Origin: Parachryseolinea silvisoli
Lineage (GTDB): Bacteria; Bacteroidota; Bacteroidia; Cytophagales; Cyclobacteriaceae
Direction: 5' to 3'
DNA: 64,000 nucleotides
Assembly (NCBI RefSeq): GCF_021190955.1
Contig: NZ_JAIOAO010000006.1
Coordinates: 62,001 to 126,000, forward strand
Shown here: positions 1 through 64,000 of the stretch, one piece after another
Position numbering within the stretch: the stretch's first letter is position 1
Layout of the letters: each line of letters opens with the position of its first letter
Made by a program: the position numbers and the translations under genes
The notes under the pieces: generated by a model
Told to the model about the DNA's origin: nothing
The model's database searches: none
The model's input: the letters and a program-made list of their open reading frames with translations, nothing else

Positions 1-751
1 TCGGATTCTCAGGTTCGTTCTGCAAGGTGATGGCATCAATCGTTATTCCTTCTTCGGCCATGCCTTGTATATACCGGACAAAGTACTCTGCATAGGCTGC
101 GTAAAACTCGGGCTTTAAGCTTCCCCCCTTGGGGTGACCGTTGGTCTTCATCCAGGCGGGCGCCGACCATGGACTACCCATGATCTTGATGTCGGGATTG
201 ATAGCCAGGATTTGCTTGAGTGCTGGTATGAGGTATTTTTTGTCTTCCTCCAGTGTAAAGCCTTTTAGCTCGGGATCGGTCTTGCCTGGGGGCAGGTCGT
301 TGTATGAGAAGACATGGTCATCCAGATCGGAGGCACCGACGCTCACACGCAGGTAGCTTACGCCAATGTTGGTGCCGTCCCATCGGAATAGCTCGTTGAG
401 CAATGCCTCGCGTGTGGAGGGTGTCAGCGTTTGGATGTGGTAAGCGCTTCCTCCGGTTAGGGAGTAACCGAATCCATCGATCGTCTGGTACTGTTGTGTG
501 GAGTCTATCTCGATCACGAGTAGATCGGTTGCCTTAGTGTTAAACGCCAGGGCTTGCTGGTCTTTCGCCAGGAGAGACGATCTGTCGCTGGTGGTTAGGT
601 AGGAATGGATGGACGACGCCTCAACTTCAGACTCCGATGTTGTTTGTTTTTCCTGGTCGTTGCGTTGGCATCCTTGCCATAGCACGCTCGTCAGCACTAA
701 TGCCACGCCGAGTGTAATCCCTTTTACGGTTGAGTTCAGTTTTACTTTCAT
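1..751 (-). CDS. GH30 family glycoside hydrolase, N-terminal part (cut by window edge)
   Basis: The first 250 codons of a glycoside hydrolase family 30 enzyme; the C-terminus lies beyond base 1. Start is the ATG at 751. Residues 1-30 form an export signal with a possible lipoprotein cysteine (WQGC). GH30 signatures follow: QTIDGFGYSLTGGSA near residue 85, YLRVSVGASDLD near 125, IMGSPWSAPAWMKTNG near 185, and TLQNEPENP at the visible end, whose Glu is the family acid/base. The nucleophile Glu is outside the window. GH30 members cleave beta-1,6-glucan, glucosylceramide or xylan. Directly downstream of susC and susD (50-base gap), so a secreted or surface enzyme of that locus; beta-1,6-glucan is the substrate I would test first, by analogy with other SusCD-GH30 loci. 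Family certain, substrate inferred. Confidence 0.9.
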   Translation of the reverse strand, partial: MKVKLNSTVKGITLGVALVLTSVLWQGCQRNDQEKQTTSESEVEASSIHSYLTTSDRSSLLAKDQQALAFNTKATDLLVIEIDSTQQYQTIDGFGYSLTGGSAYHIQTLTPSTREALLNELFRWDGTNIGVSYLRVSVGASDLDDHVFSYNDLPPGKTDPELKGFTLEEDKKYLIPALKQILAINPDIKIMGSPWSAPAWMKTNGHPKGGSLKPEFYAAYAEYFVRYIQGMAEEGITIDAITLQNEPENP

Positions 752-801
752 CTTTATGTTCTAAAGAAGAACCCCGGTATACAGGGTTCCTCTTTTCTTT
801 A

Positions 802-2265
802 TTAGTATCCGTCGTTTTGCGTTAGCTTTTCGTTTTTGTCACGCTCATTTTGCGGAATGGGCCATAACAGTCGGTCTTCTGTTAATTGATACCCCAAGCT
901 ATTGCCATTTCCATCGCGGAGGGCATTCATTACCTCAATCGCCTTTCCCGTGCGTTTCAGGTCGTACCAACGTTGCCCCTCAAAGACAAGCTCCAGGCGG
1001 CGTTCCTTTGCAATCGCCTGAACCATGTTGGCGTCTGTTGTCGGTGTGATGGCGTCTAGGTGCACGCGCGCGCGAATCTCATTTACAAGGTCTGCTGCGC
1101 CCTCCAAATCACCAGCGTCTGTCAATGCTTCGGCTTTCAGCAGCATGATGTCGGCGAGTCGGAACAAAATATAGTTTTGTGTGCCGTTGGTGTTTCTGTA
1201 CTTATAGGAGTATGGAAAGTTTGTTAGCGGCCAATATCGGTCAGACCATTTGCCGGTAACGTCCGCAAAGCGAATGGACGCGTTTTTACGGATCTCATCG
1301 CCTTCGGCATCAAATGCCGCCACCAGGTCATTGGTGGGAGTATTGAATTTCTTCCAGTCAATACCATAAAACATACCAGCTCCCCAGTTGCCTGTACCAG
1401 CATCCCAGCCGTCGTAGGTTATTTCAAAGATTGCTTCAGAAGAATTTTCGTGTGTTCCGTCCCACAATTGATCGAACTCGGGTAACAGCTCGTACCCGGC
1501 CGCCAGTACGGCGTCGGCATGCTCGTTAACCTTTGCCCAGTCGTGCGGCTCTACGGTTGCGTATACTTTCGCGAGTAGAAAATGTGCTGTGCTTTTTGTC
1601 GCAACGTTTTTGTTTGCAGTAGTAGCCCGTGTATTGGCGACGGCAAGTTCCAGGTCCTTGATTATCTGCTGGTATATTTCAGCCTGCGGTGTACGAGACA
1701 AGTATATTTTACTTTCATCATCCACATCCCATTCGGTTATTTCATGCACCAGTAACGGTATATCGCCATATTGACGAACCAGCTCAAAGTACATGTACGC
1801 CCGCACAAATGCCGCTTCGCCCTTGATTTCGGCTCTTCTTGTTTCCGTCAGGGCTGCATCGGTAACAGAGTCGATATGATCTAATACCGTGTTGGCTTTG
1901 GCGATTGTACTGTACAAGTAACGCCAGTCACGAAGCACGTTATTATTTACCGATTCAATGGCGTATTCATCAATCTGAAAATTATTAGGATTGTCTGCGC
2001 CGGCATACGCATTGTCGGCTTGCGCATCGCCATTTACGTAATAATCCAACTGAAAATATTCGTTTCTAAAATCGCCATAACAGCCTGCCAGAATCGCTTC
2101 CGCCTGACTTGCCGTTGTGAATCCAGTTGATTTGCCGTCATTTCCAAGATCCTCGTTCGTTAACTTAGAAAGTGGGTCTCTATCCAGAAAATCATCGCAC
2201 CCCAGTAAAAGCGCACCAACCAACAGAAGGGCGCCTATATAATTGTATGTTTTTGCCTTTCTCAT
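802..2265 (-). CDS. SusD/RagB family nutrient-binding outer membrane lipoprotein
   Basis: Surface glycan-binding lipoprotein that works as a lid on its SusC partner. 487 residues, usual for the family. The N-terminus has a lipoprotein signal ending LLLGC (Cys about 23), followed by DDFLDRDPLS, typical of SusD. The middle is the alpha-helical TPR-like SusD fold (ADIMLLKAEAL near 375), and the C-terminus has the usual RRLELVFEGQRWYDLKRTG segment near residue 430. The start is 11 bases after the susC stop, so the two are cotranscribed, with the GH30 gene next. The bound glycan cannot be read from sequence. Confidence 0.95.
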   Translation of the reverse strand: MRKAKTYNYIGALLLVGALLLGCDDFLDRDPLSKLTNEDLGNDGKSTGFTTASQAEAILAGCYGDFRNEYFQLDYYVNGDAQADNAYAGADNPNNFQIDEYAIESVNNNVLRDWRYLYSTIAKANTVLDHIDSVTDAALTETRRAEIKGEAAFVRAYMYFELVRQYGDIPLLVHEITEWDVDDESKIYLSRTPQAEIYQQIIKDLELAVANTRATTANKNVATKSTAHFLLAKVYATVEPHDWAKVNEHADAVLAAGYELLPEFDQLWDGTHENSSEAIFEITYDGWDAGTGNWGAGMFYGIDWKKFNTPTNDLVAAFDAEGDEIRKNASIRFADVTGKWSDRYWPLTNFPYSYKYRNTNGTQNYILFRLADIMLLKAEALTDAGDLEGAADLVNEIRARVHLDAITPTTDANMVQAIAKERRLELVFEGQRWYDLKRTGKAIEVMNALRDGNGNSLGYQLTEDRLLWPIPQNERDKNEKLTQNDGY

Positions 2266-2276
2266 CGCTCGTCTGT

Positions 2277-5222
2277 TTAGAATGAAACGTTTACGCCCAG
2301 AATGATCGTTCTCGATTGCGGATAGGTTCCGTAGTCGATGCCAATCTCGGTTCCTTTTCCTCCCGCAGTAGAATATGCGTTCACTTCAGGATCGTAGCCC
2401 GAATAGTTTGTCCATGTCAGCAAATTTTGCCCGGTAGCGTATACCGATAGTTTATTGATACCCAGCTTCTCCAGCGGACTGGTATTTACATTGTACGAAA
2501 GCGTTACGCTCTTCACCCGGAGATAGGAACCGTCTTCAACGAATCGCGTTGAGTTACGAATACTACCGGTACCAATGCCTGCGCGTGGTATGTCGGTATT
2601 CCGATTGTTCTCGGTCCACCGGTTCAACACCACTGTTGATTGATTCTTGGTGTCATACATGCCTTCCAGTTCCATACGAGTGGCATTGTAGATATCGTTT
2701 CCTTGCGATCCTTGCAGGAATACATTGAGATCAAATCGCTTGTATGAAAGGTTATTAGTCAACCCGAATATGAAGTTCGGCTGCGCGTTTCCAATCACAG
2801 TACGATCGGCGTCATTCAGGCCGTTACCTGTAAAGTCGTGGTACAACGGATTTCCGTTTTCAGGATCAACCCCTTCATAGATGTATCCAAAGAATGTACC
2901 CAACGAGCTACCTTCCGTCATTCTCACAAGGTTTTGATCGCCGTTGCTGTACATTGGAGCATAGTAGTAGACTTTGTTCAACGTCAATTCAGTCACCTTA
3001 TTTCGGTTGAACGATATATTGAAGTCCGTGGTCCACCGCAGTTCGCTTTCGGTATTGATTGACGATAGGGCCAACTCCAGTCCTTTGTTCTCCATTTTAC
3101 CAGCATTTTTGCGAGCAAATGCGAAACCTGTATATTCATTAAATCCAACGTCGAGCAGCAAGCCATCTGTTTTTTTCAGGTAGGCGTCGAATGTAAATGT
3201 CAATCGCGAGTTTAGCACGGAAAGATCAACGCCGATGTTTGTCTGGGTTGTTTCCTCCCAGGTGATCGCGGGGCCACCCAATACATCTTCTTCGATAATC
3301 TCCGGACCCTGTCCCAATTCAGATCTGCGTCTGAACCCCGATTGTGTATACGAGGCATAGGTGTTAATATTCTCCTGATTACCGTTCTTACCCCATCCAG
3401 CACGTAGCTTTAAGTCGTTGATAGTAGCAACGCTTTGCATGAACGGCTCAGCCGAAATTCTCCAGCCGGCAGAAAACGACGGGAATGTGCCCCATTGACG
3501 ACCGGCGGCAAATCGCGATGATCCGTCCCGTCGTAGCGTAGCCGCAAAAAGATACTTTCCATCGTAGTCATAGTTCACACGTGCCAGTAACGATGCTATA
3601 CCCCAGTCAGTCGCCTCTGTGAAAGCGTTGACAATTTGGTTTGCGGCATTTAATGTTTGTACGCCGCTTACGCTGGGAAAGTCTTTTGCTTCGATATAGG
3701 TACGTTCCCACGTAGACTCTTGCGCCGTCATGCCCGCCAGTACATTGATATTGTGTACGCCAAACGATTTTACGTAGTTGAATGTATTCTCACTCAACCA
3801 CGAAAATGTTGTCGACTGATCCGTGCGGCCTATACCGTGATTGGAGGGGTCTCTGCCAAATACGGTTCTAAACGGGTCGAGGAAATAGTCATTACGATGG
3901 ATGGTATAGTCTACACCAAAGTTGGTACGGAAGGAAAGCCCTTCGAGAATCTTCACTTCGGCATTAAAATTTCCAATCAGGCGATCATCGGTTGTGCCTT
4001 CATCAGCACCTTCCATGAAGGCCACGGGGTTCTCCCATGATGGTTGGAACGGATTGGGCGCAAATTGTCCGCTGCCGTCGGGATTGTACGTCGTCAGAAA
4101 AGGAGGTGTTGTTAGCGCACTTAAGATTACACCTCCCCGACCTCCAGCTTTGTTATCTTCGGTGTTCTTATACTCGGAACGCACGAAGTTGAAGTTGGTA
4201 CCGAACTTCAGCCATTCTTTTACCTGATTGTCAAGATTCAGGCGCAGTGTATAGCGGTCGTACGCCGACGGGTTGATGATACCTTTGTTTTTGAGATAGC
4301 CGCCGGATACATAGTACTGGTTTTTGTCAGTACCCCCAGCGTAAGAAAGCTGGTAGTTTTGAAATGACCCGGTTCTATAGGTTTCGTCCTGCCAGTTTGT
4401 GTTTTGAGTAATGGCCGGGTCGACTACGGTATTGTTAATTTCGCTCATCAAGTCACGATACTGCTCGGTATTCAACACGTCCAGTTTCTTTGTGACCTCT
4501 GTGACCCCTACGTTGGCGAGGAACTGAAGCACGGGGGCGTTGGCTTTACCGCGCTTTGTTGTGATCAGTACCACGCCGTTGGCCGCACGCGCTCCATAGA
4601 TCGCTGCAGACGACGCGTCTTTTAGCACGCTCATGCTTTCGATATCGTTGGCGTTGATGCCGCGAATGTCGGTTGTCGGTACGCCGTCCACGACGTACAG
4701 CGGCTCATTACCAGCCTGTACAGATGTAGCACCGCGCACACGGATGGAGATCTCACCACCCGGCTTACCGGATGTCTGCGTGACCTGGACGCCTGCTGCC
4801 TTACCCTGTAATGCTTCTGCAGCGGAGGTCAGGGGACGGTCTTTGATGGAAGTCTGGTCCACGATGGCCACCGACGTGGTCAGGTCTTTTTTCTTCTGGG
4901 TTCCATACCCTACCACAACGACCTGTTCCAGGGTGGTTAGGTCTTCTTCCATTTTAACATCGATGACTGAGCGGTTGTCGATGGGAATCTCTAAAATTTG
5001 GTAGCCGATGAACGAAAAGACCAGCGTTCCTTCCGTGGCGTCAAGCTTGTAGTTGCCGTCACCATCTGTAATGGTACCAGTAGACGTACCCTTCAGCACG
5101 ACGTTTACGCCAGGCAGCGACTGCCCGTCTGGTGAAGTAACTTTCCCGGAGACGCTGCCATTTTGAGCCCATAGGGCCGCGGATAGCACCATGCTCCATA
5201 GCAGGAGTAAACCTCTTTTCAT
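2277..5222 (-). CDS. SusC/RagA family TonB-linked outer membrane protein
   Basis: TonB-dependent outer-membrane transporter importing oligosaccharides with the neighbouring SusD. 981 residues from the chosen ATG at 5222. An in-frame ATG at 5252 would add ten residues ahead of a clean signal peptide (MKRGLLLLWSM...ALWAQ), and a -7 promoter box overlaps it, so the shorter form is preferred. Order: signal peptide 1-20, carboxypeptidase-regulatory-like domain about 22-95 (VSGKVTSPDGQSLPGVNV), the SusC segment EQVVVVGYGTQKKKDLT near 100, plug domain to about 230 (VRVRGATSV, PLYVVDGVPT, VLKDASSAAIYGARAANGV), then a 22-strand barrel ending NVSF. First gene of a susC-susD-GH30 operon. Confidence 0.95.
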   Translation of the reverse strand: MKRGLLLLWSMVLSAALWAQNGSVSGKVTSPDGQSLPGVNVVLKGTSTGTITDGDGNYKLDATEGTLVFSFIGYQILEIPIDNRSVIDVKMEEDLTTLEQVVVVGYGTQKKKDLTTSVAIVDQTSIKDRPLTSAAEALQGKAAGVQVTQTSGKPGGEISIRVRGATSVQAGNEPLYVVDGVPTTDIRGINANDIESMSVLKDASSAAIYGARAANGVVLITTKRGKANAPVLQFLANVGVTEVTKKLDVLNTEQYRDLMSEINNTVVDPAITQNTNWQDETYRTGSFQNYQLSYAGGTDKNQYYVSGGYLKNKGIINPSAYDRYTLRLNLDNQVKEWLKFGTNFNFVRSEYKNTEDNKAGGRGGVILSALTTPPFLTTYNPDGSGQFAPNPFQPSWENPVAFMEGADEGTTDDRLIGNFNAEVKILEGLSFRTNFGVDYTIHRNDYFLDPFRTVFGRDPSNHGIGRTDQSTTFSWLSENTFNYVKSFGVHNINVLAGMTAQESTWERTYIEAKDFPSVSGVQTLNAANQIVNAFTEATDWGIASLLARVNYDYDGKYLFAATLRRDGSSRFAAGRQWGTFPSFSAGWRISAEPFMQSVATINDLKLRAGWGKNGNQENINTYASYTQSGFRRRSELGQGPEIIEEDVLGGPAITWEETTQTNIGVDLSVLNSRLTFTFDAYLKKTDGLLLDVGFNEYTGFAFARKNAGKMENKGLELALSSINTESELRWTTDFNISFNRNKVTELTLNKVYYYAPMYSNGDQNLVRMTEGSSLGTFFGYIYEGVDPENGNPLYHDFTGNGLNDADRTVIGNAQPNFIFGLTNNLSYKRFDLNVFLQGSQGNDIYNATRMELEGMYDTKNQSTVVLNRWTENNRNTDIPRAGIGTGSIRNSTRFVEDGSYLRVKSVTLSYNVNTSPLEKLGINKLSVYATGQNLLTWTNYSGYDPEVNAYSTAGGKGTEIGIDYGTYPQSRTIILGVNVSF

Positions 5223-5249
5223 AGTGTTTGAGTTTGGTTGATTGTGAAC

Positions 5250-5284
5250 CAAATGTAGAGGAGTGTTTTCTAATCGCGATACAA
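5250..5284 (-). promoter_or_regulatory. Putative Bacteroidota promoter for susC
   Basis: On the minus strand a perfect -7 box TACATTTG (5250-5257) is preceded by TTG (5282-5284) with a 24-base spacer, slightly longer than the usual 17-23. Expected transcript start near 5246, giving a leader of about 24 bases to the ATG at 5222 and leaving the alternative ATG at 5252 upstream of the transcript. Confidence 0.55.
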
Positions 5285-5412
5285 CTTACTGGAATGTAGG
5301 TAGTTACAAAAAATGATACGCTTCAGTCGCAAGTTAAAAATGCCCTTTTGACACAATTTGATGGCATTGGGCCTGGAACCGAGAAATGATGCTGATACGC
5401 CAGAAAAGGCGC

Positions 5413-5464
5413 AATCGTTTACGACAGGCTCGGAGGTAAAAAAAAGAATATCAATCGATTACGA
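5413..5464. promoter_or_regulatory. Pair of 12-bp direct repeats upstream of susC, candidate operators
   Basis: AATCGTTTACGA at 5413-5424 and AATCGATTACGA at 5453-5464 match at 11 of 12 positions and start 40 bases apart. Each is close to palindromic (TCGTTTACGA; AATCGATT), as for a helix-turn-helix dimer such as a LacI-family regulator. They lie about 160-210 bases upstream of the susC -7 box and before the end of the next gene. No regulator gene for them is in view. Confidence 0.4.
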
Positions 5465-5530
5465 TTTCGAACGCAGTACCCGAATTTATTTTTCAAAATT
5501 GCTAACGTGTTATTATTCAGCGTAATAAAA

Positions 5531-7420
5531 TCATTTGTCTTCCTCTACTAAAATGGAATTCCACCCTTCGCGCAGGTGTAGGCCACCATGGCGACGTCTT
5601 TCTTTCATGGTTTTCTTGATGCGTGAGCTGTAAGTCCAGCAGGTGCTTTGACGGATGCCCAGGATCTCGGAGAGCTTATGAGAGGATATATTGCCCTGCG
5701 AGCTGTAGACCAGGAAAATCATGTAAAAGGCCTTGTTGATGGGTAGCCGGGTGTTCTGCAATACGGTGTAGGCAGTTACGGATTCGTCGTAGCCACATTT
5801 GGAGCAGCGGCGGCTGTAGGGGCTTTTGCCGGTGCTGTATTGGGTATGGCCACATTTGCGGCAGGCATAGTTGTGATGCCATTTTATATCCGCCAGGAAC
5901 TTCAAGCAGCTGTCATCATCGGGGTACATCGCGCTGAATTCCTCAAAGTCGACCTCTTTGGACATGATGCGCGCTTCTTTGACTTCTGCCACGTCATGTT
6001 TTAGTTGGTCATTGTCACGGGCCAGGAGGGTGTTCATCGCAGCAATTGCTTCCGCTTGCCGGGCCAGCCGGACGTTGGCTTCCTCCAGGCGGTGGTTCTG
6101 CTCTTCGATGAGCTCCGTCTTTTGTACCAGCTGCGCCGTTTTCATGCGCACCTGTTCTTCCAGCTCCTGGTTCAAGCCATCTTTCAGGCGTTGGTTTTCG
6201 TGCAGTTGTTCAATGGTCTTCTCCTGCGCTTCGGCCTTTTCGATGCGGAGCAACCGGATTTTGTCACTAATTGCAAATGACAGGAAAAGCATTTCCATGA
6301 TAAAGCAGAATCCCAGGCTATAGTGTGATAGCTGTCCAAAGGGCATCCACTCAAAGTCAAAATACAACGACACTTTGCTTACTACGCCAAACAGCAAGAT
6401 GCTATAGCCTATTACTAAAAACCGGGCGGCTGAATATCCCTTGGCCCAACGGTATGCCGCGGCATAGAAAGCTGCGGCGAACGGCACAATCTCGATAAAC
6501 CGAACGGCAAACCATTCGCGCACGACAAACAAGCTTACGAAGAGAAAGATTGTTCTGAAAACAAAGGCTCCCAGGATAAGCTTAAACAATCCTGGTGCTT
6601 CTCTTCGGAGGGTTAGTACCGAGGCGGCAAAAAAGAGTGCAAAGGTTGATGCCAGGTATAGGGCTATGCCTGGCGCGTATTGGTTCCAGGTGATGGCCCG
6701 CGGCCATATATATTGGAAGGCTATGCCGTCGGCGCTCATTTCGTATACCCCGATGCCCACCAGGTACAGCATGTAGAGCAGGTAGTGGCTTTCGCGCACG
6801 GCGGCATACATCAGCAGGTTATAGAAAGAAAAGACCAGGATCATACCGTAGAATATGCCGAAGAAGAAGTATTCGTCCGTGGCATATTCAAACAAGTAGT
6901 CTGTTGAGCGGAGTACAACGATCGCTTCGGCCTGCTGTGCCGACCGAAGCCGGAAGTAATACGTTACTTCACCGGCTACGTCATTGGCTATAGGGATGAC
7001 AAAATTTTTATGTTTTAGCGGGCGGGCCGAGAACTCCTGGTGGTCCCCGTAACGATGGCGTACATACCCTCCGTCTGCTGTCGGGATAAAGAACTCGATG
7101 CTGTCTATCGTCTGATCAAAGAATTCAATCACCCAACGTGTTTGTAGCGCGGGATCGAGTTTTACTTTTACCCGGTGCCAGTAGGCGGCATTGCGGTGTT
7201 TGTTCTCGGGATTAAACGTCGCACTGGGGTTGAAATGAATATTCCAGGCTGGGCTGCTTACCTCTTGGATGGTAAGCTTACCGGAAAGGTCTTCCAGGTA
7301 TTGAATTTCCTGAAAGGAAAATATGTGTTGCCCCGATACGCTCTCCAGCGCAACAGCGGGTTGGGCCAGGCTGGCGTAGCACAAGCTCCAACCGATGGCA
7401 AGGGCAATTAACTTTCTCAT
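5531..7420 (-). CDS. 7TM-DISM receptor fused to IS1595-type transposase zinc ribbon and HTH
   Basis: 629 residues from the ATG at 7420, which begins a clean signal peptide (MRKLIALAIGWSL...SLAQ); an ATG at 7447 adds nine residues. Order: signal 1-20; extracellular 7TMR-DISM extracellular domain about 30-165; seven transmembrane helices about 175-390; coiled coil about 395-490; then from about 508 a zinc ribbon with CRKC (520-523) and CSKC (539-542), and a helix-turn-helix (ISSHKLSEILGIRQSTCW, about 577-594). The last part matches the N-terminal DNA-binding half of IS1595/ISXO2 transposases, which continues into a DDE nuclease; here the protein stops at the point where that nuclease would begin. 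7TM-DISM proteins are sensors with varied cytoplasmic outputs. I infer a membrane-bound DNA-binding sensor; ligand and target unknown. Confidence 0.85.
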   Translation of the reverse strand: MRKLIALAIGWSLCYASLAQPAVALESVSGQHIFSFQEIQYLEDLSGKLTIQEVSSPAWNIHFNPSATFNPENKHRNAAYWHRVKVKLDPALQTRWVIEFFDQTIDSIEFFIPTADGGYVRHRYGDHQEFSARPLKHKNFVIPIANDVAGEVTYYFRLRSAQQAEAIVVLRSTDYLFEYATDEYFFFGIFYGMILVFSFYNLLMYAAVRESHYLLYMLYLVGIGVYEMSADGIAFQYIWPRAITWNQYAPGIALYLASTFALFFAASVLTLRREAPGLFKLILGAFVFRTIFLFVSLFVVREWFAVRFIEIVPFAAAFYAAAYRWAKGYSAARFLVIGYSILLFGVVSKVSLYFDFEWMPFGQLSHYSLGFCFIMEMLFLSFAISDKIRLLRIEKAEAQEKTIEQLHENQRLKDGLNQELEEQVRMKTAQLVQKTELIEEQNHRLEEANVRLARQAEAIAAMNTLLARDNDQLKHDVAEVKEARIMSKEVDFEEFSAMYPDDDSCLKFLADIKWHHNYACRKCGHTQYSTGKSPYSRRCSKCGYDESVTAYTVLQNTRLPINKAFYMIFLVYSSQGNISSHKLSEILGIRQSTCWTYSSRIKKTMKERRRHGGLHLREGWNSILVEEDK

Positions 7421-7444
7421 GTTTCCCCACAGGCTTTTCCAATG

Positions 7445-7475
7445 CAATGTTAAAGCACCCTGGCAAGGGAAACAA
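7445..7475 (-). promoter_or_regulatory. Putative promoter of the 7TM-DISM fusion gene
   Basis: Minus strand TAACATTG (7445-7452; 7 of 8 to TAnnTTTG... with A at position 5) and TTG (7473-7475), 20-base spacer. Predicted start near 7441, about 20 bases before the ATG at 7420. Confidence 0.35.
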
Positions 7476-7512
7476 CTACTGTCGACAAATGAGTTCCGAG
7501 ACAGGTCGTAAG

Positions 7513-8316
7513 CTAGATATCAGACCGTTTTAGTTTGCGGTAGCTGATATAATTAAAGACAAAGGTCCACACCAGCACAATCGCCGCAGCCCCAGGGCTG
7601 ATATAGTCGCGGATTTCTGAGAAAGCATACCGGGGAAAGGGAAATGTAATGAGGTTCCGGATTGATTCCATGGGAAAGAACGGAATTACACCGGGTAGAT
7701 AATCGTCGAGGTTTGAGGTGATGATAAACTCGATCAATTGAGACAACAGCAGCAAGATAATCGTGAGGCCTGAACGCTGTATTAAAATGCCAAGCATGAG
7801 TGCGTACGACAAAAAGAAAAATACTTCCAGGAAATAGGCGGGAAGAAACTCCAAATCGGTCAATATTCTGTTCAACTCCAGCGAGGGGCTATAGATCATG
7901 CCGGTTACCAGGCCGATTACGAAGATCATTGTCATGCTCATCAGGCTCAGCAACACATTCGTCAGAATCTTTGATAGCAGAAACTCACCGCGACTGAGGC
8001 CGTCAATGATATTTTGACGCAATGTACGGTAGGTGTATTCATTGGTGATCGAGATAACCACCATAACGGCCAGAATTACTTTAAGCAGGCCGGCACACCA
8101 GATCAGGTTGAGCCATACATCCGGAAAATGATAGAGTGGAATTCGCCCGATGTTTATTTCCTGCCCGAAACCGTCGATGAAACTGGCGAGCCATTTGAGA
8201 AACTCCATGCCGCTGGCAGCGCCGAAGCCCAGGGTCATAAAATACAGACCACACACTACCCAGAAGGTACGGTAGCTGGTCATTTTTTTGAGGTCTATGC
8301 GTAACAGTTGAAGCAT
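7513..8316 (-). CDS. ABC-2 type transporter permease
   Basis: Integral membrane subunit of an ABC exporter, 267 residues with about six hydrophobic helices; helix one at about 15-40, then VILAVMVVISITNEY near 85, where ITNEYTYRTLRQNIIDGLSR is a typical ABC-2 permease motif after the second helix. It starts 14 bases after the ATPase gene, so the two form one transporter. The substrate cannot be inferred; this class often exports peptides or antibiotics, or acts on lipids. Confidence 0.85.
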   Translation of the reverse strand: MLQLLRIDLKKMTSYRTFWVVCGLYFMTLGFGAASGMEFLKWLASFIDGFGQEINIGRIPLYHFPDVWLNLIWCAGLLKVILAVMVVISITNEYTYRTLRQNIIDGLSRGEFLLSKILTNVLLSLMSMTMIFVIGLVTGMIYSPSLELNRILTDLEFLPAYFLEVFFFLSYALMLGILIQRSGLTIILLLLSQLIEFIITSNLDDYLPGVIPFFPMESIRNLITFPFPRYAFSEIRDYISPGAAAIVLVWTFVFNYISYRKLKRSDI

Positions 8317-8330
8317 GGCGGCGTTGTGAA

Positions 8331-9221
8331 TTATGATTCGGCGAGTATTTCCAGGAACTGTTGTTCCAGGCTTTTCTGACGAGTGACCAGGTGTGAGGCG
8401 ACAATGTCCTTTTCAAACAGAAAGCGATTGAGGTCAGTTGCATTAAACTGTTCACGCAGGTGTACCTGAAAGCTGCCGTTCTCACGGTTAACGGAGGATG
8501 TACCGGGAAACGCCAGCAGCACTTGTGACAGGTCGGGAGCGTCTGCTTTTACCTCCACCGTTTCTGTGCCTTTACCAACATCGTGCACGGGGCCATGGTG
8601 TACCAACGTGCCTTTCTTTAGTATGGCGAAGTGTGTGCATACGCGTTGTACTTCGTCGAGCAAGTGACTGGCCAGGATGATGGTCTTCCCTCCTGCTGCT
8701 ATACGAATGATCAATTCACGGATACCGGCGATGCCCATGGGGTCCAAACCGTTTGTGGGCTCATCCAGGATGAGTACATCCGGATCGTTTAGCAGTGCTG
8801 ATGCAATCGCCAGGCGTTGCTTCATGCCCAGCGAGTACGTCTTATAGGCATCGTCCTGGCGTTCCGCCAGCTCTACCAGGGCCAATACCTTTGTTATATT
8901 TTCGGTCGGGCACTGTTTGATCATAGCGTTTAACTCGAGATTCTTCCGACCACTCAGGTATGGGTAGAAGATTGGATGTTCGAGTACGGCACCAATCCTT
9001 CTGCGAATATGGTCGGTCGGCGGCTGGCCAAACCAGGTGAAATTACCGGCGGTGGGATTTACAACGCCCATCAGCATCCCTAATGTGGTTGTTTTGCCGC
9101 TGCCATTGGGACCCAGCATACCAAAGACCTGTCCAGCTTTTACTTGCAGGCTTACGTTGTTGACGGCTTGGATGCGACCAAAGCGCTTACTGAGGTTATT
9201 TATGGCCAGTACGTTTTCCAC
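8331..9221 (-). CDS. ABC transporter ATP-binding protein
   Basis: ATPase subunit for the permease just downstream. 296 residues. Walker A GPNGSGKTT (about 37-45), Q-loop region, signature YSLGMKQRL (about 134), Walker B VLILDEPT (about 154-161), and the switch His in ILASHLLDE (about 187). The C-terminal 85 residues form the extra domain often seen in CcmA/DrrA-like exporters. The start is GTG at 9221 (MENVLAINNLSKRFG); no better upstream start is visible. Catalytic motifs are complete, so it should be active. Confidence 0.93.
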   Translation of the reverse strand: MENVLAINNLSKRFGRIQAVNNVSLQVKAGQVFGMLGPNGSGKTTTLGMLMGVVNPTAGNFTWFGQPPTDHIRRRIGAVLEHPIFYPYLSGRKNLELNAMIKQCPTENITKVLALVELAERQDDAYKTYSLGMKQRLAIASALLNDPDVLILDEPTNGLDPMGIAGIRELIIRIAAGGKTIILASHLLDEVQRVCTHFAILKKGTLVHHGPVHDVGKGTETVEVKADAPDLSQVLLAFPGTSSVNRENGSFQVHLREQFNATDLNRFLFEKDIVASHLVTRQKSLEQQFLEILAES

Positions 9222-9274
9222 CAGTTGAATCGGATTAATGCTATATACGTGTCTATAAAACAGCCGGCATTACA

Positions 9275-9808
9275 TCAATGCCCATCTTTATCATCTTTAT
9301 TTTTATCATCTTTATTTGCAAAGCTCTTGATCTTGTCGCCGATCTCACTGTTTTCATTTACCGTTTTATAGAGGCTGGTAATCTTATCCATGGCTATCCG
9401 ACCTACAATATCCAGTACGAACAAGCTTTCTGCATCGTTTACCAATACCAGCATTCCCTTTGTTACGCCGTTCTTTTCTTTTATAAATACATCGAAGTTT
9501 TTTCCCTGGTAACGGCTTGACATCATTTCTTCAAACTGTTCAGATTTATAATCCGTTACCAATTTAGTATAATCACCTGTGGCAAAACCATTTGCTTTTT
9601 TGATCATCAGGAACCGCATCTTTTCTATATCTTCGATCAGGGCATCGAAGTCTTTGTCGTTTGTTTGGTTAAGCATGCGGAGCGTGTTGTTGTAGAAGAA
9701 CAATGTCAGGGCGTCGCTATGTTTCTTGTACAGTGCTTCGGTTACCGGGCTTTGGGCGCTGGCCCAGGAAGTACCCGCCAGTATCAGGAGTATTATGATA
9801 TATCGCAT
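9275..9808 (-). CDS. DUF4252 domain protein (copy 2 of tandem pair)
   Basis: Exported protein of unknown function, 177 residues, signal peptide 1-19 (ending ASAQ). The body matches the DUF4252 pattern seen in Bacteroidota: alternating Lys/Glu-rich helices and a short sheet (VLVNDAESLFVLDIVGRIAM). It is related to the upstream gene at 9965-10495, so the two arose by tandem duplication. The C-terminal tail is a lysine/aspartate repeat (NKDDKNKDDKDGH) encoded by a short tandem DNA repeat at 9286-9320. DUF4252 genes usually sit next to a sigma/anti-sigma pair, as here, and are likely targets or modulators of that system. Confidence 0.85.
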   Translation of the reverse strand: MRYIIILLILAGTSWASAQSPVTEALYKKHSDALTLFFYNNTLRMLNQTNDKDFDALIEDIEKMRFLMIKKANGFATGDYTKLVTDYKSEQFEEMMSSRYQGKNFDVFIKEKNGVTKGMLVLVNDAESLFVLDIVGRIAMDKITSLYKTVNENSEIGDKIKSFANKDDKNKDDKDGH

Positions 9809-9842
9809 GGGAGTTATTATGTATAGACCAATGTTTGTTACT

Positions 9843-9940
9843 TCGGGGAGTCGCCAGTTTGGAGACTGGCATCATGGCAGGCACGAGTCTCCACCCCGAG
9901 GCGGACCTGCCTGCCGGTAGGCAGGGCTAAGACTCGCGCC
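9843..9940. repeat. REP-like nested palindromic element between DUF4252 genes
   Basis: Non-coding block with three inverted repeats: GCCAGT/ACTGGC (9853-9858 with 9865-9870), CCTGCCT/AGGCAGG (9906-9912 with 9919-9925), and an outer pair CGAGTC/GACTCG (9884-9889 with 9931-9936) that encloses the second. The GC-rich text differs from the AT-rich genes on both sides. It looks like a dispersed repetitive extragenic palindrome; I see no second copy in this window. Confidence 0.5.
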
Positions 9941-9964
9941 AGAATCCTCGGGAACGAACGGCTG

Positions 9965-10495
9965 CTACTCGTGCTTCTTGCCGTTGTCTTTTACGTTCTC
10001 GAGCTTTTCGAGTCCGCTCACGTTCATTTTACGACCGATGTGTGATACTTGTTTCAGGTCGATCTCACCAAAAAGGCTCAGTACCATAAAATCTTTGGTG
10101 CCGCCCATGATCATTACCAGCTCAGAGATCTTTCCGCCGCTTTCTTTGATGTAGAACTTCATGTCTTTGTCTTTGTCGCGTACAGACATAAGCTCTTCAA
10201 ACTCTTTGGTTGGAATAAGCGAAAAGGCTTCTTTGTATAGTGAGCGGGCGTCAGAGGTATTCTCTTTGCCGAGAATGCGCAGACCTTTGAGCTTACTGAT
10301 GGCGCTTAGCACTTCCTGATCTTCTTTGTTTTCAACCTCCATATTCGTAAAGAGGCTGAACATCTTGCTACTGATTGTTACTTGCGTAAACGACTCGTCG
10401 TTTTGATATTTATTGAAGAACTTGGAGATAATGTCCTGTGCAAACACACCCTGTGCTGCCATCATCACGATTATTACTATATATATCTTTTTCAT
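9965..10495 (-). CDS. DUF4252 domain protein (copy 1 of tandem pair)
   Basis: 176-residue exported protein with signal peptide MKKIYIVIIVMMAAQGVFAQ. Like its neighbour at 9275-9808 it shows the DUF4252 layout: an N-terminal amphipathic region (FFNKYQNDESFTQVTISSKM), a regulatory-looking middle (GLRILGKENTS), and a C-terminal beta segment (ELVMIMGGTKDFMVLSLFGEID). Function unknown; probably periplasmic. It follows the anti-sigma-like gene by 39 bases and is likely cotranscribed with it. Confidence 0.87.
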   Translation of the reverse strand: MKKIYIVIIVMMAAQGVFAQDIISKFFNKYQNDESFTQVTISSKMFSLFTNMEVENKEDQEVLSAISKLKGLRILGKENTSDARSLYKEAFSLIPTKEFEELMSVRDKDKDMKFYIKESGGKISELVMIMGGTKDFMVLSLFGEIDLKQVSHIGRKMNVSGLEKLENVKDNGKKHE

Positions 10496-10534
10496 GGTGT
10501 TTAGTCCGTTTATTGTTCCTGTCGATTGCTGTTC

Positions 10535-11047
10535 TCAAAGTTTTTGCTCCTGAGAAGGTTTCTCTTTTTTAATTTCTTCTTGCGCCTCATTAAACATATT
10601 GATCTTCCGAGCCTGCTTTTCGGCTTTGCCAAAACTTTGGGAGATGAGCAGCAGGGCCTTTTTAGTTTCCTCAAATGCCAGCTTAGGGTCGCTGTAAGTA
10701 TCCACCACTTCTGGGTCAGCGGATTCCTGCATTTCTGTGTGTACGAACCACGTGGCCAGGCAAAGTACGGAGACGCCGGCTGCAATCCGTAGGGTGTTAT
10801 AGACCAGCTTCCGTATGCGGCCGGCCTCGGCCGTAGGCAGGTTGCTTACCACGGTGGCGTTAAAGGAAGCGTCGTCCAGTGATTTTTTTTTGGTGTCGTC
10901 GAAATAACGGAACATGGCGGCGGTTTCTTTCCACGGTTCTGGGGCCTGGTGGTTACGGAACCATTCGCGCAATTGCTGTTCTTCTTCTTGTGAGGTTTCG
11001 GCCTCCCAATATTTTTGCAGCAGTGCTTCGATTTTATTAGAGTCCAT
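10535..11047 (-). CDS. Putative anti-sigma protein, single-pass membrane
   Basis: 170 residues, one transmembrane helix at about 84-103 (NTLRIAAGVSVLCLATWF). The N-terminal cytoplasmic part carries IEALLQKYWEAETSQEEEQQL, a helix pattern common at the front of Bacteroidota anti-sigma-like proteins; the C-terminal, periplasmic part is charged and helical. The start overlaps the end of the ECF sigma gene by 11 bases, strong evidence of translational coupling. I infer that it holds the sigma factor at the membrane. No zinc-binding HxxxCxxC motif is present, so it is not a ZAS-type anti-sigma. Confidence 0.7.
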   Translation of the reverse strand: MDSNKIEALLQKYWEAETSQEEEQQLREWFRNHQAPEPWKETAAMFRYFDDTKKKSLDDASFNATVVSNLPTAEAGRIRKLVYNTLRIAAGVSVLCLATWFVHTEMQESADPEVVDTYSDPKLAFEETKKALLLISQSFGKAEKQARKINMFNEAQEEIKKEKPSQEQKL

Positions 11048-11549
11048 AGGCGTTCATCTTGGTGAGTTTTTCGCGCACTGTTGTCCGTGCTCTGAACAGG
11101 TTTACTTTTACCTGGTTCATATCCAGCTCCAGTATTTCGCAGATCTCGTTGTAGCTGTATCCTTCCACATCCCGAAGGTGTATGATCTGCCGTTGTTTTT
11201 CGGGCAGTGCTTCGATGATTTGACTGATACGGTGCATACTTTCGCTGATCTCCGTTGATTCGTGCGGTGTTAACGCTTCCTGACGAACGTCGAAGGTCTC
11301 TTCCATCGGCCGGGTTTGGCGGCGATGGTTGGAGCGGACACGATCCAGTGAGAGGTTGCGGGTGATGCGCATACACCAGGCCTCCCAGTTCTGTATCTCT
11401 GTCATCTGCTCCCGACCGTTCCAAACCCGAATGAATACCTCCTGTACCACGTCTTTCGCATCTTCTTCGCTCCCCAGAAAGCGAAGGGCGAAGCGAAAGA
11501 GCTTGTTCTTGGCAGGCAGCACCCGGTTTTGAAAGGATTCGAGGTTCAT
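11037..11549 (-). CDS. ECF-type RNA polymerase sigma factor
   Basis: 170 residues from ATG 11549 (MNLESFQNRVLPAKNKLFR, a start typical of the family); an ATG at 11582 would add eleven untypical residues. Region 2 includes EEDAKDVVQEVFIRVWNG, with the DD-type -10 binding helix; region 4 includes EKQRQIIHLRDVEGYSYNEI, the -35 binding helix-turn-helix. It overlaps the anti-sigma-like gene, and two DUF4252 genes follow, an arrangement common in Bacteroidota. It lies 48 bases after the VWA gene, so may share its transcript. Regulated genes are unknown, though the operon itself is a likely target. Confidence 0.93.
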   Translation of the reverse strand: MNLESFQNRVLPAKNKLFRFALRFLGSEEDAKDVVQEVFIRVWNGREQMTEIQNWEAWCMRITRNLSLDRVRSNHRRQTRPMEETFDVRQEALTPHESTEISESMHRISQIIEALPEKQRQIIHLRDVEGYSYNEICEILELDMNQVKVNLFRARTTVREKLTKMNAYGL

Positions 11550-11597
11550 GTACTGAAATTCAAAGGCAAGACGCCCGCTCATCAGGTTTGTTACACA

Positions 11598-14306
11598 TTA
11601 TTTTTTCTTTTTTGCTTTTACCTCGCGAATCAGCTTAAGATCGACGTTTTGCGCCGAAATGGCGGCATAGTTTCCTTTCCCTGCGGTAGCCAGTTTTTCC
11701 AGGCTTTTTGAGGCACCCATCCCTTTGCCAAAGTTGAAGATGGATAGCAAGATGTCTTCCCTCGAAAATTTATCGATTAGCGCTGCTACGTCGCTGTCCA
11801 CCGAAAACTCGCCGTCGGTCGCCAGCAAAATGCGGTTGTTGCCGCCACGGATATAATGCTGGTCGGCCAGTTTATACGCTAGTTTGAGACCCGCGTTGCC
11901 ATCCGTTTTGCCGGATGATTGCAGCTCGTCAACCGCCTCTCTTATTTTTTCTTCTTCCTTAAAGGAAGCTGCGGTTAGCAACGCCTTCGGCTTACCCGAA
12001 AAAGCAATGATCGTAACCTGATCTTCGACGCGCATCATGGACAACAGGTCGAGTACCGATTTTTTTAACAGTGGCAATTTGCCCGGCTGGTTCATGGACC
12101 CCGATACGTCCAGTAGGAGTACCATGTGATTGGTAGCATAACCTTCCATGGATCGAATGTCTTCGCCGGCATCCGACAGGTAGACGGTGTCACGCCGCTC
12201 AATATACACGGTGTCGTGTTGTACGGTGTGGGTGTTTTGTCCTGGCTCGCGCGTTACCTTGACGGACGGATTTTGTTCCGGTATTTTCGTGGCATCGTTT
12301 GCCGGTACCTGTGTCGTTGGCGGCCGTGCAGGACGCTTGTCCGGCAAAGGCTGGCCGGCATATCGCGGGAGGAATAATTGCGGTTGTTTGACCTTCTTGA
12401 GCAATAATACGTCAGGCGACAGCTCACAGAATTTATTGTAGTCATCCACTACATCGTTATAGTGGTATACCATGTAGTAGTATGGATGTTCCCGCCGCGC
12501 GTCTACAGCCGGTGCCAGCTTGCGCAACTCTTCGCTTAGTTTACGCGACGACTCGGGCAGGTCCTCGTATGGCGTATAGGGACAATTTCCATTGTTACGG
12601 CCGATCTTTTCTATCCCCTTCATATTCTCGTATTCCCGGGCGATCACATCGCGTAGACTGGCGTCGATGGCGGTGGTCGAGATGGTAACGGGCGTCTCGT
12701 TGTCGTAGTGTTGCTTTGCCTGGAACAAAGCGTCTCTATCCAGGTCGGCCAGGTCTCCCAGGGCTTTTCCCGCGACGTACCATGACGCTGTTTTATTCGT
12801 CTGGGGCCAGGCGTTAAAGGTTTGGCGGATATCCATGTAGAGCTTTTCCTTTTTTTGGTCCCATGCTTTCATCAATTCCTTTTCCCGGTCGAGAATCTCG
12901 GTCACACGCGCCAATCGATCTTTTTCATACCGTTTTTCCTGCACGTCGATCTGGAGGGTCGCGGCCAGCGCATCCATTTCCTGGAGAATGGTCAGTATTT
13001 GCGTTGCTTCTGCATTCAACGTTGCCGCTACCGCCGGCGGCAGGGCCTTGCTAGCGACCATTGCTTGCTGATGGGCCGATCGAGGAACTGTAAAGTCAGG
13101 GTAGTTAAAGCTCATGGCACCGTGCCGCTCAAACGATTCCAATTTCCGGTAGTAGTCGGCGCTGCTGCTCAGGTTTGTCAGGACCATTTGCATATACCGT
13201 GTCTGGCGCCAGGTTTCGTTTATGTAGTCGATGTAACGGTCCAACGACGTGTATACTGCCCGTGACATCGGCGTGGCTGCCGGGGTAGCGGCGAGCGGTG
13301 GCACGGCCGCGTCCTGAAAAGGTTTGATCGTGACGGCCGGTGGTACGGCTTGGGTGCGGATGTCATAGCGTGGAAAGTAGGCGAAGGCTTTCAGCCCGCG
13401 ATACCCGTCGGCGGCAGCATAATCCAACAGGCTGTTGTACCCGGAGACCAATGTACCGTTGTAATAGTTAATCAGGTCCAGGTAGACTTTGTTACTGTGC
13501 GCGTCGGATTTCTGCGCGTCAAAATTGTATTCGTCCCATCCCCGCCGTTTTACTTCGAGGATTGTATACCAGCTTTCGATCAGGTTTGACCAGGAAGATG
13601 AGGCCGGGTATTTTAAGCCCGTGCTGATCTTTTTCATATCTTCCACCAGTGTCATCGTTGCGACAATGCTTTGTTGCAGTTGCTCTACCGGCCAGCCCGT
13701 ATGTGTTTCCTGCTGCAGGTTAAAAGTCCAGGCGTCGAGCAATGCTCTTTCCTGTGCCATGGCGACCTGGAGTTTGTCGTCTGCTTGCCGGTAGGGGCCC
13801 GTGGAGGGCACAAGCTTTTTATAGGCTGCGTCCAGTGCGGTCTGCAATGCCGTTTGTTTTGCCTGGTAGTCCTTTACCAAGCTCTGTACGGTCGTTACGA
13901 TCTCGCGAGCTTTGGCATAGTTGTCCTGTTTATAGTCTCCAAGCTTGTGATAGGTATCGAGGGCTTTACATTGGGCATCGATCTTTTCCGCGGCGGCGCG
14001 CAAGTCGTTCAGCCGGGCGTTTAGGGGGGCAGCCTGGCTGGCCAGGGCGGTGCTTAATGTCAGCGCGTTTTTGAGGTAGTAGTCTTCCAGTTGAACGGGG
14101 CAACTGTAGCGGGGCATGGACCAACTGGAGGGCTTCGCCAGCGATGGATAATAGGCCATGAGACTCTGTACCACCTGGGCGACTTCGCCGGCCGAGTGGT
14201 TGGCATATTCAACATAGCTGTTGAGTGCTTTTTGCTGGGCGGGGGTGATGGCGATCGCCAGTCCCGGCATGCATACTAAAAGGAGGGCTTTTATAAAGAG
14301 ACGCAT
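11598..14306 (-). CDS. Exported VWA-domain protein
   Basis: 902 residues with signal peptide (MRLFIKALLLVCMPGLAIA). Residues about 20-640 are helical and charged with no family I recognise; a proline-rich linker with RPARPPTT lies near 665; a von Willebrand factor A domain covers about 730-895, with the metal-ion site DVSGSMNQ, the later Thr region and TDGEFS. VWA domains bind partners through a divalent metal. The gene lies directly before the sigma/anti-sigma genes (about 48 bases) in the same direction. The VWA part is certain; the role is not. A periplasmic or surface scaffold is the modest reading. Confidence 0.85.
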   Translation of the reverse strand: MRLFIKALLLVCMPGLAIAITPAQQKALNSYVEYANHSAGEVAQVVQSLMAYYPSLAKPSSWSMPRYSCPVQLEDYYLKNALTLSTALASQAAPLNARLNDLRAAAEKIDAQCKALDTYHKLGDYKQDNYAKAREIVTTVQSLVKDYQAKQTALQTALDAAYKKLVPSTGPYRQADDKLQVAMAQERALLDAWTFNLQQETHTGWPVEQLQQSIVATMTLVEDMKKISTGLKYPASSSWSNLIESWYTILEVKRRGWDEYNFDAQKSDAHSNKVYLDLINYYNGTLVSGYNSLLDYAAADGYRGLKAFAYFPRYDIRTQAVPPAVTIKPFQDAAVPPLAATPAATPMSRAVYTSLDRYIDYINETWRQTRYMQMVLTNLSSSADYYRKLESFERHGAMSFNYPDFTVPRSAHQQAMVASKALPPAVAATLNAEATQILTILQEMDALAATLQIDVQEKRYEKDRLARVTEILDREKELMKAWDQKKEKLYMDIRQTFNAWPQTNKTASWYVAGKALGDLADLDRDALFQAKQHYDNETPVTISTTAIDASLRDVIAREYENMKGIEKIGRNNGNCPYTPYEDLPESSRKLSEELRKLAPAVDARREHPYYYMVYHYNDVVDDYNKFCELSPDVLLLKKVKQPQLFLPRYAGQPLPDKRPARPPTTQVPANDATKIPEQNPSVKVTREPGQNTHTVQHDTVYIERRDTVYLSDAGEDIRSMEGYATNHMVLLLDVSGSMNQPGKLPLLKKSVLDLLSMMRVEDQVTIIAFSGKPKALLTAASFKEEEKIREAVDELQSSGKTDGNAGLKLAYKLADQHYIRGGNNRILLATDGEFSVDSDVAALIDKFSREDILLSIFNFGKGMGASKSLEKLATAGKGNYAAISAQNVDLKLIREVKAKKKK

Positions 14307-14387
14307 GGGCCGAACTTACCAAATAAGACAAATAATGTAAAGCTGGTTGTTTCTCACCAGTCAAGTTGCGTTCTTCGTACGCCGGCT

Positions 14388-15845
14388 ATGTTCACGCTTA
14401 CTCCCAAACTCGCCTTACTGGTCTTTCTGTATTTTATCACGTTGTTTACGGTTGTGCGTATCATTATGGATTCGCGGAATCCTTCAAAGGCGCTTGGCTA
14501 CCTGGTGCTGGCCATTACGGTGCCCATTATCGGTGCGATCGTTTATTTTTCTTTTGGCGTCAACTATCGCAAAAAGCGTATCTATAATAAGAAGCTGATT
14601 GCCAATGACCGTTTGCTGCTGCGAATCCGGGAGCGGATCATTACGACCACACACCAGATCCTGGAAAGCAACCGGCACAAGCTCGATGGCCAACGGGATA
14701 TGGTCAACCTATTACTGAACGATTCCTTCGAGCCGTTGTCGTCCAATAAGGTTAAGTTGCTGATCAACGGTGAGTCGAAGTTTCCAGAGGTACTTGCCGA
14801 ATTGGAGCTCGCTACGCAAACGATTCATTTCGAATATTATATTTATGAAGATGACGGCATCGGCAACCGCCTGAAAGAGGTTCTGATGCGAAAGGCGCGT
14901 CAGGGTGTCAAGGTACGGTTCATTTACGACGACTTTGGCAGCAAAGGTCTGAAGCGGAAGTTTTTTCGGGAGATGGACGCCGCGGGTGTCGAATCGTTTC
15001 CGTTCTTTAAAGTGCACTTGCCGTTTATTGCCAGCAGGTTAAACTATCGCAACCATCGCAAGATCATCGTCATCGATGGGCATGTTGGTTTTGTCGGCGG
15101 CATCAATGTAGCGGATCACTACCTTAACGACCTGCCAGGGCAATCATTATTTTGGCGCGACACCCATATTAAGCTTTCCGGCCCGGCCGTGCAAAGCTTG
15201 CAGTATCACTTTCTGGCCGACTGGAATTTCTGTTCGCGGCAGGATCTACCTCCCGACGGCACCATCTTTCCTGATTCCGCCCGTATGCCCAAGGGCGATT
15301 CGCTGGTACAAATTGTGGCGAGTGGTCCAGACTATCCCCGGGCGAGTATCATGCTGTGTTATTTTACGGCAATTGTCAATGCCCGGGAACGGGTATATAT
15401 CACTTCGCCGTATTTTATCCCCAACAACAGCATCAACGATGCGATAAAAAAAGCTGCGCTTAGCGGCAAGGATGTGCGGCTGCTTGTACCGCTGGAGTCT
15501 GACCTGCGGTTTGTCAATGCCGCTTCGCGTTCTTATTATGAAGAATTATTGGAATGTGGCGTAAAAATCTATCGCTATAAAAAGGGCTTTGTGCACGCCA
15601 AGACAATCGTGGCGGACGACAACCTGGCGATTGTTGGCACGGCTAACATCGATTTCCGGAGCTTTGAGTTTAACTTCGAAGTCGGTGCCGTGGTGTATGG
15701 CGAGCGAATCTGCGCAGAGCTTACGGCCCAGTTCCTGGAAGACCTGACCCAAAGCGAGGAGCTTACGCTGGAGATGCTCACTTCCCGCAGCTGGCTCGAC
15801 CATGTTGCAGACAAAGCTGCCCGGCTGTTTTCGCCCCTATTATAG
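14388..15845 (+). CDS. cls: Cardiolipin synthase
   Basis: Joins two phosphatidylglycerol molecules into cardiolipin at the inner membrane. 485 residues, the usual size. Two N-terminal transmembrane helices (about 7-27 and 40-60), then two phospholipase D domains with HKD motifs: NHRKIIVIDGHVGFVGG (about 217) and VHAKTIVADDNLAIVGTANID (about 402, shown in part by VHAKTIVADD). Both catalytic His/Lys/Asp sets are intact. Divergent from the VWA gene, 81 bases away, with its own upstream region. Confidence 0.95.
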   Translation: MFTLTPKLALLVFLYFITLFTVVRIIMDSRNPSKALGYLVLAITVPIIGAIVYFSFGVNYRKKRIYNKKLIANDRLLLRIRERIITTTHQILESNRHKLDGQRDMVNLLLNDSFEPLSSNKVKLLINGESKFPEVLAELELATQTIHFEYYIYEDDGIGNRLKEVLMRKARQGVKVRFIYDDFGSKGLKRKFFREMDAAGVESFPFFKVHLPFIASRLNYRNHRKIIVIDGHVGFVGGINVADHYLNDLPGQSLFWRDTHIKLSGPAVQSLQYHFLADWNFCSRQDLPPDGTIFPDSARMPKGDSLVQIVASGPDYPRASIMLCYFTAIVNARERVYITSPYFIPNNSINDAIKKAALSGKDVRLLVPLESDLRFVNAASRSYYEELLECGVKIYRYKKGFVHAKTIVADDNLAIVGTANIDFRSFEFNFEVGAVVYGERICAELTAQFLEDLTQSEELTLEMLTSRSWLDHVADKAARLFSPLL

Positions 15846-15926
15846 GGAGGCCACTGCCCCGTACTATCGGAACTGATCTGTTTATTTTGCCATAAAGTCT
15901 TTACTTTAGAGAACAATTTACCTGCA

Positions 15927-16334
15927 ATGGAAACCGGGGGTACGATCATTGCTTTTTTGGAATTTAATCACGCTATTGAAGCTAACCTGGCGAAGACGAA
16001 GCTGGATGCCTATGGCATACCTTGTTTTTTGACGGAGGAGAATCTTTCAAATCTGTATCCGGGGCAGCCTTTCGCGGCTTTTCGGGTGCGGCTGCACTTG
16101 TTCGCTGAAGATGCAGAGCGTGCACGCCAGGTTCTGGACGGTGGAAATATGCAGTTAAGCGAAGATTCCACGCCACATTGCCCCGCTTGTCATTCCATCT
16201 CCCTGGAACGTGATTTCCCAAAAAAGCTTCAGGATACATTCCTGGCGGGTTTGCGGGTCTTGTTCTTCGGTATATTCTCGCCGGGAGAAAAGATATACCG
16301 GTGCCGGGATTGTCACCATGAATTTGCCGGATGA
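15927..16334 (+). CDS. DUF2007 domain protein with C-terminal zinc ribbon
   Basis: 135 residues. The N-terminal 70 match DUF2007 (IIAFLEFNHAIEANLAKTKLDAYGI, read in part; then ADAERARQVLDGG-like helix), a small domain related to GlnB-like folds. From residue about 84 come CPACHS and near the end CRDC (about 130), four cysteines that would bind a zinc ion. Between them is a short hydrophobic segment (TFLAGLRVLFFGIF). Function unknown. Same direction as cls, 81 bases downstream. Confidence 0.8.
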   Translation: METGGTIIAFLEFNHAIEANLAKTKLDAYGIPCFLTEENLSNLYPGQPFAAFRVRLHLFAEDAERARQVLDGGNMQLSEDSTPHCPACHSISLERDFPKKLQDTFLAGLRVLFFGIFSPGEKIYRCRDCHHEFAG

Positions 16335-16351
16335 AGCCTGGTATATATTTG
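16323..16351 (+). promoter_or_regulatory. Putative promoter before the LOG-like gene
   Basis: TTTG (16323-16326), 17-base spacer, perfect -7 box TATATTTG (16344-16351). The -33 element overlaps the last codons of the DUF2007 gene. Leader of about 40 bases to the ATG at 16395. Confidence 0.5.
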
Positions 16352-16394
16352 TAATTCTAGAATCGCACATTAATTTAGCAGCAACTAATCTTAT

Positions 16395-16901
16395 ATGTCA
16401 GCAAAAATTATCATCGGTGTAATGGGACCTGGCGAAAACGCCACTCCTGACGAGAATGAAATGGCCTTTGAACTGGGCCGTGCTATCGCCAAAGAGGGAT
16501 GGGCGGTGCTGACAGGCGGCCGCAGCTTTGGGGTAATGGAGGCCGTCATGAAGGGTGCGCGCGACGCCAATGGTCTCACCATTGGCGTGCTGCCTGACGC
16601 CCATGATAAAGGGGCTTCAGAAAATGCTCAGATTAAGATTGTTACCGGTATGGGTAGTGGCCGCAACATAATCAATGTATTGTCCAGCAATATTATTGTT
16701 GTTTTGGGCATGGCCGCCGGCACGGCCTCGGAAGTAGCCCTGGCTATCAAGTCCAATAAAAAGGTAATTCTGTTACATCAGGATGAGATCACGATACGGT
16801 TCTTTAAAAATATTGGCACCTATCGTATTCTGATTGCCAAGAACGTGGAAGAAACGATTACCCAGATCAAAGATTATCTCGCCGTACACCAACTGCGGTA
16901 A
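16395..16901 (+). CDS. TIGR00725/LOG-like Rossmann protein (SLOG superfamily)
   Basis: 168 residues with the nucleotide-binding Rossmann pattern of the SLOG/lysine-decarboxylase-like group: IIIGVMGPGE at the start, GGRSFGVMEAVMKGA (about 42), and GMAAGTASEVALAI (about 111), the place of the PGGxGTxxE motif of LOG enzymes. The Arg and Glu of a true cytokinin phosphoribohydrolase are only partly kept, so a LOG reaction should not be assumed. Likely cytoplasmic nucleotide or ligand binder. It has its own promoter-like sequence. Confidence 0.8.
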   Translation: MSAKIIIGVMGPGENATPDENEMAFELGRAIAKEGWAVLTGGRSFGVMEAVMKGARDANGLTIGVLPDAHDKGASENAQIKIVTGMGSGRNIINVLSSNIIVVLGMAAGTASEVALAIKSNKKVILLHQDEITIRFFKNIGTYRILIAKNVEETITQIKDYLAVHQLR

Positions 16902-17011
16902 AGGAGGAGGCTCCCCGGAACCTCCCGAGATCCTTTCCTCCTGAGCCCCAACTGTGTCATTGTATTGCCCGAGTTGTCTCAGTTCTTTTACACTGACTCA
17001 TGTCTGACTAA

Positions 17012-17044
17012 ACACTGAGAATACACTGGGAATACTCTGAGACA
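17012..17044 (+). repeat. Three tandem 11-bp units in a 303-base gap
   Basis: ACACTGAGAAT, ACACTGGGAAT and ACTCTGAGACA follow each other without spacing (17012-17022, 17023-17033, 17034-17044). The period is about one helical turn. The gap 16902-17204, between convergent genes, holds no other gene that I can support; its other content is the terminator at 17084-17110. Confidence 0.5.
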
Positions 17045-17083
17045 TCCCTGCTTCTTCCTCCCTTTCGCCGGTGTTTTGCTCAC

Positions 17084-17110
17084 AAAAAAAGGGCTCCCGT
17101 AGAGAGCCCT
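17084..17110 (-). terminator. Rho-independent terminator of the ytxH-type gene
   Basis: Stem GGGCTC (17091-17096) with GAGCCC (17104-17109), loop of 7. Seven A bases on the left read as a U-tract in the minus-strand transcript. It is about 95 bases past the stop codon of the gene at 17205. Confidence 0.75.
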
Positions 17111-17204
17111 TCGTAATCTTTTGCTGCTTTGCGTCGGATTCCAGTGTCAGTGAGTTCCGAGAAAGGCTTATGCAAAAGATCGTTTATATGATCGATTTCA
17201 TTTA

Positions 17205-17495
17205 TTAATGATGCGTGGAAGCACGGCGGCGTGCAGACTCTTTTAAGCTGTTAACGCCTTGTTCTGCTTCTGCCGCCAGGCCTTCCGCTTCGCCTTCTGC
17301 CTGATCTTTAATGTCAGCGAGGTACTTTTTACCTTTACCCATCCACTCCGTGATCTCACCCAGCCAGTCGTCTGTTGTGTTCTTCAGATTCCTACGCAGA
17401 TCGGATCCCTTTTCGGGTGCGATCAACATTCCCAATACTACTCCAGCGGCGGCGGCGCCAAGAATGCCTACGATTACTTTTGATGTACTTGTCAT
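17205..17495 (-). CDS. YtxH domain protein
   Basis: 96 residues. N-terminal hydrophobic glycine-rich helix (KVIVGILGAAAAGVVLGMLIAPEKGSDLR) followed by an amphipathic, charged helix, the normal form of YtxH general-stress proteins; the stretch GMLIAPEKGS is the diagnostic part. Single-pass membrane protein of unknown biochemical role. It is the last of three minus-strand stress-type genes (18619 to 17205) with short spacing, so probably an operon ending in the terminator at 17084-17110. Confidence 0.88.
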   Translation of the reverse strand: MTSTSKVIVGILGAAAAGVVLGMLIAPEKGSDLRRNLKNTTDDWLGEITEWMGKGKKYLADIKDQAEGEAEGLAAEAEQGVNSLKESARRRASTHH

Positions 17496-17523
17496 AATGT
17501 TTCCGTATTTAGAGGTTAAACAA

Positions 17524-18099
17524 TTATCTGGAAGCGGTCACATTTGACTCCAGCGCTTTTACCTTGTCCAGGTGTTCACGCAGATGGGGAAGTGTTTGTT
17601 CTATCCAGATTTTAAGATCGGCATCCTGGGTCTTCTCCAGGCGGGCTTCAAACTCCTTAATGCTTTTTTCGTGTTTATCTACCAGTTCTTTGCTCCATTT
17701 CTTATTGAATTCCTTCACGTCCTTCTCTTCACGAAGCTTTTCGATGGTCTTCTGCTCGGCATCATTCGCTTCGGTAGGAACTGTGATAACTTTTGCGCTG
17801 GCGAACGACTGGAGCTCGCCAAGAATCTTATTGTGTCCAGCCTCTAACTCCTGGGCTACTTCTTTCACCTGTGGGTTATTTGATTTCTCCTTGGCCAGTA
17901 TAGCCAGCGCTATCTCTGAATAATTCGAGGCTACTGTTTCCGCCACAAACTCGGCGTCTTTTTCGTCTTTGCGATCTTCAAATTTTTCTTCGTTCGCTTC
18001 TTCCGCTACTTCATTGGTATTTTCAACCTTTTTTGGCCCGCAGCTAAAGGCTACTACGCCGGCGATAAAGAGCGGCAATATTCTAGTGATACGTTTCAT
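17524..18099 (-). CDS. DUF4142 domain lipoprotein (ferritin-like)
   Basis: 191 residues from ATG 18099, which begins a lipoprotein signal (MKRITRILPLF...VAFSC, Cys about 20). A longer frame from 18171 overlaps the upstream gene and lacks sense as a signal. After an acidic linker (ANEEKFEDRKDEKDAEF) comes a DUF4142 four-helix bundle (FVAETVASNYSEIALAILA; LEAGHNKILGEL; HLDKVKALES). DUF4142 has a ferritin-like fold but metal ligands are not clear here. Outer-face envelope location. Context with PA2169 and YtxH suggests stress protection. Confidence 0.87.
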   Translation of the reverse strand: MKRITRILPLFIAGVVAFSCGPKKVENTNEVAEEANEEKFEDRKDEKDAEFVAETVASNYSEIALAILAKEKSNNPQVKEVAQELEAGHNKILGELQSFASAKVITVPTEANDAEQKTIEKLREEKDVKEFNKKWSKELVDKHEKSIKEFEARLEKTQDADLKIWIEQTLPHLREHLDKVKALESNVTASR

Positions 18100-18136
18100 T
18101 GTCGTGTTTGTTTTGTGATTAACCGATTTTTTCGAA

Positions 18137-18619
18137 TTAATGGGATTTTTCTGCGTTTGCGTAATCGTCACGATAACGTTTAATCCGGTCGTGAGAAGAC
18201 TTCAATGAAGCACGTTCTTTCTCGATAATCAAACGTATATCCGTCGGCCACGTAACGTCGTTAGCCAAAGCCGTTTTATAGGCCTCGAGCGCTTTGTCCT
18301 CCCCATACTCACACAGTTGTAAAGATGCCAGAACGTCGTTACCCGCGAAGGTTGTTTTAACATCCATCCACACACGATAAATGTCGCCTGCGGTTGTTGT
18401 GTCAGTGGCTGGCTCACCTCCAAGCTGTACTACGGCCTGCGTCAGCTCCGTACGATGTTTGCGACTTTCTTCGGCCATTTTGAGAAATACACCTTTTATC
18501 TCTACTTCTGAGAAGTCTTTGATTTCTTCAATGGCTTTTTCATATCCTTCGATGCGATCGTAGTTGATACGGATGAGATCGTTGAGGATGGCAATAAGCC
18601 TTTCATCATTTGCTTTCAT
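18137..18619 (-). CDS. PA2169 family four-helix-bundle protein (DUF2383)
   Basis: 160 residues, no signal peptide, all helical. Matches PA2169/DUF2383: LIRINYDRIEGYEKAIEE near 13, FLKMAEESRKHRTELTQAV near 45, and CEYGEDKALEAYKTAL near 113. This ferritin-like bundle family has Glu/His pairs (EESRKH) that could hold metals, but no enzyme activity is established. First gene of the three-gene stress-type unit; cytoplasmic. Confidence 0.9.
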   Translation of the reverse strand: MKANDERLIAILNDLIRINYDRIEGYEKAIEEIKDFSEVEIKGVFLKMAEESRKHRTELTQAVVQLGGEPATDTTTAGDIYRVWMDVKTTFAGNDVLASLQLCEYGEDKALEAYKTALANDVTWPTDIRLIIEKERASLKSSHDRIKRYRDDYANAEKSH

Positions 18620-18937
18620 AACTTTAACTATTTAATGGTCTTTTGTTGTCTGTATTGCGGAAGCCTCAGAAAAATTGATGCCAGATGGCCTATGCGTAAG
18701 CCTATTTATGGTGAAAGAGCGGCTTTTGCGTTTGTGTGGGTGCAGGCATCCACACTACACGGTATATCGTCCACAGTATGGTTTGTTCCAAAAAATCATT
18801 GACTGACGCTGGTTTACACAAGCTGTAGCAGTTTTTACACAGGCTACACAGCTTTTTGAAGCAAAACAAACATGTGCGGTTTTGTGGCATAGAGTTTTCA
18901 AACACGCTATTCATTGACAACAAACAACTACCATATT
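18620..18937. promoter_or_regulatory. Divergent intergenic region with direct repeat
   Basis: 318 bases between divergently read genes, so it must hold promoters for both. No perfect -7 box is visible. It contains TTTACACAAGCT (18813-18824) and TTTACACAGGCT (18834-18845), 11 of 12 identical and 21 bases apart, which is two helical turns. AAGCTGTAG (18820-18828) also pairs with CTACACAGCTT (18844-18854) with two extra bases. Candidate regulator site. No gene seen in it. Confidence 0.35.
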
Positions 18938-19417
18938 ATGATACCTGACAGAATTTTGTATACCGATGGTCATGATGTCACGATCACGGATTCGACGTTT
19001 CAAGTAAAGAACACGTCCTATAGTTTAAAAGGCATTATCAAGCATGGACTGCTGATCCTCAAGCCTCATCGCTTGCCCGGCATTCTCTTGCTTGTAATTG
19101 GCTTACTGCTTTGCATAGTGGGTGTACTCGGCCTTATTTCCCCTGGCACCATTCCTGATTCCAATATTAACGGCGAATATGTCAGCGCCAACACGATGGC
19201 GATTTGGATCGGCGGCGCCCTGGCATTGATTGGGCTGTTGATTACAGGTTTAATCCGTGAGCGTTATGCCGTTCGGATTGCCACAGCGGAAGGTGAGAAG
19301 AATGCGGTTGTGAGCACGCAGAAGGAGTATGTCACGCAAATCGTTAATGCACTAAATGAAGGGCTGCGTTTAACCAAGCCTACTCCAAGCCGTCCTTTTA
19401 TCACGGTAAAAGAATAA
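18938..19417 (+). CDS. DUF6232 family membrane protein
   Basis: 159 residues from ATG 18938; the frame extends to a TTG at 18914 but the ATG gives the usual family start (MIPDRILYTDGHDVTITDST). N-terminal beta-rich cytoplasmic part of about 45 residues, two transmembrane helices (about 50-72 and 92-112), and a C-terminal cytoplasmic helix with EKNAVVSTQKEYVTQIVNAL. This is the DUF6232 layout; function unknown. Ends at a strong shared terminator. Confidence 0.78.
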   Translation: MIPDRILYTDGHDVTITDSTFQVKNTSYSLKGIIKHGLLILKPHRLPGILLLVIGLLLCIVGVLGLISPGTIPDSNINGEYVSANTMAIWIGGALALIGLLITGLIRERYAVRIATAEGEKNAVVSTQKEYVTQIVNALNEGLRLTKPTPSRPFITVKE

Positions 19418-19432
19418 CAACGAATCAGCAAC

Positions 19433-19469
19433 AAAAGGCCGCCCGACGATTTGTAGAGCGGCCTTTTTT
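19433..19469. terminator. Bidirectional terminator between convergent genes
   Basis: Stem GGCCGC (19437-19442) with GCGGCC (19458-19463), extended by A/T pairs, followed by six T on the plus strand and preceded by four A on the left. It serves the DUF6232 gene and possibly the BON gene ending at 19489. Confidence 0.8.
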
Positions 19470-19488
19470 ATGAGGTGTTGAATTTATA

Positions 19489-20526
19489 CTACGATTCTAC
19501 CAAGCCATTGCGACTCTTGCTTTTTTCTGTTGTCTGTGTGCTACGCGGTGTCGTCGTGAAAGAGCTGGTGCTCTCTCCTATTTCGCTTTGAACACGAATG
19601 CGATTCTCGACGTTTCGTACGCCAGAGACACCCTCGGCTATATCTTCTGCACGACGTTTATCATGCCGATCTGTTACTTTCCCACTCAGAACTACCTCAC
19701 CGTTGCTCACCGACACTTCAACATCGCTGGCATCGATATACGGATTATCACTCAGACGATCGTTAACATCTTCTTTGATGCGGTCGTCGGAGCGACTATA
19801 GCCCCTGGGGCCTTTGCCGCGATGTTGCGCAATGAAGCGGCGATCCATCTCACGACGACGCTCCGCGTCTTCATTCCCAAACCAGGACGAAACCTCATCC
19901 TTCGCCTTGTCCCAGACACCGCGATCGCGGTACTGCTCATTCCCATAACTACCAATGGTCCCATAGCTGCCTGCATTGCCAATGCTTCCCTGATCGTGTT
20001 GTCCACGGTTATAGTCATACCCTCTACCATAACCATAGCCCGATCCGAAGTTGCTATTGCCATAGCCGCCTGAACTGCCATAATTACTATAGTTACCACG
20101 ATCATATTGATTATTGTAGCTGCCACGGTTATATTGATTGCCGTATCTTCCATAGCTGTTATAGTCGTCGTCGTTGTATCCACGGTTGCCATAGCCACCT
20201 TCATAGCTACCTCCTTCGTACGACCGGCGGTTGCCAAAGTAGTCCGTGTCGTAATCACGGTCATAATTACGGGACATGTCGCCGGAGTTGCCATAGCGAG
20301 ACTGGGCGTAGTTTGTATTATAGCCCGTATTGCCATAGTCGCCCTGGCGGCTGCGGCCGTACCAACTGTTTTCGTTGTAGTCATTTCCCTGCTGTGCGCC
20401 CCAGTTGGTACCATACTCGTTGCCATAATCGCGATTTTCGCTGCTGTAATTACGATTGCTGTCTTCGCGATTATAATTAGGACGTTGGGATCTTTGACCT
20501 CGCTGTCCACGATTGTAGTTTGACAT
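19489..20526 (-). CDS. SWFGD/BON protein with long disordered Asn/Tyr/Gly-rich N-terminus
   Basis: 345 residues from ATG 20526 (MSNYNRGQRGQRSQRPNYNR). The open frame reaches 20652, but a -7 box at 20580-20587 makes the longer form unlikely. Residues 1 to about 205 are low-complexity, rich in Asn, Tyr, Gly, Arg, Ser and Asp (YGNRGYNDDDYNSYGRYGNQ), with no predicted fold. SWFGNEDAERRREMD at about 214 matches the short SWFGD motif domain. A BON domain covers about 246-311 (DVEVSVSNGEVVLSGKVTDR), the fold of OsmY-type proteins that bind lipid or envelope surfaces. No signal peptide seen. A Ser/Thr-rich tail follows. Confidence 0.85.
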   Translation of the reverse strand: MSNYNRGQRGQRSQRPNYNREDSNRNYSSENRDYGNEYGTNWGAQQGNDYNENSWYGRSRQGDYGNTGYNTNYAQSRYGNSGDMSRNYDRDYDTDYFGNRRSYEGGSYEGGYGNRGYNDDDYNSYGRYGNQYNRGSYNNQYDRGNYSNYGSSGGYGNSNFGSGYGYGRGYDYNRGQHDQGSIGNAGSYGTIGSYGNEQYRDRGVWDKAKDEVSSWFGNEDAERRREMDRRFIAQHRGKGPRGYSRSDDRIKEDVNDRLSDNPYIDASDVEVSVSNGEVVLSGKVTDRHDKRRAEDIAEGVSGVRNVENRIRVQSEIGESTSSFTTTPRSTQTTEKSKSRNGLVES

Positions 20527-20579
20527 GAGATTGTTTTTTAGTTGTGAAACATTTTTTATTGAACGTTCACAACGGGCGA

Positions 20580-20587
20580 CAAAACTA
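20580..20587 (-). promoter_or_regulatory. Putative -7 box of the SWFGD/BON gene
   Basis: Perfect TAGTTTTG on the minus strand; no clear TTG at the -33 position. Leader of about 50 bases to the ATG at 20526. It supports that start over those further upstream. Confidence 0.4.
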
Positions 20588-20679
20588 TGCCTGTCGAAAA
20601 TAGTAATACAGGCTGCCCCTTTGAGCAGCAGGTTACTCAAACGGTTGAACAATGATGATCCGATGGGGCGTGGCTTCTT

Positions 20680-21015
20680 TTACTCAAACATCTTGTTAAT
20701 CTCTTCCAATACAAGTGGTTTTTCCAGAATGCGAAAAGACGATGCAGAGGTTTTCGGCACGTGATAGGCACTGATCAAATTTAGTTGTGACAACGGATAA
20801 TTCACGAGGATATATTCTGTTTTGCCCCAGCCGAGACCGTCCGGGAGATTGTTATCCAGGAAGATGACGTCGGGCTTCTCTTGCTCCAAAAGTTTCATTC
20901 CCTCGGCCAGTGTCTGGGCGTGGTATACTTCACAATTCTTTTGCGAAAAGAAGTTTTTCATCAGGATACCGAAATCCCTTTCGTCGTCAATCAACAGTAT
21001 CTTCCTGGTCTTCAT
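20680..21015 (-). CDS. Stand-alone response regulator receiver domain
   Basis: 111 residues, only a CheY-like receiver. LLIDDERDFG holds the acidic pair (Asp10, Asp11), VIFLDNNLPDG the phosphorylated Asp (about 52), LISAYHV the Ser in the usual Thr position, and ILEKPL the Lys. All key residues are present, so phosphorylation is likely. There is no output domain and no histidine kinase in the window. It lies between the BON gene and the glucan synthase, same direction, 82 bases after the latter. Confidence 0.88.
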   Translation of the reverse strand: MKTRKILLIDDERDFGILMKNFFSQKNCEVYHAQTLAEGMKLLEQEKPDVIFLDNNLPDGLGWGKTEYILVNYPLSQLNLISAYHVPKTSASSFRILEKPLVLEEINKMFE

Positions 21016-21040
21016 GCAACTATCTATTAAAAACTCTTAC

Positions 21041-21048
21041 CAAACATA
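21041..21048 (-). promoter_or_regulatory. Putative -7 box of the receiver gene
   Basis: Perfect TATGTTTG on the minus strand, within the gap after the glucan synthase; a weak TTA lies 17 bases upstream (21066-21068). Leader of about 22 bases to ATG 21015, so the receiver may be expressed apart from the synthase. Confidence 0.4.
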
Positions 21049-21097
21049 TCTCGTTAATTTTACGCTAATTTCCGTGCCCACCGCTTTAAACTGGGCA

Positions 21098-24000
21098 TCA
21101 TATTACCCATTCCGGCGCCTTTACTGTAATCCGGACCAAGTGGTCGACCTTGTCATTCACGAGGTCGATGAAGTGACCTTCCTGACGCACGTCGTCCACC
21201 CAGATTTCGATTTCTTCGCCCCCGGTTACACGGTCCAGCTGCAATGCATACACGGTTTCGAGGAACCTATATTGCATTGTGACGGACGGCCACTCCGGCG
21301 GCAGACAGGGTGTTACCAGCAGGCGATCGCCCTGCCGCTTTAATCCAAAGAACCATTCGATGATCAGCTGGTATACCCAACCGGCTGAGCCGGTGTACCA
21401 GGTCCAGCCACCACGGCCTTCGTGTGGCGCGACACCATAGACATCTGCGGCAATAACATAAGGCTCTGCTTTGTATACTGCAATTTCTTTCGGATCGCGA
21501 CCGTGATTTAAGGGGTTGATCATATTGAGCAGCTCCCAGGTACGCCGGTGGTCGCCCAGTTTCGCAAAGGCCATAATCATCCATACGGCGGCATGTGTAT
21601 ATTGACCTCCGTTCTCGCGCACACCCGGAACATAGCCCTTTATATAACCAGGATCTTTCTCGGACTTATCAAACGGGGGATCGAGTAGCTGGATTAACGC
21701 GCGATCCCGTCGAACAAGATGTTTGTTGACAGCCTCCATCGCTACTTGCGACCGTTCGGGGTCTCCCCCTTCCGACAATACCGACCAGCTTTGTGAAATC
21801 GAGTCGATGCGGCATTCGACATTTCGCGACGAGCCAAGCGGTGTACCATCATCGTAATACGCGCGGATATACCATCCGCCGTCCCATGCATTGTCGTGGA
21901 TGTTTCGTTTCAGCTGTGATGCCTGATGTGCACATTCCGAGGCGAAGGCTTCGTCGTTGCGTGCACGCGCCAGAGCTTCCGTGTGACGCAGCACATCATA
22001 TAGAAAGAATGCCAGCCATACACTTTCACCCTTACCGTGGATCCCTACCATGCTCATACCGTCGTTCCAGTCGCCCGAGCCAATGAGGGGCAATCCATTT
22101 TCACCGAACAGCAGGCCTCTTCGTACGGCGCGGCGGCAGTGCTCATAGAGACTGGCCCGCTCGTCGGACACGGCCGGTAAGTCGTAGTACGACTCTTCGT
22201 GCATGTTCAGCGGCCGACCTTCCAGGAAGGAAACTTCTTCATCCAGGATGGCTGCGTCGCCTGTCGCTTCCACGTATCGGCTTACGACAAAGGGCAGCCA
22301 CAGGAAGTCATCGGAGCATTGGGTACGAACACCGCGACCCAGCGGCGGGTGCCACCAGTGTTGTACATCGCCTTCGCGGAACTGACGCGACGCTGCCAAC
22401 AGAATCTGTTGTCGTGTTATCGCGGGAGCCGCATGCACAAGTGCCAGTACGTCTTGCAATTGGTCTCGGAACCCATAGGCCCCGCCCGACTGGTAGAAAC
22501 CGCTGCGACCCCACAGACGTGAAGACATAACCTGGTATAGCAGCCAGCCGTTCGTCAAGATGTTCAAGGCACTGTCTGGTGTATTAATGCGCACTGAAGA
22601 CAGGGTGTGACTCCAATATTGGTGTACGCGTGTCAGTGCCTCGCGTGCGGCTTTGGGTCCTTTAAATTTGCGAATGGTTTCGGTCGCTTCAAATACATTG
22701 CGTCCTCCTCCCAGACGGAAAATCACTTCCTGCTCGGCACCATTGTCGAGCTCTACCGGCACCTGTATGGCAGCACAAGGGTCAAGACCTGCTCCGGCTT
22801 TTCCGGACAGGTATAGTCGGCGCATGGCATCGGGTTGTTGCAACGTGCCGTTTCGGCCCAGAAATTCCTGCCGGTCAGTGGTATAGGTATATGTGGGCGC
22901 GTCCACGTCCAGGAATGCCACGTAGTTGGAGAATTCCATGCTGTAGGCATTTCTGGCAATGATCGCACGTGTTGCCAGGTCTTGTTCAGCTACTATGTGT
23001 AACAATGACTTTTCGCGCAGATCGGCCAGGACCCATTCCACATAGGCAGTAGTGCTCAACTTCCGGGGGCGGCCGGAGATGTTGCGAATCTTCAGGGTTG
23101 TAAATTTCACCGCAGCTTCACGGTCTACGTAGATCCATACTTCCGTACGGATTCCGTCGTACTGGTGCTCGAAGACGGTGTAACCAAAGCCGTGACGTGT
23201 GGTGTATACCGCACCGGCTATTGCGGGCTGTGGCGTGGGTGACCAGTAGCGACCTGTTTCTTCGTCGCGTATGTAAAATGCTTCACCGGCGCGTCCGGTA
23301 ACCGGATCGTTATACCACGGTGTAAGCCGGTATTCGTGTGCATTTTCAATCCAGGTGTATGACGGACCACTTTCGGTTACTACTGTGCCGAAATGATTAT
23401 TGGCGATCACGTTAATCCAGGGCAGCGGCGTGGTGCTGGTGGCGCTTGTGCGAATGATATATTCCCGACCGTCTGCCGTAAAGCCGCCGTGACCGTTGAA
23501 GAATAGCAAGGGCGGCACCTCGGTCGTCTCTTCCACCACGGTTGGCGCGATAGCCGAAGCTTGCAGATAACCAACGCCAGGCTTCGGTAATGGGCGTCGT
23601 TTAATTTGCTCGTTCAGGCTTCCGCGCGTGTCCGATATGATTATGCGGGCCACTGTTTGCAGCAGCACCCAGTCTTCTCCTGACACCTGGTCGGCGGAGC
23701 GAATAAATATTCCGCCCTGACGGCCGGAATTTAACCCCACGCCGGCAGCGATCAGGCTTTGAATCTGGTCTTGCAATACCTGCCGATATCCGGATTGGTC
23801 TTCGTTTAGAATAACAAGATCCACGGCCAGTCCTTTGAGTTGCCAGTATGCATGCGCTTGCACCATCTGACGGGCTAATGTCACATTGGTAGAATCGGAC
23901 AGGCGAAGCAATACAATCGGCAGATCGCCTGATATAGCGTATGCCCACAATGCAGACTGTCCCCGTTGGTTTCTTACTTGAACGGTGCGGCTGACACGCA

Positions 24001-27000
24001 TGAAGGGATTGGTATAGATCACCGCACTGGCCAGGCGTCCGAAGAGCTGAGCGTCGCCTTCTGCTGCGTTGATCTGTCGTAATACTACCTGGCTATGCGT
24101 CCAGGATAATTCAAAGGCCCGGTCCCGTAAGTGGGGATCCTGGTATTTGTCTATCAGGATCTGTGTTTCTTCACGTGTTTTTGCCATACCCGTCACGACG
24201 TCGAAGGTGACGCTTTCTCCGGGTGGCAATGTTATGCGGTATTGTACGGATACGACGGGATCTAATACGGAGCCCTGCGAATTCCCCAGCGGCTCGCGTG
24301 TGCGCATCACGCGTGGGCTGGCGAGCGTATGACCACGGCCGATAAATTTATCGCGGTCGGTTTCGTAGGCAATGTTGTCGGCTCCTTGCCCACTGATCTT
24401 CATCATGTGCAGCATCCACGGTGGCTGTTCGTCGTGACTACGCGCACGACGGGTGGCGAGGATAGCGTGGTGTGTTTCCTCTATAGCGGTCTGCACGAAC
24501 AAGTTGCTGAAAGCAGGATGGGCGGCATCGGCAATGGCCGCCGCCAATACCACTTCGGCATAGCTGGTCACTTCCATGTGTCGCTTGCGCCCGGAGCGAT
24601 TGACCAAATGAATGCGGCGGATCTCGACGTCGTCTTCGGGCGATACAATGATTTCGGTATGTGTTTCGATGTCGATGTCGCGGCGGCGGAATTCCACGCG
24701 TCCTTGTGAGAACAGGGCTTCATACCGCTCGGCCGGGCGTAGTACGGGTTGATGTGCGGTCGACCAATATTCATTCCGATCGAGGTCGCGTATATAGCAG
24801 AAGGTTCCCCAGTTGTCGCAGGTTGTATCTTCGCGCCAACGGGTCACCGCCATGTCGCGCCAACGGCTATAACCACCGCCGGCGTTGGTGAGCATGACAT
24901 GGTACCGGCCATTCGACAGCAGTTGTACTTCGGGCACTTGCGTATCGGCTGTATTGATGACGCGCATCTCGGGTACCGACTGCATGAGCGTAACTTCCTG
25001 CATTTCGGTCGCCGCAGAGTAGAAGCTTGTTGTACGTGGTACACGTTCCTGTAGCAGCAACAATACGGTCTGGCATTGAGGATCGGCTTCAAACCTTTTT
25101 TGCATCGGCTGGTCCAGCAGTACGTACGCCAGCGACAACAGGCTCATCCCCTGGTGATGCGCCATAAAGGTTTGAACAAGTACGCGTGATTGTCCGCGCG
25201 GTAACCGTGACGGGGTGTAGTCAGCGGCTTCAAAGAAACCGTATTGCCCTTCAAAGCCCTGTTCGCGCAGTGTCGCCAGGTTGTTGTAGGCATCATCGGG
25301 GGCAACCATCAGCGCCATCACGGTTGCATATGGTGCAATGACCAGGTCATCACCCAGGCCGCGTTTAAAGCCTAGGCCGGGTACGCCGAAGGCCCTGTAT
25401 TGATATGTCAGGTGTGCATCCACCACGTTGTAGCATGACTCCGATATCCCCCAGGGTACATTCCGCTGGCGGCCATATTCAATCTGCCGTTGTACGGTGC
25501 CACGCATGGTTTCGTCGAGCAATGTGTTGCGATAGCTCGGCATGACCAGCATGGGCATGAGGTATTCAAACATCGACCCGCTCCAGGATAACAGCACCGG
25601 TGTGTTGCCCGCCGTTGTCAGGCGTCGACCCAGGGCAAACCAGCTCTTCTGCGGCAGTTTGTCCTGCGCAATGGCGACAAACGTGGCGAGGCGTGCTTCG
25701 GATGCCAACAGATCGTAGTAGCTGGCATCGGCGCGATGGCTTTCGACATTATAGCCAATCGTTAACAGGTGCTGCGACTTGTCATATAAGAAGTCATACT
25801 CCATGTCTGCCAGGTAGGCACACTGCTCGGCCAAGTCGGCTGCGCTTGTCAGCTGGCGACGACTATACGATGCCGCCTCGTGCAAGGCGGTACGAAACCG
25901 GCCAATCCAGCTTACTTCTTCCGGCGTTTGTGTTTTGCCGGACAGACGCGTCATCTCTTCCTCCAGGAGATGTTCAGCTTGTAAAATCTGCGCGAAGGTG
26001 GGTACGTCCGTCAGTAAACTCATCTCCTGGAACTTTGCCGGTATAGGGCCGGCGGTCAGCCAAGGTGCCACGGCATCGATCTCGGTCAGGAAGGTCTGGA
26101 TTTGTCTGTCAAACATGACGATCCAGCGATGTGTCTCCGTGCGGGAGTCGAGACGGTTTAATACCGCTATACCCTTTATACGCACCTGGCTCAACAACGC
26201 GCGCAGCGCCTCCAGGTCAATAAATTCCTTTTGCAGCATCTGTGTGAAATCGCGGACGATGCTTTGGTATATGCTTTGATGTATTTCAGGAAGCTTGTGT
26301 AATATAATCCGAACTGTGTCTTGCAGTCCCATCAATGCCTGTCGCTCGATCACTTTACGATCGGGCATTTGAAGTAACCCTTGCCGCAATGTAATTAAGT
26401 GCCCCGCCAGGTTTCCGCTGTCTACCGTTGACACGTACCGTGGCTGCAATACCTGTAAGCTTTGCGTATCGTACCAGTTATAGAAGTGGCCTTTGTACCG
26501 TTCGAGGCGGTTCAGGGTCGAGAACGTGTGCTCAGTACGTTGTAAAAATTGTGCGGCGGGTATATAGCCAAAGTCCACCGCGGTAAGATTGGCCAGTAAC
26601 GATAAGCCAATGTTGGTGGGTGACGTGCGATGGGCCACCACCGGTATAGGATATTCCTGCAGGTTGTCAGGAGGCAGCCAGTTGTCCGGCTCCGCTACCA
26701 GGTCTTCGAAGAAGGCCCATGTTTTACGCGCCAGCTCACGAAGCGTGTCTTTGCGGTCAGCGTTCAGCTCACCCGAGACGGTCGGCAAGGGTTGGTTCAA
26801 CCACCAGACCGCCGCAGGCGCCAGCATCCACACCAGTAAGAACGGTGCGGCCGCTGCCCATGCGGCCGGATTCCAGTGTATGATCGCAGCACTTGTCAGA
26901 ATGGCAAACAGCGGCGAGGCCAGCATGGTGACGTAGGTTTCCGGCAGTGTTTCCGGACGACCGTTTTGCACAAACCCCGACGGATTCCACTCGAGCAGTC

Positions 27001-29797
27001 GCCGGTGGCTGACAACGACGCGCCATCCGGTGCGCCCAATAGCATCCAGACTGACCATGGCTTCGTAGGGCAGGCAGACGATCGTAAGTCCTGCCTGTGC
27101 CAACGTATGGTATATGCTGCGTATATTGTTTACCAAGTGTTGACGAAAATTGATCTCTGTCGGTTTATGCACCATCCCCCATATAGAAACCACGAGTGCG
27201 GGCAGCAAAATGACCCCCGTGGCACATACCGTCCAAAACCAGGTTGCCGGCAACACGAGCCACGCGAGCAGGTAGAGCAGCACCAAGGCTACCGGCACAA
27301 GGCTGCGGCGCAGGTTGTCGAATATTTTCCAGCGGGAGAGCGCATTTAGCGGGTTGCCGATAAACCGGCCCCTGGCGTCAGGGATCCACGGCAATGACCA
27401 GTTACCAATCTGCCAGTCTCCCCGTATCCAGCGATGCCGGCGGCTGACGTCTACGCTGTAACGCGCCGGATATTCTTCATAGAACTGTACGTCGCTCGCG
27501 TAGCCACAGCGCGTGTAGGAGCCTTCCAGCAAGTCGTGGCTGAGAATGCGGTTTTCGGGGAAGCGGTTATTTAACACCTTCTCGAAGGTGTCGACGTGGT
27601 AAATGCCTTTTCCAATAAAAGAACCTTCGCTGAATACATCCTGGTATACATCGGACACCATTTGTGTATAGGGGTCGATGCCTGAATCGTTCTCATGCAT
27701 GCGTGTATACCGTGTGCGGGTGGCGCCGTGCAGGCTGATCGCGATGCGGGGTTGAATAATGCTATAGCCCTGTACTACGCGACGCTTTTTATCGCTGTAT
27801 ACAGGCTGGTTTAAGGGGTGTGCCATCATTCCGACCAGCATCCAACCGGCATCGCGCGGCAGCTGGGTGTCTGTGTCCAGTGTGATGATATATTGCACAC
27901 TCTTGTAAATATGTTCTTCCCCCGCGATCACGGAGAACCTGGCCTTTGCACCGCCGCGCAGCAGTTGGTTTAATTCCGACAGCTTGCCTCGTTTGCGTTC
28001 ATATCCCATCCATATTTTCTCCACCGGGTTCCACATACGCGGGCGATGGAAGAGAAAAAAGGTATCGTTTACATCGCGGTCGTATTTTTTGTTCAGGGCA
28101 ATGATTCCATCGCGGGCGATTTGTATGAGCAGCGAATCGGCCGGCAGAATTTGTTGGTCGGCGTCTTTCAAGTCTGTCAAGAGACCGAAGAGCAAGTTGG
28201 GGTCGCGGTTTGCGAGAAAGCGAACTTCGAGGTCTTCCAGCAATTTCTCTACCTGACGTGGGTTGACCAGCAAGGTGGGCACAACGACCAGGGTACGGTT
28301 TTCGTCGGGTATGCCACCCGAGAAATCCATCTTGGGTAGTTGGTGAGGTTTGACTGTTAGTGTTGACAGCCAGTTGACAATGGACAGCGCAAATTGACTG
28401 GCACCCAGCAAGGCAACAACGCCCGTCGTCAGCCACCATCCCCACGCCACATCCCGGGAGTAGCCTCCCGCTACGCCGATGACCATTATTAACAGGGTAA
28501 GCACGGTTGCTCCTAACACATACCAGGCATATCGGCGACGTGCCGTCCAGCGTCGTACGCCTTCGACGGTCGTCAGTCTGATCCGTACCGCGGCTTCGGT
28601 CTTCTTTACTCCTTCGCCTACCAGGTAATAACCGACGTGCAACGTGCGCACGTCGCGTGTGCCGCCGGAATGTTCTTTTGCGAACTCCAACGCGATGCGT
28701 GCCACTTCGTATTCCGCCGCGCCGCTTTGCTTCGCGATTCGTTCTACCACGTGACGGTATTGATCGCGTGTATGGAAGTCCATGTTGGGATATACCGCTG
28801 CCGGGTCGGCTCGCAGTGTCTGCTCCACCATGCTCATGGTCTCGACGAACTCGCGCCAGTCGGTCTTTACCAGAAAGCGTAAGCTGCTAATGCTGTTACT
28901 CATCGACACCTGGTCGGCCGCTTGCTTTTGGTTTTCCTGTTGTACAAGGGCATTGATGGTCTGACCACTCTCGGAAAGGCTTTGCTCAATCCACGACGCG
29001 GGCAATGTAAGGTCAGGTCCTTTCCATTGTAGCTGGCGCGTAAACGCCGCAACGAAGGCGCTGACCATCGGCGGATTCGAACGGGCCATATCGGCGATGT
29101 CGAGCACGAGGTCTTTGGGATGTTTCTCGGCCGTCTCTAAGATGCGGTGTGCCCAGTCGTTGGCCAGATCCTCGTCGGCGCGATCAATGGCGATACGTGC
29201 CGCGACGCGACTCAGGTTTTCCAGCAAGGCCAGGCGGAGCATGATGGGCACCGCCCAGAGCTCACCCAACGTCAGCGGGTTGAGCTTTTGATAGGAGGCA
29301 ATGAAGCTGCTCAGGTTATGCATGTCTACATGTCCATCGCTGTGCGAGATGATCTCGGTGGCGATTTCGTAGACACGCGGCAGACCGGCGGATTTGCCTT
29401 TTTCTAAACGCGGTAAACCCTTGCTATAGCCCTTGGGCAAATGGCGTTTGGCCAGGCGTATCTGTTCTTCAATGAGATAGAAATTATCGAGCAGCCATTC
29501 ACCCGCGGGGGTTACGACTTTCTTTTCTTTTACAGCATCCTGTAATAGCCTTGTTACGTGGAATAATACGTCTTCGTTAACGGCCAGGCGACCGAGCAGT
29601 AGCTCGGGGGCTTTATTGTTGGTGAGTTTATGCGTGCCCGCCAGAAATTGCGCATGTTGGTCCATTTGTTCCGCACTGAAAAGTTCTGATCGCAAGGGCG
29701 GCTTTTCGTTAACATCCTCCCGGTTGAGACCATCTCGCTGCAGGTGTTGGCGCAACTGGGAGAAAAAATCTTCAATGGACGTTGTGTTTACCTTCAT
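21098..29797 (-). CDS. Cyclic beta-1,2-glucan synthase (NdvB/ChvB-like)
   Basis: 2,899 residues from ATG 29797 (MKVNTTSIEDFFSQLRQHL); a GTG at 29878 adds a doubtful leader. Order: soluble helical N-terminus to about 410; two transmembrane helices about 425-480; glycosyltransferase domain about 500-830 with DTDTQLPRDA and RRHRWIRGDWQ (the QxxRW-type end); further membrane helices about 840-1010; glucoamylase-like domain about 1060-1560 (SESCYNVVDAHLTYQYRAFG, MAHHQGMSLLSLAYV); two GT36/supersandwich regions; and a GH94 phosphorylase domain to the end with GSGDWNDGM near 2,570, whose Asp is the general acid. In Proteobacteria this enzyme starts, lengthens and cyclises periplasmic beta-1,2-glucan. 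Motifs are intact. Product in this organism is inferred. Confidence 0.93.
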   Translation of the reverse strand: MKVNTTSIEDFFSQLRQHLQRDGLNREDVNEKPPLRSELFSAEQMDQHAQFLAGTHKLTNNKAPELLLGRLAVNEDVLFHVTRLLQDAVKEKKVVTPAGEWLLDNFYLIEEQIRLAKRHLPKGYSKGLPRLEKGKSAGLPRVYEIATEIISHSDGHVDMHNLSSFIASYQKLNPLTLGELWAVPIMLRLALLENLSRVAARIAIDRADEDLANDWAHRILETAEKHPKDLVLDIADMARSNPPMVSAFVAAFTRQLQWKGPDLTLPASWIEQSLSESGQTINALVQQENQKQAADQVSMSNSISSLRFLVKTDWREFVETMSMVEQTLRADPAAVYPNMDFHTRDQYRHVVERIAKQSGAAEYEVARIALEFAKEHSGGTRDVRTLHVGYYLVGEGVKKTEAAVRIRLTTVEGVRRWTARRRYAWYVLGATVLTLLIMVIGVAGGYSRDVAWGWWLTTGVVALLGASQFALSIVNWLSTLTVKPHQLPKMDFSGGIPDENRTLVVVPTLLVNPRQVEKLLEDLEVRFLANRDPNLLFGLLTDLKDADQQILPADSLLIQIARDGIIALNKKYDRDVNDTFFLFHRPRMWNPVEKIWMGYERKRGKLSELNQLLRGGAKARFSVIAGEEHIYKSVQYIITLDTDTQLPRDAGWMLVGMMAHPLNQPVYSDKKRRVVQGYSIIQPRIAISLHGATRTRYTRMHENDSGIDPYTQMVSDVYQDVFSEGSFIGKGIYHVDTFEKVLNNRFPENRILSHDLLEGSYTRCGYASDVQFYEEYPARYSVDVSRRHRWIRGDWQIGNWSLPWIPDARGRFIGNPLNALSRWKIFDNLRRSLVPVALVLLYLLAWLVLPATWFWTVCATGVILLPALVVSIWGMVHKPTEINFRQHLVNNIRSIYHTLAQAGLTIVCLPYEAMVSLDAIGRTGWRVVVSHRRLLEWNPSGFVQNGRPETLPETYVTMLASPLFAILTSAAIIHWNPAAWAAAAPFLLVWMLAPAAVWWLNQPLPTVSGELNADRKDTLRELARKTWAFFEDLVAEPDNWLPPDNLQEYPIPVVAHRTSPTNIGLSLLANLTAVDFGYIPAAQFLQRTEHTFSTLNRLERYKGHFYNWYDTQSLQVLQPRYVSTVDSGNLAGHLITLRQGLLQMPDRKVIERQALMGLQDTVRIILHKLPEIHQSIYQSIVRDFTQMLQKEFIDLEALRALLSQVRIKGIAVLNRLDSRTETHRWIVMFDRQIQTFLTEIDAVAPWLTAGPIPAKFQEMSLLTDVPTFAQILQAEHLLEEEMTRLSGKTQTPEEVSWIGRFRTALHEAASYSRRQLTSAADLAEQCAYLADMEYDFLYDKSQHLLTIGYNVESHRADASYYDLLASEARLATFVAIAQDKLPQKSWFALGRRLTTAGNTPVLLSWSGSMFEYLMPMLVMPSYRNTLLDETMRGTVQRQIEYGRQRNVPWGISESCYNVVDAHLTYQYRAFGVPGLGFKRGLGDDLVIAPYATVMALMVAPDDAYNNLATLREQGFEGQYGFFEAADYTPSRLPRGQSRVLVQTFMAHHQGMSLLSLAYVLLDQPMQKRFEADPQCQTVLLLLQERVPRTTSFYSAATEMQEVTLMQSVPEMRVINTADTQVPEVQLLSNGRYHVMLTNAGGGYSRWRDMAVTRWREDTTCDNWGTFCYIRDLDRNEYWSTAHQPVLRPAERYEALFSQGRVEFRRRDIDIETHTEIIVSPEDDVEIRRIHLVNRSGRKRHMEVTSYAEVVLAAAIADAAHPAFSNLFVQTAIEETHHAILATRRARSHDEQPPWMLHMMKISGQGADNIAYETDRDKFIGRGHTLASPRVMRTREPLGNSQGSVLDPVVSVQYRITLPPGESVTFDVVTGMAKTREETQILIDKYQDPHLRDRAFELSWTHSQVVLRQINAAEGDAQLFGRLASAVIYTNPFMRVSRTVQVRNQRGQSALWAYAISGDLPIVLLRLSDSTNVTLARQMVQAHAYWQLKGLAVDLVILNEDQSGYRQVLQDQIQSLIAAGVGLNSGRQGGIFIRSADQVSGEDWVLLQTVARIIISDTRGSLNEQIKRRPLPKPGVGYLQASAIAPTVVEETTEVPPLLFFNGHGGFTADGREYIIRTSATSTTPLPWINVIANNHFGTVVTESGPSYTWIENAHEYRLTPWYNDPVTGRAGEAFYIRDEETGRYWSPTPQPAIAGAVYTTRHGFGYTVFEHQYDGIRTEVWIYVDREAAVKFTTLKIRNISGRPRKLSTTAYVEWVLADLREKSLLHIVAEQDLATRAIIARNAYSMEFSNYVAFLDVDAPTYTYTTDRQEFLGRNGTLQQPDAMRRLYLSGKAGAGLDPCAAIQVPVELDNGAEQEVIFRLGGGRNVFEATETIRKFKGPKAAREALTRVHQYWSHTLSSVRINTPDSALNILTNGWLLYQVMSSRLWGRSGFYQSGGAYGFRDQLQDVLALVHAAPAITRQQILLAASRQFREGDVQHWWHPPLGRGVRTQCSDDFLWLPFVVSRYVEATGDAAILDEEVSFLEGRPLNMHEESYYDLPAVSDERASLYEHCRRAVRRGLLFGENGLPLIGSGDWNDGMSMVGIHGKGESVWLAFFLYDVLRHTEALARARNDEAFASECAHQASQLKRNIHDNAWDGGWYIRAYYDDGTPLGSSRNVECRIDSISQSWSVLSEGGDPERSQVAMEAVNKHLVRRDRALIQLLDPPFDKSEKDPGYIKGYVPGVRENGGQYTHAAVWMIMAFAKLGDHRRTWELLNMINPLNHGRDPKEIAVYKAEPYVIAADVYGVAPHEGRGGWTWYTGSAGWVYQLIIEWFFGLKRQGDRLLVTPCLPPEWPSVTMQYRFLETVYALQLDRVTGGEEIEIWVDDVRQEGHFIDLVNDKVDHLVRITVKAPEWVI

Positions 29798-29822
29798 GGA
29801 TACGGGGCTTAGGGGATAGGCA

Positions 29823-29830
29823 TAGTTTTG
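29823..29830 (+). promoter_or_regulatory. Possible -7 box before the NTF2-like gene
   Basis: TAGTTTTG on the plus strand in the gap divergent to the glucan synthase. No clear TTG partner. If used, transcription would start close to 29837, so either a leader of about 95 bases to ATG 29934, or a near-leaderless start at ATG 29841. Confidence 0.25.
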
Positions 29831-29933
29831 CCTGGAAGATATGCCAGGAATAAACGTTCCTGCCTGGAGTTGGGGCACTATGGGGAAAGTGATCTACAGT
29901 GTGGGGCCGGAAATCATTCAAAATGCAATGCTT

Positions 29934-30404
29934 ATGAAAGAGATCAAACAAAAGACCGAAGCGTTCTTCCGGGAGTATGAAGATCGTTTCAACCAGGGAC
30001 TGGCGGGGAAGCCAGACGTTGAAGGTACGGCAGCTGCTTTTGCCGAAAGCTTTATTGAGTCGAGCCCGGTGGGCGTAAATGCGGCGAAAAATGATGCGGA
30101 ATTTCGAAAGGTTATTCCGCAAGGGATGGAGTTCTATAAAAGTATTGGAACGCAGTCCATGAAGATCAAAGAACTGGCGGTGACGTTAATCGATGAATTC
30201 CACGTGATGGCTAAAGTACATTGGGATTCGCGTTATCAGCAGCAGGGGCGTGATATTTCGATCGAGTTTGATGTGGTTTATTTTCTGCGATACTTTGATG
30301 GCGTGTTGAAGATCTTTGCCTATGTCACGGGGGATGAGCAGAAACTTTTGGAGCAGCATGGATTGGTGTCGAAGAATAAGACACCGCAGGCGGCAGAGGC
30401 CTGA
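29934..30404 (+). CDS. Small NTF2-like/SnoaL-type protein
   Basis: 156 residues from ATG 29934 (MKEIKQKTEAFFREYEDRF). The open frame starts at ATG 29841, but the extra 31 residues do not look like part of the fold. The pattern of an N-terminal amphipathic helix, then ELAVTLIDEFHVMAKVHWDSRY and ISIEFDVVYFLRYFDGVLKIFAYV strands matches the NTF2-like cone fold. Such proteins bind small molecules or act as simple enzymes; no catalytic residues are clear. Divergent from the glucan synthase. Confidence 0.7.
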   Translation: MKEIKQKTEAFFREYEDRFNQGLAGKPDVEGTAAAFAESFIESSPVGVNAAKNDAEFRKVIPQGMEFYKSIGTQSMKIKELAVTLIDEFHVMAKVHWDSRYQQQGRDISIEFDVVYFLRYFDGVLKIFAYVTGDEQKLLEQHGLVSKNKTPQAAEA

Positions 30405-30442
30405 AAAACAAAGAGCCTGCTTGCAGGCAGGCTCTTTGCTTT
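30405..30442. terminator. Bidirectional terminator after the NTF2-like and OmpA genes
   Basis: 11-bp perfect stem AAAGAGCCTGC (30410-30420) with GCAGGCTCTTT (30427-30437), 6-base loop, A-run on the left and T-rich right side. Placed between two convergent genes. Confidence 0.88.
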
Positions 30443-30457
30443 TGAATAGGTAGTCGT

Positions 30458-32215
30458 TTATTTCTTGACGACGGTGAACTCTACGCGACGGTTGTTGGCG
30501 CGGCCGGGTTCGGTGTCGTTGGTGTCGATGGGTTTGGACTCGCCGTAGCCGTGGGCTGTCAGGCGGAAGCTTTCGATGCCCTGGCTGACGAGGTAGTCTA
30601 CTACGGATTGTGAACGGCCTTGTGAAAGATTGGCATTGTAGTCGTCGGAGCCTTTGCTGTCGGTGTGGCCGGCGATTTCAATTTCTACCGTAGCGTTTTG
30701 TTTTAAGAAGTCTGCCACTTTGTTCAACTCGGTGAAGGATTCTTTCTTCAAGGTTGTTTTATCGAAGTCAAAGTATATATTCTTCAGACGCACGGTAACA
30801 CCGATTTCAATCGGCTCGAGGTATAGATCGCGGGTGGCGGGTGAGAGCTCTTCGCTTTCAAGCTCTACGCTATCCGTGGCATTGAGGTAACCTTCGGCGG
30901 TGGCGTTCAGCATGTACCAGCCCAGCTTCGGCACTTCTTTCTCGAATGTGCCTTTCTCGGCCGGCACTTTAAACGTTGTTTTACGATCTTTGCGCAGGGT
31001 GACGTCTACTTTGGCTGCGATCAGCTTTTCTGTTTTCTTGTCATATACATTTCCCATTACCATCAGCTTCTTCGCTACGGGCTTTAACAAAATTTCTACA
31101 AATACGGTCGTGTCGGCCGTTAACACCGGCAGCTTCAGGGATTGCTCTTTTGGCAGGAATCCTTCTGCGGATGCAGCAATTGTAATCGCCTGCGTTTCGG
31201 GTAGTTTAGTCTCAAATTTACCGGTGGTGTTTGATTTCAGCTTCAGGGGCTCTTTCTCTTTGACTTTTACATCGAGGGCGGCTACGATGGGATCCTGTGT
31301 TTTTTCGTTTAACACTACGCCCGTAAGATTTACCTTGAAAGTCTTGGGTACGAGCTGATATAAATCGAGCTGCGCACCTTCCAGTGCCTTGTTGGCGCGG
31401 CTTGTAAAGATGTTTCCGTCGCGGTCGATGGTGAAGTAGAAGTCGAGGGCGTTGGTATTGATGGGCTTGCCCATGTTGATGGGGTCAGACCATTTTTTCC
31501 AGGTGTCGTCCAGGCGCGTTGTTTTGTAAATATCAACACCGCCCTGGCGGTTGGGGGCCTGGCGTGCGCTGCCAAAATATAACGTCTTTTGATCCGGGCC
31601 GATGAAGGGCCCTACTTCGTCGGTTGTGGTGCTCAGGCTCATCTTCTCCGGGCGCGACCAGCTGCCGTCGGGTTGTGCCTGGCTTAGGTACAGATCGCTT
31701 AGCTCGGCGTTGTCTTTCTCGCTAAAGTATATCACCATGAATTTTTTGTCCGCCGACATGCTGGCGCCATAAAAGCGCCCTTTGTTCATAGACTTAAAGT
31801 CTTTTACGTCCAGTTCTTTCAGCGAGCCATTGGTGACAATGGAGAATCCTTTTTCACCCTTGGAGCGGCCGCCGCGAATGAAGAGGCTGCCGTCGTCGAA
31901 TACTGTAAATACCTGGTTGGAGGAGTGGATATTATACGGGTTGCGTAAGTGTTCGGCTACGCCCCAAACGCCGTTGGCGTCTTTTTTGGAAGCCCAAATA
32001 TCTTGTGTGTCGTCTTTTCCGAGGGTGTTGTCGGGGTGGTTTTGCACAAAGAAATAGAGGGTGTTGCCATCGGGAGAGACTACGGGTGCAGCTTCGTGGC
32101 GGAAGGTGTTTACATTCTTGTCCATCTTCACGAGCTCATACCGCAGCATGGATTGCTGCTGCGCACGGGCACAGAATGTAAGCGACACCAGTAACAAAAG
32201 TAATAACGATCTCAT
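30458..32215 (-). CDS. OmpA family protein with PD40 beta-propeller repeats
   Basis: 585 residues. Signal peptide 1-18 (ending CARAQ). Residues about 25-285 carry WD40-like PD40 repeats (APVVSPDGNTLYFFVQNH; EVGPFIGPDQKTLYFGSARQ), about 290-460 carry two carboxypeptidase-regulatory-like beta-sandwiches (LTGVVLNEKTQDPIVAALDV; VMGNVYDKKTEKLIAAKVDV), and about 470-585 an OmpA domain with IEIAGHTDSKGSDDYNANLS and the peptidoglycan-binding NNRRVEF motif. It anchors to the cell wall from the periplasm or outer membrane. This layout resembles proteins linked with type IX secretion, but that link is not shown here. Confidence 0.9.
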   Translation of the reverse strand: MRSLLLLLLVSLTFCARAQQQSMLRYELVKMDKNVNTFRHEAAPVVSPDGNTLYFFVQNHPDNTLGKDDTQDIWASKKDANGVWGVAEHLRNPYNIHSSNQVFTVFDDGSLFIRGGRSKGEKGFSIVTNGSLKELDVKDFKSMNKGRFYGASMSADKKFMVIYFSEKDNAELSDLYLSQAQPDGSWSRPEKMSLSTTTDEVGPFIGPDQKTLYFGSARQAPNRQGGVDIYKTTRLDDTWKKWSDPINMGKPINTNALDFYFTIDRDGNIFTSRANKALEGAQLDLYQLVPKTFKVNLTGVVLNEKTQDPIVAALDVKVKEKEPLKLKSNTTGKFETKLPETQAITIAASAEGFLPKEQSLKLPVLTADTTVFVEILLKPVAKKLMVMGNVYDKKTEKLIAAKVDVTLRKDRKTTFKVPAEKGTFEKEVPKLGWYMLNATAEGYLNATDSVELESEELSPATRDLYLEPIEIGVTVRLKNIYFDFDKTTLKKESFTELNKVADFLKQNATVEIEIAGHTDSKGSDDYNANLSQGRSQSVVDYLVSQGIESFRLTAHGYGESKPIDTNDTEPGRANNRRVEFTVVKK

Positions 32216-32273
32216 AGCGTAGAGGTTAGATATTAGGGAGTAAAGTTAAGACAATAACAGAAATGGTCGTATA

Positions 32274-32297
32274 CAAAAAAACCGGGATTAACCCGGC
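32274..32297 (-). terminator. Terminator of the haem-type membrane protein gene
   Basis: Minus strand GCCGGG / CCCGGT stem (CCGGG 32282-32286, CCCGG 32292-32296) followed by seven U. It lies 26 bases past the stop codon at 32323. Confidence 0.75.
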
Positions 32298-32322
32298 TTT
32301 GTCGATCGAAAAGTATGATCTG

Positions 32323-32757
32323 TTACCTTCCGACAATTTTTACACCTCCCAGCACCAATACGACCAGGACGATCACCAGGGCAATAGTGTTAAATAGGAA
32401 CAGTCTTTTATGCTTGGCGACGGCATCGGTCATGCGCTTAGACGTCGAGCGCGCTATCGTTATCAGTACGACGGCCACCAGCATCCCCGTGATGTGCTCG
32501 GCTGTAAAGTACCGGTAGTAGTCGGTCATGGCTTCGGGGCCGAAATTTACGCGCGGGCTGACGAAGTACAGGAACAGGCCCAACAGTAGCTGGATGTGTG
32601 TGAAGATCAGCAGAAACAGGCTGAGCAAGTTGTCGGCTTTGGCAAAGGGGCTTTTGTTGATCAGGCCCATCAGCGATTTTACAATCACCACGATCAACAG
32701 CAACAACACCAGGTAGCGGACGCCCGAGTGTGCTTCTACAAGAATTTTATAAAGCAT
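32323..32757 (-). CDS. Small four-helix membrane protein, cytochrome b-like
   Basis: 144 residues from ATG 32757 (MLYKILVEAHSGVRYLVLL); a frame extension to 32787 adds ten residues. Four transmembrane helices at about 8-30, 45-68, 88-108 and 118-140. Histidines at EAHSGVRY, FTHIQLLLG and TAEHITGM lie in or near helices, as in small Bacteroidota proteins often labelled cytochrome B. Haem binding is thus possible but unproven. Transcribed alone with its own terminator; the opposite strand gene starts 123 bases away. Confidence 0.75.
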   Translation of the reverse strand: MLYKILVEAHSGVRYLVLLLLIVVIVKSLMGLINKSPFAKADNLLSLFLLIFTHIQLLLGLFLYFVSPRVNFGPEAMTDYYRYFTAEHITGMLVAVVLITIARSTSKRMTDAVAKHKRLFLFNTIALVIVLVVLVLGGVKIVGR

Positions 32758-32821
32758 AAAAAGTTGAATTTTGGTCCAAATTAGCACAGCCGGGTCAAAG
32801 TTCCGAACCTTCCGGGGCTTC

Positions 32822-32849
32822 TTTGGGTGCGGGGAAAAAGCTACCTTTG
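32822..32849 (+). promoter_or_regulatory. Putative promoter of the NHL/SMP-30 gene
   Basis: TTTG (32822-32825), 16-base spacer, perfect -7 box TACCTTTG (32842-32849). Leader of about 28 bases to ATG 32881. The box overlaps the frame extension to 32827 and so rules that start out. Confidence 0.5.
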
Positions 32850-32880
32850 GATAAAGGCGTTCAACCCTAACCCCGAACCG

Positions 32881-33732
32881 ATGAACCGACCTGTGCCTTT
32901 CCTGTTGTTTTCAGGTATGCTGCTGCTTTTTTCGGTCTGTACGGCCGTGGCGCAAAAGCTCACCCTGGCCTGGCAAACCGACACGGTTTTTCGCGTTCCT
33001 GAATCTGTTCTGATCGACCCCGACCGCAAAATTTGTTACGTTTCCAACATCGACGGTGGCCCTGGCGAAAAGGATGGCAAAGGTTTTATTTCAAAAATAT
33101 CGCCGGGAGGAAAGATACTCAATCTGCAATGGGTCACTGGTCTCGATGCGCCAAAGCGCATGGGCATAGCCGGTCTCCATCTATATGTAGCCGATCTTTT
33201 TCAAGTGGCGGTGATCGACCTGGCCTCGGGCAAGATCGTGCGCCGCATCGACGTACCGGACGCTAAATTCCTGAATGACATTACAGTAGATAAAGCCGGC
33301 ACGGTGTACGTATCGGATTCCGGCACAGGTAAGATCCATCGCATCCAGGGTGACGCGGCCACCCTGTATTTTGAAAGCCCTCTTTTCCAACGCATCAACG
33401 GGTTACTTGCACAGCCCGAGGGTATTTATGTCGCTGACGTGGGGAACGGCGCGCTCTACTGCTTAAAGGAAGGAAAAGACCTGGTCAAGGTGTCGGATGT
33501 GGCGACTGGCGGAAATGACGGGATCGTGCCTGTAGGCAAACAAGAATTTATTGTGTCTTGCTGGCCGGGAGAGGCGTATTTCGTTGATGCGCAAGGGAAA
33601 TCACACGCCCTGCTGGACACACGGGAGCAAAAACTGAACTGCGCCGATGTCGAATACGACGCTACCCGAAAATGGCTTTACGTTCCGACGTTTTTTGGCA
33701 ACCGCATTATGACCTATACGTTTCAAAAATGA
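32881..33732 (+). CDS. Exported NHL/SMP-30-like beta-propeller protein
   Basis: 283 residues from ATG 32881, which starts a signal peptide (MNRPVPFLLFSGMLLLFSV...AVAQ). The rest is a beta-propeller with NHL/SMP-30-type blades: PESVLIDPDRKICYVSNIDG, NDITVDKAGTVYVSDSGTGK, INGLLAQPEGIYVADVGNG. Gluconolactonase-like enzymes share this fold, but the metal ligands (Glu/Asn/Asp) are not evident enough to name a reaction. Periplasmic ligand-binding or lactonase protein. It stands before the Bax inhibitor gene by 29 bases. Confidence 0.8.
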   Translation: MNRPVPFLLFSGMLLLFSVCTAVAQKLTLAWQTDTVFRVPESVLIDPDRKICYVSNIDGGPGEKDGKGFISKISPGGKILNLQWVTGLDAPKRMGIAGLHLYVADLFQVAVIDLASGKIVRRIDVPDAKFLNDITVDKAGTVYVSDSGTGKIHRIQGDAATLYFESPLFQRINGLLAQPEGIYVADVGNGALYCLKEGKDLVKVSDVATGGNDGIVPVGKQEFIVSCWPGEAYFVDAQGKSHALLDTREQKLNCADVEYDATRKWLYVPTFFGNRIMTYTFQK

Positions 33733-33761
33733 TTCTATATCTTTAAGCAATTTTTACGAAC

Positions 33762-34469
33762 ATGGATTCTTCTACTACGCCTACAATGCCCACCGTTGAC
33801 CAGGTACTGGCCGAGCAACAACGTTTCATGGTAAAAGTTTACGGATGGATGAGCCTCGGGCTGGTCCTGACCGGACTGGTAGCCTTGTATACCGCTTCAT
33901 CAGAAGCTTTGCTTGGTTTTATTTTTGGTACGAAGTGGGTATTCTTCGGGTTGATCATTTTAGAATTGATCTCCGTCGGTATCCTGGTCAGCATGATCAA
34001 CCGTATGTCCGCCAACCTGGCGACGTTCGTGTTCTTTATTTATGCTGTGTTGAACGGACTTACCATGTCGTGTATCTTTATTGTTTACACGGCCTCATCG
34101 ATTGCCTCTACATTCTTTGTGACGGCTGGAACATTCGCGGTGATGAGTATATACGGCTATACTACCAAGACTGATCTGAGCAAATGGGGTAACATCCTGT
34201 TTATGGGTCTCATTGGTTTAGTCATTGCGTCGATCGCAAACTATTTCATGCAAAGCGAGACGCTTTATTGGATCACGTCGTATGCCGGTGTGTTGATCTT
34301 CGTCGGGTTAACTGCGTACGACACGCAGAAAATCAAAAACATGAATATCATCGGTAACGAAGGCAGCGATGATGACCACAAGGAGGCCATCATGGGTGCA
34401 TTGACACTATACCTCGACTTCATCAATCTGTTCCTGTATCTGCTGCGGATCTTCGGTCGCCGCCGCTAA
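33762..34469 (+). CDS. Bax inhibitor-1/YccA family membrane protein
   Basis: 235 residues, seven transmembrane helices. Typical start FMVKVYGWMSLGLVLTGLVA, then a run of helices ending ITSYAGVLIFVGLTAYDTQKI, the family's most conserved part; the last helix before the end carries ALTLYLDFINLFLYLLRI. Members of this group conduct calcium in bacteria and respond to stress. A -7-like box TATCTTTA lies at 33738-33745, 24 bases before the ATG. Ends at a very strong terminator. Confidence 0.95.
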   Translation: MDSSTTPTMPTVDQVLAEQQRFMVKVYGWMSLGLVLTGLVALYTASSEALLGFIFGTKWVFFGLIILELISVGILVSMINRMSANLATFVFFIYAVLNGLTMSCIFIVYTASSIASTFFVTAGTFAVMSIYGYTTKTDLSKWGNILFMGLIGLVIASIANYFMQSETLYWITSYAGVLIFVGLTAYDTQKIKNMNIIGNEGSDDDHKEAIMGALTLYLDFINLFLYLLRIFGRRR

Positions 34470-34504
34470 ACTACGTGCTAAACCGACATTAATACATTAA
34501 CTTT

Positions 34505-34539
34505 ATAGCCTACGGATTACCGTAGGCTATATTTTTTTT
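34505..34539 (+). terminator. Terminator after the Bax inhibitor gene
   Basis: 11-bp perfect stem ATAGCCTACGG (34505-34515) with CCGTAGGCTAT (34520-34530), four-base loop and eight T. Only 10 bases before the next start codon, so the DUF2157 gene must have a start inside or after it, or rely on read-through. Confidence 0.9.
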
Positions 34540-34549
34540 ACAGCGTTCT

Positions 34550-35848
34550 ATGAGTAAATCTTTCGTAAAGGAATTGGCCGAGCTGGAGCAAGCCTCCATC
34601 ATTACGCCCGATACTGCGGAGCGCATTCGCGCGTACTATGCTCAAAAGCCGGAGAATGCCGCTAACCGTCTCGTGATCGTATTCGGTATACTGGGCGCGT
34701 TGCTGACGGGCCTGGGCTTCATTCTCATCATCGCGCATAATTGGGATGTGCTTGGCAAGGCGCCTAAGCTGGCCCTGGCGCTTCTACCTTTGTTGGTGGG
34801 GCAGGCGGCCTGTGCTTTTACACTGTTTAAGAAAGCGGACAATACGGCCTGGCGCGAGGGAAGTGCTACGTTCCTGTTTTTAGCTATCGGTGCTGCGATT
34901 GCTATCGTCAGCCAGGTTTACCAGATCGATGGTGCGCTGTCGGAATTCCTGTTGGTTTGGATGTTGCTGGCGTTTCCGATTCAGTATATTCTCCGTTCGT
35001 CTGTAGCGTCCATGTTATTGCTCGGGGGTATTACGTGGTATGCGTGTAATGTCGCTTACTTCGACCGGCCTGCCGACGTTGCCTGGTGGTATTTTGCGCT
35101 GCTGGCGGTTTCATGCCCGTATTATTACCGGCTATATCGCGACCGTAGCGAAAGCAATTTCTTTGCATTCCATGCCTGGCTCCTACCTTTATCGCTGATT
35201 TTTACGTTGGGCATGTTTAACCACCTCTTCCTGACCAGCGCCGACGAGGAGCTTACTGCACTACTCTATGTCAACCTAATGAGCTTGCTGGTACTTATTG
35301 GACATTTTGAAAAAATACGCCAGCGCCGGTTGATTGCCAATGGATTCCTGATTTGTGGAAGCCTGGGCACTATCGGTATGCTATTATTTTTAACATTCGA
35401 TAACTTTTGGAACAGTGTATCACGTATGAATATGGGTGACGCGCTGAATCTACGCGCAGCCGCCCCGTACTGGATTTCTGTTATCCTTACCGCTGGCCTG
35501 CTGGTATATATGCTATACCGAAACCGAGAAACCGCGCTCAATGCTAAGGTCTTCGCCTTCGCCGTCGTTCTTCTGCTGTTTCTTGTTGGGTTTACGCAAC
35601 CACAGGTTAGCCGCATTCTGGCCAACGTTACCGTCTTTGTCTTTGGCGTGTTTACCATTCGCGATGGAGCACGGCAAAATAAGCTAGGTATTTTGAACTA
35701 TGGCCTGTTTATTCTGGCATTGTTGATCCTTTGCCGCTTCTTCGACACCGAGATGAGCTTTGTCGCACGTGGGCTGTTATTCATAGCCGTGGGGGCTGGT
35801 TTCTTTGTCGCCAATCTGCGTGTGCTCCGCAACCGACGTAATGCATAG
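34550..35848 (+). CDS. DUF2157 multi-pass membrane protein
   Basis: 432 residues. Cytoplasmic N-terminal 45 residues with a helix-rich segment (ELEQASIITPDTAERIRAYYA) typical of DUF2157, then about twelve transmembrane helices (first VIVFGILGALLTGLGFILII; ends in RVLRNRRN). Function unknown. The next gene, GDYXXLXY, starts 27 bases later and these two families travel together across bacteria, so a two-component membrane complex is likely. Confidence 0.9.
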   Translation: MSKSFVKELAELEQASIITPDTAERIRAYYAQKPENAANRLVIVFGILGALLTGLGFILIIAHNWDVLGKAPKLALALLPLLVGQAACAFTLFKKADNTAWREGSATFLFLAIGAAIAIVSQVYQIDGALSEFLLVWMLLAFPIQYILRSSVASMLLLGGITWYACNVAYFDRPADVAWWYFALLAVSCPYYYRLYRDRSESNFFAFHAWLLPLSLIFTLGMFNHLFLTSADEELTALLYVNLMSLLVLIGHFEKIRQRRLIANGFLICGSLGTIGMLLFLTFDNFWNSVSRMNMGDALNLRAAAPYWISVILTAGLLVYMLYRNRETALNAKVFAFAVVLLLFLVGFTQPQVSRILANVTVFVFGVFTIRDGARQNKLGILNYGLFILALLILCRFFDTEMSFVARGLLFIAVGAGFFVANLRVLRNRRNA

Positions 35849-35875
35849 TATAAAATATATTTTATTGATCGTATC

Positions 35876-36448
35876 ATGCAAAAAACATTGATCATCGTTG
35901 CCTTTGTGGTCATGTGCCTGGCACAGTGGTTCATCCCTTTCAAGACGATTCTCGACCAGGAGGCAATCTTATCGGAGGGGCGGCTATTTAAATTACAAAC
36001 CGCCCCGATCGACCCGAGTGACCCCTTCCGGGGAAAATATATCATCCTGAATTTTTCTGAAAATCAGGTGACGGTGAACGACTATCAGGAGTGGATTGGC
36101 CATGAGTATATGTACATTACACTGGCCGACTCGGCCGGCTACGGCCGCATTTCGCGCGCTTCCCTTTACGAGCAGGAAGGTGATGACTATATCAAAGTGC
36201 GCATTTCGTATGTCGAAAGCGGCACCCCTGCCACCGTAGTATTCGAATATCCTTTTGAGCGGTTTTATCTCGAAGAGTCGAAAGCCTCCGAAGCTGAGCG
36301 GCTTTACTGGGAATCGCGGTCGGACTCGACGCAGCAGGTGTATGCTACGATTCGTGTGCGTAATGGGCAAGCAGCGTTGGAAAATGTTATGGTTAACGAC
36401 CGGCCTATTGCCGACATTGTGCGGGAAATGAATAATAAGTCGGAATAA
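35876..36448 (+). CDS. GDYXXLXY family protein
   Basis: 190 residues. N-terminal signal-anchor helix (TLIIVAFVVMCLAQWFIPF), then a periplasmic beta-rich domain. The family motif is seen as DPFRGKYIILNF near residue 45, a variant of GDYxxLxY in which Gly and Tyr remain but the Asp is Lys. Partner of the DUF2157 protein just upstream. Biochemical role unknown. Confidence 0.87.
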   Translation: MQKTLIIVAFVVMCLAQWFIPFKTILDQEAILSEGRLFKLQTAPIDPSDPFRGKYIILNFSENQVTVNDYQEWIGHEYMYITLADSAGYGRISRASLYEQEGDDYIKVRISYVESGTPATVVFEYPFERFYLEESKASEAERLYWESRSDSTQQVYATIRVRNGQAALENVMVNDRPIADIVREMNNKSE

Positions 36449-36487
36449 CACGCCGTTCATCAGGCTCAAGCCGGTGTTGGTACGGGT

Positions 36488-36521
36488 TTGTTCGGCTGAA
36501 TACCTCCGTATTCTATCTTTG
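36488..36521 (+). promoter_or_regulatory. Putative promoter of the sugar dehydrogenase gene
   Basis: TTG (36488-36490), 23-base spacer, perfect -7 box TATCTTTG (36514-36521). The leader to ATG 36537 is only about 12 bases. It rules out the GTG start at 36474. Confidence 0.55.
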
Positions 36522-36536
36522 TTCCTTTATACAATC

Positions 36537-37676
36537 ATGAAAAAATACGTACTTCTGTTTTTGTCGGGCATGACCTTCGCGCTGACACAATGTTCTGATA
36601 AACCTGGTGATTCTGCAGCCTACAACGGGGCGGTCACCCAATCTGAAAAACAAGCTTTTGGTGTTGATACTGTCGCTACCGGGTTGGAAAATCCGTGGGG
36701 TATGGCATTTCTTCCTGACGGCCGGATTCTCGTGACCGAGCGCAAGGGTGAGATTCGCATCATTCAGGATGGCAAGTTACTGGATGAGAAGATTGAAAAT
36801 GTACCTTCTGTTTATGCCAACGGGCAAGGTGGGTTACTCGACATTGTTGCGCACCCTGATTATGCCAACAACGGCTGGATTTACCTAAGCTACGCGAAGC
36901 CCGGCGAAGGCGGTGGCGGCACCACGATTGCCCGCACCAAGCTTCAAGGTAATGCGTTCACGGATTTCCAGGAGTTGTTCTCGGCACAGCCGTTTGCTAA
37001 TTCGGATGTGCACTTTGGTTCGCGGATTGTGTTTGATGGTAAAGGGCATATTTTCTTTTCGTCGGGTGAGCGTGGTACAAAGGCGAACGCGCAGAAACTT
37101 AGCAACCACCTGGGCAAGGTGCTGCGGCTAAATGAAGATGGTACGGTGCCGACGGATAATCCCTTCGTGGGGATAGACAGTGCCAAGTCGGAGATCTGGA
37201 GCTATGGGCATCGTAATCCGCAAGGGTTGGTGTATGATGCCGCCACGGAGACACTGTGGGATGTTGAGCATGGTCCCAAGGGTGGTGACGAGTTGAATAA
37301 GGTGGAGAAGGGGAAGAATTACGGCTGGCCGGTTATTACGTATGGTATAAACTATGATGGCACACCGATTACGGATATTACCGCTAAGGAAGGTATGGAA
37401 CAGCCGGTGCATTATTGGGTACCGTCCATTGCAACGTGTGGGTTGGTGCGGGTGCGCGGCGATCAGTATCCGGGATGGAAGGGGAATTTTTTAGTAGGAG
37501 CGCTGGCGCTTACGCATGTGCACCGGGTTGAGGTGAGTGCCGAGAATAAGTCGGTGCATGATGAGAAATTGCTGGATAAAATCGGACGGGTGCGGGCGGT
37601 TGTGCAGTCGCCGGATGGGTTCTTGTATGTGGCGACCGAGAGTCCGGGGATGGTTCTGAAGATAATTCCGCAGTAA
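36537..37676 (+). CDS. PQQ-dependent sugar dehydrogenase family lipoprotein
   Basis: 379 residues from ATG 36537, starting a lipoprotein signal with lipobox LTQC (Cys about 19). A six-bladed propeller of the soluble glucose dehydrogenase (GSDH) type follows: ENPWGMAFLPDGRILVTERK near 50, LLDIVAHPDYANNGWIYLSY near 100, DVHFGSRIVFDGKGHIFFSS near 160, YGHRNPQGLVYD near 220. The His in the HFGSR and DIVAHP segments are the catalytic and PQQ-binding candidates. Oxidises an aldose or related sugar in the periplasm; the true substrate in Bacteroidota members is mostly unknown. Confidence 0.88.
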   Translation: MKKYVLLFLSGMTFALTQCSDKPGDSAAYNGAVTQSEKQAFGVDTVATGLENPWGMAFLPDGRILVTERKGEIRIIQDGKLLDEKIENVPSVYANGQGGLLDIVAHPDYANNGWIYLSYAKPGEGGGGTTIARTKLQGNAFTDFQELFSAQPFANSDVHFGSRIVFDGKGHIFFSSGERGTKANAQKLSNHLGKVLRLNEDGTVPTDNPFVGIDSAKSEIWSYGHRNPQGLVYDAATETLWDVEHGPKGGDELNKVEKGKNYGWPVITYGINYDGTPITDITAKEGMEQPVHYWVPSIATCGLVRVRGDQYPGWKGNFLVGALALTHVHRVEVSAENKSVHDEKLLDKIGRVRAVVQSPDGFLYVATESPGMVLKIIPQ

Positions 37677-37712
37677 AAAAAACAGGCCTTCGTTGAAGGC
37701 CTGTTTTTTTTG
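37677..37712. terminator. Bidirectional terminator between sugar dehydrogenase and CHAT genes
   Basis: Stem AACAGGCCTTC (37681-37691) with GAAGGCCTGTT (37695-37705), three-base loop, A-run to the left and T-run to the right. Serves both converging genes. Confidence 0.92.
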
Positions 37713-37713
37713 C

Positions 37714-40563
37714 TTACATGCCCATCATTACAAAGGCGCCCCAGTAGTATGGGTCTTTGTATTTTGTCATTAGCTGGAGTTGGGCTTGTTTGAAGGCTTT
37801 TTGTTTGTTGCCCAGTTTGATCCACTGGGTATAGAAGTTGCTCATCAGCATTTGTGTGGCGGCGTCGTCTACTTTCCAAAGGCTCATGATCAGGGCTTCG
37901 GCACCGGCTACCAGGAAGGCGCGTTGCAGGCCGTATACTCCCTCCCCTGCCTTTATGTCTCCCAGGCCTGTTTCGCAGGCGCTTAGTACCACCAGGCTGG
38001 TACCGTCCAGGTTGAGGTTCATGGCTTCATAGGCTGTCAGCACACCGTTGTCATTGCTTTCCAGGTCCGGCGCACGTGTGCCGCTGGCGGTGCCTGAGGC
38101 TCCCGCTAACAACAGGCCCGAGCGGAGCAGTGGGTTGTTGCCTGCGTTTTCAAGTTGTACGCCAAAGGCGTTGCCGGTCTCTTCTACGTCTTGCAGGAAG
38201 TAGCCATGGGTCGCGACGTGTAGCAGCGTGGGTGCCTTTACGGCCTTGAGGTTCTTTTCGGTTGCTGTCTTCTGTGTGAACTGTGTTACCTGGTAGGCGG
38301 ATGCTTTCAATACTTTGTTGACGTTGTCGATCTCTACCTTCGTGCCCGGCAGCGGATTGATGTCGCCGGCACCGTAGTCGGGGAAGCCCAGGAGCGTTGC
38401 ATTCTTTTTTGTGGTACGGGGCTTGCGTCCTTTGAGGGCGATCAGGTCTTTGGAGTTTCCCAATACTACCAGGTCGTAGCGGTTGACGAGGTAGTCGGCG
38501 TCGGGCTTTTTAAGTGTATTGATGTTTAGTTGGTTGTAGGCGCCGTCAGGCGAAAGGTAGAGGAGCTTTTTGCCTGCGAGCGCTGGCTCGATGCGTGCCC
38601 AGAATTGGTCGTAGGAGTAATTGTCGTCGGCATGTGTCTGGATAGCATTGCGGTAGAATTTGGCATAGCGTGTATCGAGCTGTTGGCCGTTTTCGAGTAC
38701 CACCAGTTTGGGCGATTCGGCACCTTTCGTCAGCACCAATGCTAAATAACGCGCGTCGGTGGTAAACTTCTGATCGAATTTTTGCAGGCGTACGATCTCT
38801 ACCACGGCCTCGGTATCGGTCAGTAGTCCGGCGAGTTGACCGTAGCCGATCTTTTGTGTGGCGTAACCGGACGAGAAGTCTGCCGAGCGTTGTGACAGGC
38901 TGCGCTCCATGGCGTTGGCGGCACGCTCTAATGAATCGAGGTTGATCTTCTGTTGTTTCAACTCGTCTTTGGAGTAGGCATAGAGACGGGCGAGCGTTTC
39001 CTTTTGATCCAGCCAGGTGATGTAGTCACCGATCAGCGCGGGATCTTTGCTCGCGAAGATTGTTTTCTTGACCTTATTTGTTGAGTTGAGCAGTAAGGCC
39101 TTGGTGGCCATGCGGTAGTCGAACAGGGCGCCTACCACATGCGGATTTTCGGGGCTGGCTTCTACGGCAAAATTATAGAAGCGTTGGAAGCGCGGCGAGA
39201 GTACATCCCAATATTTCGTCTTTTCGGCTTCGCTCATGGGGGGAAAGTACTTGCTGACGAAGTCGAGTGATTTATCCATCGCCTCGCGATACATCGTGAA
39301 GGCTTTGTCCCATGCCTTTTGTTTCCAGTAGAGAATGGCGAGGTCTTCCTGCGACTGTACGTATAGGGGGTGGTTCTTGCCGAGTGTTGTTTCGCGTACG
39401 CTCAATGCTTTTTCGAGCAGGGGTTCGGCTTCGCTATACCGGGCTTTGTATCGATAGAAATTACCCTGGTCGCTCACAGCCCGGGCATACGCGGGGCTAT
39501 CTTCCGTAAGCTTTGATTTGTAGATCGCCGCAGAGCGCTTCAGTAAGTCTTCGACTTTGTCTTCTTTGCCCATGACCATGTACAGGGCTGCTTGATTGTT
39601 GAGCATGGCGGCGTAGTCGGGATTGTTTTTACCCAGACGTTTCTCCATGCCAGTATAGATTGTTTCGGCTTCGGTATATTTTCCCATCTGCTGGTATAGC
39701 AGGGCGAGGTTGGCCAGGAAGCGCAGGTTGTTTTTAGATTTGGAGCCCTGAATCTTTTCGGCAATGGCTACTCCTTCTTTCAATTTCTTTTCGGCTTCTT
39801 CCAGGCGGCCGATGGTTTGGAACAGCATGGCCTGGTTGTTCAGCACGATGGCATGCTGCATGGCGGCCTGCAAGTTGTTTGTATTGATGACGGTCTCCGC
39901 GGCTTCGAAGTCTTTCTCGGCTTCGTTGTAGCGGGCCAGGTTATACTTCAATACGCCGTAGTTGTTTTGGGATGCCGCCACGCTCAGGTTATTGGCGCCG
40001 AATTTGGTTACGCGCATGTCGAGGGCTTCCGCGGTAGCGCCTTCGGCTTGCGTGAAGCGGCCCATGGTGTTATAGAGCAGGCCCTGGTCTGACAGGGTTT
40101 TGATATAGCCCATGTCTTCGCGCAGGTTGGCTTTTTCGTAGGCCGCTTTAGCGGCGGTGAATTTCGCTTCTGCCATTTTAAACTTACCATTGGCATACCA
40201 CACCTCGCCCATCTCACGGTGGAAGCGTGCTTTTTCGGCATCGGCCAGCTCATCGTTTTTTAGATAGGACGAGCCGAGTCCTACAACAGAAGTGAAGCGC
40301 GCGGCGCTCTCGCCTTTTTCCTTGAGGTCGAACAGACCGGAGTTGTCGCTCACGAGGATGGCATAATCAAAGTCCGTGGAGTCGAATTCGGCACGCGCCT
40401 TTTCCATGTCCTTGAGCACGATGGTAGCAACCTTGTCGCGGTTTTCTTTGGTGTTCAGTTTTTTTCCGGTGTCGGTTGCCGCCTTTTGGAGGTCTTTGAG
40501 TATTTGAGCGTTCAGGGTAAACGTGAGGGAGAGAAAAAGGAGGGTTATCCAGCCAAGTTTCAT
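37714..40563 (-). CDS. Exported TPR-CHAT protein (caspase-like fold)
   Basis: 949 residues. Signal peptide MKLGWITLLFLSLTFTLNAQ. Tetratricopeptide repeats from about 95 to 450 (ADAEKARFHREMGEVWYANG; AEAEPLLEKALSVRETTLG-like units), a helical linker, then a CHAT domain about 640-949. The catalytic dyad is whole: His786 in LLHVATHGYF and Cys863 in VVLSACETGLGD. CHAT proteases are clan CD, like caspases and separase, and TPR-CHAT proteins act as proteases in defence and signalling systems. Here the signal peptide puts it in the periplasm or at the surface, and no CRISPR or defence genes are near. Substrate unknown. Confidence 0.92.
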   Translation of the reverse strand: MKLGWITLLFLSLTFTLNAQILKDLQKAATDTGKKLNTKENRDKVATIVLKDMEKARAEFDSTDFDYAILVSDNSGLFDLKEKGESAARFTSVVGLGSSYLKNDELADAEKARFHREMGEVWYANGKFKMAEAKFTAAKAAYEKANLREDMGYIKTLSDQGLLYNTMGRFTQAEGATAEALDMRVTKFGANNLSVAASQNNYGVLKYNLARYNEAEKDFEAAETVINTNNLQAAMQHAIVLNNQAMLFQTIGRLEEAEKKLKEGVAIAEKIQGSKSKNNLRFLANLALLYQQMGKYTEAETIYTGMEKRLGKNNPDYAAMLNNQAALYMVMGKEDKVEDLLKRSAAIYKSKLTEDSPAYARAVSDQGNFYRYKARYSEAEPLLEKALSVRETTLGKNHPLYVQSQEDLAILYWKQKAWDKAFTMYREAMDKSLDFVSKYFPPMSEAEKTKYWDVLSPRFQRFYNFAVEASPENPHVVGALFDYRMATKALLLNSTNKVKKTIFASKDPALIGDYITWLDQKETLARLYAYSKDELKQQKINLDSLERAANAMERSLSQRSADFSSGYATQKIGYGQLAGLLTDTEAVVEIVRLQKFDQKFTTDARYLALVLTKGAESPKLVVLENGQQLDTRYAKFYRNAIQTHADDNYSYDQFWARIEPALAGKKLLYLSPDGAYNQLNINTLKKPDADYLVNRYDLVVLGNSKDLIALKGRKPRTTKKNATLLGFPDYGAGDINPLPGTKVEIDNVNKVLKASAYQVTQFTQKTATEKNLKAVKAPTLLHVATHGYFLQDVEETGNAFGVQLENAGNNPLLRSGLLLAGASGTASGTRAPDLESNDNGVLTAYEAMNLNLDGTSLVVLSACETGLGDIKAGEGVYGLQRAFLVAGAEALIMSLWKVDDAATQMLMSNFYTQWIKLGNKQKAFKQAQLQLMTKYKDPYYWGAFVMMGM

Positions 40564-40583
40564 AGAGGGTTTTTTAGGGAGTT

Positions 40584-40616
40584 CAAATCTACAAAAGTCT
40601 TGCCGCTATCACTCAA
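40584..40616 (-). promoter_or_regulatory. Promoter of the TPR-CHAT gene
   Basis: Minus strand TTG (40614-40616), 22-base spacer, perfect -7 box TAGATTTG (40584-40591). Predicted start about 40580, so a 17-base leader to the ATG at 40563. Confidence 0.6.
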
Positions 40617-40652
40617 AAAAAACAGACCGTCTCTTAGGTGAAACGGCCTGTT
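40614..40652 (-). terminator. Terminator of the TIM-barrel gene
   Basis: Stem AACAG-A-CCGT (40621-40630) with ACGG-C-CTGTT (40643-40652), one mismatch, and an A-run on the left that is the U-tract on the minus strand. The -33 box of the CHAT promoter overlaps the A-run. Confidence 0.75.
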
Positions 40653-40682
40653 TTAAAATTATCCCCCACGGTTATGTAGGGT

Positions 40683-41603
40683 TTAAAAATTATCACTTTC
40701 CCGATACGCCTTGATCAGTGCCAGCTCGCCTTCTTTACCGCTTTTGGCGTTGCCGTGCTCCATGCCCATGACGCCGCGGTAGCCACGATCGTAGAGGTAT
40801 TTGAAGATGTTCTTATAGTTGATCTCGCCGGTAGTGGGCTCGTGGCGGCCCGGGTTGTCGCCGATCTGGACGTAGGCGATTTCATCCCAACACTTTTCGA
40901 TGTTCGGAATGAGGTTGCCTTCGTTGCGCTGCATGTGGTATATATCGTACAGGATCTTGCACGATGGACTGTCGACTGCCTTGCAGATCTCATACGTCTG
41001 ATCGGAGTAACGCAGGAAGAGCTCGGGGGTGTCGCTCAGGGGTTCCAGCACCATGATCAGACCTCCTTGTTCCAGTACTTCAGCACCGCGGCGCAGGGCG
41101 TCCACGACGTTGGCTGTTTGAATGCCGATGGGTAAGTGGCGTTCGTAAAAGCCGGGTACCACGGTAGCCCACTTGGCGTTGACGCGTTTGGCCAGCTCGA
41201 CGGAGCGTTTGCAGGTATCGATAAAGTTGTCTTTAAATTCTTGTTTGCCGCTGGTAAGCGATACCTTCCAGTTGTTGCCGGTGTCGATCACAAATACGCC
41301 CATGGTCATGCCGAGCTTGGCCAGGGTAGCACCGATCTTGTCTTGTTGTTCTTTGCTGCGGCCGAGCATGCCGTTGTCTTCGATTCCGCGAAAGCCCTGG
41401 TCGTACATGAATTTAATCTGGTCGACGAAGTCCTTTCCGCCGTGGTTGGCAAACATGCCGTCATGGGGGGCGTAGTTGAGCTTAAATGGTTTTTCGGCAG
41501 CGGCCGTGGGGCGTGCGGTAGCGACAGTAGCCAGGGCGCCGCCGAGCGTTGCGGTAGAGGCGGCAGCGGCCAGGCTTTTTTGCAAAAAGTTTCTGCGTTT
41601 CAT
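40683..41603 (-). CDS. Tat-exported TIM-barrel, hydroxypyruvate isomerase-like
   Basis: 306 residues. Starts MKRRNFLQKSLAAAASTATLG, a twin-arginine type leader. The rest is a xylose-isomerase-like TIM barrel: NYAPHDGMF, IMVLEPLSDTPEL near 185 (metal Glu), ILYDIYHMQRNEG near 220 (metal Asp/His), YVQIGDNPGRHEP near 248 and VMGMEHGN near 283. These match hydroxypyruvate isomerase and related sugar epimerases with a metal centre. Periplasmic, so probably acts on a free sugar in that compartment. Substrate not known. Confidence 0.88.
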   Translation of the reverse strand: MKRRNFLQKSLAAAASTATLGGALATVATARPTAAAEKPFKLNYAPHDGMFANHGGKDFVDQIKFMYDQGFRGIEDNGMLGRSKEQQDKIGATLAKLGMTMGVFVIDTGNNWKVSLTSGKQEFKDNFIDTCKRSVELAKRVNAKWATVVPGFYERHLPIGIQTANVVDALRRGAEVLEQGGLIMVLEPLSDTPELFLRYSDQTYEICKAVDSPSCKILYDIYHMQRNEGNLIPNIEKCWDEIAYVQIGDNPGRHEPTTGEINYKNIFKYLYDRGYRGVMGMEHGNAKSGKEGELALIKAYRESDNF

Positions 41604-41691
41604 GGTTATCGGGGTTTAAGGGGCCGGGTCGTTTTGATACAAGGTAAAAATTCTCTCCTTATTCCCCTAAGCCTAGTATCTTCGCACCCAC

Positions 41692-42885
41692 ATGAAACTC
41701 TACGTTAACATTGCCCGTGCCGTAATCCAGTCACTGGAAATGATCTTCGAGCAAGGCAAGTTCGCCGACAAGGTGATCGAAAAAGTATTAAAACAAAATC
41801 CGAAATGGGGTGCCCGCGACCGGCGGTTTATCGCCGAGACTACATACGACATTGTGCGCTGGTACCGGCTCCTCCAAACCCTGACCGACACTCCGTCAAA
41901 CGATTATTGGTCACTGCTGGGCGGCTGGTGTGTGCTGCATGACGTGCCCATGCCCGAATGGGATGAGCTCAAAGGTCTGAACCCCGACAAGATCCGGGCC
42001 CGCTTAGAGAAGTTTCAGCAGATCCGCCGTATTAACGAATCGATTCCCGACTGGCTAGACGACCTGGGGGAGCAGGAGCTCGGCGCCCGGTGGGATGACG
42101 AGCTGCATGCCCTCAACGAAGAGGCTGAGGTAGTGCTGCGCACCAACACGCTCAAGACGTCCCTGCGCGAGCTGCGGGCTATGTTGCTGGAAGAGCAGGT
42201 AGAAACCGCCACGCTGCCCGACGTGCCGGATGCGTTGGTGCTTGAGCGCCGACAGAATGTATTTCGGCTGCCCGCTTTTAAACAAGGTCTTTTCGAAGTG
42301 CAGGATGCTGCCTCCCAGCTGATCGCGCCGTTCATGCGGCTGGAGCCTGGCATGCGCGTGGTAGACGCCTGTGCGGGTGCGGGTGGCAAGACCCTACACA
42401 TTGCCTCGCTGTTGCAGAACAAAGGACGTATTCTCGCGATGGACACCGAAGAGTGGAAGCTCGAAGAGCTTAAGAAACGTGCCCGGCGCGCCACCGCGAG
42501 TAACATCGAGACCCGTGTTATCGACTCTTCCAAGACGGTCAAGCGCCTGGAGAAGTCAGCGGACAGGCTACTGCTCGACGTGCCGTGCTCCGGCCTGGGT
42601 GTGTTAAAACGCAACCCCGACGCCAAGTGGAAGCTCTCGACGGAGTTTATTCAGAACGTGCGCGAGCTGCAACAGCACATTATCAACGATTATTGTGAAA
42701 TGCTCAAACCCGGTGGGCTGATGGTATACTCCACGTGCAGCATCATGCCTTCTGAAAATGAAGTCCAGGTAAAAAAATTCCTGGAGACGCAAAACGGACG
42801 TTTTGACCTGCTGGACGAAGCGCACGCCTGGCCGTCCGAAGGGTTTGATGGATTCTATATGGCGCTGCTGCGTCGTCTCTCGTAG
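41692..42885 (+). CDS. RsmB/NOP family RNA (cytosine-5) methyltransferase
   Basis: 397 residues. N-terminal RNA-binding helical part, then a SAM-dependent Rossmann domain: VVDACAGAGGKTLHIASLL near 223 (SAM loop), AMDTEEWKLEELKKRA near 250, LLDVPCSGLGVLKRNPDAKW near 295 (the Cys of the TP/PC motif) and YSTCSIMPSENE near 345 (second Cys, the nucleophile). Both cysteines are present, so it should methylate C5 of a cytosine in rRNA or tRNA; the exact site is unclear because RsmB, RsmF and tRNA types look alike. A -7-like TATCTTCG lies just before the ATG. Confidence 0.92.
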   Translation: MKLYVNIARAVIQSLEMIFEQGKFADKVIEKVLKQNPKWGARDRRFIAETTYDIVRWYRLLQTLTDTPSNDYWSLLGGWCVLHDVPMPEWDELKGLNPDKIRARLEKFQQIRRINESIPDWLDDLGEQELGARWDDELHALNEEAEVVLRTNTLKTSLRELRAMLLEEQVETATLPDVPDALVLERRQNVFRLPAFKQGLFEVQDAASQLIAPFMRLEPGMRVVDACAGAGGKTLHIASLLQNKGRILAMDTEEWKLEELKKRARRATASNIETRVIDSSKTVKRLEKSADRLLLDVPCSGLGVLKRNPDAKWKLSTEFIQNVRELQQHIINDYCEMLKPGGLMVYSTCSIMPSENEVQVKKFLETQNGRFDLLDEAHAWPSEGFDGFYMALLRRLS

Positions 42886-42950
42886 GTACACCGTGGTTGC
42901 AGCGGGGGATGGGTTTTTCTATATTGAGGCCCTAACCATTTACGACTGAC

Positions 42951-43931
42951 GTGAGACATCCGCTTTGCCACCCGCTTTCCTGTATTGTACTGACCCTGGT
43001 CCTGACTTTTTCCTGTTTCTTTAGTATCGCTACTGCGCAAGATTTTCTGCCGTACGAGCAGACCGTGCCCGGCGCTGCGGTAAAGTTTAAAATGATCCCG
43101 ATCAAGGGCGGCAGCTTCAGCCTGGGCAGCGTTGCGGCCGAAGCCGGACGTGAAGAGGACGAAGGCCCGCAAAAGAAAGTAGAAGTTTCTTCGTTCTGGA
43201 TGGAAGAACACGAAGTGACATTTGCCGAGTGGGATACCTTCTTTAAGAATATGGATGTGCCGCAGACAAAGGCTATCGACGTTGATGCCGTGTCGCGCCC
43301 TACGGCGCAGTATATCGACCTGACGTGGGGCATGGGCCGTGAGCCGCAACACCCGGCCAACAGCATGAGTCAGCAAGCCTGTATTGTGTATTGCCGATGG
43401 CTCTATACCAAGACCGGCATCTTCTACAGGTTGCCGACCGAAGCAGAATGGGAGTATGCCTGTCGCGCGGGAAGTACGACGGCCTATTCCTTTGGCAACG
43501 ACCCTAAGCTGTTGCCAGAGTATGGTTATTTTGTCGGCAACAGCGGCGGTAAATATCAGCGGGTAAAACAGCTGAAGCCCAACGCCTGGGGTTTGTACGA
43601 TATGCACGGAAACCTGAGCGAGTGGACGTTGGACCAATACGATGCCGCTACCTATAACACGCTGGCCGACGGTGCAAAAGATCCCACGGTGGCGCCGGCT
43701 TCACGGTATCCCCGTGCTGCGCGCGGCGGTTCGTACCTGGACGATGCCAGTATGCTGCGAACGGCCAACCGCATTCCGTCTAATGCCGCGTGGAACAAAC
43801 GCGACCCGCAGATACCGAAAAGCCGCTGGTGGTTAACCGAGGGCATGTATATGGGTTTCCGCATCGTGCGTCCATTGGCGCAGCCCACAGCAGCGGAAGC
43901 CGATGCGTTTTATGCATCGTACCTGAAATAA
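42951..43931 (+). CDS. FGE-fold (SUMF1-like) exported protein lacking catalytic cysteines
   Basis: 326 residues. GTG start at 42951, because it gives a full signal peptide (SCIVLTLVLTFSCFFSIATA); no ATG upstream. The body matches the formylglycine-generating enzyme fold: FKMIPIKGGSFSLGS near 48, YRLPTEAEWEYACRAGS near 160, NAWGLYDMHGNLSEWTLDQY near 210, RAARGGSYLDDASM near 258, MYMGFRIVRP near 298. FGE has two active-site cysteines in the GGSYLC...C stretch; here these positions are Asp and Met. So it is unlikely to convert Cys to formylglycine. A structural or ligand-binding role is inferred, as for other cysteine-free members such as GldJ/GldK. Confidence 0.87.
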   Translation: MRHPLCHPLSCIVLTLVLTFSCFFSIATAQDFLPYEQTVPGAAVKFKMIPIKGGSFSLGSVAAEAGREEDEGPQKKVEVSSFWMEEHEVTFAEWDTFFKNMDVPQTKAIDVDAVSRPTAQYIDLTWGMGREPQHPANSMSQQACIVYCRWLYTKTGIFYRLPTEAEWEYACRAGSTTAYSFGNDPKLLPEYGYFVGNSGGKYQRVKQLKPNAWGLYDMHGNLSEWTLDQYDAATYNTLADGAKDPTVAPASRYPRAARGGSYLDDASMLRTANRIPSNAAWNKRDPQIPKSRWWLTEGMYMGFRIVRPLAQPTAAEADAFYASYLK

Positions 43932-44049
43932 CAGGCTAAGGTCAACCCGCATTCCGACCGGGTGTATAAAAGCCGGTGGCAAGGAATGCCGGAAGGTGTA
44001 TATTCACTTTACTTCGCTTAGAAAACGAACGATACCAAACACTAGAACC

Positions 44050-45378
44050 ATGAAAGAAGATAAACAATCACGCCGGGAGTTTGTGAAGCAATCCTCCCTG
44101 CTGGCCGGAGGCCTGGTGGCCGCTCCGTTTTTATCCCATGCCAGCGGCTATTTCAACTCGGTAGATGATACCATTAAGATCGCACTGGTTGGCTGCGGTG
44201 GCCGGGGTACCGGCGCAGCGATGCAGGCCATGCTCACCAAACAGAATGTAAAGCTTGTGGCCATGGCCGATGCTTTCCGCGATCGCCTCGACAGCGCCTA
44301 CGCTGCGCTTACCGACGAGAATTCGGAAGAGGGCAACGTGAAGGCTAAAGTCGCCGTTCCCGAAGCAAACAAGTTTGTTGGCTTCGACGCATACCAGAAA
44401 GCTATTGCGCTGGCCGATGTTGTGATCCTGACGACGCCTCCCGGCTTCCGTCCGATTCACTTTGAAGAAGCTATTCGCCAGGGCAAGCACGTGTTTATGG
44501 AAAAGCCCGTGGCCACGGACCCTGCCGGTATACAGCGCGTGCTGCGCGCAGCGGAAGAAGCCAAGAAGAAAAAGCTCAACGTGGTAGTGGGTCTGCAACG
44601 TCACTACCAGAACTCGTATCGCGAGCTGCTCAAGCGCGTGAAGGATGGTATGATCGGCGAGATCACTTCGGGCCAGGTGTGGTGGAACAACGACGGCGTG
44701 TGGGTAAACATGCGCAAGCCCGGTCAAACCGAAATGGAATATCAAATGCGCAACTGGTACTATTTTAACTGGCTGTGCGGCGACCATATCAACGAACAGC
44801 ATATACACAATATCGATGTGATGAACTGGTTCAAGGGCGATTACCCGGTGAAGGCTTTTGGCCTGGGTGGCCGCCAGGTACGGACGGGTAAAGAATATGG
44901 CGAGATCTATGATCACCACTATGTGGAGTATCATTATGCCGATGGCACGATACTGAATAGCCAATGCCGTCACATCAAAGGTACGTATGCGATTGTGGAT
45001 GAGATGCTGGTGGGAACGAAAGGGGTTGTGAAGTGTGGTGCTGCGGAGATTACCAGCAAGGGCAAGGCTTTGTATAAGTATGACCGGAAGAATGAGAATA
45101 ATCCGTATCAGACGGAGCACGATGAGCTGTTTGCTGCTATTGCGAAAGGTGAATATAAGTTTGCTGACGCAGAGAATGGCGCGAAGTCTACATTGACGGC
45201 GATCATGGGGCGGATGGCGACTTATTCAGGACAGGTGATTGAGTGGGATAAGACACTTAACTCCGGGCTGAGTATTATGCCGACCACGTTCGCCTGGGAT
45301 GCGGATATGCCGGTGAAGCCGGATGCGAATGGGTTTTATCCGATCGCTACGCCGGGGGTTACGCGGTATTTCTCTTAA
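44050..45378 (+). CDS. Tat-exported Gfo/Idh/MocA family oxidoreductase
   Basis: 442 residues from ATG 44050 (MKEDKQSRREFVKQSSLLAGG), a twin-arginine leader; the frame runs back to 43996. Dinucleotide-binding motif IKIALVGCGGRGTGAA near 39; the EKP motif in HVFMEKPVAT near 157; then C-terminal beta-alpha domain with GDHINEQHIHNIDVMNWF near 240, where His and Asp belong to the substrate site. NAD(P)-linked sugar oxidoreductase in the periplasm, with bound cofactor as in other Tat-exported members. Sits 118 bases after the FGE-like gene. Substrate unknown. Confidence 0.92.
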   Translation: MKEDKQSRREFVKQSSLLAGGLVAAPFLSHASGYFNSVDDTIKIALVGCGGRGTGAAMQAMLTKQNVKLVAMADAFRDRLDSAYAALTDENSEEGNVKAKVAVPEANKFVGFDAYQKAIALADVVILTTPPGFRPIHFEEAIRQGKHVFMEKPVATDPAGIQRVLRAAEEAKKKKLNVVVGLQRHYQNSYRELLKRVKDGMIGEITSGQVWWNNDGVWVNMRKPGQTEMEYQMRNWYYFNWLCGDHINEQHIHNIDVMNWFKGDYPVKAFGLGGRQVRTGKEYGEIYDHHYVEYHYADGTILNSQCRHIKGTYAIVDEMLVGTKGVVKCGAAEITSKGKALYKYDRKNENNPYQTEHDELFAAIAKGEYKFADAENGAKSTLTAIMGRMATYSGQVIEWDKTLNSGLSIMPTTFAWDADMPVKPDANGFYPIATPGVTRYFS

Positions 45379-45391
45379 CATAATATTCATG

Positions 45392-45424
45392 GCCAGGCTC
45401 GGGCATCTCCCGAGCCTGGCTTTT
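45392..45424 (+). terminator. Terminator of the Gfo/Idh/MocA gene
   Basis: 12-bp perfect stem GCCAGGCTCGGG (45392-45403) with CCCGAGCCTGGC (45409-45420), 5-base loop, TTTT. Confidence 0.85.
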
Positions 45425-45524
45425 CCCCGCCCCTTCACTCCTTCCCCCTTCCCTCCGTCCTTTTTGTGCTTGTTTGTTAAAAAAAGTTTCGGAACTTTCG
45501 CGGTCGATTTTTTAATTCAACGCT

Positions 45525-46274
45525 TTGAAAGTCATTCGTTTCATTCTGCTTACGCTGTATAAGGTGTGGGTTTTTCTGGTGTTTACGGTGTTTATGCTGA
45601 TCCTGCTGCCGGGCATTGTTGTGCCGTTTATGTTGGGACAGCGCTTTGGAAATATTGGTTATGCGTTTTTGTATGCATGGTCGTGGATCTTTAGTCAGCT
45701 TACGTTTATCCGGTATGAGTTTTATGGTACGGAAAATTTCAAACGGGGCGCGTCGTACATTTATGTCAGCAATCACACCTCGTTCCTCGATATTCCCGGC
45801 ATTCGGATGATCATTCCCGGGCAGTTCCGGCCCTTGGCGAAAAAAGAATTGAAGAAGATTCCGGTGTTTGGGTGGATTGCACAAGCGGCTACCATCATCG
45901 TAGATCGTTCGAGCCCGGAGAGCCGCAAGCGTAGCATCGATAGGCTCAAGATGTTTTTAAAGCAGGGCATTTCGATCCTCATCTTCGCCGAGGGCACGCA
46001 GAACCGTTCAAAGGAATTGCTGCAGCCCTTTAAGGACGGGGCGTTCCGTATTGCCGTCGATACACAACAGCCTATTCTACCGATGGTTGTATTGGGCGCG
46101 GGCCCGCTGATGCCGCCGGGTACTATTGATTTGCGCCCGGGTACGATCCGCATTTATGTAGGCGAGCCCATTGAAACGACGGGGCTTACCACGGCTAATA
46201 CCGTGGCGCTAAAAGACAAGGTGTTTGCGATCATGCACGAAATGATCGTGAAGAATACCCCTGTAAAAAAGTAA
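45525..46274 (+). CDS. 1-acyl-sn-glycerol-3-phosphate acyltransferase (PlsC-like)
   Basis: 249 residues. TTG start at 45525 keeps the N-terminal transmembrane helix (KVIRFILLTLYKVWVFLVFTVFM); later ATGs would remove it. Acyltransferase motifs: SNHTSFLDIPG near 78 (NHx4D catalytic motif), FAEGTQNRSKEL near 147 (EGT-Q-NRS, the substrate-binding EGTRS motif), and PMVVLGAGPL near 185. Adds an acyl chain to lysophosphatidic acid at the inner membrane, giving phosphatidic acid. Convergent with the TonB receptor gene. Confidence 0.92.
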   Translation: MKVIRFILLTLYKVWVFLVFTVFMLILLPGIVVPFMLGQRFGNIGYAFLYAWSWIFSQLTFIRYEFYGTENFKRGASYIYVSNHTSFLDIPGIRMIIPGQFRPLAKKELKKIPVFGWIAQAATIIVDRSSPESRKRSIDRLKMFLKQGISILIFAEGTQNRSKELLQPFKDGAFRIAVDTQQPILPMVVLGAGPLMPPGTIDLRPGTIRIYVGEPIETTGLTTANTVALKDKVFAIMHEMIVKNTPVKK

Positions 46275-46385
46275 ATCCGGACAGCCTTCAAGAGATGAAG
46301 ACTTATCCGGATACTCTCGCGTGTGAGTCTGAGCCGTGCGGGTGTGTTTGAACTAACCCAAATTATTAATTCAAAATCTTTCGTA

Positions 46386-48584
46386 CTATACCTTCAACGC
46401 TACCGTCACGTTCATCGAGCGGCCGTCTGACGACCAGACACCTGGGCCCGGATAGAAGCTGGGGCGTTTCGTGAAGTATTGTTTATCTGTCATGTTGTTC
46501 ATGTTAACCCTTACCATCCACTGCTGCGTGACGCGGAACGACGCGTTGAAATCCAGCAGGCCGTACGAAGGTACCAGGCCCACGGCGCCGGTTTTCGAGG
46601 GTGTTACCGTGTTCAACGGATCGGCATAACTCTCCCCTGTATAGCTATACAACGCTGTCGCGCTCAGGCGGTGCCAGTAGAAGGTGATACCGTTGCGGGT
46701 GATCATATCGGGTACAGTTTCCACTTTGTTGCCACGTATGTCGATGTTCTCCGATTGGGCACTTCCCCCGGCATTTTTACCCGAGCGTACAATAGCATCG
46801 GTATATCGCGCGTGGAAGAAAGCAGTCGAGGTAAACAACGACAGGTTGCTGTAGTCGCCTAACCGCAGGTTGTATGCCAGGAAGATCTCGGCTCCTGTGG
46901 TCATGGAGTTGCCGATATTAGTGCGATATATATAGGTCGTGCCGTTGTCAGGGTTCGTCTGTTCAAGCGTACCGAGGCGGTTGTCATAACCCAGACTAAA
47001 TACCCCTATATCCCAACGCAGACCATGGGTGATGCCGCGATACCCGAGCTCCATGTTGTAGCCCGTGGCGTCTTTCAGGTCTTTGTCGATGGTCTCGTAT
47101 GCCGAGGCCGGAATGATGTCTTTAAAGATTACCGGGCGGTAGGCCTGCGAAAAACCTGCGTAGACGTTGTTTCCCTTGCGGGTGATGTAGTCGATATTCA
47201 AGCCGCCGAGGGCAAAGGTGTGATCAATGTTATCGGGAAAGCTGCCGGCATCATAGTACGATATAGTACCCGACATTTTTGATTCACCCATTTCTACGCG
47301 TACGCCGGGGGTGATTGACAGTCCCGGCAGCAAGCGGAACGCGTTCTCTACAAACACGGCTACGTTGTTGGTTTTAAAGTGCAGGTCGCGGCCCCAGTTG
47401 GGATCGATCAGTGACAGGTCGAAGTCAGCGCCCGTGGTGCCTTTGCCGAGCTGACGGCGGTGCAGGTCGTTGTTAAAGAGCTGTACACCCGCTACCACTA
47501 CATGCTCGGTTTTTCCCAGGGTATAAGTATGCAACAGGCGCAGCTCCGAGGTATAGCTGTTAAAATTATCGATGTCTACCTGGCGTGAGGCGTAGGTGAG
47601 TGTATTTGGGTCGATCACGTCTTTAGTCGTGGCCAGCTTGTCGAGCTGCACGCTGTTGCGCTCACCCAGCACTGCCGATAGTACCCATGACAGACGCGTA
47701 CGGTCGGAAAGCTTCCAATCCAGGGAGAGCGACGGCACATAAATCGCTGGATTGAAGTAGTTCCGCGCACGTGTCGACTGGCGGGGATCGGCGTGGAACA
47801 TGCTGTCGGTCAGCGGGCCGGGGATATGGTAGATGTACTTTGAGCGCGCTACTTCGGCCTTGATTGTCATGCGATCGGTGGGGCGATACGCCAGCATAAA
47901 CGACTGCGCATCGAAGTCCGAGTCACTGTTGTCGCGGTAGCCATCGGATTTTCGTTTGTTATAGTATACATAGTACTGGAATTTGCCGACCGTTCCGCTC
48001 AGCGCGTGGTAGGTGCTAAAGAGCCCGAACGAGCCGACGGTGTTGATGGTCTCGTAGGCCGCTACGCGTGTGGTGTCGGGGTGTTTGGATACATAGTTCA
48101 GCATACCACCAAACTGGGCGCCGTATTGCAGCGAGCCTGTGCCGCGTATCATTTCAATACGTTCTACCGCTTCCATCGGCATGCTGTAGTGGCTGGCGGG
48201 ATAGCCGTACATGTCGGAGTTTGTGATGATGCCATTCTTGCGAATGTTATACTCCCAACCGCGGTGCGGATCGAGGCCGCGGGTGGAGATGTTGGTTTGG
48301 TTGCCGGTGCCGTCCATGTCGTATACAAATACGCCGGGCACTTTGGCGAAGATCTGGCGCGGGGTTTTCTCCGCTATGTTTACGTTCATCTGCTGTATGT
48401 TCAGCACTTCGTTCTTGCGGCCGCCCAGCAGGTAGGTACCCTGGGTAGCCGGCAGACGCTCTACTTCATACCGGTTGGACTGGATCACAACTTCCTTCAG
48501 CTGCTTTATCTTCAGCGAGTCAGTTTGTGCAAAGCCTGCTGAGATGCTGGCCATAAAAACAATCGCGGTAAAAAGTCTTGTCAT
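46386..48584 (-). CDS. TonB-dependent outer membrane receptor (FecA-like plug)
   Basis: 732 residues from ATG 48584 (MTRLFTAIVFMASISAGFAQ signal); the frame runs to 48647. TonB box-like LKEVVIQSNRYE near 32, plug to about 190 with the core ISTRGLDPHRGWEYNIRKNG and GTGSLQYGAQFGGMLNYVS, then a 22-strand barrel ending NVTVALKV with terminal hydrophobic residue. FecA-type ferric dicitrate receptors are the nearest pattern; no carboxypeptidase-like N-domain. Third gene after an outer-membrane protein and a haloperoxidase-like protein, in one direction, suggesting an uptake system. Ligand unknown. Confidence 0.9.
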   Translation of the reverse strand: MTRLFTAIVFMASISAGFAQTDSLKIKQLKEVVIQSNRYEVERLPATQGTYLLGGRKNEVLNIQQMNVNIAEKTPRQIFAKVPGVFVYDMDGTGNQTNISTRGLDPHRGWEYNIRKNGIITNSDMYGYPASHYSMPMEAVERIEMIRGTGSLQYGAQFGGMLNYVSKHPDTTRVAAYETINTVGSFGLFSTYHALSGTVGKFQYYVYYNKRKSDGYRDNSDSDFDAQSFMLAYRPTDRMTIKAEVARSKYIYHIPGPLTDSMFHADPRQSTRARNYFNPAIYVPSLSLDWKLSDRTRLSWVLSAVLGERNSVQLDKLATTKDVIDPNTLTYASRQVDIDNFNSYTSELRLLHTYTLGKTEHVVVAGVQLFNNDLHRRQLGKGTTGADFDLSLIDPNWGRDLHFKTNNVAVFVENAFRLLPGLSITPGVRVEMGESKMSGTISYYDAGSFPDNIDHTFALGGLNIDYITRKGNNVYAGFSQAYRPVIFKDIIPASAYETIDKDLKDATGYNMELGYRGITHGLRWDIGVFSLGYDNRLGTLEQTNPDNGTTYIYRTNIGNSMTTGAEIFLAYNLRLGDYSNLSLFTSTAFFHARYTDAIVRSGKNAGGSAQSENIDIRGNKVETVPDMITRNGITFYWHRLSATALYSYTGESYADPLNTVTPSKTGAVGLVPSYGLLDFNASFRVTQQWMVRVNMNNMTDKQYFTKRPSFYPGPGVWSSDGRSMNVTVALKV

Positions 48585-48605
48585 GTGTCCTGGGTGGTTC
48601 GGATA

Positions 48606-48638
48606 ACCGGGAAAGGCTTTGGTCCAGCCCTTCCCGGT
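48606..48638 (-). other. Strong hairpin between haloperoxidase-like and TonB genes
   Basis: ACCGGGAA (48606-48613) pairs with TTCCCGGT (48631-48638), with a further four pairs GGCT/AGCC inside after one mismatch. In the 70-base gap between two same-strand genes. No U-run follows on the minus strand, so not a plain terminator; probably an mRNA stability, processing or attenuation element. Confidence 0.6.
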
Positions 48639-48654
48639 GATTTGCACTTATGGG

Positions 48655-50265
48655 TTAATCGGCCCCGTCTGTCGTTGCAAAGTTTATGGTAAAGCCGCCG
48701 ATGGTCTGGCCGTGCTTAAGGCCCATCTCCACGTCGGAGCGGTAGTGTATCGCACCATACATTCGCGAGTACGATGCTTCTGTCGCCTGGAGCAGGAAGT
48801 ACTGCGCCTGCTGCGGAAAGAGGTAGCCTAATACCGTGGCCGCCGATCCGGAGAAAGTCGAGTGGCCAGAAGTGAAGGCAGGGAAGTTAGGCACGCCGGT
48901 GCCTGTCTTGATGGACGGGTCCATCTGGCTCGGGCGTGGGTTGAAGTAATAGAATTTCGTATCCCAGCAAGCGACGGCAGCGTCGTGCAGCGTCATGTTG
49001 ATCAGGGCAAAGGCCCGCGCCGCGCGTACTTCGCTATAGTGGGCATCGCGGATATATTCTGCGCCAATGTCGTTCCAGTGGCCAGGGGGTGTGTAAGTGC
49101 CTGCACCGTCGGCCCATTTGTGTACAATGGCCAGGCGCTCGCGGGTCAGGTTTTTGGAATACCATTTTACCTCCTCGGTTTCTTCTTTCATTTCAGCTGA
49201 GGCCGTAAACGGCGGGGGTACCGGGCGACACTGCACGAGGTCGGCGTCGGTCATGCTCCACAGCTTGGTACCTTTGTTGGCGTCTTTACGCAAGCCAAAG
49301 AACGGCAGCATCGGCGGGCGGGCCGGTGTTTCCAGGCTTTTCCAGGCGAGCTCGCCACGTTTGGTACAGCTGTCGACCAGTGCCTGCCATAGTGCTTTGT
49401 TACCCCCGGCGGCGCCCATGCCATCGCCACGCGCGCGGGCGATAAACAGGTTCGCTACGGACTTGCCCAGTGCAAGGCCCGCGGCAATGTCGCTGGCAGT
49501 AGCTTTACCCGACCACAGCGCGGCGTTGCGTTGTTCAGCCGCTTTCTTCGTGATCTCTTCTACCGCAACAGGAAACAGTAGTTTTAGCATCTCCACGGAA
49601 ACGCCCGACATTACCGCATCGGGTGAAGGGTATGCAGGCAAATCTGTTTCCGGCATCAGGGCCTTGATCTCACTGTCATTCTTATAGGGAGCCGGGCGGT
49701 TGTATTGATACATATAGTGCCAGGCTGCTTTCAACGCTTCATATTGCGCTACGCTTACATAGCTATAGGCCCGCGCGGCATACGGCGGGTTGGCAAACGG
49801 GAACATCGGATCGGAGAAGGGGTTCTCGGCATCGGGTGCCGGATACGCGCCGACGGCATTCGGTTCCGGCGGCAGGTTGAAGCGCGCCACCATGCCACGC
49901 ATAATCTGGTTCCAGCGCAACACGCCGCCACCGCTCCAATATTCGATTACGCCCCGTTGCTCTTTCGTTAAGTTCTTTTGCAGGTCTTTGATCGCGGCCA
50001 GCTCTGTTTTATACGCGTCAGAGCTTACATCGGCCGGCGGGTTAAATACTTTGGGTGTTGAGTTCTCGACAATGCCTGTGATCTTTTCGATGGTCATGAC
50101 CGATGCATCGACGGGGGCCCAGTTCGCGGCATCTTCGTCGAGGGCCGCAGGCGCCTGCGGTGCGAGGATCTCGGTATCCTCAATGTCTTTGTTACAGCTT
50201 GCCAGCAGCAGCAAGCCGGCAGCGAAAGCTGTTTGTGTAATGCGGTATAGATTGCGGGTTATCAT
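48655..50265 (-). CDS. Vanadium-dependent haloperoxidase/PAP2-like lipoprotein
   Basis: 536 residues. Lipoprotein signal with LLASC (Cys about 24). C-terminal 160 residues hold the full vanadate/phosphate pocket: K-x6-RP in KFYYFNPRPSQ, SGH in FTSGHSTFSG, and SR-x5-H-x3-D in SRMYGAIHYRSD. So all five anion-contacting residues plus the acid/base His are present. This pocket is shared by vanadium haloperoxidases and PAP2 phosphatases; the long N-terminal helical part and family length favour the haloperoxidase-like class. Whether it oxidises halides or removes phosphate cannot be told. In one unit with the OMP gene (11-base gap) and the TonB receptor. Confidence 0.88.
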   Translation of the reverse strand: MITRNLYRITQTAFAAGLLLLASCNKDIEDTEILAPQAPAALDEDAANWAPVDASVMTIEKITGIVENSTPKVFNPPADVSSDAYKTELAAIKDLQKNLTKEQRGVIEYWSGGGVLRWNQIMRGMVARFNLPPEPNAVGAYPAPDAENPFSDPMFPFANPPYAARAYSYVSVAQYEALKAAWHYMYQYNRPAPYKNDSEIKALMPETDLPAYPSPDAVMSGVSVEMLKLLFPVAVEEITKKAAEQRNAALWSGKATASDIAAGLALGKSVANLFIARARGDGMGAAGGNKALWQALVDSCTKRGELAWKSLETPARPPMLPFFGLRKDANKGTKLWSMTDADLVQCRPVPPPFTASAEMKEETEEVKWYSKNLTRERLAIVHKWADGAGTYTPPGHWNDIGAEYIRDAHYSEVRAARAFALINMTLHDAAVACWDTKFYYFNPRPSQMDPSIKTGTGVPNFPAFTSGHSTFSGSAATVLGYLFPQQAQYFLLQATEASYSRMYGAIHYRSDVEMGLKHGQTIGGFTINFATTDGAD

Positions 50266-50276
50266 GATCGGGTCGG

Positions 50277-51191
50277 TTACAGGTTCTTTTTATTGAAGTT
50301 GATGGTATACAGTGCGCCGGCTGTAAAGGTGGTGGATTCCCCTACGTTACGGCCCGTCAGGGTGCGGTTCACAGCACCACGCACGGCAAGACCTTGCGGC
50401 TTCGGCAAGTAGTACATCACCAGCACGCCAGCTTTAATGTAGTTCATGCGGTTGGACACAAACGGCATGTCCTGCTTGCGAATGTCGGCGCCGCCGAGTG
50501 TATTCTGCTGTATATAGTTCAGCTCTGCCTGCAGGGCACCTTTATGGTAGCCGGCTGAAACAAAAACATCGAACACATTGGGCATTTTTACCTCGTCTGT
50601 GTTGTACTGTTCATTACCATCAAAGTAGGCCGGGCGATCCAGCGTGGTGTTGCTACGCCAGGTATACCCGCCGGAGCCGTTTACGAACCAGCCTTGCTGC
50701 ACTTTGAAGTGCGCCGTGAGGCGATATTGCAGGTTGGTGGTCTGGGTGCCGATCGACAGCGGAAAGAAGTCGGGTGTGTAGTCTGACAGCGGTGTCGAGA
50801 AGTTGATGACGGCAAAGGTGTTGAAGGCATTCTTATCGGACTTGTGACGGAAGAAATTATACTTCACGCCCACCGACAAATCTTGAATACCTTCCATGCC
50901 GTGCAACGTGCCGGCACTGGCTTTAGTCTTTACATAGGGCAACATGGCGATGACGTTCACTTTGTCTGTAATGCCATAGGTGCCCATCCACGCCACGCTT
51001 TGTGTTGTCACGTGGCCGATGTTGCCGTTGTCGCGTTTCTTCTCACCCTGCCAGTAGTCGGTCCACTGGTCATGGGTATACAGGAGCCCCGTACAGAGCT
51101 TTTTGGAGCTCATCATGAGCCCGTCTGTTAGATTCTGTGCAAAAGAGAGGGCTGGTAAAAGCCCGATCAGGATCAGGTAGATTTTCTTCAT
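50277..51191 (-). CDS. Outer membrane beta-barrel protein, transporter-like
   Basis: 304 residues with signal peptide (MKKIYLILIGLLPALSFAQ). The rest is a run of amphipathic beta strands of 10-12 residues (GITDKVNVIAMLPYVKT; GIQDLSVGVKYNFFRH; KAGVLVMYYLPKPQGLAV), ending GALYTINFNKKNL. It resembles the phenol-degradation MetA-like/transporter barrel group. No TonB plug. 11 bases before the haloperoxidase-like gene, so cotranscribed. Possible passive channel for the same substrate. Confidence 0.8.
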   Translation of the reverse strand: MKKIYLILIGLLPALSFAQNLTDGLMMSSKKLCTGLLYTHDQWTDYWQGEKKRDNGNIGHVTTQSVAWMGTYGITDKVNVIAMLPYVKTKASAGTLHGMEGIQDLSVGVKYNFFRHKSDKNAFNTFAVINFSTPLSDYTPDFFPLSIGTQTTNLQYRLTAHFKVQQGWFVNGSGGYTWRSNTTLDRPAYFDGNEQYNTDEVKMPNVFDVFVSAGYHKGALQAELNYIQQNTLGGADIRKQDMPFVSNRMNYIKAGVLVMYYLPKPQGLAVRGAVNRTLTGRNVGESTTFTAGALYTINFNKKNL

Positions 51192-51207
51192 ATAGGTTAT
51201 TTGGGTG

Positions 51208-51345
51208 TTACTTGGGTGTATCCATCAAAGGCGGGCATGCCACGCACGGGGGAATGGCCGCATGGTTTAAGAAGTCGGCCATCTCAGGCCGGAAGTACAG
51301 CAACCCTATGTCGGGTCGTTGCGCGTTTACAGCAATAGGTGCCAT
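51208..51345 (-). CDS. Possible 45-residue peptide with a CVAC motif
   Basis: Short frame from ATG 51345 to TAA at 51208, ending 16 bases before the OMP gene on the same strand, so well placed as the first gene of the TonB unit. Contains CVACPP near residue 34, a CxxC pair that could bind a metal or redox centre, after RPEMADFLNHAA. No signal peptide in this form; the frame continues upstream without another ATG. No family recognised, and it could be chance. The rest of the 51192-51446 gap shows nothing further. Confidence 0.25.
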   Translation of the reverse strand: MAPIAVNAQRPDIGLLYFRPEMADFLNHAAIPPCVACPPLMDTPK

Positions 51346-51446
51346 CGCGAAGGATGATTGATTGAATGATGAAAGAAGAATTTGAGACGTCGCGGCCAGC
51401 GGAGATTAACCTGCCGCAGCCGTGTTAATAAGGATACACCTCGGCA

Positions 51447-51992
51447 TTAAGCCCGTTCAGGCGGGTGTATAATAGAAGTCTGGAAGGAAGGAATAAAAAT
51501 CGTCAGGGCGCCGTGCTGAGAGACAGGCTGGGCCCAACCGATAGACGACCGGTCCATGTCATGGAAGCCGATCAGGTATTCTTTAATAAGGGTCGGTGCG
51601 ATTGTTTTGGATTGATCTTGCGCACCCGACGCGTCATCGCTAAAGGTTTTGACGTAGTCGGTCATGGCGCGGTGAATGCGTTTGCTTTGCTGGTCGTTGA
51701 CACACACTACGTAAAGTGTGTCCTGACTGAGCCGCTGTTTGATCATGTGGAAGAACTCCCCTTCGTGCTCAAACTCGCCGTCTACACGCACGTAGTCCTG
51801 CCGGTCGCCCGCATAGGGAATGGAGAGTGGTACTTTGAATGTGATGGTTTGGGATTCGTCGTATTGCTCAGCATCGAAGCGCTGCACCAGTTGCTGCCGG
51901 TTTTGATATTGCAGCCCCATGAAAATACCGTAAAAGCCCAGCACATTAAAGAGCAGGAGCAATAAGAGGGCTATCGCAACAATTCTTCTCAC
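51447..51992 (-). CDS. Membrane-anchored hypothetical protein
   Basis: 181 residues, GTG start at 51992. One N-terminal helix (about 4-28, VAIALLLLLLFNVLGFYGI) then a periplasmic, mixed beta domain (FKVPLSIPYAGDRQDYVRVD; ERVDGEFEHEGEFFHMIKQR-like strand; DTLYVVCVNDQQSKRIH), and a tail with FIPSFQTSIIHPPER. No named family recognised; similar single-pass proteins occur in Bacteroidota beside TonB receptors. It lies between RsmG and the TonB unit with a gap of over 100 bases each side. Confidence 0.65.
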   Translation of the reverse strand: MRRIVAIALLLLLLFNVLGFYGIFMGLQYQNRQQLVQRFDAEQYDESQTITFKVPLSIPYAGDRQDYVRVDGEFEHEGEFFHMIKQRLSQDTLYVVCVNDQQSKRIHRAMTDYVKTFSDDASGAQDQSKTIAPTLIKEYLIGFHDMDRSSIGWAQPVSQHGALTIFIPSFQTSIIHPPERA

Positions 51993-52096
51993 GGTTCGGT
52001 ACAGGTGGATACATAGTTAAGAAATTTACACGTATTAAACAACGTACCGAAATCGTTTCCTGAACGGGCAGGCGGTCAAGTCGCCCGAAATATTCT

Positions 52097-52726
52097 CTAC
52101 AGCGGCACAAATACGACCTTTTTGGTCTCGAAAAATTCCTCTTTAAAGTAGTCGGACAGGTCGTAAATCTGGTGCAGCTTTTTGAGCTCCGCCAGCTCTT
52201 CGTCCAGATCGCCACCTTTTAAATATAAAATGCCGTTATCCAACGTGTGTGTGGATTGTTTGCGCGTTTTGCGGTGTACCCACTGGTAGAATTCCTTGAT
52301 GCGCGTCACGGCCCGGCTTACGATGAAGTCGTATTCCGCCTTTATTTGTTCCGCGCGGATTTGCTCGCCATGGACATTGGTTAATCCCAGGCTGCCGGCT
52401 ACGCCGTTTACGACGGTGATCTTCTTGCCGATCGAGTCTACCAGGTGGAAGCTCGTCTCGGGGAACAGGATGGCCAGCGGTATGCCGGGGAAGCCGCCCC
52501 CTGTACCGACATCCAGCACGCGGGCGCCGGGCTTAAAGGCCATCACTTTGGCAATGCCCAGCGAATGCAGCACGTGGTTGATGTAGAGGTTTTCAATGTC
52601 CTTGCGGGAAATGACATTGATCTTTTCATTCCAGTCTTTGTAGAGATCAAAGAGGGCAGCGAACTGCTGCTTTTGCTTTTCCGTAAGGTCGGGAAAGTAG
52701 TGGTATATGATGCTGACGTCTTGCAC
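52097..52726 (-). CDS. rsmG: 16S rRNA (guanine-527 N7) methyltransferase RsmG
   Basis: 209 residues from GTG 52726. N-terminal YFPDLTEKQKQQFAALFDLY is typical of RsmG; the SAM loop is VLDVGTGGGFPGIPLAILFP near 72; the acceptor-end region LVDSIGKKITVVNGVA near 93; and VSRAVTRIKEF near 135. It methylates guanine 527 of 16S rRNA during ribosome assembly. Cytoplasmic. Follows the sigma factor gene on the same strand by 45 bases. Confidence 0.94.
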   Translation of the reverse strand: MQDVSIIYHYFPDLTEKQKQQFAALFDLYKDWNEKINVISRKDIENLYINHVLHSLGIAKVMAFKPGARVLDVGTGGGFPGIPLAILFPETSFHLVDSIGKKITVVNGVAGSLGLTNVHGEQIRAEQIKAEYDFIVSRAVTRIKEFYQWVHRKTRKQSTHTLDNGILYLKGGDLDEELAELKKLHQIYDLSDYFKEEFFETKKVVFVPL

Positions 52727-52771
52727 GATGTAAAGTACAGTGGGCCGGTAGCCCGGCCGGGTCTTCAGGAA

Positions 52772-53383
52772 TTAAATATGATCGCGTTTATTCTTCACCA
52801 TGTCGAACATCAGTTCGCGGGCGCGGTGGAGCTGCGCCTTGACGGTGCCCAGGGGCGCGTCGAGCTCTTCGGCAATCTCTTCGTATGACAGCTCGTGGAA
52901 GTAGCGCAGGCGTACCAGCTTTTGGTACTTGGGCGGCAGCTTGTCTACGAACACCTGGATGAGCTCTGCCTTCTGTATGCGGATGGCCTCTTCCTGCGGG
53001 TCGAGGTTCTCGTCTTCTACGTCGATGGACACGGACTGGCCGTCGTCGTCCGTGAAAGAGTTTTCAATGCTCAGGGTGTTGAGCTTCTTCTTGCGAATGA
53101 AATCGATGGTATTGTTGGTGGCAATGCGGAACAGCCACGTGCTGAAGGTAAAATCTTTTTTGAAGCGGTGCAGGCTGCGAAAGGCTTTGGCAAACGACTC
53201 GATGGTCAGGTCTTCGGCGTCGTCTACGTTCCGGACCATCTTCAGGATCATGTGATACACGGGCCGCTTATAGCGTTGCATCAGGCGCGCAAAGGCCTTA
53301 TCATCCCCGTCCACCGCGTTATCTATCAGCCGGAAATCTTCGAGTGCTTTTGAGGAAAACCTGTTTTCTTCTAATTCTTCCAT
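52772..53383 (-). CDS. ECF-like RNA polymerase sigma factor
   Basis: 203 residues. Region 2 (YHMILKMVRNVDDAEDLTIE; SFAKAFRSLHRFKKDFTFST), an acidic linker (DDDGQSVSIDVEDENLDPQE), and region 4 (LPPKYQKLVRLRYFHELSYE; EIAEELDAPLGTVKAQLHRAR). Its start overlaps the glycosyltransferase end by 13 bases, so translational coupling is likely. No anti-sigma gene adjoins it, unlike the sigma at 11 kb. This type, alone beside rsmG, is common in Bacteroidota and may be constitutive. Confidence 0.93.
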   Translation of the reverse strand: MEELEENRFSSKALEDFRLIDNAVDGDDKAFARLMQRYKRPVYHMILKMVRNVDDAEDLTIESFAKAFRSLHRFKKDFTFSTWLFRIATNNTIDFIRKKKLNTLSIENSFTDDDGQSVSIDVEDENLDPQEEAIRIQKAELIQVFVDKLPPKYQKLVRLRYFHELSYEEIAEELDAPLGTVKAQLHRARELMFDMVKNKRDHI

Positions 53384-54501
53384 CGTACTTCTTTAGAAAC
53401 TAACGCAGTGAGGCCGGTGACAAGATAATAAAACGCATAAATAAAATCTAAGAGAGGCACCATCCAGGCCTCAAACTTCTGGCCAAGTTTCTTGGAAGTT
53501 ATGTGCAAAATCAGGGAAATAAAGCCGGTTCGGAGCACCAGTACACCGATGACGGAGTACAGTGCGATCCACAGCGGCTCGGCTTGCAAGGGCAGCGCGA
53601 TGAGCAAGCCAAGACCCAGGAACCATGTCAGCAACCATGTTACGGAGAAGGCGCCTAACAAAAACCGATGTTTGGCCCGGTAGAATTTGCCCACCGACAG
53701 GTGGCGGGTCTTCTGCGTGTAATAGGCGCCCCACCGTGTGTGGGGAATGGAATACATCATCGACTCTTCGCCTACCACCACGCGGGTGTTCTTGCCCCGG
53801 GCGTGCTGGTTTACGAAAAGGTCGTCGTCCCCTCCGGTCACGTTTAGAAAGTTGTTAAAGCCTTTATTCTCCAGGAACATCGATCTGCGGTATGCCAGGT
53901 TGCGGCCCACACCCATAAACGGATTGCCGAGCAACGCTAATCCGATATACTGCATGGCGGTCAGCAAGGTTTCAAAACGGATGAAAATATTCAGAAAGCC
54001 TGGGATGCGGATGTACGGCGAGAAGCCCAGGACGAAGCTGACGGACGGCTCATCAAACCGGGCAGCCATGCTGCTGATCCAGTTCCGGCTGTTGGGGCGG
54101 CAGTCAGCATCGGTCAGCAATAGCCACTCGTATTTGGCGGCTTTGATGCCCAGGGTGACCCCATATTTTTTTCCATTGACGTGTGGCGGCGTGCGGTTTA
54201 CGTGCACCATGCGCAGGCGGTGGTCTTTACGTGTTTCTTCCAGTAGCCAGTCAAAGGTGGCGTCGTTGGAGCGATCGTCGACCACGACGATCTCAAACTC
54301 GGGATAGTCCTGCGCCATCAGGGCTGGTACGAGCTCTTTGAGGTTAGCCTCTTCGTCGTGTGCACAGATTACGACGGACACAGGTAGCTGGCGGCCGGTA
54401 GCCGGCGCGGACTGCTTTTTCGAAAAGGCTGCCAGAAAAACGATCCAATAGATGATCTGTACGGCAGCGAGCGCGAAAAAAATGGCGAGTAGAATTTGCA
54501 A
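53371..54501 (-). CDS. Membrane-anchored family 2 glycosyltransferase
   Basis: About 376 residues from a TTG at 54501, giving an immediate N-terminal helix (QILLAIFFALAAVQIIYWIV). The open frame runs to ATG 54558, but a perfect -7 box at 54524-54531 lies between them, so the longer form would start before the transcript. GT-A domain: VVICAHDEEANLKELVPALM near 45, VVVDDRSNDATFDWL near 75, LLTDADCRP near 130 (DxD), GGDDDLFVNQHARGK near 225, and the TQKTRHLSVGKFY (QxxRH) end. Two or three C-terminal helices. Transfers a sugar to a membrane-borne acceptor; which one is unknown. Confidence 0.88.
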   Translation of the reverse strand: MQILLAIFFALAAVQIIYWIVFLAAFSKKQSAPATGRQLPVSVVICAHDEEANLKELVPALMAQDYPEFEIVVVDDRSNDATFDWLLEETRKDHRLRMVHVNRTPPHVNGKKYGVTLGIKAAKYEWLLLTDADCRPNSRNWISSMAARFDEPSVSFVLGFSPYIRIPGFLNIFIRFETLLTAMQYIGLALLGNPFMGVGRNLAYRRSMFLENKGFNNFLNVTGGDDDLFVNQHARGKNTRVVVGEESMMYSIPHTRWGAYYTQKTRHLSVGKFYRAKHRFLLGAFSVTWLLTWFLGLGLLIALPLQAEPLWIALYSVIGVLVLRTGFISLILHITSKKLGQKFEAWMVPLLDFIYAFYYLVTGLTALVSKEVRWKN

Positions 54502-54523
54502 GGTGTCTTTTCGATTAGCGCTA

Positions 54524-54531
54524 CAAAGATA
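54524..54531 (-). promoter_or_regulatory. Putative -7 box of the glycosyltransferase-sigma unit
   Basis: Perfect TATCTTTG on the minus strand; 18 bases upstream is TTTT instead of TTTG. Leader of about 19 bases to the TTG at 54501. Confidence 0.4.
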
Positions 54532-54717
54532 AACGGCCGTCTGTAGGATAAAAGCCATGCCAAAGAGGTTTTTTACCGTCTACCGGAATACTGCAATTGT
54601 TATCAAAAACTAACGTGTCGCGCACGGATTGCTAAAATGTAACTATACTCGTGCTATAGATTGCCTCGGAGACACTAATCATCAGTTTACCGACATCATC
54701 ATAACTGCTTTCCCTAC

Positions 54718-57700
54718 ATGATACCCTCGATTGCGTCTTTCCCGGGCGCGCAAAAGCGAATACTTTTTACCCTGGCGGCTGTGTGGCTGACCGGTCATTG
54801 CTTTGCCCAAACTGCGGCTTTTACGTCGGATAAGACCTCGGGCTGTTTCCCGGTAACGATCAATTTTAAGGATCTGTCCACCGGATCACCCACGACGTGG
54901 GATTGGAATCTGGGCAACGGCAACACCTCCAAGTTGCAAAACCCCAGCGCGGTGTATGCCGGCCCCGGAACGTACACGGTCACGCTACGGGTATCGGGTG
55001 GGTCAGAGTCTGTCCGCACGGCGTATATACACGTGTACGATTTTCCGACGCCCAGCTTTACCAGCGTGGCACCACCGACAGGCTGTACTCCCCTGAAAGT
55101 GGAGTTCCGCGACACCAGCACACCCGGCTCGGGCGCGAATACCAATTGGCTGTGGACGTTTGGCGATGGCAGTTCCAGCACCGAACGCAACCCTACCTAT
55201 ACCTACACGGCACCCGGCACGCGCCCCGTGTCGGTACGCGTGACGAACCAATACGGTTGTTCGAAGACCAGTCTGCAGACCTTCGTCGCCGAGGCGCGCG
55301 GGCCGAATGTCGCGTTCGAGGTCGATGAAGACGTTTTTTGCCAGGCGCCGGCTACGGTAAAATTTACCAACAAAACGAACGGCGCCGCGCCCTTCACCTA
55401 TTCGTGGGATTTTAACGATGGCACAAGCAGCGCCGCGATCAGCCCGTCACACCCGTTTACAAAGGAGGGTGCCTACAAGGTTACGTTGCGTGCCACAGAC
55501 GCTAACGGCTGCCAGGGTACTTCCACCACCGCCGTCATCAACGTTGGCAGTGAAGGAGGCCTGAGCGTTACGCCCTCGGCTACAAAAGTATGTGTCGGCC
55601 AGGCGCTGACCTTTGATGCGAACGTTACGTCACCGGCCATTTCATGGGTTTGGCGCTTTGGGAACGGCGCCGTCTCCCACGAGCAAGACCCCGGCACAAT
55701 AGTCTATAAAACGGAGGGTACCTATACCGTGCGCCTCGAAGCGCTGCTGGTTGGTAAGTCGTGCGCCTCCGTCGTGACGCAAACCATTGAAGTGGTGCCT
55801 GACCCTGTTCCGAATTTTACTACTTCCGCCGACTGTAACTATAAAGTGACCTTTACAAACAGGTCGACCAAGGCTACGCGTGTGGAGTGGTTCCTGGATG
55901 GTACGTTGTACTCGACGGCTTCGTCATTTGCATACCCTTATGCTGGGCCGGGAAATTATACGGTGAAGCTGGTGGCTTACAACAGTCTTAACTGCAGCAA
56001 GGAGCTGGAAATGCCGGTGTCGGTACCCGCCAAGCCCCAGGCGTACTTTGAGCCCAATAAGACGCAATCGTGTACCGAGCCGTCGCTGGCGGGGTGTGCT
56101 CCCTTTACCGTGAACTTTATCAATAAATCAACGTCTTCGTCGTCGTTTACTTCGCAGTGGTCTTTTGGTGACAATACGACTTCTTCGAGCAAAAATCCGA
56201 CGCACACCTATGGTAAAGGCTCGTATGCCGTAAAGCTTACGATCCGTACGCCCGAAGGTTGCACGAGCACGATGAGCGCTGCGGTGACGGTGTCGGATGT
56301 GACGCCGGAGGCGGCCTTTACATTTGACAGAAGTAAGGTCTGTCCGCACGAGGATGTAAACTTTACCAGTACCTCCAAGAATGCCGTCTTTATATGCTGG
56401 GATTTTGGCGATGGCAATACGGGGAACGGCCCGAACGTGAGCCATTACTACGAGAAGCCAGGTACCTATACGATTACGATGATCGCGAAGAATGCCGGTT
56501 GTTCCGACACGGAGACCAAAGCGAACGTGATCACAGTGGGCGATCCGTTGGTGGATTTTAAAATTACAAAGGACTGCCAGGACCCTTATAAGGTTACGAT
56601 AGAGGATCTCACCAGTAAATGTGATACCAAGACGTGGGATTTTGGCGACGGCACCATCAAAACGGGCAACGTGGCCAGTTATCGGTATGCTGCTACAGGC
56701 GAGTACACCATCAAGCTTACTGGTACCAACAACACATCGCACTGTACGGTGGACAAGCCCGTACCGGTTGCCATCCACGAAGTTAAAGCGAGCTTTACGA
56801 TTGATAATCTGAGGCCTTGTAAAAATGCGCCGGTAAAATTTGAAAGTACATCCCAAGGTGCTGCGAGTCTGAATTGGGATTTTGGTAATGGCGCTCCTGC
56901 ACAGTCGGGCATTCAGGCCTCCGCCAGTTATGATCATCACGACGAGTTCAAAGTGACACTGACGGCCAAAGACCCCGACGGCTGCCCCGCTGTCGCGGAG
57001 TTGTTGGTAAGTGTTCTCAATCTGGAAGGTAATTTTAATTTTATCGCCAGCGGCGTGTCGTGCGACGCACTCGCCGTGCAGTTCAACGATGCCTCTACTG
57101 CTAATCCCCCCGTTGATACCTGGACATGGGACTTTGGCGATGGCAACACGGCCATAGGACCTAACCCCGCGCATACCTATACGCAGTTGGGTAACTATCC
57201 GGTAAAGCTAACACTGACCAATGCCGACGGTCAATGTTCTTTTATCCGCTATGATGCCGTAGTCTTTACGAATCCTATTCCGGACTTTACGACTTCTACC
57301 GGCAAGTTTGGTTTTTGCAAGTTCGACCAGATTCAGCTCGTCAATCTCTCGCAATACACCACATCACAGCGATGGGATTTGTCTCCCAGTACTCCTTCGA
57401 CCACCATGCACCCGGTTATTTCCTATCCCAACAAGGGCTCTTACGTCGTGAAGCTGGATGTCGAGGACGGCTATGGCTGTAAGAAGTCGGTGAGCAAATC
57501 AATCGAGATCACCAAACCAGAAGCTGACTTTACAGCAGCTAACGTCTTTACGGAATGCCCCGACCCGCCACTGTTAAGTGAGTTTACGGATACTTCGGAA
57601 GGTGATATTAAAAAGTGGGAATGGGACTTTGGCAACGGACAAATCCAACCTCATGAAAACCGTGCGCCGGGCGAGACCTATCTCTATAGCTATACACGCC

Positions 57701-58545
57701 CCGGCATATTCGATATCACCCTTTTTACAACAGATGCGAACGGTTGCCGCGATACCGTTACCCACGACGCGCTGGTGCGTGTAGGTGGGCCTGATGCCAC
57801 ATTTGAGGACGATAAGTTCGGGCTGACCTGTGTCATGGACTCCATCGGCTTTGTTGCCACGCCACTGAACGACGCCGTGAAAATCTACCGCTGGGACTTT
57901 GGCGACGGCAATGTGGTAGACCTGGGGGTACCAACCGTCGGCCACGCGTATACCGGCACAGGCGACCGTATTGTGTCCCTGGTGTTGTTCGACGATAAAA
58001 ATTGTAAGGTTATTTCAGCCAGTACCGTAAAGGTGACCGTCAGCGATTCTTCGCTTATCAAATTTGACTATGGCCCGCGGTGTATTTTTGAAGGCGAGAG
58101 CTTTACGCTGCGGGCGGAGTCGGACGACCAGGACCTGACCTGGTCGTGGGACGTGGGCGATAATCCTGTTGGTACAGATGCCGAGGCCACCATCACCACC
58201 GAAAAGCACGGCAACTATCCGGTAAAATTACGCGCGTTGAATGCTGCCGGCTGTACCTCTACCGTTACGCAGGAGGTGCCCGTGCGGGCCAAGCTGACCA
58301 TGATCCCGAATATTTTTACACCCAACGGCGACGGCACCAATGAAACGTTCGAATTGCAGGGGCTGGAGAATAGCGCCTGGGACCTGCTTGTATATAATCG
58401 CTGGGGCGGTACGGTTTATAAAAAGAAAAACTACCAGAATAACTGGACGGGCGGCGGTCTGTCCAGCGGAGTTTATTTCTATACGGTGACCAACGCATTC
58501 TGTCCTGACAGAAATTACAAAGGCACTGTTACCATATCCAAGTAG
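54718..58545 (+). CDS. PKD-repeat surface protein with gliding/T9SS C-terminal domain
   Basis: 1,275 residues. Signal peptide to about residue 31 (CFAQ). The mature part is a chain of about fourteen PKD beta-sandwich modules, each with a WDFGDG-like core (WLWTFGDGSSS, WDFGDGNTG, WTWDFGDGNTA, WEWDFGNGQ); two or three (near 395, 890, 1,150) are degenerate. Most have a pair of cysteines that may bridge. The last 85 residues match the gliding-motility-associated/CHU_C type B sorting domain (NIFTPNGDGTNETF, VYNRWGG, SGVYFYTVT), so it is exported by the type IX system and kept at the surface or released. Adhesin or matrix protein is the likely role. Confidence 0.93.
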   Translation: MIPSIASFPGAQKRILFTLAAVWLTGHCFAQTAAFTSDKTSGCFPVTINFKDLSTGSPTTWDWNLGNGNTSKLQNPSAVYAGPGTYTVTLRVSGGSESVRTAYIHVYDFPTPSFTSVAPPTGCTPLKVEFRDTSTPGSGANTNWLWTFGDGSSSTERNPTYTYTAPGTRPVSVRVTNQYGCSKTSLQTFVAEARGPNVAFEVDEDVFCQAPATVKFTNKTNGAAPFTYSWDFNDGTSSAAISPSHPFTKEGAYKVTLRATDANGCQGTSTTAVINVGSEGGLSVTPSATKVCVGQALTFDANVTSPAISWVWRFGNGAVSHEQDPGTIVYKTEGTYTVRLEALLVGKSCASVVTQTIEVVPDPVPNFTTSADCNYKVTFTNRSTKATRVEWFLDGTLYSTASSFAYPYAGPGNYTVKLVAYNSLNCSKELEMPVSVPAKPQAYFEPNKTQSCTEPSLAGCAPFTVNFINKSTSSSSFTSQWSFGDNTTSSSKNPTHTYGKGSYAVKLTIRTPEGCTSTMSAAVTVSDVTPEAAFTFDRSKVCPHEDVNFTSTSKNAVFICWDFGDGNTGNGPNVSHYYEKPGTYTITMIAKNAGCSDTETKANVITVGDPLVDFKITKDCQDPYKVTIEDLTSKCDTKTWDFGDGTIKTGNVASYRYAATGEYTIKLTGTNNTSHCTVDKPVPVAIHEVKASFTIDNLRPCKNAPVKFESTSQGAASLNWDFGNGAPAQSGIQASASYDHHDEFKVTLTAKDPDGCPAVAELLVSVLNLEGNFNFIASGVSCDALAVQFNDASTANPPVDTWTWDFGDGNTAIGPNPAHTYTQLGNYPVKLTLTNADGQCSFIRYDAVVFTNPIPDFTTSTGKFGFCKFDQIQLVNLSQYTTSQRWDLSPSTPSTTMHPVISYPNKGSYVVKLDVEDGYGCKKSVSKSIEITKPEADFTAANVFTECPDPPLLSEFTDTSEGDIKKWEWDFGNGQIQPHENRAPGETYLYSYTRPGIFDITLFTTDANGCRDTVTHDALVRVGGPDATFEDDKFGLTCVMDSIGFVATPLNDAVKIYRWDFGDGNVVDLGVPTVGHAYTGTGDRIVSLVLFDDKNCKVISASTVKVTVSDSSLIKFDYGPRCIFEGESFTLRAESDDQDLTWSWDVGDNPVGTDAEATITTEKHGNYPVKLRALNAAGCTSTVTQEVPVRAKLTMIPNIFTPNGDGTNETFELQGLENSAWDLLVYNRWGGTVYKKKNYQNNWTGGGLSSGVYFYTVTNAFCPDRNYKGTVTISK

Positions 58546-58548
58546 TAT

Positions 58549-58576
58549 TACCTACCCTACACAGGGTAGGTAGTTT
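58549..58576 (+). terminator. Hairpin terminator after the PKD gene
   Basis: Stem TACCTACCCT (58549-58558) with AGGGTAGGTA (58563-58572), 4-base loop, followed by GTTT. The U-run is short, so moderate strength. Confidence 0.6.
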
Positions 58577-58637
58577 CCCGGATGGTCCCTTCCAAAAGGT
58601 GTTTATTGGTATCTGCGTCACTTATCGTGCGAGCACC

Positions 58638-58669
58638 TTGCTATCGATAATGAGTCTAAATTAGTTTTG
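58638..58669 (+). promoter_or_regulatory. Promoter of the siderophore receptor-PepSY unit
   Basis: TTG (58638-58640), 21-base spacer, perfect -7 box TAGTTTTG (58662-58669). The best match to the Bacteroidota consensus in the window. Leader of about 21 bases to ATG 58694; the TTG at 58667 is inside the box and cannot be the start. Confidence 0.65.
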
Positions 58670-58693
58670 CGGCTCATTAGTATACGATCATCT

Positions 58694-61108
58694 ATGCACC
58701 ATCTTTCCGCCAACCTTTTTAGAATCATCTTTTTTGTCTTGCTGCTGGCCGCCACGACGGCATTTGCCCAGTCGGGCAGGGTGTCTGGCACCATTAAAAA
58801 TGCCGCAGGCGAGTCACTTCCCGGAGCGTCGGTCATGGCCGAGGGCACCACGGGCGGGACCGTGTCAGACGCCGATGGCCACTATGAGCTGAGCCTGGCG
58901 CCAGGCCAATACCGGCTTACTACGTCCATGGTGGGTTATACGCCGCAACTAAAAAATATTACTGTAACCGACGGCTCGTCGCAGACCTTTGACTTCGAGC
59001 TGACAGAAAACGACAACGTCTTACAGCAAATCGAGATCATCGGCCGTAAGGAGCAGTCGTATAAAAACTCCCAGACCTTTATTGGTTCGAAGACCGAGCT
59101 GGCCGCGAAAGATCTGCCGCAGTCGGCCGCCTTTGTTACAAAGGAGCTGATTGCCGACCAGGGCCTGATGCGTGTAGGCGAAACAGTGAAGAACATGAGC
59201 GGTGTGAGCCAGTTTACGACCTACGACGATATCACGATCCGTGGCTACCGCATCAATGGCCAGAGCAACACACAGCTTCTCAACGGCATGCGCACCTCTA
59301 CGGGGTTTTGGAAACAGCCACTGGCCAACTACCTGGAACGTGTTGAGGTGCTGAAAGGCCCTTCTTCGGCGCTGTTCGGCAACGCTACGCCTGGCGGCGT
59401 GGTAAACCGGGTGACGAAGAAGCCGTTGGATTATCAACGCAATTCCCTGGACTTCTCGTTCGGCAGCTTCAATACGTTCCGCGCGCTGGGCGACTTTACG
59501 GGCCCGGTAAACGACGGCGGCAAGCTGCTATACCGCATCAACCTGGGCTATGAAGACGCCAACTCGTTCCGCGACCTGCAATTCGACAAAAACATTGTCA
59601 TTGCGCCATCGCTTTCATTTTTGGCCTCGGAGAAGACCCGGCTGAACCTCGATATTATTTACAACCAGTCGGACAGCCGGCTGGACCGCGGACAGTCCAC
59701 CATGCAAAACGACCTGTACTCGACGCCCACGTCCCTGGCGCTAAGCTCGGCCAACGACTTCCTGAAGGAAAACACCTATAACATTTCGGTATCGCTCAAC
59801 CACCAGTTTACGGAGCGGCTTTCGTTCAACGTAGGGTATCTGAAGACGGGCTATAACGAAGACCTGCTCGAGCACCGGAGCGCCAATGCCTACGCGCGCG
59901 ATGAGCAAGGCCAGACGATGACCGACCGCATCGCGATGCAGGTGTTCCAGCGGAAGCGCAGACGCTACAGCGACAATCTGTCGGCCTATTTTAACTATAC
60001 CGCGAACACGGGCGCCATCGAGCACAAAATCCTGGTAGGTTATGACTATGCGCAAGACGAACTGCCGCCTGGTGCCTCGCAGATTACTGCGGGCGGATAC
60101 TTTAACAGGGTCGATGCCGAGGGCAACGCCATCCTCGTACCGAACGTGCCGCACTTCGACCTGCGCAACCCGTTGGCCTCGCAAGGGCTGAAAGACATGA
60201 CGAAATATACGTATGTAACAGCTGCGCAGGCCCCGACATTCTACAACCTGCATGGCACTTATGCGCAAGACCTTATCAAGTATGGCAAGTTCCAGGCACT
60301 GCTGGGTGTTCGTTACGAGCGTTATATAGACAAAGTAGGCTATCGCACAAGTGACGAAAAGAACGTACGCCAAAAGGCCTTCCTGCCCCGCGTGGGCGTG
60401 GTATACTCCATACTGCCACAGATCAATCTGTATGGCACATATGTGGAAGGCTATAATCCACAAACGGCATCTTCCATCTCGAACCCCAATGCCGGGGGAC
60501 CGTTCGACCCGCTGACGAGCCGGATGTATGAAGTTGGCGCCAAAAGCGAGTGGTTCGAGAAACAGTTATCGATCACCGTTGCCGTATACCAGATCGAGCA
60601 ACAGGGCACCTTGCTGAACGCCAACGACCCTGGCAACCCGGAGTTGCTGCGTCAGATCGGCGAAGACCGCTCGCGGGGCATCGAGTTGGATGTACTCGGG
60701 CACATCCTGCCGCACTGGAGCATTCTTACCACGTATTCGTACAACGATGCCGCTATTACAGAAAGCTTCACCGAAGCAGAAGTAGGCCGGCAAATGCCCA
60801 ATGCGCCACATCACCAGGGCAGCTTCTGGACACGCTACTCGATTCCGCGTGGTGACTTCACGGGCCTGGGCTTCGGCCTCGGCACCAACTATGTGGGCCG
60901 TCGTGTTCTGAGCATCAACGCCCAACAGTCTATCCCGGACTACCTGCTGGTGGATGCCGCCCTGTATTACACCGTGAACAAAGTCAAGATCCAATGTAAC
61001 TTCAACAACATCTTCGACAAAACATACTGGGTAGGCGGCTATGACTATATACGCCTCTTTCCCGGAAAGCCGCATAACTTCCTGGTGACCTTAGGTTATA
61101 CTTTCTGA
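58694..61108 (+). CDS. TonB-dependent siderophore receptor
   Basis: 804 residues from ATG 58694. Signal peptide (FRIIFFVLLLAATTAFAQ), carboxypeptidase-regulatory-like domain about 28-105 (VSGTIKNAAGESLPGASVMA), TonB-box region LQQIEIIGRKEQSYK near 118, plug about 130-260 with VKNMSGVSQFTTYDDITIRG and VLKGPSSALFGNATPGGVVN, then a barrel that ends in VTLGYTF. The IGRKE...SYKNSQTFIGSKTEL pattern is that of ferrichrome/ferric-siderophore receptors (FhuA/FcuA group). Followed after 10 bases by a PepSY membrane protein, the normal partner in iron acquisition. Likely repressed by iron, though no Fur box could be identified. Confidence 0.93.
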   Translation: MHHLSANLFRIIFFVLLLAATTAFAQSGRVSGTIKNAAGESLPGASVMAEGTTGGTVSDADGHYELSLAPGQYRLTTSMVGYTPQLKNITVTDGSSQTFDFELTENDNVLQQIEIIGRKEQSYKNSQTFIGSKTELAAKDLPQSAAFVTKELIADQGLMRVGETVKNMSGVSQFTTYDDITIRGYRINGQSNTQLLNGMRTSTGFWKQPLANYLERVEVLKGPSSALFGNATPGGVVNRVTKKPLDYQRNSLDFSFGSFNTFRALGDFTGPVNDGGKLLYRINLGYEDANSFRDLQFDKNIVIAPSLSFLASEKTRLNLDIIYNQSDSRLDRGQSTMQNDLYSTPTSLALSSANDFLKENTYNISVSLNHQFTERLSFNVGYLKTGYNEDLLEHRSANAYARDEQGQTMTDRIAMQVFQRKRRRYSDNLSAYFNYTANTGAIEHKILVGYDYAQDELPPGASQITAGGYFNRVDAEGNAILVPNVPHFDLRNPLASQGLKDMTKYTYVTAAQAPTFYNLHGTYAQDLIKYGKFQALLGVRYERYIDKVGYRTSDEKNVRQKAFLPRVGVVYSILPQINLYGTYVEGYNPQTASSISNPNAGGPFDPLTSRMYEVGAKSEWFEKQLSITVAVYQIEQQGTLLNANDPGNPELLRQIGEDRSRGIELDVLGHILPHWSILTTYSYNDAAITESFTEAEVGRQMPNAPHHQGSFWTRYSIPRGDFTGLGFGLGTNYVGRRVLSINAQQSIPDYLLVDAALYYTVNKVKIQCNFNNIFDKTYWVGGYDYIRLFPGKPHNFLVTLGYTF

Positions 61109-61118
61109 TATACGGATC

Positions 61119-62363
61119 ATGATTAAACAAGCTCTTCTTTTTTTACATCGCTGGCTCGGTATCATCTCCGGCATTGTCGTGGTTGTGGTCAGTATTACCG
61201 GCGCCATCTTTGTATTTGAAGAAGAGCTTTTTCAGGTTTTCCACCCTGCTCTTACACACGTCGAGCCGGGCAAGACCCTGGTCGACATCAATACATTAAA
61301 GGCCTCTGCGCAGGCGGCTCTCGGCGAAGACAAGGTTATCAATTTTGTTTCTATTTACGGCGATCCTGCGCGCGCCTATAGTTTCTCCGCTAATAAGCGC
61401 AATCCCGAAAGCACATCTTGGTGGGAGAAAGACGAGATCCTTTATTACAACCAGGTTTTTGTAAACCCTTATACCGGCCAGGTGCTCGGTACAATCGATA
61501 AGAGTACAGAGTTCTTTTATTTCGTACGCCGCATTCACCAGAACCTGCTGCTGCGTCGCGATATTGGTAATATGATCGTGGGCTGGTCTGTCGCTATCTT
61601 TGTTTTTATTCTCATTACGGGTATTGTGCTGTGGTGGCCGCAACGCGTGGCCAAGATCAAACAAAGTATCGCTATCAAGTGGAATGCTAAATGGAAGCGC
61701 GTAAACTACGACCTTCACAACGTGCTCGGGTTCTATGCCTTTATCTTCGCACTAATCATTGCCCTGACCGGCCTTACCTGGTCGTTTGCGTGGTGGGAAG
61801 AAAGCGTGTTTAACGCAATGGGTTCGACAAAAAAAGATGTTGCTTATCTGAACGTACGTGACACGACTTATACAGCCACAGCAGAAGGTGTTACCCGCGC
61901 ATGGCAAGACGTACGGCAACGCTACAACGCCGACAAGCTTCTGCGTGTAACCTTTAACTTCCCCACCAAAAAGAACGCCCGTGTCGGCGGCCTTGTGCAC
62001 TACCATGGTGACTCGTGGTGGAAGAACGCAGACTATGTTTATTACAACGGCGCCACCGGCGCGCTCTCACTGTTGGTAGCCCACGACGCCAAAGGGCTTG
62101 GCATGAAGTGGCGCAATTCTAACTACGACATCCACACCGGCAAGATTTACGGCTGGCCCACGCAAGTACTGGCTGTCGTTGTATCGTTAATTTGTGCGTC
62201 ACTGCCGATCACGGGCTTTATTATGTACCTGCATCGGCGCAAGAAAGAGAGGAAGCGCATGAACAAGGCGAAAAAGAAGGACGCCGCTTCCGCGACTGTT
62301 ACGGCAACCATACCTTATAAGCCGCGCCTGCCTGTAAGACGAAAAGAGGTTAACGCGGATTAA
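61119..62363 (+). CDS. PepSY-associated transmembrane protein (siderophore reductase-like)
   Basis: 414 residues, four transmembrane helices: about 12-36 (LGIISGIVVVVVSITGAIFV), 150-175, 205-230 and 350-375. Histidines beside helices (FLHRWLG near 8, RRIHQNLLL near 137, YDLHNVLGFYAF near 195, YDIHTGKIYG near 335) are in the pattern thought to hold haem. PepSY periplasmic domains between. Such proteins reduce ferric siderophores in the periplasm or inner membrane. Coupled to the receptor gene, with a C-terminal Lys/Arg-rich tail. Role inferred from family and pairing. Confidence 0.9.
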   Translation: MIKQALLFLHRWLGIISGIVVVVVSITGAIFVFEEELFQVFHPALTHVEPGKTLVDINTLKASAQAALGEDKVINFVSIYGDPARAYSFSANKRNPESTSWWEKDEILYYNQVFVNPYTGQVLGTIDKSTEFFYFVRRIHQNLLLRRDIGNMIVGWSVAIFVFILITGIVLWWPQRVAKIKQSIAIKWNAKWKRVNYDLHNVLGFYAFIFALIIALTGLTWSFAWWEESVFNAMGSTKKDVAYLNVRDTTYTATAEGVTRAWQDVRQRYNADKLLRVTFNFPTKKNARVGGLVHYHGDSWWKNADYVYYNGATGALSLLVAHDAKGLGMKWRNSNYDIHTGKIYGWPTQVLAVVVSLICASLPITGFIMYLHRRKKERKRMNKAKKKDAASATVTATIPYKPRLPVRRKEVNAD

Positions 62364-62521
62364 ACTATGAATAACCACTGTAATTGAAGTGGGAGACAGT
62401 CTAATAATCAGACTGGCAACGCCCGTCCTCTCACTATTTCATTGCTCTTGTCTTATACCTTCTTACCCGTCTATGATCGAGCCATAATGCACCGATCTGC
62501 CAAAGAAGGTACCTAGCATCG

Positions 62522-62716
62522 TTAAATGTTCCTTAGTAAAATAAGGACCAATGCAATGAACATGAGTAACAATACGGCAGCTAATCTGCCATATTTACTT
62601 ATCAAAGGCCCAAACGACTGTTTTTTACCTTTGATCAGCCACAATATATATGTTCCAGCAAAACCCAGAATAATCATGAAACCTGCCTTCACTATTATCC
62701 TATAGAACATCTCCAT
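62522..62716 (-). CDS. Small two-helix membrane protein
   Basis: 64 residues: helix about 8-26 (VKAGFMIILGFAGTYILWLI), a basic loop (KGKKQSFGPLISKYGR), helix about 44-61 (LAAVLLLMFIALVLILL). The layout is that of a real small inner-membrane protein, positive residues inside. No family recognised. Downstream of the terminator of the receptor at 62999, so it needs its own promoter; none is clear. Confidence 0.6.
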   Translation of the reverse strand: MEMFYRIIVKAGFMIILGFAGTYILWLIKGKKQSFGPLISKYGRLAAVLLLMFIALVLILLRNI

Positions 62717-62936
62717 TGGTACAATCGGTTAAATTCTCAATCAGTGTACACCCAAGGCCGCATTCACACCCGACATAACGACCCTCCTCGGTCGCTGACG
62801 ACATAACGTCACCCAACCATCATTCTCAATCGTTGTGCTTTGCAATTTATATGTCGTACCATCTGCAAATGTAACCTCCGAATTGAGCCCGTAATCGTCA
62901 GGATTCGGGCTATGGGCCGATAACCAAACCTTCCAA

Positions 62937-62975
62937 AAACAAAAAAAGGGCATCTCCCCTTTTGAGACGCCCTCT
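62937..62975 (-). terminator. Terminator of the right-edge TonB receptor
   Basis: Minus strand hairpin from GGGC-A-TCTC and GAGA-C-GCCC arms (one mismatch) followed by a seven-U run (A-run at 62940-62946). 25 bases past the receptor stop. Confidence 0.78.
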
Positions 62976-62998
62976 TCTGCCATAACACAGACCGGATC

Positions 62999-64000
62999 TC
63001 AGAATCTGTATCCGATCGTCACACGGTAATTACGCATAGGCTCGGTCTGCCAGTAGTACATTCCATAGTAGGGAGCGCCCGACTGCAGTTTGGTATCGAA
63101 GATATTATTCACGTTGACCGCCACCGACATTCTTGTAAACTGGTACGATACAGCACCATCGAACCGGGTAATGTCAGGCATGGCCGGATCGTTCGCTCTT
63201 GTCCACTCTCCATACCAGTTTGAGCGTTTCGACGCATGCTGCACACCGGCAGCAATACCCAAGCCACGTACGGGCCCTGCGGGAAAGCGATAGTTCAGCC
63301 ATACGTTGACGATGTGCTTGTCAGTACCGGGCACCTGCCGGTCGACCAGATCGTCGCTGATGTCCTCCGTGATGACGGCATCTGTATAGGCATAGTTGGC
63401 TGTAACGTCCAGACCCTCCAAGAGTTGCCCGCGAATATCAAATTCGACGCCCCGAGTACGGCTTTCACCGACCTGGACGTAACCAAACTGAACGTTATTA
63501 TTTCTAGGATCTGGTACCATGACTTTGTCCTTGAGTATTTCATATACGGACACCGTCGCTGTCCAGCGGCCGCCTAGCCATTCACGCTTTACACCGACTT
63601 CTTTGTTATTGGCTTCAACAGGCTCATACACGTTTCGGTCGATACCCTGACCGGTTTGCGGTATAAAAGACTCGTCGTATACAGCATATACGCTGGTCAA
63701 GCTGTTAATGGAATAGCTCAAACCGATACGCGGAGTAACTTTATCGTCGGCGTCCTGGTCCATATTTTTAGCACTCGTATACCGGGCAGCCAATGTTACG
63801 CGCAGTTTTTCTTCGAGAAACCGAAGCTCGTCCTGAATATACAATGCAGAGTACTGGCTCGTCGACTGTAAACCACGCTTGCGGATGTCCAGACTCCGAT
63901 CGTATACCGGGTACGCTGAAGCCGGCACAAATCCATATTGGGGATCATATACATTAAGCTTGCCAAAGACACCACTCGTCGAATAGTCGTTATACACATC
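62999..64000 (-). CDS. TonB-dependent siderophore receptor, C-terminal part (cut by window edge)
   Basis: The last 333 or so residues of a TonB receptor; the start is beyond base 64000, and the ATG at 63997 is internal. The visible part is all barrel: YIQDELRFLEEKLRVTLAAR, TPRIGLSYSINSLTSVYAVY, NNKEVGVKREWLGGRWTATV, RTRGVEFDIRGQLLEGLDVT, FDGAVSYQFTRMSVAVNVNN, ending RVTIGYRF with a terminal Phe needed for outer-membrane insertion. This matches the ferric-siderophore receptor family, like the neighbour at 58.7 kb, which is a different gene read towards it. Confidence 0.92.
   Translation of the reverse strand, partial: DVYNDYSTSGVFGKLNVYDPQYGFVPASAYPVYDRSLDIRKRGLQSTSQYSALYIQDELRFLEEKLRVTLAARYTSAKNMDQDADDKVTPRIGLSYSINSLTSVYAVYDESFIPQTGQGIDRNVYEPVEANNKEVGVKREWLGGRWTATVSVYEILKDKVMVPDPRNNNVQFGYVQVGESRTRGVEFDIRGQLLEGLDVTANYAYTDAVITEDISDDLVDRQVPGTDKHIVNVWLNYRFPAGPVRGLGIAAGVQHASKRSNWYGEWTRANDPAMPDITRFDGAVSYQFTRMSVAVNVNNIFDTKLQSGAPYYGMYYWQTEPMRNYRVTIGYRF

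Follow-up and report, generated by a model that had tools for sequence, protein, structure and literature searches.

The window is a 64,000-nucleotide stretch of Parachryseolinea silvisoli DNA in which a sensor gene at 5531-7420 (-) precedes a polysaccharide-utilization (PUL) operon on the same strand. The sensor open reading frame starts with an ATG at 7420, encodes 629 aa and ends in SILVEEDK*; according to profile matches, its product is a 7TM-DISM receptor joined to an IS1595-type zinc ribbon and a helix-turn-helix (HTH). The presumed target, a gene for a susC-type TonB-dependent transporter at 2277-5222 (-), is read from the ATG at 5222 (the list of open reading frames gives TTG at 5252), and is accompanied by susD at 802-2265 (-) (PF07980) and by a GH30 glycoside hydrolase gene at 2-751 (-) (PF02055, E 2.3e-26), which leaves the window. 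An earlier note on this DNA had described paired operator-like repeats beside the susC operon, and these are real: a distal site of 17 bp at 5393-5409 (-) and a proximal one, also of 17 bp (GCGACTGAAGCGTATCA), at 5314-5330 (-), have CGTATCA cores at 5393-5399 and 5314-5320, respectively, which lie 79 bp apart. Elsewhere in the window, a DUF4252 gene and an ECF-type sigma factor gene (9275-11582) are located upstream of an ABC transporter pair.

Behind a signal-peptide-like start (judged by eye), the sensor carries a 7TMR-DISMED2 extracellular domain at residues 38-170 (6911-7309 (-); PF07696, E 1.1e-29) and a 7TMR-DISM_7TM seven-helix membrane domain at residues 183-387 (6260-6874 (-); PF07695, E 6.9e-37, profile positions 1-205 of 205), so that both parts of a 7TMR-DISM receptor are matched. 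This receptor type was reportedly defined in a 2003 paper. A continuous helical stalk at residues 381-485 (5966-6280 (-)) corresponds to helix 2-106 in the AF2 model of residues 380-629 (mean pLDDT 86.5). It leads to the zinc ribbon at residues 500-544 (5789-5923 (-)), with CRKC at 520-523 and CSKC at 539-542, whose match to Zn_ribbon_IS1595 (PF12760) exceeds the curated cut-off of 25.4 bits both in the whole protein (28.3 bits, E 1.7e-6) and in the C-terminus alone (32.4 bits). The HTH region at residues 561-610 (5591-5740 (-)), with a putative recognition helix starting from RQSTCW, was recognized from AF2 helices and from the NCBIfam profile transpos_IS1595 (NF033547), of which positions 1-57 of 215 match residues 556-611 at 32.1 bits, below the cut-off of 75. 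These data confirm the receptor running into an IS1595 ribbon and HTH that had been read from the letters alone. Beyond the long stalk helix, AF2 gives short strands and helices compatible with the ribbon and the HTH (mean pLDDT 86.5 and 87.6), and the domain order together with these helices places a sensor and a DNA-binding domain on one chain across the membrane, the membrane topology being taken over from the Pfam family. Foldseek returned no structural match with E <= 0.001, and its weak matches (E 0.5 or above) include, among those listed, zinc ribbons and HTH regulators. In a sequence search of the PDB, nothing was found for the C-terminus, and the N-terminus gave weak matches only, mostly to C5a peptidase. 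Histidine kinase, receiver and sigma domains had no Pfam match in the sensor at E <= 1, and the protein is therefore not of the HTCS type.

Likewise, no match to the DDE nuclease (PF12762) was found in the sensor by Pfam at E <= 1, which sets it apart from the IS1595 transposases. The DDE domain was matched in all of the nine transposase-type proteins from related genomes to which this check was confined (E 1.9e-4 or better, with two of the nine DDE matches and three of the nine ribbon matches below the curated cut-offs). In these nine, a ribbon match that begins at residues 11-34 is followed 111-136 residues later by the start of the DDE match (126-154), in agreement with the earlier statement that the sensor stops about where the nuclease would begin. 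The loss of the nuclease also withstands the objection that a corrected frame might restore it: the 80 relatives described below share the same protein end, and the gap between sensor and susC, which measures 169-360 bp in 22/22 tandem cases and <= 416 bp in 25 of the 27 cases of a second set, is too short to hold a DDE domain of ~150 residues.

Fused sensors are present in many soil and water Bacteroidota. In a scan of species-genome contigs, 436 of the 574 candidate stretches proved to be relatives, and the best 80 of these 436, which were kept, are all full-length fusions of 592-680 aa, 44-91% identical to the window sensor over the aligned part. The nearest among them is that of Dawidia soli (91%), and the genera include Dawidia, Chryseolinea, Pseudochryseolinea, Chryseotalea, Mucilaginibacter, Pedobacter, Chitinophaga, Solitalea and others. 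As the genome of the window itself holds a second fused gene (the paralogue) and 80 relatives are fused over their full length, the fusion is no assembly accident. In surveys that pooled fused genes and transposases, the domain was matched in 82 of 148 genomes of the family (E <= 1e-8) and in 41 of 395 genomes of the phylum (E <= 1e-12).

The window operon, with susC, susD and GH30 beside the sensor, marks the gene as a putative PUL-associated regulator, and its relatives have similar neighbours. In the best 80 of the 436 relatives, whose loci were fetched with up to 8 kb on each side, a PUL gene was detected in 78/80 loci and GH30 in 69/80. In 43 family contexts, a set that has three genomes in common with the 80 relatives, susC was directly adjacent in 27, susC or susD lay within six genes in 32, and a PUL-type gene lay within six genes in 41, counting only gene clusters with a checked label; both misses are on short contigs. 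The checked neighbour enzymes include PF10091, GH3, GH10, GH43, GH30 and GH16, and the GH30, GH16 and GH3 neighbours suggest a link to beta-glucan. As a control, 20 DISMED2 loci were inspected, 18 without and two with the ribbon. Among the 18 ribbon-less genes, susC was directly adjacent to none and within four genes of three, and the proteins carry other tails, many of them histidine-kinase-like at the end (by eye). Of the two ribbon-bearing loci, L250, which is the Dawidia soli gene again, has an adjacent susC, and the sensor L258:6642-8594, with a window-type HTH, lacks both a recognised PUL gene in 14 kb and an operator pair in its vicinity.

The variety of tails in the ribbon-less proteins shows that the receptor module joins many partners, and a decaying fusion, in which an IS1595 fragment was joined by chance to a receptor gene and has no function, might be considered on this ground. 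The conservation of the protein already contradicts such decay, and we regard this explanation as hardly credible. In 14 aligned full-length proteins, the mean column identity was 0.63 in the ribbon and 0.56 in the HTH, at least as high as in the rest of the protein (DISMED2 0.47, 7TM 0.54, stalk 0.53), and the four ribbon cysteines are invariant in the sensor alignments. RQSTCW is the same in all 34 window-type proteins that were aligned (of 81 at hand), and most of the sensors further removed have another sequence there.

The closest transposase frames are ~40-43% identical to the ribbon-HTH domain of the window sensor. For a tree, 24 sensors and 48 other rows (72 in all, 125 columns) were used; the other rows include short or truncated frames of 130-254 aa and also the standalone protein L198. 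L071, L073, L074, L084, L088, L200, L201, L203 and L204, which duplicate regions already present or are further copies of included elements, were omitted, as was L216 (15.5 bits). All 24 sensors form a single clade (support 99/94) among IS1595 transposase rows, adjoined by L198 and then by 20 transposase rows that group together, the other 27 rows lying further out; the root is a midpoint used for drawing only. Since all sensor domains tested fall in one clade, the tree suggests, as its simplest reading, a single capture of the transposase domain, within a sample picked by likeness to the window protein that may miss quite different fusions. L198:1194-1607 (-) encodes a zinc ribbon-HTH protein of 137 aa, without a receptor and without a DDE domain beside it, and could represent an intermediate, although its branch is long. 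Separately, genome G305 contains eight diverged IS1595-like genes (L185-L192), with weak or partial DDE matches in 3/3 tested and imperfect inverted repeats in most; a clear target duplication was not found around them.

When words were counted in the sensor-susC gaps of 27 family loci, of which four are of the window type, CGTATC and TGTTTTT stood out. From 52 CGTATC sites in 28 window-type promoters, the 17-bp consensus GGTATTnAAGCGTATCA was derived, with two copies in the sensor-susC gap of the window. When the 700 bp downstream of the 80 sensors were searched on the sensor strand, CGTATC[AG] occurred at least once in 58 loci and at least twice in 40, with 100 sites altogether, against 2/80 loci on the other strand, 5/80 and 4/80 with reversed letters, and a mean of 3.4 loci (maximum 10) in 500 first-order Markov resamplings. 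The removal of three discovery-set loci left the site in 55/77 and a pair at a spacing of 74-94 in 33/77. Among the consecutive spacings, 35/42 fell within 74-94 (control mean 0.002), in groups of 77-81 (12 cases) and 86-92 (23 cases) that differ by about one turn of the DNA helix. Over whole loci, CGTATC pairs were present on the sensor strand in 43/80 and on the other strand in one (control, 2 and 0). These loci are related, many being from Mucilaginibacter and Pedobacter, and the counts are thus not independent; the sequence flanking the cores varies between genera.

In gaps that lead to susC as the next recognised gene (within 1.5 kb), the site was present in 28/28 and a pair in 22; in those that lead to GH30, the site was present in 23/23 and a pair in 14 (other strand, 2). 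The core therefore occurs in 51/51 gaps with susC or GH30 after the sensor, and because gaps that lead to GH30 carry it as well as those that lead to susC, the site tracks the operon, not susC itself. CGTATC[AG] was absent within 700 bp downstream in 22/80 relatives, of which four have a pair further downstream, 13 have GH30 genes only before the sensor, and five show no obvious reason for the missing site. A motif search in nine further loci (six with GH10) gave nothing clear. As a genome-wide marker, the short pair pattern CGTATCN{70,90}CGTATCA was uninformative (8 matches against 6 in the reversed control). Longer patterns were close to unique in a genome. GGCGTATCAN{60,90}SCGTATCA had a single match in each of G127, G136 and G033, next to the sensor, and two in the genome of the window, one in the window and the other inside a 649-aa frame; the control gave 0.

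Sensors outside the window-type group have sites of another kind, a TGTTTTT pair at 65/66 bp in 10/18 tandem promoters, compared with a mean of 0.023 and a maximum of 1 in 1000 resamplings. In the 7.95-Mb genome of the window, ATGTTTTTNNNCNGGNAAA has two matches, both between the paralogue and the susC of the paralogue (control 0); this pattern was built from the very sites found and indicates rarity, not discovery. In this one genome, the promoter next to the sensor of the window and the one next to the paralogue carry sites of different types. In 8 window-type promoters, a further conserved element, CG[AGT]TTG, precedes the distal core by 17-19 bp (in the window, CGATTG at 5412-5417 (-), 18 bp upstream), and in seven promoters of other sensors it precedes a TGTTTTT by 12-13 bp. 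It is possibly LacI-like or a portion of a longer operator, and could be the sign of another regulator.

If so, the paired sites might be those of that other regulator (LacI, AraC or sigma type), with another task, such as oligomerisation or binding elsewhere, left to the fused domain. The fixed offset of this second conserved element from the sites would fit such a view, as would the window-type HTH of L258 in the absence of a nearby pair. Nevertheless, we consider it very unlikely, as the sites track the sensor in every gap with susC or GH30 directly after it, and the two paralogues in one genome have distinct site types at their own promoters. Moreover, neither the GGCGTATCA pair nor GGCGTATCAN{60,90}SCGTATCA was found in the four family genomes G074, G049, G063 and G036, whose best domain match is only 34-48% identical to that of the window.

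The sites were also compared with the ends of IS1595 elements by scoring 12 elements at both ends with the window-type matrix and the other matrix. The lowest p values with the window-type matrix were obtained for the right ends of five related copies in G305 (0.010-0.085, with one left end at 0.018) and for that of L062 (0.018), followed by the right ends of L055 and L061 (0.075 and 0.090), all remaining values exceeding these; the other matrix gave no p below 0.038. Across the 12 elements scored, no likeness of the operators to IS1595 ends is claimed. A match, TATCCGCAA, shared by the L061/L062 ends and one other-type operator, which had caught the eye, was dropped, as it comes from a transposase lineage that the tree places at a great distance from the sensors.

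Just downstream of the proximal site, at 5281-5310 (-), the window contains promoter-like elements, TTTG at 5307-5310 (-33) and TAAGTTGT at 5281-5288 (-7), which are 18 bp apart and which we take to resemble the Bacteroidota promoter consensus. In 20 aligned proximal sites, T-T-A occurs 38-40 bases past the core start (14, 17 and 17 of 20). From this fixed offset and the promoter-like elements, the proximal site adjoins the -33 element. Such a position could also block the polymerase, and the sensor might bind the paired sites and repress susC until release by the ligand. We think this unlikely, as two helically spaced sites just upstream of -33 would suit an activator better, and HTCS and ECF sigma systems act by induction in the available text of PMC10766802.

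Most probably, therefore, to judge from sequence, the sensor is a membrane-tethered one-component regulator that would bind the paired sites and activate the adjacent PUL (susC-susD-GH30). The earlier proposal of a membrane transcription factor made from a captured transposase domain is supported by the absence of DDE, the kept ribbon and HTH, the single clade and the site pairs. In the proposed mechanism, DISMED2 would sense a glycan fragment on the outer side of the inner membrane, and the signal would be relayed through the 7TM domain and the helical stalk; the zinc ribbon and HTH, from an IS1595 transposase minus its DDE domain, would bind the two sites upstream of susC, which would be spaced by near-whole DNA turns. 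Because of the -33-like element next to the proximal site, the most likely effect of binding is activation of susC-susD-GH30; that the sensor itself contacts the sites, which ligand it senses and that it activates instead of repressing are what we infer. It is also conceivable, though rather unlikely, that the sensor acts, still in the manner of a transposase, as a domesticated synaptic complex that bridges the two sites from the membrane, loops the DNA and activates the promoter, the one-time capture of an end-binding transposase module by a 7TM receptor having given rise to a widespread, so far undescribed class of PUL regulators.

Compared with known systems, the sensor has the zinc ribbon and HTH in common with IS1595 transposases (PF12760 and PF12762), but lacks the DDE nuclease and is joined to a receptor. 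With 7TMR-DISM receptors such as NicD of Pseudomonas aeruginosa, whose DISMED2 is linked to direct carbohydrate binding in the accessible part of PMC8544897, it shares DISMED2 and 7TM, but its output is a DNA-binding domain, unlike the GGDEF domain of NicD. 7TMR-DISM is named in a figure legend among the domains in architectures with the ChiS DNA-binding domain (PMC8092284); the ChiS family uses a different DNA-binding domain, and the sections of that paper at hand draw no link to transposases or PULs. The HTCS and ECF sigma/anti-sigma regulators of PULs combine membrane-linked glycan sensing with control of susC/D-type genes, as described in part of PMC10766802 and as proposed here. The sensor differs from both in having no matched kinase, receiver or sigma domain. 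TldR transcription factors are of TnpB origin. They are likewise transposon-type proteins turned into bacterial transcription factors (PMC13418256, in part), but are RNA-guided, whereas in the sensor DNA would be recognised by a protein domain attached to a membrane receptor. No description of a 7TM-DISM–IS1595 fusion was found by title or start of abstract among the literature matches listed, in which subscription literature is thinly covered.

Captures of transposase domains are reported in eukaryotes (e.g., the available part of PMC12062965), and the sensor would be a bacterial example in which the captured DNA-binding domain is borne by a receptor. If true, it would add a regulator type beside HTCS, ECF sigma/anti-sigma and catabolite repression (PMC10766802, in part) for hemicellulase genes and PULs. 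The predicted 17-bp operator is immediately testable, and many PULs would gain a likely sensor.
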